Shown here piece after piece: positions 1 through 15,845 of a stretch of DNA of 15,845 bases. Positions within the stretch are counted from its first letter, which is position 1, and each line of letters starts with the position of its first letter. A model generated the notes under the pieces. That model saw only the letters and a program-made list of their open reading frames with translations, made no database searches and was not told the origin of the DNA. The stretch is from Actinomycetes bacterium (GTDB taxonomy: Bacteria > Actinomycetota > Acidimicrobiia > Acidimicrobiales > RAAP-2): assembly GCA_021800645.1 (NCBI GenBank), contig JAJYYT010000009.1, forward strand, positions 1 to 15,845. Reading direction: 5' to 3'. A program made the position numbers and the translations under genes.

Positions 1-889
1 CCACGTCCTGAAAGCCGGGGAACTTGTTGGGGAGCGCGCGCATGTCCCCGCCACCCTGCACGTTGTTCTGGCCGCGCAGCGGCACCAGCCCCGAACCGAA
101 GCGACCGACGTGACCCGTGAGGAGGGCGAGGTTGCACAGCGCCAGGACGTTGTCGGTGGCGGTGTGGTGCTCGGTGATCCCGAGCGTCCAGCAGAGCTGG
201 GCCCGGCCCGCCCGTGCGTAGTCGTGGGCCAGACCGGCAATGACGTCGGCGGGCACCTTGGTCAGCCGCTCGCCCTCAGCCAAGGTGAACGGTTCCACCG
301 AGGCGGCGTACTCCTCGAAGCCGGTGGTCGCCCGGCGCACGAACTCGGTGTTGACCAGCCCAGAGCGGATGATCTCGCGCCCGACCGCGTTGGCGAGCGC
401 GATGTCGGAGCCGACGTCGATACCGAGCCACACGTCGGCCCACTGGGCAGACGTCGACCGGCGCGGGTCGACGGCGTACATCCTGGCCCCCCGGCGCAAC
501 CCCCTCAGCAGGTGGTGGAAGAAGATGGGGTGGGCCTCACGGGCGTTCGAGCCCCACAGCACGACGAGGTCGGTCTCCTCGACCTCCCGATAGGAGCTGG
601 TGCCGCCCCCGGCACCGAAGACTGCCGCCAGACCGGCGACGCTCGGTGCGTGTCAGGTGCGGTTGCAGGAGTCGATGTTGTTCGACGCCATCACCGCGCG
701 GGTGAACTTCTGGGCGAGGAAGTTCACCTCGTTGGACGACTTCGAGCAGCTGAACATGCCGAAGGCCGGCCCGCGGTGGGGTTCGAAGCCAGCCGCGGCC
801 CGGTCGAGGGCCTCGTCCCAGCTGGCGGCCCGGAGCGAACCACCCTCTCGGACGAGCGGTTGCGTGAGACGGTCGTAGTGGCGAGCCAT
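1..889 (-). CDS. fdhF: Selenocysteine-containing formate dehydrogenase alpha subunit (5' part; 3' end outside window)
   Basis: Molybdopterin-bis-MGD formate dehydrogenase catalytic subunit, oxidising formate to CO2. Seen: 296 codons, open except for one TGA at 655-653 (residue 79), in the context NNIDSCNRT-U-HAPSVAGL. This matches the Sec140-His141 site of E. coli FdhF (CCARV-U-HGPSVAGL). The catalytic Arg is present in LRGQNNVQGGGDM (Arg272, nt 76-74). The Sec-to-Arg distance is 193 residues, the same as Sec140 to Arg333 in E. coli as I recall it. The start is set by AGGAGG at 903-898, 8 nt before ATG 889; a second ATG at 895 is too close to it. From this start the usual N-terminal Fe4S4 domain (about 60 residues) is absent, and no Cys cluster is visible in the frame further upstream, which runs into the divergent GNAT gene. 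Sec use needs selABC elsewhere in the genome. Ordinary annotation would probably split or truncate the gene at 653. I am confident of the family and fairly confident of Sec. Confidence 0.9.
612..649 (-). promoter_or_regulatory. Bacterial SECIS hairpin following the Sec UGA codon
   Basis: Starting 3 nt after the UGA (655-653), the transcript can fold into a two-part hairpin. The lower stem is GCACCGA (649-643) with TCGGTGC (618-612), 7 bp. The upper stem is GTCGCC (640-635) with GGCGGC (629-624), 6 bp including one U-G pair. The apical loop is GGTCT (634-630). The loop sequence and its offset of 18 nt from the UGA match the E. coli fdhF SECIS, which SelB binds. Part of the loop match follows from the conserved VAGL codons, but the complementary lower stem does not. 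Confidence 0.75.
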
Positions 890-897
890 TCCCATGA

Positions 898-903
898 CCT
901 CCT
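898..903 (-). promoter_or_regulatory. Ribosome binding site deciding the fdhF start
   Basis: AGGAGG reads on the minus strand at 903-898 within GAGGAGGT. It lies 8 nt from ATG 889 and only 2 nt from ATG 895. The optimal spacing selects 889 (MARHYDRL), so the N-terminally short form appears to be a genuine translation start and not an artefact of a missed upstream exon or frameshift. Confidence 0.6.
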
Positions 904-960
904 CTCTCGGTCGTGCCGTGAACGGGCACCGAGCTGGAACCACTTCGGACCTTACCGCAC

Positions 961-966
961 TACCAT
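961..966 (+). promoter_or_regulatory. Possible -10 element for the leaderless GNAT gene
   Basis: TACCAT fits the actinobacterial TANNNT -10 pattern and ends 6 nt before the GTG start at 973. Transcription would then begin at or next to the start codon, which agrees with the lack of any Shine-Dalgarno sequence. No convincing -35 hexamer is seen. This is a short-pattern match only. Confidence 0.25.
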
Positions 967-972
967 CCCCCG

Positions 973-1830
973 GTGGCTTTCCCCAGCATCCAAGAAGCGT
1001 GCGGCCTCACCCCCGAGCAGCTCGACGCCCTCGCCGACCTGGAGCGTCGGGTCCTCGCGCACGACGGCGGCCGCCTGAAACTCGAGTGGGGCGTGCTTCG
1101 CCAACGGCCAGCGGACGAAGCGAACGATCTGCTCACGTGGGACGGCGGCACGCTCGCCGGTTTCTGCGGGATCTACGCGTTCGGGAAAGAGCCGGAGCTC
1201 TCCATCGTCGTGGATCCTGCGTACCGGCGCCGGGGTGTCGGGTCTGCCCTGCTCGATCGCTCGCTTCGACTCGTCGCACGGCGCGGCCATCCGAGCGTCC
1301 TCCTCGTCACGCCTCGCGCGACCGATTCGGGGCGCCGCTTCGCGCAGGCCAGGGGCGCGACGTTCGACCATGCAGAGCATCACATGGAGCTGGACGGCCC
1401 GCCGACGGGACCACCTGCGCCCCGACCCTCGACTGATGACCTCGTGGTCCGCCCGGCCGTCGACGCCGACCGGGCAGCGGTCGTCTCGATCCTGGAGGAC
1501 GCCTTCGGCAACGGCGCAGCATCATTCGCGGGAACCGAGCCCAACGATCTCGCGCTGGTGGTCGAGCGAAACTCGGCCGTCGTCGGCACGCTCCGCCTCA
1601 GCTGGGAAGGACATGTGGCAGGCGTGTACGGGCTCGCCGTCCGTGCGGGGCTCCGCGGCCAGGGCATCGGGCGCGCGGTGCTCTATCAAGTCTGCCTCGA
1701 GGCGCGTCGTCGGGGTGCGACCACGGTGACGCTCGAGGTCGAGGTCGGCAACGACCGAGCACTCGGTCTCTACACGTCCGCCGGGTTTCGGGCGCGCACC
1801 ACCGAGGACTACTTCAGTCTGGCCGTCTGA
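973..1830 (+). CDS. Tandem-GNAT acetyltransferase
   Basis: Cytoplasmic protein of 285 residues with two GNAT (acetyl-CoA N-acyltransferase) domains. Domain 1 carries the acetyl-CoA pyrophosphate loop as DPAYRRRGVGSALL (about residues 81-94). Domain 2 has GLAVRAGLRGQGIGRAVL followed by the typical GNAT ending EVEVGNDRALGLYTSAGF. Two-domain layout and length resemble mycothiol synthase (MshD), but I see no MshD-specific signature, so the substrate is unknown. In many tandem GNATs only the C-terminal domain is active; here domain 2 is the more canonical. The start is GTG 973, with no ribosome binding site and probably leaderless. The gene is divergent from formate dehydrogenase, with 83 bp between starts. 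No operon partner lies downstream within 190 bp. Confidence 0.85.
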   Translation: MAFPSIQEACGLTPEQLDALADLERRVLAHDGGRLKLEWGVLRQRPADEANDLLTWDGGTLAGFCGIYAFGKEPELSIVVDPAYRRRGVGSALLDRSLRLVARRGHPSVLLVTPRATDSGRRFAQARGATFDHAEHHMELDGPPTGPPAPRPSTDDLVVRPAVDADRAAVVSILEDAFGNGAASFAGTEPNDLALVVERNSAVVGTLRLSWEGHVAGVYGLAVRAGLRGQGIGRAVLYQVCLEARRRGATTVTLEVEVGNDRALGLYTSAGFRARTTEDYFSLAV

Positions 1831-2020
1831 GCAAGAGCGGCCGACGGCTCCTCGCGCGCGACCACGGCGGGCGCGAACGGCGCCGCACCGGCCGGCGAGC
1901 TCACAGCGCTGCCCTCCGTGGGAGATCTCACTGGGCGCCCGCACCGAGACCGTCGTGCAAAGCCACCTGCTCTGTCAAGAGCGGCGATAGCTTTCGCCTG
2001 AGACCCAAACCTGGCGGACC

Positions 2021-3883
2021 ATGCGACGCTCGAACTCTCAGCGATCGACAGGCGTGAGCGGAAGTGAGCGCCCGTGGCTTCGGACGCTTCGGCGCGCCGC
2101 GAAGGCGGTCGGGCTCGCGGTCGTTGCGGTGGTGCTCGTTGGTGCCGTCGCCTTCTACTTGGCGATCGGCCTCCAGAACGCGAACCCGCCCGTCATGGCC
2201 GTGCAAGGGAACGCCATGCGCCCCGCGCTCACCGAGGGCGACCTGGTCGTGCTTCAGGGCGTTCAGCCGGCGGCGCTGCGCAAGGGCGACGTGATCGCAA
2301 TCGCGGTGCCCGCGACCGTCCGGGAGCGTACACATCTCCCACCCGACATCGAGCGCAGGATCGTCGGCATCCTCCACTCGCCCCACGGCGTCAGGTTCAG
2401 GACCCAGGCGGACGCAAGCCCGAGACCGGATCGCTTCTCGGTGCCTCCCTCCGAGATCCTCGGAGAGGTCAGCGGTTCGATCCCATCTCTCGGCTACCTC
2501 TTTCTCTTCCTCGGAAGCATTCCTGGCGATGCATTCCTCGCGATCGGGGCGCTTGCAGTCGTTAGCTATGTCCTCGGGCGATGGACGGTGCGGCGCCGAG
2601 CCCACCTGCCCAGTCTGGAGGCGAGCACGGATCGGCGCGCAGCCGTGGGACGGGCCGGTGCCGCGCTGACCGTGCTGGCGGGATCGCCGCCTGGAATCGA
2701 CGGGACTGGGGTCGCATCCGATCCGCCAGCGGCGACACAGAAGGACGGCACCGCACCACAGGACGAGCACGGCACCGCACCACAGGACGAGCACGGCACC
2801 GCACCACAGGACGAGCACGGCACCGCACCACAGGACGAGCACGACACGGCCGAGGTGCTCGAAGAGCTCTTGGCGGAGATGCGCGCGACGAGCGGCCAGA
2901 GCCGAGCCTCTGCGACCGTGCTGCGCGAGCTCATCGGCGCGGTGAACGAGTACGGCGCCCACTTGCGCTCGCACACCGCCGTCATGCGCAACTTGGCCGC
3001 GACCACCGATCAGCTCCACCAAGCGGTGACTCTCCTGACTGGGGCGGTGACGAGCACGGCGTCCATGCGCCGGGTGGAGACAGAGCGACCGCGCGACACC
3101 ACTGAGCAAGCCACAGCACCTGCTCCTCCAAGGGCTGGGCACAAGGTGGGCGTCCACGACGTGACCCGGCCGGCGATCGACGCGGAAGCCTGGCGCGAGC
3201 CCTTCACCGGTTCGGAGCTTCGATGGCCGAATTTGGAGCGGATCGCCGACACCTATCCGGCTCAGCAAGTCGACCGGCTGCTGGACCGCGCGGCTGACGC
3301 CCTCGAGCTCGCGGAGCGGGAGCGCAACAGCCTTCGCGACCGCCTGCTCGTGGTGGAGACGCGGCTTGCGATGCTCACGGAGCAGCAGGACACCATCGTC
3401 GAGGCGAGGGTCGCGCAGCGGGAAGCCGATCGGGCAGCCGCACGCAGCCGCCACGACGCGCTGATCGCTCTGCAGGACGCCACCCGCCGTGCCACTGAGA
3501 TCGCTCGCGACGTCGATGAGGAGCGCAGGAGCCTGCTCGGCATCGCAAGAGAGCTAGGAGGGCACTTGTTCGTCGGGGGGCCGCTGGGATCCGGTGGTTC
3601 CACAGGCAGCACGCCCGAAGCTGAGCAACTGGCTCAGGGCAGGCCCGGATCATCGATCAGGCCCGGATCGTCGATCAGACCCGGATCATCGATCACACCC
3701 GGATCGTCGATCAGACCCGGATCATCGAGCAGACCCGGATCATCGAGCGGGCCTCCGCCATCGAGCGAAGCTCCGCCTTCAAGTGGGCCTGGACCATCGA
3801 TAGGCCCCGGCGTGCCAGGCGCCGATCGTGAGCCCCCGGACATCCCGCCCGTGTGGGAAGTCACACCTCCTCCGGCGAGTTGA
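2021..3883 (+). CDS. S26 signal-peptidase-like membrane protein, catalytic Ser replaced by Ala, with coiled-coil and repeat tail
   Basis: 620 residues. TM1 is about 29-51, an S26 (SipW/ER-type) domain about 56-150, and TM2 about 156-187 followed by RWTVRRRAH. The large C-terminal part (188-620) is therefore predicted cytoplasmic. The family motif G-N/G-S-M-x-P appears as QGNAMRPAL, with GCC (Ala65, nt 2213-2215) where the nucleophilic Ser belongs. The usual His of the HR segment is replaced in ERRIVGI (Arg112 region). The Asp-containing segment TQADASPRPD and the SVPPSEILGEV segment are kept. So the fold looks intact and the active site lost. The tail holds four perfect DEHGTAPQ repeats, a heptad-like helical region (about 280-350), a second long coiled coil (about 410-505) and a Ser/Pro/Gly repeat end (RPGSSI units). 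The ATG start lacks a clear Shine-Dalgarno; GTG 2054 is an alternative. The last 250 bp overlap the opposing transporter gene. Function unknown: possibly a scaffold or decoy peptidase. Confidence 0.75.
   Translation: MRRSNSQRSTGVSGSERPWLRTLRRAAKAVGLAVVAVVLVGAVAFYLAIGLQNANPPVMAVQGNAMRPALTEGDLVVLQGVQPAALRKGDVIAIAVPATVRERTHLPPDIERRIVGILHSPHGVRFRTQADASPRPDRFSVPPSEILGEVSGSIPSLGYLFLFLGSIPGDAFLAIGALAVVSYVLGRWTVRRRAHLPSLEASTDRRAAVGRAGAALTVLAGSPPGIDGTGVASDPPAATQKDGTAPQDEHGTAPQDEHGTAPQDEHGTAPQDEHDTAEVLEELLAEMRATSGQSRASATVLRELIGAVNEYGAHLRSHTAVMRNLAATTDQLHQAVTLLTGAVTSTASMRRVETERPRDTTEQATAPAPPRAGHKVGVHDVTRPAIDAEAWREPFTGSELRWPNLERIADTYPAQQVDRLLDRAADALELAERERNSLRDRLLVVETRLAMLTEQQDTIVEARVAQREADRAAARSRHDALIALQDATRRATEIARDVDEERRSLLGIARELGGHLFVGGPLGSGGSTGSTPEAEQLAQGRPGSSIRPGSSIRPGSSITPGSSIRPGSSSRPGSSSGPPPSSEAPPSSGPGPSIGPGVPGADREPPDIPPVWEVTPPPAS
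2747..2842 (+). repeat. 24-bp tandem repeat, 4 perfect copies, in the S26-like gene
   Basis: Four identical copies of a 24-bp unit (GGCACCGCACCA followed by CAGGACGAGCAC) run head to tail and encode GTAPQDEH four times. They form an acidic/polar linker just before the first predicted coiled coil. The perfect identity indicates recent slippage or unequal exchange. The length is a multiple of 3, so the frame is preserved. Confidence 0.95.
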
Positions 3884-5799
3884 GCGCGCAGTGCCGCTGG
3901 CTCCCGGTGCCCTCCTTTGGGGCGGATCCCGGCGTCGTGACCGTGGCGGGCCCCGCCGCCGTGACCGTTGCTGTTGCCGGCCGCGCCGTTGGCGACGCCC
4001 GCGACTGGGACCATGTCATCGGGGTCATCGGGGCTCGCGCCGCGAACGGGCCTGGCGAACACCTCCTCGACGCTCTCCCCGAGGAGGAGGCGGTCGGCCG
4101 GAGGCGAGGCGTGGACGTACCTGGCTCCCCGCATCAGCGACGAGATCGCCGCAAGTGCGCAGGCGATGGCGCCGAAGGTGAACGCGATCGTGAGGCCGGA
4201 GGCAAAAGGCCTCGACAACAAGTCAGGGAAGAAGGCCCTGCCACTGAGCACGTGAGCTGAGCGTGCAGGAAGCTTCGACAGCGTCACGGGACCGAGGATC
4301 TGCTTGATCGGGTTGTACCCAAGCAGCGAGGCGAAGAGGCTCGTGATCGGCGGCAAGTGGGACAGGCCCGCGGCCGTGGCGACCGGCACGTGTTGGCGGA
4401 CCAGCCCTCGATAGAGGGATCGGGGCAGGTCCGAGGCGATGCCGGAGATCATGAGCGTGAAGAAGATCCCCATCGACAGGACCATCGCGGCGTTCTGGAA
4501 CACACCCGACATGCCCGCACCTGCGCCACGCTGGTCCGGAGGAAGGCTGTTCATCACGGCCGCGCGGTTCGGGGATGCGAACAGCCCCATCGCCAAGCCG
4601 TTCACGAGCATCAAAAGCGCGAACTGCCAGTACGAGAAGTCGATCGGCAGGAAGTCGAAGCCGATGAACGTGAGCGCGGCGATCGCCATCCCCGCCGTCG
4701 CGAAGGGCCGAGCCCCGTAGCGATCCGACAACACGCCGGAGATCGGCCCGGCGAGGAGAAAGCCTCCGGTCATCGGGAGCATGTAGATGCCCGCCCACAG
4801 GGGCGTGGCGGAGAAACTGAAGCCGTGCAACGGCAGCCAGATTCCCTGGAGCCAGAGGACGAAGAGGAACATGAGCCCGCCTCGTCCGATGCCCGCCAAG
4901 AGCGACGCGAGGTTTCCGAACAGAAACGCCCTGATCCTGAAGAGGCTCAGTCGGAACATCGGATGAGCGACCTTCAGCTCGACGACCACGAATCCGGCGA
5001 GAAGCGTGACGCCCCCTGCCAGCTCAGCGAGGACCCGGGGACTCCCCCACCCCATCGCCGAGGTGCCGTAGGGCTCGATGCCGTAGGTGATGCCGACCAG
5101 CACCAGGGTGAGGCCGACGGCGAAGAGAGCGTTGCCCCACCAGTCGATTCGTGCCGGCGACCGAACCCCGTTGTCCTTCAGCTTGAGGTACGCCCATGCG
5201 GTGCCGAGGACGCCGAAGGGGGCCGACACGACGAAGACGAGCCGCCAGTCGACTGGGGCGAGCACCCCGCCGACGACAAGGCCGATGAACATGCCCGCGA
5301 CACCCACGATGTTGTTGATGCCGAGCGCCATCCCGCGCTGAGTGCTCGGAAAGGCGTCGGTCAGGATCGCCGGCGAGTTCGCGAAGAGGAACGCGCCCCC
5401 TACTCCCTGTCCGATGCGCATCCCGACGATGAACGCCCCTGCGGCGTCGCCGTGCAGCCAGTTCACCGACAGGAGGACAGAGAACAGCGTGAAGATGGCA
5501 AAGCCCAGGTTGTACATGCGCACCCTGCCGTAGATGTCGCCGATCCGTCCCAGCGTGACCACGAGCACTGCGGTGACGAGCATGAACCCGAGGAGGATCC
5601 ACAAGAGATAGAAGGAATTGCCGGGCACCAACGGGTTCAGCGCGATGCCTCGGAAGATGTCGGGGAGCGCGATGATCAGGATCGACTCGTTGATGGAGAC
5701 GAGCAGGACGCCGAGGGTCGTGTTGAAGAGGGCGACCCACTTGTAGGAGTCGCCGCGCTCGGGCGGCGACTGGGTCGGCGCCGAAACAGGCCGGTTCAC
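3634..5799 (-). CDS. DHA2-family 14-TM MFS drug exporter with long repeat-rich C-terminal tail
   Basis: Inner-membrane proton-driven exporter of the EmrB/QacA (DHA2) type, 721 residues. I count 14 hydrophobic segments. Motif A in the loop after TM2 is GRIGDIYGRVRMY, and a motif C-like segment GMFIGLVVGGVLA lies in TM5. The membrane part ends near residue 557 (about nt 4130). The remaining 165 or so residues are a soluble, Gly/His/Pro-rich tail ending in repeated LIDDPG units, unusual for the family. The GTG start at 5799 overlaps the MarR stop by 4 bp (GTGA), so translation is coupled. The final 250 bp (3634-3883) are antisense to the S26-like gene; the true stop could be under weak selection. 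Substrate unknown; MarR pairing suggests efflux of a toxic or phenolic compound. Confidence 0.9.
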   Translation of the reverse strand: MNRPVSAPTQSPPERGDSYKWVALFNTTLGVLLVSINESILIIALPDIFRGIALNPLVPGNSFYLLWILLGFMLVTAVLVVTLGRIGDIYGRVRMYNLGFAIFTLFSVLLSVNWLHGDAAGAFIVGMRIGQGVGGAFLFANSPAILTDAFPSTQRGMALGINNIVGVAGMFIGLVVGGVLAPVDWRLVFVVSAPFGVLGTAWAYLKLKDNGVRSPARIDWWGNALFAVGLTLVLVGITYGIEPYGTSAMGWGSPRVLAELAGGVTLLAGFVVVELKVAHPMFRLSLFRIRAFLFGNLASLLAGIGRGGLMFLFVLWLQGIWLPLHGFSFSATPLWAGIYMLPMTGGFLLAGPISGVLSDRYGARPFATAGMAIAALTFIGFDFLPIDFSYWQFALLMLVNGLAMGLFASPNRAAVMNSLPPDQRGAGAGMSGVFQNAAMVLSMGIFFTLMISGIASDLPRSLYRGLVRQHVPVATAAGLSHLPPITSLFASLLGYNPIKQILGPVTLSKLPARSAHVLSGRAFFPDLLSRPFASGLTIAFTFGAIACALAAISSLMRGARYVHASPPADRLLLGESVEEVFARPVRGASPDDPDDMVPVAGVANGAAGNSNGHGGGARHGHDAGIRPKGGHREPAALRAQLAGGGVTSHTGGMSGGSRSAPGTPGPIDGPGPLEGGASLDGGGPLDDPGLLDDPGLIDDPGVIDDPGLIDDPGLIDDPGLP
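3641..3802. repeat. 18-bp tandem repeat, about 9 copies, translated on both strands
   Basis: The unit is AGRCCCGGATCRTCGATC. The first six copies (3641-3748) are nearly identical and three degenerate copies follow (to 3802). Plus strand: RPGSSI repeats at the C-terminus of the S26-like protein. Minus strand: LIDDPG repeats at the C-terminus of the DHA2 transporter. Neither frame has a stop across the array. Confidence 0.95.
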
Positions 5800-6383
5800 C
5801 GTCCCCGCCCTGCTTCGGCAGTGCTGAGCCGGCGCTCGGAGCGTCGGGCGATTGCGGCCTTCGGGGCCGGCGAGCCCGGTGTGCCGTACTGGGCTCCGGC
5901 GACGAGCCGCTCGTAGATCCCAGCGAGTGCCTCCAGCTCGTGGTCATCGAGCGCCGAGAGCACCTCTTCGATGCGCGCACGCTTCAGCTCACGGAACCGT
6001 TCGACCATTGCGCGCGCCTCGGAGCTGAGCGAGAGCCGGACGATCCGGCGGTCGGAGGGGTCGGATTCCCTGACGACCATGCCGTGGGCGACGAGCCGGT
6101 CTGACAGAGCGGTCCCCGCGCTCTCCGAGATGTCGATTCGCTGGCAGAGCTCCCCCATCGTGGCGCTCCTCCCGGAGAGCGCGGTCAGTGCCTCGAGCTG
6201 GTGTGCGGTCAGGGACATCCACTTTTCCCGTTCTTGCCCGGTCGGGCGGACTTCAAAGATCTTGCGAACGATAGGGGCGACCTCGGTGATCCGTGAGATC
6301 GACGTCGCCCTCCCGGCGGGGGACGAGCTCGAGCGGTCGCTCTCGTTGCGCTGGCGCGCGGCGGCCTCGGATTGGTATTTCAT
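5796..6383 (-). CDS. MarR-family transcriptional regulator
   Basis: 195 residues. The N-terminal 30 or so residues are Ser/Arg-rich and probably disordered. A MarR winged helix follows: SLTAHQLEALTALSGRSATM, then recognition-helix region ELCQRIDISESAGTALSDRL, then the wing VVRESDPSDRRIVRLSLS with the family-typical D-x-R-DRR pattern. A C-terminal dimerisation helix (REL..RIEEVLSALDDHELEAL) comes next. It probably represses itself and the coupled DHA2 exporter, with a ligand relieving repression. Start ATG 6383 sits about 10 nt after a TACAAT -10, so the mRNA leader is only a few nucleotides or absent. The stop overlaps the transporter start by 4 bp. The histidine kinase gene ends 91 bp upstream on the same strand, so read-through is possible. 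Confidence 0.92.
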   Translation of the reverse strand: MKYQSEAAARQRNESDRSSSSPAGRATSISRITEVAPIVRKIFEVRPTGQEREKWMSLTAHQLEALTALSGRSATMGELCQRIDISESAGTALSDRLVAHGMVVRESDPSDRRIVRLSLSSEARAMVERFRELKRARIEEVLSALDDHELEALAGIYERLVAGAQYGTPGSPAPKAAIARRSERRLSTAEAGRGR

Positions 6384-6407
6384 GTGTCAAACATTGTACC
6401 AGATGAA
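6379..6407 (-). promoter_or_regulatory. marR promoter (-10 TACAAT) within an imperfect inverted repeat, candidate MarR operator
   Basis: On the minus strand TACAAT (6398-6393) is a near-consensus -10 located 9 nt before ATG 6383. It lies inside an inverted repeat of 14+1+14 bp (6379-6407) with TTCAT/ATGAA ends and 9 of 14 matching positions. This is a locally AT-richer stretch in a very GC-rich region. An operator overlapping the -10 and the start codon is usual for autoregulating MarR proteins. The arms are imperfect, so the operator call is inference. Confidence 0.5.
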
Positions 6408-6448
6408 CCGGGCAGGAAGCGCCGTGCCCCGGATCGGCGTCGGAGCCC

Positions 6449-6481
6449 GCTGTCATGGCGCTGTCAGGGCGCTGTCAGCCC
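6449..6481. promoter_or_regulatory. Three tandem 11-bp repeats (Pho-box-like spacing) upstream of marR
   Basis: The copies are GCTGTCATGGC, GCTGTCAGGGC and GCTGTCAGCCC on the plus strand. The 11-bp period equals one helical turn and is the architecture bound in tandem by OmpR/PhoB-type regulators; the E. coli Pho box also uses CTGTCAT units. The repeats lie between the histidine kinase end (its stop codon is in the third copy) and the marR promoter, about 50 nt upstream of its -10. Read as TCA[T/G]-N7-TCA[T/G], they share spacing with the sites near the response regulator gene. Confidence 0.45.
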
Positions 6482-7935
6482 GCGGCCAGACCCGCCGTGC
6501 CAGCGAGACCCGCCGTGCCAGCGAGACCCGCCGTGCCAGCGAGACCCGCCGTGCCAGCGAGACCCGCCGTGCCAGCCAGACCCGCCGGGTGCGCCGGCAG
6601 CTCGATCCGGGCGGCGGCTCCGCCACCGACCCGATTGCCTACGCGTGCGCTCCCTCCGTGGGCCGTCGCGATCGCCTCGACGATAGCGAGGCCCAGCCCC
6701 GCGCCGCCTTCCGCCCGGGTCCGGTCGCCGGTCGGGCGGCTGAACCGCTCCAACGCGTGCGGCAGGTACTCGTCGGGGAACCCCGGACCGCGGTCGAGCA
6801 CGTCGACCGTCAGCATCGCCGTGTCGGCCGAGGCACGCAGCTCGATCTCGGTGCCCCTTGGCGCGAAGCGGAGGGCGTTGTCGAGGAGGTTGTCCACCGC
6901 CTGGCGCAGCCGTTGCGGGTCGGCCTCGGCCCAGAGGACGTCGGGAGAAGAAACTGCAAGTCGGACACCGGCTACGTGGGCCCGGTGTCGGTTGACGCGT
7001 GCCACTTGACGGAGCATCGCCGCGACGTCGAGACGTTCGGGTCTGACGACGACGCCCGCGGTGTCGCTGCGGGCGAGGAGGAGAAGGTCCTCTACGAGCA
7101 TGGTGAGCCTCGTCACCTCCTCGGCGGCGCTGGCGACCGCTTCGGCGAGCTGCTCCTTGGTGCGGCCGGGCTTCCCGGCGAGCTCCAGCTCCCCACGCAC
7201 GACGGCGAGGGGAGAGCGCAGCTCGTGGCTCGCGTCCGCGACGAAGGTCCGCTGGCGCTCGAGCGATCCGTGCAGTCTCTCGAGAAGAGAGTTCATCGTC
7301 CGGGCAAGCGTCGCCAGCTCGTCACGCGTGGTGGGGACGTTGATTCCCGCCGCCTCGCCGGTCGCCGACAACGCCTGCACCTGCCGCCGCATGCGCTCGA
7401 CCGGTGCGAGCGCCCAGCGGGCGAGAAGGTAGGCGCCGGCCACCCCGACCACCAGCACGGCCGCTCCACCGAGCGCCACCCCGAGCTCGATCGTCCCGAC
7501 GCTCTTGTCGTAGGACTCGAGCGAGACGGCCGCGACGGCGACCGATCCCCGATGCCCGGCGTAGGGCTCGGCGACGACCCTCGTGGGCTCCCCGTCGACG
7601 ACCCTGGTCAGGGCCACTCGTCCCGAGGACGCCGTCCGCAGCGTGGTTGCGCTCACGAGCGGCGCGCTGCCCGCGTCGGGGCCCGCTGCGACGAGCCGTC
7701 CGGACTCCCCCCAGACCTGCAGGAGGTATTGACCGGGGAGCTGGACGTCCGGCGCGCTGCGGTCTTCGCCCGCGGTGACGTAGCGGCCGGCGATCCCCGC
7801 TGCCGTGGCGAGCTGCGCGTCGATCGAGCGAAGCATCGACGACGAAAGGGCGGCGACGAACAGCCAGCCGCCGAAGGCGACGAGCACCGCCGCAACCGCG
7901 CCAAAGGCGAGGGCGAGGCGGATCCGGATCGGCAC
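6475..7935 (-). CDS. Sensor histidine kinase (two TM, HAMP, HisKA, HATPase)
   Basis: Membrane sensor kinase of 486 residues. Domains: TM1 (about 7-30), extracytoplasmic sensor loop (about 31-148), TM2 (about 150-172), HAMP (about 173-225), HisKA with phospho-acceptor His237 in FVADASHELRSPLAVV, and HATPase_c with N box QAVDNLLDNALRFAP, G1 DRGPGFPDEYL and G2 GGAGLGLAIVEAIA. The C-terminus is an AGLAGT tandem-repeat tail not seen in typical kinases. The start is GTG 7935, one nucleotide after the response regulator stop. A longer in-frame ATG at 8016 would overlap the regulator by 80 bp and adds a polar segment, so I reject it. It presumably phosphorylates the adjacent OmpR-type regulator. The small loop gives no clue to the signal; the divergent redox operon hints at redox or metal stress. 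Confidence 0.93.
   Translation of the reverse strand: MPIRIRLALAFGAVAAVLVAFGGWLFVAALSSSMLRSIDAQLATAAGIAGRYVTAGEDRSAPDVQLPGQYLLQVWGESGRLVAAGPDAGSAPLVSATTLRTASSGRVALTRVVDGEPTRVVAEPYAGHRGSVAVAAVSLESYDKSVGTIELGVALGGAAVLVVGVAGAYLLARWALAPVERMRRQVQALSATGEAAGINVPTTRDELATLARTMNSLLERLHGSLERQRTFVADASHELRSPLAVVRGELELAGKPGRTKEQLAEAVASAAEEVTRLTMLVEDLLLLARSDTAGVVVRPERLDVAAMLRQVARVNRHRAHVAGVRLAVSSPDVLWAEADPQRLRQAVDNLLDNALRFAPRGTEIELRASADTAMLTVDVLDRGPGFPDEYLPHALERFSRPTGDRTRAEGGAGLGLAIVEAIATAHGGSARVGNRVGGGAAARIELPAHPAGLAGTAGLAGTAGLAGTAGLAGTAGLAGTAGLAAG
6481..6588 (-). repeat. 18-bp tandem repeat, about 6 copies, at the 3' end of the histidine kinase gene
   Basis: The plus-strand unit GCCAGCGAGACCCGCCGT occurs in four perfect copies (6499-6570) with degenerate copies at both ends. 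On the coding strand it gives AGLAGT repeats, forming a small-residue tail after the ATPase domain. The unit is a multiple of 3, keeping the frame. Confidence 0.93.
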
Positions 7936-7936
7936 G

Positions 7937-8629
7937 TCAGCCCGGCTCCCGCTTCGGCGTCGCGCGGCACAGGCGGTATCCCATGCCGCGCACGGTCTCG
8001 ATGTCATGGCGACCAAACGGCCTGTCGATCTTCTTCCGGAGGTAGGTGACGTACTGGTCCACGACGTTCGAGGTCCCGTCGTAGGCGAAGTCCCAGACGG
8101 CGTCGATCACCTGTGCGCGGGTCAGGACCGCGCCGGGGTGGCGTAGGAAGAGCTCGAGGAGCGCGAGCTCCTTGGGAGAGAGGCTGATCTCGGTACCGCC
8201 CCTCCAGACCTGCTTCGTCGCGGGATCGAGCTCGAGGTCGCCCTCCGAGAGCACGCTCGGACGTGCCCGGTCGTCCCGGCGGACGAGCGCGCGGATCCTC
8301 GCCGCGAGCTCGAGCAGGCTGAACGGCTTCACGAGGTAGTCGTCGGCGCCCACGTCCAGGCCCTTCACCCGATCGTCGACCGCGTCCCGGGCCGTGAGCA
8401 TCAGCAGCGGCGCCCAGACGTCCGCCGCACGCAGGCGCCGGCAGAGCTCGAACCCGTCGATGCCCGGCAGCATCACGTCCAGGACGATGGCCGCGTAAGG
8501 GTTCTCCGTCGCCATCCACAGCCCCTCAGGACCGTCCCGCGCGACGTCGACGGCGTGACCCTCCTCTCCGAGACCGCGTCGCAGGAGCGAAGCCATCTTC
8601 ACCTCGTCCTCGACGACGAGCAGCCGCAC
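7937..8629 (-). CDS. OmpR/PhoB-family response regulator
   Basis: 230 residues. The receiver domain (1-115) has the acidic pocket VVEDE, phospho-acceptor Asp51 in LDVMLPG, Thr79 and Lys101 in LVKPF. The C-terminal winged-helix DNA-binding domain (about 130-222) contains the family hallmarks LSPKELALLELFLRHPG, RAQVIDAVWDF and VDQYVTYLRKKID, ending at ETVRGMGYRL. The start is GTG 8629. TAACGT, a TANNNT -10, ends 7 nt before it, so the mRNA is probably leaderless. The kinase gene follows after 1 nt. TCAT direct repeats overlap the expected -35 region, which suggests autoregulation, and the same motif precedes the divergent redox operon. Confidence 0.95.
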   Translation of the reverse strand: MRLLVVEDEVKMASLLRRGLGEEGHAVDVARDGPEGLWMATENPYAAIVLDVMLPGIDGFELCRRLRAADVWAPLLMLTARDAVDDRVKGLDVGADDYLVKPFSLLELAARIRALVRRDDRARPSVLSEGDLELDPATKQVWRGGTEISLSPKELALLELFLRHPGAVLTRAQVIDAVWDFAYDGTSNVVDQYVTYLRKKIDRPFGRHDIETVRGMGYRLCRATPKREPG

Positions 8630-8636
8630 CCTTGAG

Positions 8637-8667
8637 ACGTTACGGGCGCTTCATGAAAAGACGATGA
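8637..8667 (-). promoter_or_regulatory. Response regulator promoter with TCAT-N7-TCAT direct repeat
   Basis: On the minus strand TCATCGTC starts at 8667 and TCATGA at 8656, so the TCAT cores are 11 bp apart. They are followed after 10 nt by TAACGT (8642-8637, a -10) and then GTG 8629. The 11-bp direct-repeat spacing is that used by OmpR-family dimers, and the position over the -35 suits an activator or autoregulator. The same two half-sites occur in the divergent promoter. Confidence 0.5.
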
Positions 8668-8719
8668 GAAAGTGACGCTGCGCCGACGCGGCATCTGCGA
8701 GCACTGCCACGCGCGGCGC

Positions 8720-8759
8720 CACATGCGGGCGGCTCGTGTCACATAAGGGCGGCTCACAT
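8720..8759. repeat. Two 20-bp direct repeats in the divergent intergenic region
   Basis: CACATGCGGGCGGCTC (8720-8735) and CACATAAGGGCGGCTC (8740-8755) lie exactly 20 bp (about two helical turns) apart, and a third CACAT begins at 8755. They sit midway between the response regulator and redox operon starts, just upstream of the TCAT site of the operon. They may bind a second regulator or extra regulator dimers; no known box is recognised. Confidence 0.5.
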
Positions 8760-8766
8760 GTCGCGC

Positions 8767-8798
8767 TCATGACGGTCTCATCGTCGGTCCTTCAGAGT
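8767..8798 (+). promoter_or_regulatory. Redox-operon promoter with TCAT-N7-TCAT direct repeat
   Basis: TCATGA starts at 8767 and TCATCGTC at 8778, giving an 11-bp direct repeat made of the same two half-sites as the response regulator promoter but in the opposite order. A weak -10-like CAGAGT (8793-8798) follows 11 nt later, similar to the 10-nt spacing in the regulator promoter. A poor -10 would suit activation by the regulator. The predicted leader to ATG 8854 is about 50 nt. Confidence 0.45.
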
Positions 8799-8853
8799 TG
8801 CCACACGTGATGTGCAGCGGTGCGCTCGGCACCGACGGACCCGAGGAGGAGCG

Positions 8854-9345
8854 ATGGGGCTCGACCAGCAGCCGCAAAGGACCCGCTTGCCGAGAGGCGA
8901 CGGCGCCCCGGAACCTCCGCCGGACATGGGCGGGGTGGGTCGGAACGGGCGAGACGTTGCGGCCCGGCGACGTGAACGGGGGCTGCGAGGCGTGCGGCAC
9001 CTCTCGAATTGGACGCTCGCCGCGCTGCTCGTCGGAGTGGGTGCGGCGAGCGCCGCGATCGCCAGGGCGACGCAGCCCGCGGCGGCGCCGGCCGCCTTCT
9101 CGGCGGGGACGGCGGTCAGCGGTGAAGGAGACGGCGCGATCGCTGCCACCGGCACGGGCACGGGAACGGGGGCGGGCGCGGGCGGCGGCATCAGCCGAAG
9201 CGGCGCACCGAGCGCCGGCTCACCCGTCGCACTGACCACCCCCTCGGGAGTCGTGATCGCGGGGTCCTCGGCAGGCGGGACGACGACCAGGCCGACTGGA
9301 ACACCGGCCACGGGGCGCAGCGTCACATACCAGAGCGACACATGA
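8854..9345 (+). CDS. Small single-pass membrane protein heading the redox operon; possible flavinylation motif
   Basis: 163 residues. The N-terminus is Arg/Pro-rich and predicted cytoplasmic, ending in RRRERGLRGVRHL. One TM helix follows (about 51-72, SNWTLAALLVGVGAASAAIA). The exported region (about 73-163) is Ala/Gly/Thr-rich with low-complexity TG/AG repeats and no recognisable fold. Residues 93-99 are DGAIAAT, which keeps the D, A and T that I recall as fixed in the ApbE flavinylation consensus (Dgx[s/t]gAT). This is suggestive only, because the usual FMN-binding domain is missing. The start at 8854 is chosen because GAGGAGGAG (8843-8851) precedes it; an upstream ATG at 8812 has no ribosome binding site. 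The stop overlaps apbE by 4 bp (ATGA). Small proteins of this kind next to apbE and ferric-reductase-like genes are, from memory, common in actinobacteria; function unknown. Confidence 0.75.
   Translation: MGLDQQPQRTRLPRGDGAPEPPPDMGGVGRNGRDVAARRRERGLRGVRHLSNWTLAALLVGVGAASAAIARATQPAAAPAAFSAGTAVSGEGDGAIAATGTGTGTGAGAGGGISRSGAPSAGSPVALTTPSGVVIAGSSAGGTTTRPTGTPATGRSVTYQSDT
9151..9186 (+). repeat. 6-bp low-complexity repeat encoding TG/AG
   Basis: About six degenerate copies of GGCACG encode alternating Gly with Thr or Ala in the exported part of the small membrane protein. It lies directly after the DGAIAAT motif and would form a flexible linker. Confidence 0.7.
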
Positions 9346-10418
9346 CCTCGCAGCTCCGAGGTGACCGGCTCCGCCCCGCGGAGATCGCCTCTGCGACGTG
9401 GCGCGTGTCCTTCGTGCCTGCGACCACGGCGCCGCCGTCGACGGCGCGTGTCGCCGTGTGCGAGCGCGCCGCGCTCGGTACGAGTGCTCGGCTCGCCATC
9501 TGGCCGGCAGGCGCCCAGGACGCGGCATGCGCGGCGGTCGATCGCATCCTCGACGAGCTGGACCGTCAGGTGAGCCGGTTCAGGGCGGACTCCGAGCTCG
9601 AGCGCGCCCACGCTGCCCAAGGCCTCCCCTCGCTACTCTCCCAAGGTGCCGCCGACGCCGTGACGGTCGCGTTGGCGGCTGCCTGTGTGAGCGGCGGGCG
9701 GGTCGACCCGACCGTCGGCGCGGCGCTCTGCGATCTCGGTTACGACCGGGACTTCTCCGCGATCGACCCGAGGCGGCCACCTCGGGACCCAAGGCCGGCA
9801 CCCGGATGGCGATCGGTTCGGCTCCACGGCCGCGTCCTTCGGACCGCCCCTGGAGTCCGGCTCGATCTCGGTGCGACGGCGAAGGGCCTCGGTGCGGACC
9901 GCGCGGCCTTGGCGGCGCTCGGAGCGCTCGATGGACGCGGCGGGGTGCTGGTGAGCCTCGGCGGAGACATCGCGGTGGCCGGACCTCCTCTGGGGTCGGG
10001 ATGGCCCGTCGGGGTCAGCGAGGACCCCGGTGCCGACCTCGACGCCGCAGCGCAGGTCGTGCAGATTCGCCGAGGCGGCCTCGCGACGTCGTCGGTGCTC
10101 CACCGGCGCTGGCGGAGCGGAGGCACCGCCTCGCACCACATCGTCGACCCTACGACCGGACAACCGGTGAGCGGTCCCTGGAGGACGGCGACCGTCGCCG
10201 CGCTGAGCTGCGTCGAAGCGAACACGGCCAGCACGACGGCAATCGTCGCCGGGGACGACGCAGAGGACTGGCTCCGGTCGCACGACCTGGCCGCGCGGCT
10301 CGTGGGCCGTGACGGGCACGTCCAGCTCGTCGGCCGGTGGCCACACGCCATGGGCGGCCAGGTGCCGATCCCGCTCCGATCGATCTTCGAACGCCGCGAC
10401 GAGGCGGCACGGCAATGA
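9342..10418 (+). CDS. apbE: ApbE family FAD:protein FMN transferase
   Basis: 358 residues. ApbE transfers FMN from FAD to a Thr or Ser of a target flavoprotein, needing Mg2+. Visible family motifs are DLGATAKGLGADRAA (starting at residue 175), VLVSLGGDIAVAG, and SHHIVDPTTGQPV (264-276, carrying the conserved His and DP-x-TG). The C-terminal metal-site segment reads EANTASTTAIVAG, with Asn294 where the classical enzymes have Asp; I believe this variant is common in the actinobacterial branch. No signal peptide or lipobox is seen, so it appears cytoplasmic, unlike the periplasmic lipoprotein ApbEs. The start overlaps the preceding gene by 4 bp, and the stop overlaps the next gene by 4 bp (ATGA), which indicates tight translational coupling. 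No obvious FMN_bind (PF04205-type) substrate is encoded in the window. Confidence 0.93.
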   Translation: MTSQLRGDRLRPAEIASATWRVSFVPATTAPPSTARVAVCERAALGTSARLAIWPAGAQDAACAAVDRILDELDRQVSRFRADSELERAHAAQGLPSLLSQGAADAVTVALAAACVSGGRVDPTVGAALCDLGYDRDFSAIDPRRPPRDPRPAPGWRSVRLHGRVLRTAPGVRLDLGATAKGLGADRAALAALGALDGRGGVLVSLGGDIAVAGPPLGSGWPVGVSEDPGADLDAAAQVVQIRRGGLATSSVLHRRWRSGGTASHHIVDPTTGQPVSGPWRTATVAALSCVEANTASTTAIVAGDDAEDWLRSHDLAARLVGRDGHVQLVGRWPHAMGGQVPIPLRSIFERRDEAARQ

Positions 10419-11035
10419 TGGTCGTCGTCTCGGCCGGCGGCTCGCAGCTCTTGTGGTTCGTCTCACGGGCAGCCGGACTGGTCCTGCTCGTGACGCTGAG
10501 CGTCGTCGTGGCGATGGGAGTGGCCACGCGGCTCGGATCGGCGTTGCCGGGCTTGCCCCGCTTCGTGACGGCGGAGCTCCACCGGACGCTCTCGCTGTTC
10601 GCGATCGCCCTCCTGGCACTCCACGTGGCGACGGCCCTTCTCGATCCCTACGTGTCGATCGGCTGGCTGTCCGCCGTGGTGCCGTTCGCCTCCCACTACC
10701 GCGCCGAGGCGATCGGGTTGGGAGCCCTGTCGGTCGACCTCGTCGGCGCCGTGGTCGCGACGAGCGTCCTCCGCCGCCGGCTGGGCTACGGAGCGTGGCG
10801 CGCCATCCACTGGCTCGCGTACCTGTCATGGCCCGTAGCCCTCGTGCACGCGTACCAGTCGGGTCCTGACACCCACCTGTGGTGGGCGGCCGCGCTCGAG
10901 TGGGGATCGGTGGGCATCGCCGCCACCGCGATCGTCGCACGGCTTCTCCAGGTGCTGCGACGCGGTGAGGGCGCGCTGGCCCCGCGTGGCGTCGCGCGTC
11001 TAGGCGGGGAACCGTTGGAAGAGGACACGACATGA
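10415..11035 (+). CDS. Ferric-reductase-like transmembrane cytochrome b
   Basis: 206 residues and about six hydrophobic segments, matching the ferric reductase-like transmembrane domain (NOX/FRE/MsrQ superfamily core). Four His sit in two helices: His56 and His70 (H-x13-H in ELHRTLSLFAIALLALH) and His132 and His145 (H-x12-H in AIHWLAYLSWPVALVH). This fits two stacked b-haems linking the two membrane faces. There is no FAD/NAD(P)H-binding C-terminal domain, so electrons must come from a separate protein; the next two genes are good candidates. Start ATG 10415 overlaps the apbE stop by 4 bp; a second ATG follows immediately at 10418. The stop overlaps the NuoF-like gene by 4 bp (ATGA). Confidence 0.9.
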   Translation: MMVVVSAGGSQLLWFVSRAAGLVLLVTLSVVVAMGVATRLGSALPGLPRFVTAELHRTLSLFAIALLALHVATALLDPYVSIGWLSAVVPFASHYRAEAIGLGALSVDLVGAVVATSVLRRRLGYGAWRAIHWLAYLSWPVALVHAYQSGPDTHLWWAAALEWGSVGIAATAIVARLLQVLRRGEGALAPRGVARLGGEPLEEDTT

Positions 11036-12378
11036 GCACCCGGGACTTCACGGCCGCCCCCGTCCACCACGGACCGGCGGGGCTGGGACCGGCGGGGCTG
11101 GGACCGGCGGGGCTGGGACCGGCGGGGCCCCGAGACGGGCGGCTACCGCGGATCCTTTGGCCCGACGGCACGCCTCCCGACCCCTCGCTGGCCACGCATC
11201 TCCGGCGGCACGGACCTCCCCCGTCCCTCTCGCGCAATCACGAGCTCGAACAGCTCTGGGACGAGGTCCTCCGTGCGGGCGTCCTGGGACGCGGGGGCGC
11301 GGGCTTCCCGCTCTTCTCCAAGCTCAGATCCGTGCCGCGGGCCGGCCGCTCACCGGTCGTCATCGCCAACGGCACCGAAGGGGAGCCCGCCAGCGACAAA
11401 GACAAGGTCCTCCTCCTCCAGTCTCCGCATCTCGTCCTCGACGGGATCGACGTGGCGGCCGCGCTCGTGGGCGCGGCGCGTGCCTTCCTCGTCGCTCCTG
11501 ACGAGGTCCTCCTCTCGCTCGGCCGCGCGCTGGACGAGCGGCACCGTGCAAGCAGCGTCCCGGTCCACCTGGTCCCCGCGGCGCGCGGCTTCGTCGCCGG
11601 CGAAGCCAGCGCTGTCGTGAGCTGGATCGAGCGCGGATCGGCCCTCCCCCGGATGACCCCGCCTCGCCTCGCCCACTCTGGGCTGAGCAAGCGGCCGACC
11701 CTGGTGCACAACGTGGAGACCCTCGCGCACCTGGCCCTCGTCGCCCGCCACGGCGCCGACTGGTACCGGCAGGCAGGCACGCCCGAAGAGCCCGGGTCCA
11801 TGTTGGCGACCCTGTCAGGGGCGTGCACGCACCCCGGGGTCCGCGAGGTCGAGATCGGCAGACCGCTCGTCGAACTTCTCGAGATCGGCGGCACCGATCC
11901 CGATCGCCTGGGTGCGGTGCTCGTCGGGGGGTACTCCGCCGCCTGGGTGCGGGCCCGGGACGTCGCGTCCCTCGCCCTCTCACGGGCGAGCCTTCGGGGT
12001 GTCGGCGCATCTCTCGGCGCGGGCATCGTCGCTGCGCTGCCCCGTGAACGCTGCGGGCTCGTCGAGAGCTCTCGCGTCGTTGACTACCTGGCGGGCGAGT
12101 CAGCCGGACAGTGCGGACCCTGCATCTTCGGGCTCGCCGCCGTCGCAGCCGAGCTCGGCGCTCTCGCACTCCGAGGCCAGGGTGACCCCGGACTCCTTCG
12201 CCGTTGGACCAACCAGCTCGACGGGCGCGGCGCCTGCGCGCACCCCGACGGGGTTGCGCGTTTCGTCCGCAGCACCCTCGAGGTCTTCGGCGCAGAGGTC
12301 GAGAGCCACCTCGCGGGCTGGTGCACGGGCACGTCCGACGTGCCCGTGCTGCCCGTTCCCGGACCCCGAGGACGATGA
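11032..12378 (+). CDS. NuoF-like flavoprotein (NADH dehydrogenase 51-kDa family), stand-alone
   Basis: 448 residues, homologous to the FMN/NADH/[4Fe-4S] subunit of complex I. The FMN/NADH site is seen in LGRGGAGFPLFSKL (85-98) and NGTEGEPASDKDKVLL (113-128). The C-terminal Fe-S segment is ESAGQCGPCIFGL with Cys361 and Cys364, plus Cys402 in GRGACAHPDG. The first Cys of the standard ESCGxCxxC motif is Ala358, so only three of the four N3-cluster ligands are present; I recall the same in related actinobacterial proteins. There are no NuoE or NuoG genes nearby. It is placed in a tight operon after the membrane cytochrome and 3 nt before a ferredoxin, which suggests electron transfer between NAD(P)H, ferredoxin and the membrane haems. 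The N-terminus bears a GLGPA tandem repeat (residues 14-33) outside the conserved domain. Confidence 0.9.
   Translation: MSTRDFTAAPVHHGPAGLGPAGLGPAGLGPAGPRDGRLPRILWPDGTPPDPSLATHLRRHGPPPSLSRNHELEQLWDEVLRAGVLGRGGAGFPLFSKLRSVPRAGRSPVVIANGTEGEPASDKDKVLLLQSPHLVLDGIDVAAALVGAARAFLVAPDEVLLSLGRALDERHRASSVPVHLVPAARGFVAGEASAVVSWIERGSALPRMTPPRLAHSGLSKRPTLVHNVETLAHLALVARHGADWYRQAGTPEEPGSMLATLSGACTHPGVREVEIGRPLVELLEIGGTDPDRLGAVLVGGYSAAWVRARDVASLALSRASLRGVGASLGAGIVAALPRERCGLVESSRVVDYLAGESAGQCGPCIFGLAAVAAELGALALRGQGDPGLLRRWTNQLDGRGACAHPDGVARFVRSTLEVFGAEVESHLAGWCTGTSDVPVLPVPGPRGR
11071..11130 (+). repeat. 15-bp tandem repeat, 4 copies, near the 5' end of the nuoF-like gene
   Basis: GGACCGGCGGGGCTG occurs three times perfectly, and a fourth copy differs only in its last three bases. 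It encodes GPAGL four times at the N-terminus of the NuoF-like protein. Homologous NuoF proteins do not need this segment, so it is a lineage-specific insertion. Confidence 0.95.
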
Positions 12379-12381
12379 CCG

Positions 12382-12573
12382 GTGCGCCTGGTAGTCGACC
12401 CAATCGCCTGCGACGGGCGCGGCCTGTGCGCCGAGGCGTTGCCGGAGCTGTTCACGCTGGACGACTGGGGGTTCCCGATCGTTGTTCGTGACCAGCTCGA
12501 CGAGCGCCTCGAGGAAGAGGCCGCCGAAGTGGCGCGCCTGTGTCCGCGCCTCGCCCTGCGGCTCGTCACATGA
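12382..12573 (+). CDS. Small 3-Cys ferredoxin
   Basis: 63 residues. The cluster motif is C-x5-C (CDGRGLC, Cys10 and Cys16) with a third Cys in LCPRLAL near the C-terminus. This is the pattern of actinobacterial [3Fe-4S] or asymmetric [4Fe-4S] ferredoxins that often serve cytochromes P450. The LPELFTLDDWGFP segment is also typical. The start is GTG 12382, 3 nt after the NuoF-like stop, with GAGG about 9 nt upstream inside that gene. As the last gene of the operon it is the probable soluble electron carrier exchanging with the NuoF-like flavoprotein. Confidence 0.9.
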   Translation: MRLVVDPIACDGRGLCAEALPELFTLDDWGFPIVVRDQLDERLEEEAAEVARLCPRLALRLVT

Positions 12574-12607
12574 CGGGCGGGGCGGCGGGGCGGCGGGCGG
12601 GGAACCG

Positions 12608-12628
12608 CCTGAGCCGCTCCCGCTCAGG
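12608..12628. terminator. Hairpin between convergent ferredoxin and serA genes
   Basis: CCTGAGC (12608-12614) pairs perfectly with GCTCAGG (12622-12628) across a 7-nt loop. It lies 35 bp after the ferredoxin stop and spans the serA stop codon. There is no T-tract on either side, so it would be a non-canonical bidirectional terminator at best. Confidence 0.35.
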
Positions 12629-13862
12629 AAGACGGTGCCACGACACGAAGTCGGACGGTGGCCTCGAGCGCCTCGAGCCCCTTCACGAGCGCGGCGGGCG
12701 GAGGCGCCGAGATGTCCGTGATCACGTAGCCGACGTCGCCGCGGGTGCCGAGAAGCTCACCTTCCACGTTGAGCCCGTGCTCGGCGATGAGGGAATTGAC
12801 CTCGGCGAGCACTCCGGGGACGTTGTGATGGATGTAGAGGAGGCGCCACGGGCTGGCGGGCTCATAGAGGTCCAGGGGCGGCAGGTTGACGCTGAGCGCC
12901 GTCGCCCCGCGCTCCACGTACCGGACGAGCTTGCCCGCCACGAAATTCCCGATGTCCTGCTGGGCCTCCTCGGTCGAGCCACCGACGTGCGGCGTCAGGA
13001 TCACGTTGGGGAGGCCCCGCAGCTCTGAGACGAAGGGCTCCGAGCTGCTCGCCGGCTCACGGGGGAAGACGTCGACCGCGGCGCCTGCGAGATGCCCCGA
13101 GACCAGGTGCTCACGGAGTGCCGTGTGGTCCACGACGAACCCGCGGCTCAGGTTGAGGAACAGGCTGCCGCCCCGCATCCGCGACAGCTCTTCCTCGCCG
13201 AACAGCTGCCGGTTGGCAGGCCGTCCGTCCACGTGCAGCGTCACGATGTCCACGGACTCGAGCAGCTCCTCGAGGCTGCCACAGGCGCGGGCGTTGCCGA
13301 GCGCGAGCTTGTCAGCGGTGTCGTAGAACGAGACGCTCATCCCCAAGGTCTCGGCGAGCACCGAGAGCTGGCTCCCGATGTTGCCGTAGCCGACGATGCC
13401 CAGGCGGCGCCCGCGGATCTCGTGGCTCCCGGTCGCCGACTTGTCCCAGACCCCGGCGTGCATCGCCGCGTTCTTGTCGGTGAGCCGCCTGGTCAGGGCG
13501 ATCATCTCGGCGATCGCCAGCTCGACAACACTGCGGGTGTTGGAGAACGGGGCGTTGAAGACCGCGATGCCTCTGGAGGTGGCCGCGGCGAGATCAATCT
13601 GGTTCGTTCCGATGCAGAAGGCCCCGATTGCGAGGAGCCGGGGGGCCGCGTGCAGCACTGCCCCGGTCACGAGGGTTCGTGACCGTATCCCCACGACGTC
13701 CACTCCGCCCAAGCGCGCTCCGAGCTCCTCTGCGTCCAGGGCCCGGTCGACGGTCTCCACCTCGAACCCAGCCGCCTCGAGCTCGGACACCGCGTCTCGA
13801 TGGACGTTCTCCACGAGGAGGGCTCGGAGCTGCCGTCGATCCCCCGTCCGCGGCTCGCTCAC
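12624..13862 (-). CDS. serA: D-3-phosphoglycerate dehydrogenase with C-terminal ACT domain
   Basis: Oxidises 3-phosphoglycerate to 3-phosphohydroxypyruvate, the first step of serine synthesis. 412 residues, E. coli SerA type (410). Seen: LVENVHRDAVSELEAAGFEVE at the N-terminus, FCIGTNQIDL and FNAPFSNTRSVVELAI, NAD-binding loop GIVGYGNIGSQL, catalytic Arg in LNLSRGFVVDH, Glu in DVFPREP and His in LTPHVGGST. The C-terminal ACT domain (HHNVPGVLAEVNSLIAEHGLNVEGELL) is the serine feedback-inhibition module. Start: GTG 13862 is preferred because it gives the same N-terminal length as E. coli SerA and follows GGGGGA by 6 nt. ATG 13919, 19 codons upstream with GAGGG before it, is the alternative. It lies just downstream of pheA on the same strand, probably forming an amino-acid biosynthesis pair. 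Confidence 0.93.
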   Translation of the reverse strand: MSEPRTGDRRQLRALLVENVHRDAVSELEAAGFEVETVDRALDAEELGARLGGVDVVGIRSRTLVTGAVLHAAPRLLAIGAFCIGTNQIDLAAATSRGIAVFNAPFSNTRSVVELAIAEMIALTRRLTDKNAAMHAGVWDKSATGSHEIRGRRLGIVGYGNIGSQLSVLAETLGMSVSFYDTADKLALGNARACGSLEELLESVDIVTLHVDGRPANRQLFGEEELSRMRGGSLFLNLSRGFVVDHTALREHLVSGHLAGAAVDVFPREPASSSEPFVSELRGLPNVILTPHVGGSTEEAQQDIGNFVAGKLVRYVERGATALSVNLPPLDLYEPASPWRLLYIHHNVPGVLAEVNSLIAEHGLNVEGELLGTRGDVGYVITDISAPPPAALVKGLEALEATVRLRVVAPSS

Positions 13863-13887
13863 CCTCGATCCCCCGTCCCCGGTGCGC

Positions 13888-14001
13888 TCATCGCCGACTT
13901 TCCAGCTCCACCGCGCCATCTTCCCTCGCCCCGAGCCGGGCCGCGGTGCAGGCCGTCATCGTGGCGGAGATGTCGAAGCAGGCGAGCCGGACGTCGCTCA
14001 T
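13888..14001 (-). CDS. Possible 37-residue small ORF between pheA and serA
   Basis: ATG 14001 overlaps the pheA stop in the classic ATGA arrangement. The frame (MSDVRLACFDISATMTACTA, then a polar end) closes at 13888, before the preferred serA start at 13862. No ribosome binding site or known family is seen. It may be a chance frame, or serA may begin at 13919 inside it. Its only support is the position and overlap. Confidence 0.2.
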   Translation of the reverse strand: MSDVRLACFDISATMTACTAARLGAREDGAVELESRR

Positions 14002-14969
14002 GGCCGCCGGTCGGCGGCCGCCGCGCCGATGACCTGCGCTCGGAGCCCGGACAACCACTCGTCCGCCTTCTTCCACGCGGCCTCTGCCTGCTCACGCCGC
14101 TCCGGCGCGTGTCGCCCCCCTGCCGGGTACGACCCCAGAAACTTCACGTCCGCCAGGCTGGCACGCAGATCGCGCAGACAGTCGGCGACGACCTCGTCCG
14201 CGACGTGCCCGGCGAGGTCGATGGCGAAGCAGTACTCGCCGAGACCCTGCTTGGTCGGGCGGGACTCGAGACGGGTGAGGTTGATGCTCCGTGCGGCGAA
14301 TTGCCCGAGGATGCCGTGGAGGTTCCCCGGGCGGTCCGCATCCTGGAAGCAGACGATCGTCGTGCGGTCGTGTCCGGTCGGCGCGGGGATGCCTGCGCTG
14401 CCGACCCCGACAAACCGGGTCTGGTTCCCTTCGAAGTCCTCCACGTCCTCAGCGAGGACCGTGAGGCCGTAGAGGTCGGCGGCGAGCCGCGGCGCGACTG
14501 CCGCGGCATGCGGGTCGGGGTGGCTCCCGAGCTGTCGTGCCGCGTCGGCGGTGGAGTTCGCCGCGACGGTCTCGACGTAAGGAAGCCGCTCGGCGAAGAA
14601 CCGCCGGCACTGCGCAAGGGCGACCGGGTAGGACACGACCCGGCGCACGTCGTGGAGGGCCGTCCCGTGCGGCGCCATGAGGTGGAGCCGGACGTCGAGC
14701 ACCACTTCGCGTTGGATCAGGAGGTCGACGTCGAAGATCAGCGCGTCGAGCGTGTCACGCACCACGCCGTCGATCGCGTTCTCGATGGGCACGAAGCCGA
14801 CGTCGACGCCCCCCGAGCGCACGGCCTCGAGCACGTCGCCGATCGTGTCCATGGGCTCGAGCGCGGCCGAGGCGTAGTCCTCTTGGGTGAGGAGCGCCTC
14901 CTCGGTGAAGGTGCCGAGCGGCCCGAGGAAGGCGACGGAGCACGGCGGGCGGGTCGCAGGGCGGGGCAT
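13998..14969 (-). CDS. pheA: Prephenate dehydratase with ACT domain
   Basis: Converts prephenate to phenylpyruvate in phenylalanine synthesis. 323 residues, a monofunctional PheA. The catalytic domain (about 10-190) shows VAFLGPLGTFTEEAL at the N-terminus, VPIENAIDGVVRDTLD, and the TRF catalytic motif in NQTRFVGVG (Thr184-Arg185-Phe186). The ACT domain follows, with PGNLHGILGQFAARSINLTR and the ESRP phenylalanine-binding signature, so feedback inhibition by Phe is expected. A C-terminal helix of about 35 residues closes the protein. The ATG 14969 start agrees with the family N-terminus; the frame is open much further upstream but has no homology there. It is divergent from larB with only 24 bp between the starts. 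Confidence 0.95.
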   Translation of the reverse strand: MPRPATRPPCSVAFLGPLGTFTEEALLTQEDYASAALEPMDTIGDVLEAVRSGGVDVGFVPIENAIDGVVRDTLDALIFDVDLLIQREVVLDVRLHLMAPHGTALHDVRRVVSYPVALAQCRRFFAERLPYVETVAANSTADAARQLGSHPDPHAAAVAPRLAADLYGLTVLAEDVEDFEGNQTRFVGVGSAGIPAPTGHDRTTIVCFQDADRPGNLHGILGQFAARSINLTRLESRPTKQGLGEYCFAIDLAGHVADEVVADCLRDLRASLADVKFLGSYPAGGRHAPERREQAEAAWKKADEWLSGLRAQVIGAAAADRRP

Positions 14970-14993
14970 CGCAGGGCAGGATAGTGAGCCACC

Positions 14994-15755
14994 ATGGATC
15001 AGTCGTTCATCCACCAGTTGCTCGTCGACGTCTCGAAGGGGGACTGCGACCCGGACGAGGCGGCACGTCGGCTGCGGCACCTGCCGTTCGCCGACCTGGG
15101 GTTCGCGCGCGTGGACCACCACCGAGCCCTGCGCCAGGGCTTCGCCGAGGCGGTGTACGGACCCGGCAAGTCCCCTGAGCAGTGTGCGTCCATCGTCGTG
15201 GAGCTCCTCGACGCGTCCGGTGGGCCGGTGCTCCTGACCCGTGCCGATCCGGCACAGGTCTTCGCGGCACGCCAAGCCGCGATCGAGGCAGGTCACGGCG
15301 AAGCCAATGTCACCCCCACGGGCAGCCTCTCGATTGTCGCGTGGCGCGCCGCGCCCAGGCGCCCAGGCCGCATCCTCGTCCTCACCGCCGGGACGGCGGA
15401 CCTGCCCGTCGCCGACGAGTGCCGTGCGGTGCTGCACGCGCTGGGTTTCTCTCCCGCATTGCTCGCCGACTGCGGCGTCGCAGGGGTGCACCGGCTGCTC
15501 GCGTCGGTAGAAGAGCTCCAGGACGCGGACGTGGTCGTCGTCGTTGCCGGGATGGAAGGGGCACTTGCGAGCCTCGTCGGCGGGATCACCGCGGCTCCGG
15601 TGGTCGCAGTGCCGACGAGCGTCGGCTACGGCGCCTCCCTCGAAGGAGTGACGGCGCTCCTGGCCATGCTTGCGTCGTGCGCCTCGGGGATCACGGTCGT
15701 CGGGATCGACAACGGCTACGGCGCCGCCTGCGCGGCTGCACGTTTCCTCCGGTGA
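14994..15755 (+). CDS. larB: LarB, nickel-pincer nucleotide cofactor synthase (AIR carboxylase-like)
   Basis: LarB carboxylates and hydrolyses nicotinic acid adenine dinucleotide to pyridinium-3,5-biscarboxylate mononucleotide, the first step toward the nickel-pincer cofactor of lactate racemase (LarA) and relatives. 253 residues, the usual length. Family blocks seen: FARVDHHRALRQGFAEAVYG, VLTAGTADLPVADE, the PurE-like VVVVAGMEGALASLVGG, APVVAVPTSVGYGAS and SCASGITVVGIDNGYGA. The last contains Cys229, at the conserved LarB cysteine. Start ATG 14994 has only a weak ribosome binding site (GTGAG). A GTG at 15752 overlaps its stop by 4 bp and opens a frame that leaves the window, where larC would be expected. 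Confidence 0.93.
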   Translation: MDQSFIHQLLVDVSKGDCDPDEAARRLRHLPFADLGFARVDHHRALRQGFAEAVYGPGKSPEQCASIVVELLDASGGPVLLTRADPAQVFAARQAAIEAGHGEANVTPTGSLSIVAWRAAPRRPGRILVLTAGTADLPVADECRAVLHALGFSPALLADCGVAGVHRLLASVEELQDADVVVVVAGMEGALASLVGGITAAPVVAVPTSVGYGASLEGVTALLAMLASCASGITVVGIDNGYGAACAAARFLR

Positions 15756-15845
15756 GCGCGGTGAGCACCCCCAGCGCCGGGGGAGGGCGGGCCGGGGCTC
15801 GCGAAAGGCGGACCGGGGGCCGGGGAGGGCGGGCCGGGGGCCGGG
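15752..15845 (+). CDS. Possible start of a gene coupled to larB (partial)
   Basis: GTG 15752 overlaps the larB stop (GTGA), and a second in-frame GTG lies at 15761. The frame is open to the window end and encodes VSAVSTPSAGGGRAGARER and further Gly/Arg-rich repeats. The LarC N-terminus is not recognisable here; the real start could lie beyond the window and this could be a repetitive leader. Confidence 0.3.
   Translation, partial: MSAVSTPSAGGGRAGARERRTGGRGGRAGGR
15781..15839. repeat. GC-rich repeat pair downstream of larB
   Basis: The 17-bp sequence GGGAGGGCGGGCCGGGG at 15781-15797 recurs at 15823-15839, offset 42 bp (14 codons), among further GGGGCCGGG runs. The offset again preserves frame in the reading frame opened at 15752. 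The array continues to the window edge. Confidence 0.7.

Follow-up and report, generated by a model that had tools for sequence, protein, structure and literature searches.

A predicted selenocysteine-containing formate dehydrogenase gene from little-cultured actinobacteria and the split alpha subunit of its relatives

Introduction

The formate dehydrogenase (FDH) FdhF of Escherichia coli, or FDH-H, relies on a catalytic set of Sec, His, and Arg residues in which Sec140 and Arg333 are 193 residues apart, and the SECIS element of its gene displays a GGUCU loop. The [4Fe-4S] domain of this enzyme is carried by the same chain.

According to passages of PMC5029168, no bacterial selenoproteins are more widespread than the FDH alpha subunit and SelD. 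Excerpts of PMC7176365 describe three Sec-FDHs in Actinomycetospora chiangmaiensis, together with a selenite-dependent removal of formate and the detection by proteomics of the proteins FdhA3 (640 aa), FdhB3 (614 aa), and FdhC3 (316 aa). In the same excerpts, FdhA3B3C3 (FDH3, DSM 45062) is called a cytoplasmic NAD+-dependent FDH. From what these two sources state, Sec-FDHs are thus already known in Actinobacteria. A passage of PMC13397495 presents FdsA as one chain with a Cys ligand.

Here, we describe an FDH gene located at one end of a stretch of 15,845 nucleotides, hereafter the window, in which the original prediction had recognized an actinobacterial Sec-FDH resembling E. coli FdhF. We examined its in-frame UGA codon, the hairpin that follows it, and the corresponding genes and genomes of its relatives.

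Results

The UGA codon of the window gene

The 5' part of fdhA, encoding the catalytic molybdopterin subunit of an FDH, occupies positions 1-889 of the minus strand, where it is cut by the window edge. Its ATG (889-887) is preceded at 8 nt by a Shine-Dalgarno-like AGGAGG read from the sequence (898-903, minus strand), and a second ATG (895-893) stands merely 2 nt from this motif. A profile search with the encoded part returned TIGR01591 with 329 bits (E 3.9e-98), and a domain search also matched PF00384. The TGA codon at 655-653, residue 79 counted from the ATG at 889, is flanked on both sides by FdhA-like sequence, and the frame stays open from there to the window edge. As originally proposed, this codon aligns at the Sec/Cys position of FDHs of solved structure and adjoins the conserved His. 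The predicted spacing of 193 residues to the catalytic Arg of the RGQNN motif (codon 76-74, minus strand) was likewise retrieved, the residues being U97-H98 and R290 in P0001, a distance identical to that of the E. coli enzyme. A gene caller ending the frame at the UGA would yield a fragment of 78 residues.

Scanning a single genome per species, we confirmed at least 585 relatives and retained the best 80 loci, which contain 81 gene copies. At this conserved redox position, the codon is TGA in 76 of the 81 copies and TGT or TGC in the five others (L037, L051, L070, L072, and the second copy of L055), a ratio that describes the close relatives among the best 80 of at least 585 loci and not the whole family. 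The original view that selenoproteins are uncommon in such genomes has to be amended accordingly, Sec being the rule among these close copies. The eight closest of the best 80 loci (L001-L008, 81-91% protein identity) all have TGA; they come from metagenome-assembled genomes (MAGs) that carry the label Actinomycetes in seven cases and Acidimicrobiaceae in one, and L001 is the closest among the matches listed, with 91% identity to the window gene. MAGs labelled Chloroflexi, Acidobacteria, and Rokubacteria, among others, are also found in the best 80.

When the Sec/Cys residue was masked for tree building, the window gene was placed with L004, L003, L001, and L002 (100/91). Another branch (100/95) separates the five Cys copies from all others and, as drawn, falls within the Sec copies. 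Since the tree is midpoint-rooted, the direction of the Sec/Cys change is itself inferred; the single clade of Cys copies would fit a single replacement of Sec by Cys following a duplication. The kinship of the window is also visible in its serA gene, for which matches of 79-87% identity were found in 7 of the 15 genomes searched (G001, G002, and G004-G008), and in its serA/prephenate dehydratase region, which matches L120-L122 (in G005-G007) with about 80% DNA identity. This agreement with the fdhA kinship supports the use of these relatives' genomes for the examination of the selenium machinery. The serA search covered 15, and a genome search for FdhA 16, of the 26 genomes used there. One MAG holds two close fdhA copies with one TGA each (G005:C13 and G005:C137), pointing to either a duplicate or a mixed bin, and serA was likewise found twice in it.

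A conserved hairpin after the UGA

The minus strand can form at 640-624 an upper stem of 6 bp (640-635 with 629-624) closed by a GGUCU apical loop (634-630) situated 18 nt after the UGA. This part of the predicted hairpin is conserved. At the loop codon, 75 of 77 TGA genes (the window included, best 80 of at least 585 relatives) have GGT versus none of the five Cys genes. The TGA copies of L045 and L071, two Rokubacteria MAGs, have GGG instead, possibly a loop variant. Over 76 distinct TGA genes, 99.1% of the upper-stem cells are paired versus 63% in the five Cys genes, and sliding the partner strand by 1-3 bases as a control lowered the pairing to 14.7-81.8% in the 76 TGA genes. In the same genes, pair 20-28 occurs as C-G (45), U-G (22), or U-A (9), so that the double change from C-G to U-A alters nine genes on both sides. 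With both stems considered, 88.7% of pairs are formed versus a mean of 86.3% when the 3' letters are shuffled among genes, and none of 1000 shuffles reached the observed value; the excess is slight, as few columns vary.

Among 225 fourfold degenerate columns in 77 TGA genes, the five third positions of the upper hairpin rank 1-5 by lowest entropy, with 0 to 0.17 bits compared with 0.78 for the next column and a median of 1.48 elsewhere. Judged by these values, the putative SECIS is the strongest synonymous constraint within the gene. The same sites are frozen in the TGA genes and not in the five Cys genes. The arrangement expected of a bacterial selenoprotein gene, an upper stem and a GGUCU loop behind the UGA, is kept in the TGA genes and not in the five Cys genes.

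The 7-bp lower stem that completed the originally predicted hairpin (649-643 with 618-612, full hairpin 649-612, minus strand) was rejected as a conserved part of the SECIS, for pair 12-39 is standard in only 16 of 76 genes, pair 9-42 in 51 of 76, and pair 13-38 in 53 of 76. The other four pairs involve positions that vary little or not at all, and they carry little information. Single-sequence folding, the check that had been suggested, does reproduce the hairpin; its energy, with z-scores of -0.8 to -2.0 for four stretches of the window, 0.1 for L001, and -0.5 for the TGA copy of L055, is weak and not significant and was set aside as evidence. It is therefore conservation across genes, and not folding energy, that indicates more than a chance hairpin. 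A scan of the window against Rfam at the gathering threshold returned no match.

Selenium machinery in the genomes of relatives

We searched 26 genomes, drawn from 26 of the 80 loci, for the genes of Sec synthesis and insertion and retained the counts over cut-off. Looser tallies at E 0.001 were discarded since at that level tRNA-Sec, SelB, and SelD match all 14 control genomes; over cut-off, the controls give tRNA-Sec in 5 of 14, SelB in 2 of 14, and SelD in 2 of 14, and SelA matches fall from 4 of 14 at E 0.001 to 1 of 14. Among the relatives, tRNA-Sec exceeds the Rfam cut-off in 23 of 26 genomes (below in G002, G020, and G022), SelA in 20 (below in G005, G011, G014, G015, G020, and G022), and SelD in 23 (below in G010, G012, and G020). 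SelB exceeds its cut-off of 242 bits in 15 of 26, and six of the eight nearest genomes (G002-G007) score between 214 and 239 bits. ARAGORN read the anticodon TCA in all 20 tRNA-Sec regions, from 18 genomes (twice in G009 and G010). Two contigs, G003:C149 and G004:C70, present selA, a selB-like gene, selD, and tRNA-Sec in a row, with SelB matches of 218 and 234 bits, respectively.

The genome of Sphaerisporangium perillae (G020, L051), which carries a Cys copy, is the only one of the 26 with none of tRNA-Sec, SelA, SelD, and SelB over cut-off. Some genomes with a TGA copy lack part of this set. In G022 (L060), neither tRNA-Sec nor SelA passes the cut-off and ARAGORN found no tRNA-Sec in the 20-kb stretch around selB; in G002 (L002), selB, selD, and selA are together on one contig, while no tRNA-Sec passes the cut-off and ARAGORN found none on the stretch with these genes; G011 and G015 possess tRNA-Sec and no clear SelA or SelB. 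These four genomes are MAGs, as are most of those with missing sel genes, and may be incomplete. Three other genomes (G019, G024, and G025) have tRNA-Sec and SelA over cut-off yet a Cys copy of fdhA, and another selenoprotein is expected there. The best SelD match itself contains one in-frame TGA in G001, G013, G014, G016, G017, and G023 and is probably a selenoprotein too. By analogy with its relatives, the organism of the window would possess the sel genes.

An alpha subunit distributed over two proteins in the relatives

The comparison with E. coli FdhF as a single-chain enzyme did not hold. The domain search detected no Fe4S domain in the window frame before the catalytic domain. FdhA of the relatives starts just before RLTEPLVR, and the open frame before the Sec codon spans only 80-86 residues in L012, L017, L038, L054, L059, and L060, which leaves no room for a further N-terminal domain. 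The two FdhA proteins scanned (L004 and L012) contain PF00384 and PF01568 only, and the Fe4S domain PF04879, which precedes these two domains in other FDHs, is located at the C-terminus of the four FdhC proteins scanned, as at residues 249-302 of 303 in L012, where FdhC ends CSYCGVGC...GHLCIKGRFGWQFVQNR. TIGR01591 reflects the same division: the full-length FdhA of L004 scores 619 bits over positions 52-672, so that neither this protein nor the window part reaches the curated cut-off of 666 bits by FdhA alone, and positions 1-50 are matched by FdhC of L012 and L055.

In the relatives, fdhA is directly followed by fdhB, which encodes a NuoE-NuoF-like fusion, and the downstream proteins scanned carry NuoE/NuoF and Fer2/Fer4/Molybdop_Fe4S4 domains. 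The downstream region could be evaluated for 56 of the 81 copies, those whose locus includes the end of fdhA and 3.3 kb or more beyond it, the other 25 being dropped. At the distances tested, fdhB was found in 53 of 56 copies (the exceptions being the first, TGA, copy of L055, L061, and L076), fdhC through its Fe4S end in 53 of 56 (the exceptions being L060, L061, and L076), and both in 52 of 56, L055 counting twice as its tandem fdhA copies precede one fdhB-fdhC set. In L031, fdhA ends early. Open-frame sizes are about 620-650 aa for FdhA, depending on starts read by eye, 600-680 aa or so for FdhB, and 303-392 aa for FdhC.

The division falls at a domain border. Residues 6-300 of FdhC from L012 match residues 25-303 of FdsA (6tg9_A), residues 4-623 of FdhA from L004 match residues 307-932, and FdhB of L003 matches FdsB. 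On sequence grounds, the alpha subunit of an FdsABG-type enzyme is split in the relatives, with the gene order catalytic, NuoEF, Fe-S. In the organism of the window, fdhB and fdhC would be expected beyond the left edge of the window.

In Actinoallomurus iriomotensis (L055, about 10001-17625), a TGA and a TGC copy of fdhA stand in tandem before one fdhB-fdhC-fdhD set. Such a tandem could permit a selenium-dependent swap of the catalytic subunit.

Other features of the window

A NuoF-like gene at 11032-12378 was considered as the partner FdhB and rejected: its product has 448 aa, it is about 10 kb away, and it stands beside an ApbE and a ferric-reductase-like gene, while FdhB of the relatives is a NuoE+NuoF-like fusion encoded directly after fdhA. 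The consecutive genes at 9342-12378, for an ApbE-like FMN transferase, a ferric-reductase-like membrane protein, and this NuoF-like protein, probably form a separate electron-transfer cluster. Further on (13998-15755), a prephenate dehydratase gene on the minus strand adjoins a divergent gene with an AIR-carboxylase domain on the plus strand. Tandem repeats with units of 24, 18, 18, and 15 bp are present at 2745-2847, 3640-3746, 6488-6587, and 11071-11128, inside or close to the ends of four different genes, and encode repeated peptides such as GTAPQDEH and LAGTAG.

Discussion

We consider it very probable that the UGA at 655-653 is read as Sec by means of the GGUCU hairpin and that the product is the catalytic subunit of a molybdenum FDH that is cytoplasmic, probably NAD+-dependent, and provided with separate FdhC and FdhB. 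The relatives, the synonymous-site constraint, and the sel machinery in the relatives' genomes all speak for the proposed reading of the UGA, and Sec incorporation itself, like the metal and the electron acceptor, is deduced. In the mechanism that we envisage, SelB with Sec-tRNA-Sec would bind the hairpin at 640-624 and insert Sec at the UGA. This residue, judging from its conservation and from known FDH biochemistry, would be a ligand of the active-site metal, where formate would be oxidised. Electrons would then pass to the [4Fe-4S] domain and the other Fe-S clusters on the separate FdhC and, as the domains of the relatives' FdhB and FdhC suggest, to the NuoE-NuoF-like FdhB, which would reduce NAD+.

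A sequencing error in a genuine Cys codon, or a nonsense mutation in a pseudogene, would also explain a TGA at this place, and the five copies with a Cys codon lend it some credit. This explanation is nevertheless very improbable, as the eight closest loci and 76 of 81 copies (best 80 of at least 585 loci) share the TGA, as the synonymous sites of the hairpin are frozen in TGA genes and not in the five Cys genes, and as the Cys copies cluster in a single clade apart from the window; conservation refutes it in substance. Even less credible is a reading of UGA as Trp or Cys through a change of the code, or an unspecific readthrough, in favour of which nothing was found: under table 11, the remaining window genes that match a family have open frames, tRNA-Sec with the anticodon TCA, SelA, and SelD are present among the relatives, and the constraint on the SECIS would be meaningless under a general code change.

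The nature of the enzyme leaves slightly more room for an alternative, although a small one. The comparison originally made with FdhF implied a stand-alone enzyme of the formate hydrogenlyase or HDCR type; HDCR FdhF (7qv7_S) is indeed the best match by sequence among solved structures, and no fdhB or fdhC is visible in the window, whose edge cuts fdhA. We regard this as unlikely, given that FdhA itself is devoid of an Fe4S domain and that fdhB and fdhC both lie downstream in 52 of 56 testable relative copies. A multisubunit enzyme with a Sec-containing FdhA remains our preferred reading.

With the window gene, a well-supported selenoprotein gene is added for actinobacteria that have seldom been cultured and are represented here by MAGs. 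Furthermore, the split set and the tandem of Actinoallomurus provide a natural setting in which Sec and Cys versions can be compared next to the same partners. Within the open-access literature searched, no description of the fdhA/fdhC split was found, and the available passages of PMC8808070 and PMC13397495 do not describe it. It is conceivable, though we lean slightly against it, that these genes represent a widespread and mostly unremarked Sec-FDH lineage whose catalytic chain is a different protein from the one that bears its nearest [4Fe-4S] domain, the catalytic subunit being an exchangeable module.

Compared with known systems, the window gene is a further case of the Sec-FDHs, and the less familiar part is the Fe-S piece carried by a separate protein in the relatives. 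As in E. coli fdhF, a GGUCU loop lies 18 nt beyond the UGA; unlike in the E. coli SECIS, the 7-bp lower stem is not kept among the relatives, and unlike E. coli FdhF, the window FdhA is without the N-terminal [4Fe-4S] domain. FDH3 of A. chiangmaiensis, in the excerpts of PMC7176365, also contains Sec and has subunit sizes similar to those of the relatives of the window gene. It belongs to another lineage, and the likeness is one of subunit sizes, the sequence comparison being with A. chibensis of the same genus only (L079, one of the 80 loci), whose gene shares 73% identity with the window fdhA over the best segment. The NAD+-dependent FdsABG(D) of Rhodobacter capsulatus (PDB 6tg9/6tga) provides a close parallel in composition, with FdsA and FdsB matching FdhC plus FdhA and FdhB of the relatives, respectively. 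In contrast to FdsA, the alpha subunit of the relatives is cut in two at the domain border, the genes for its halves flank fdhB in inverted order, and Sec replaces Cys as the ligand.
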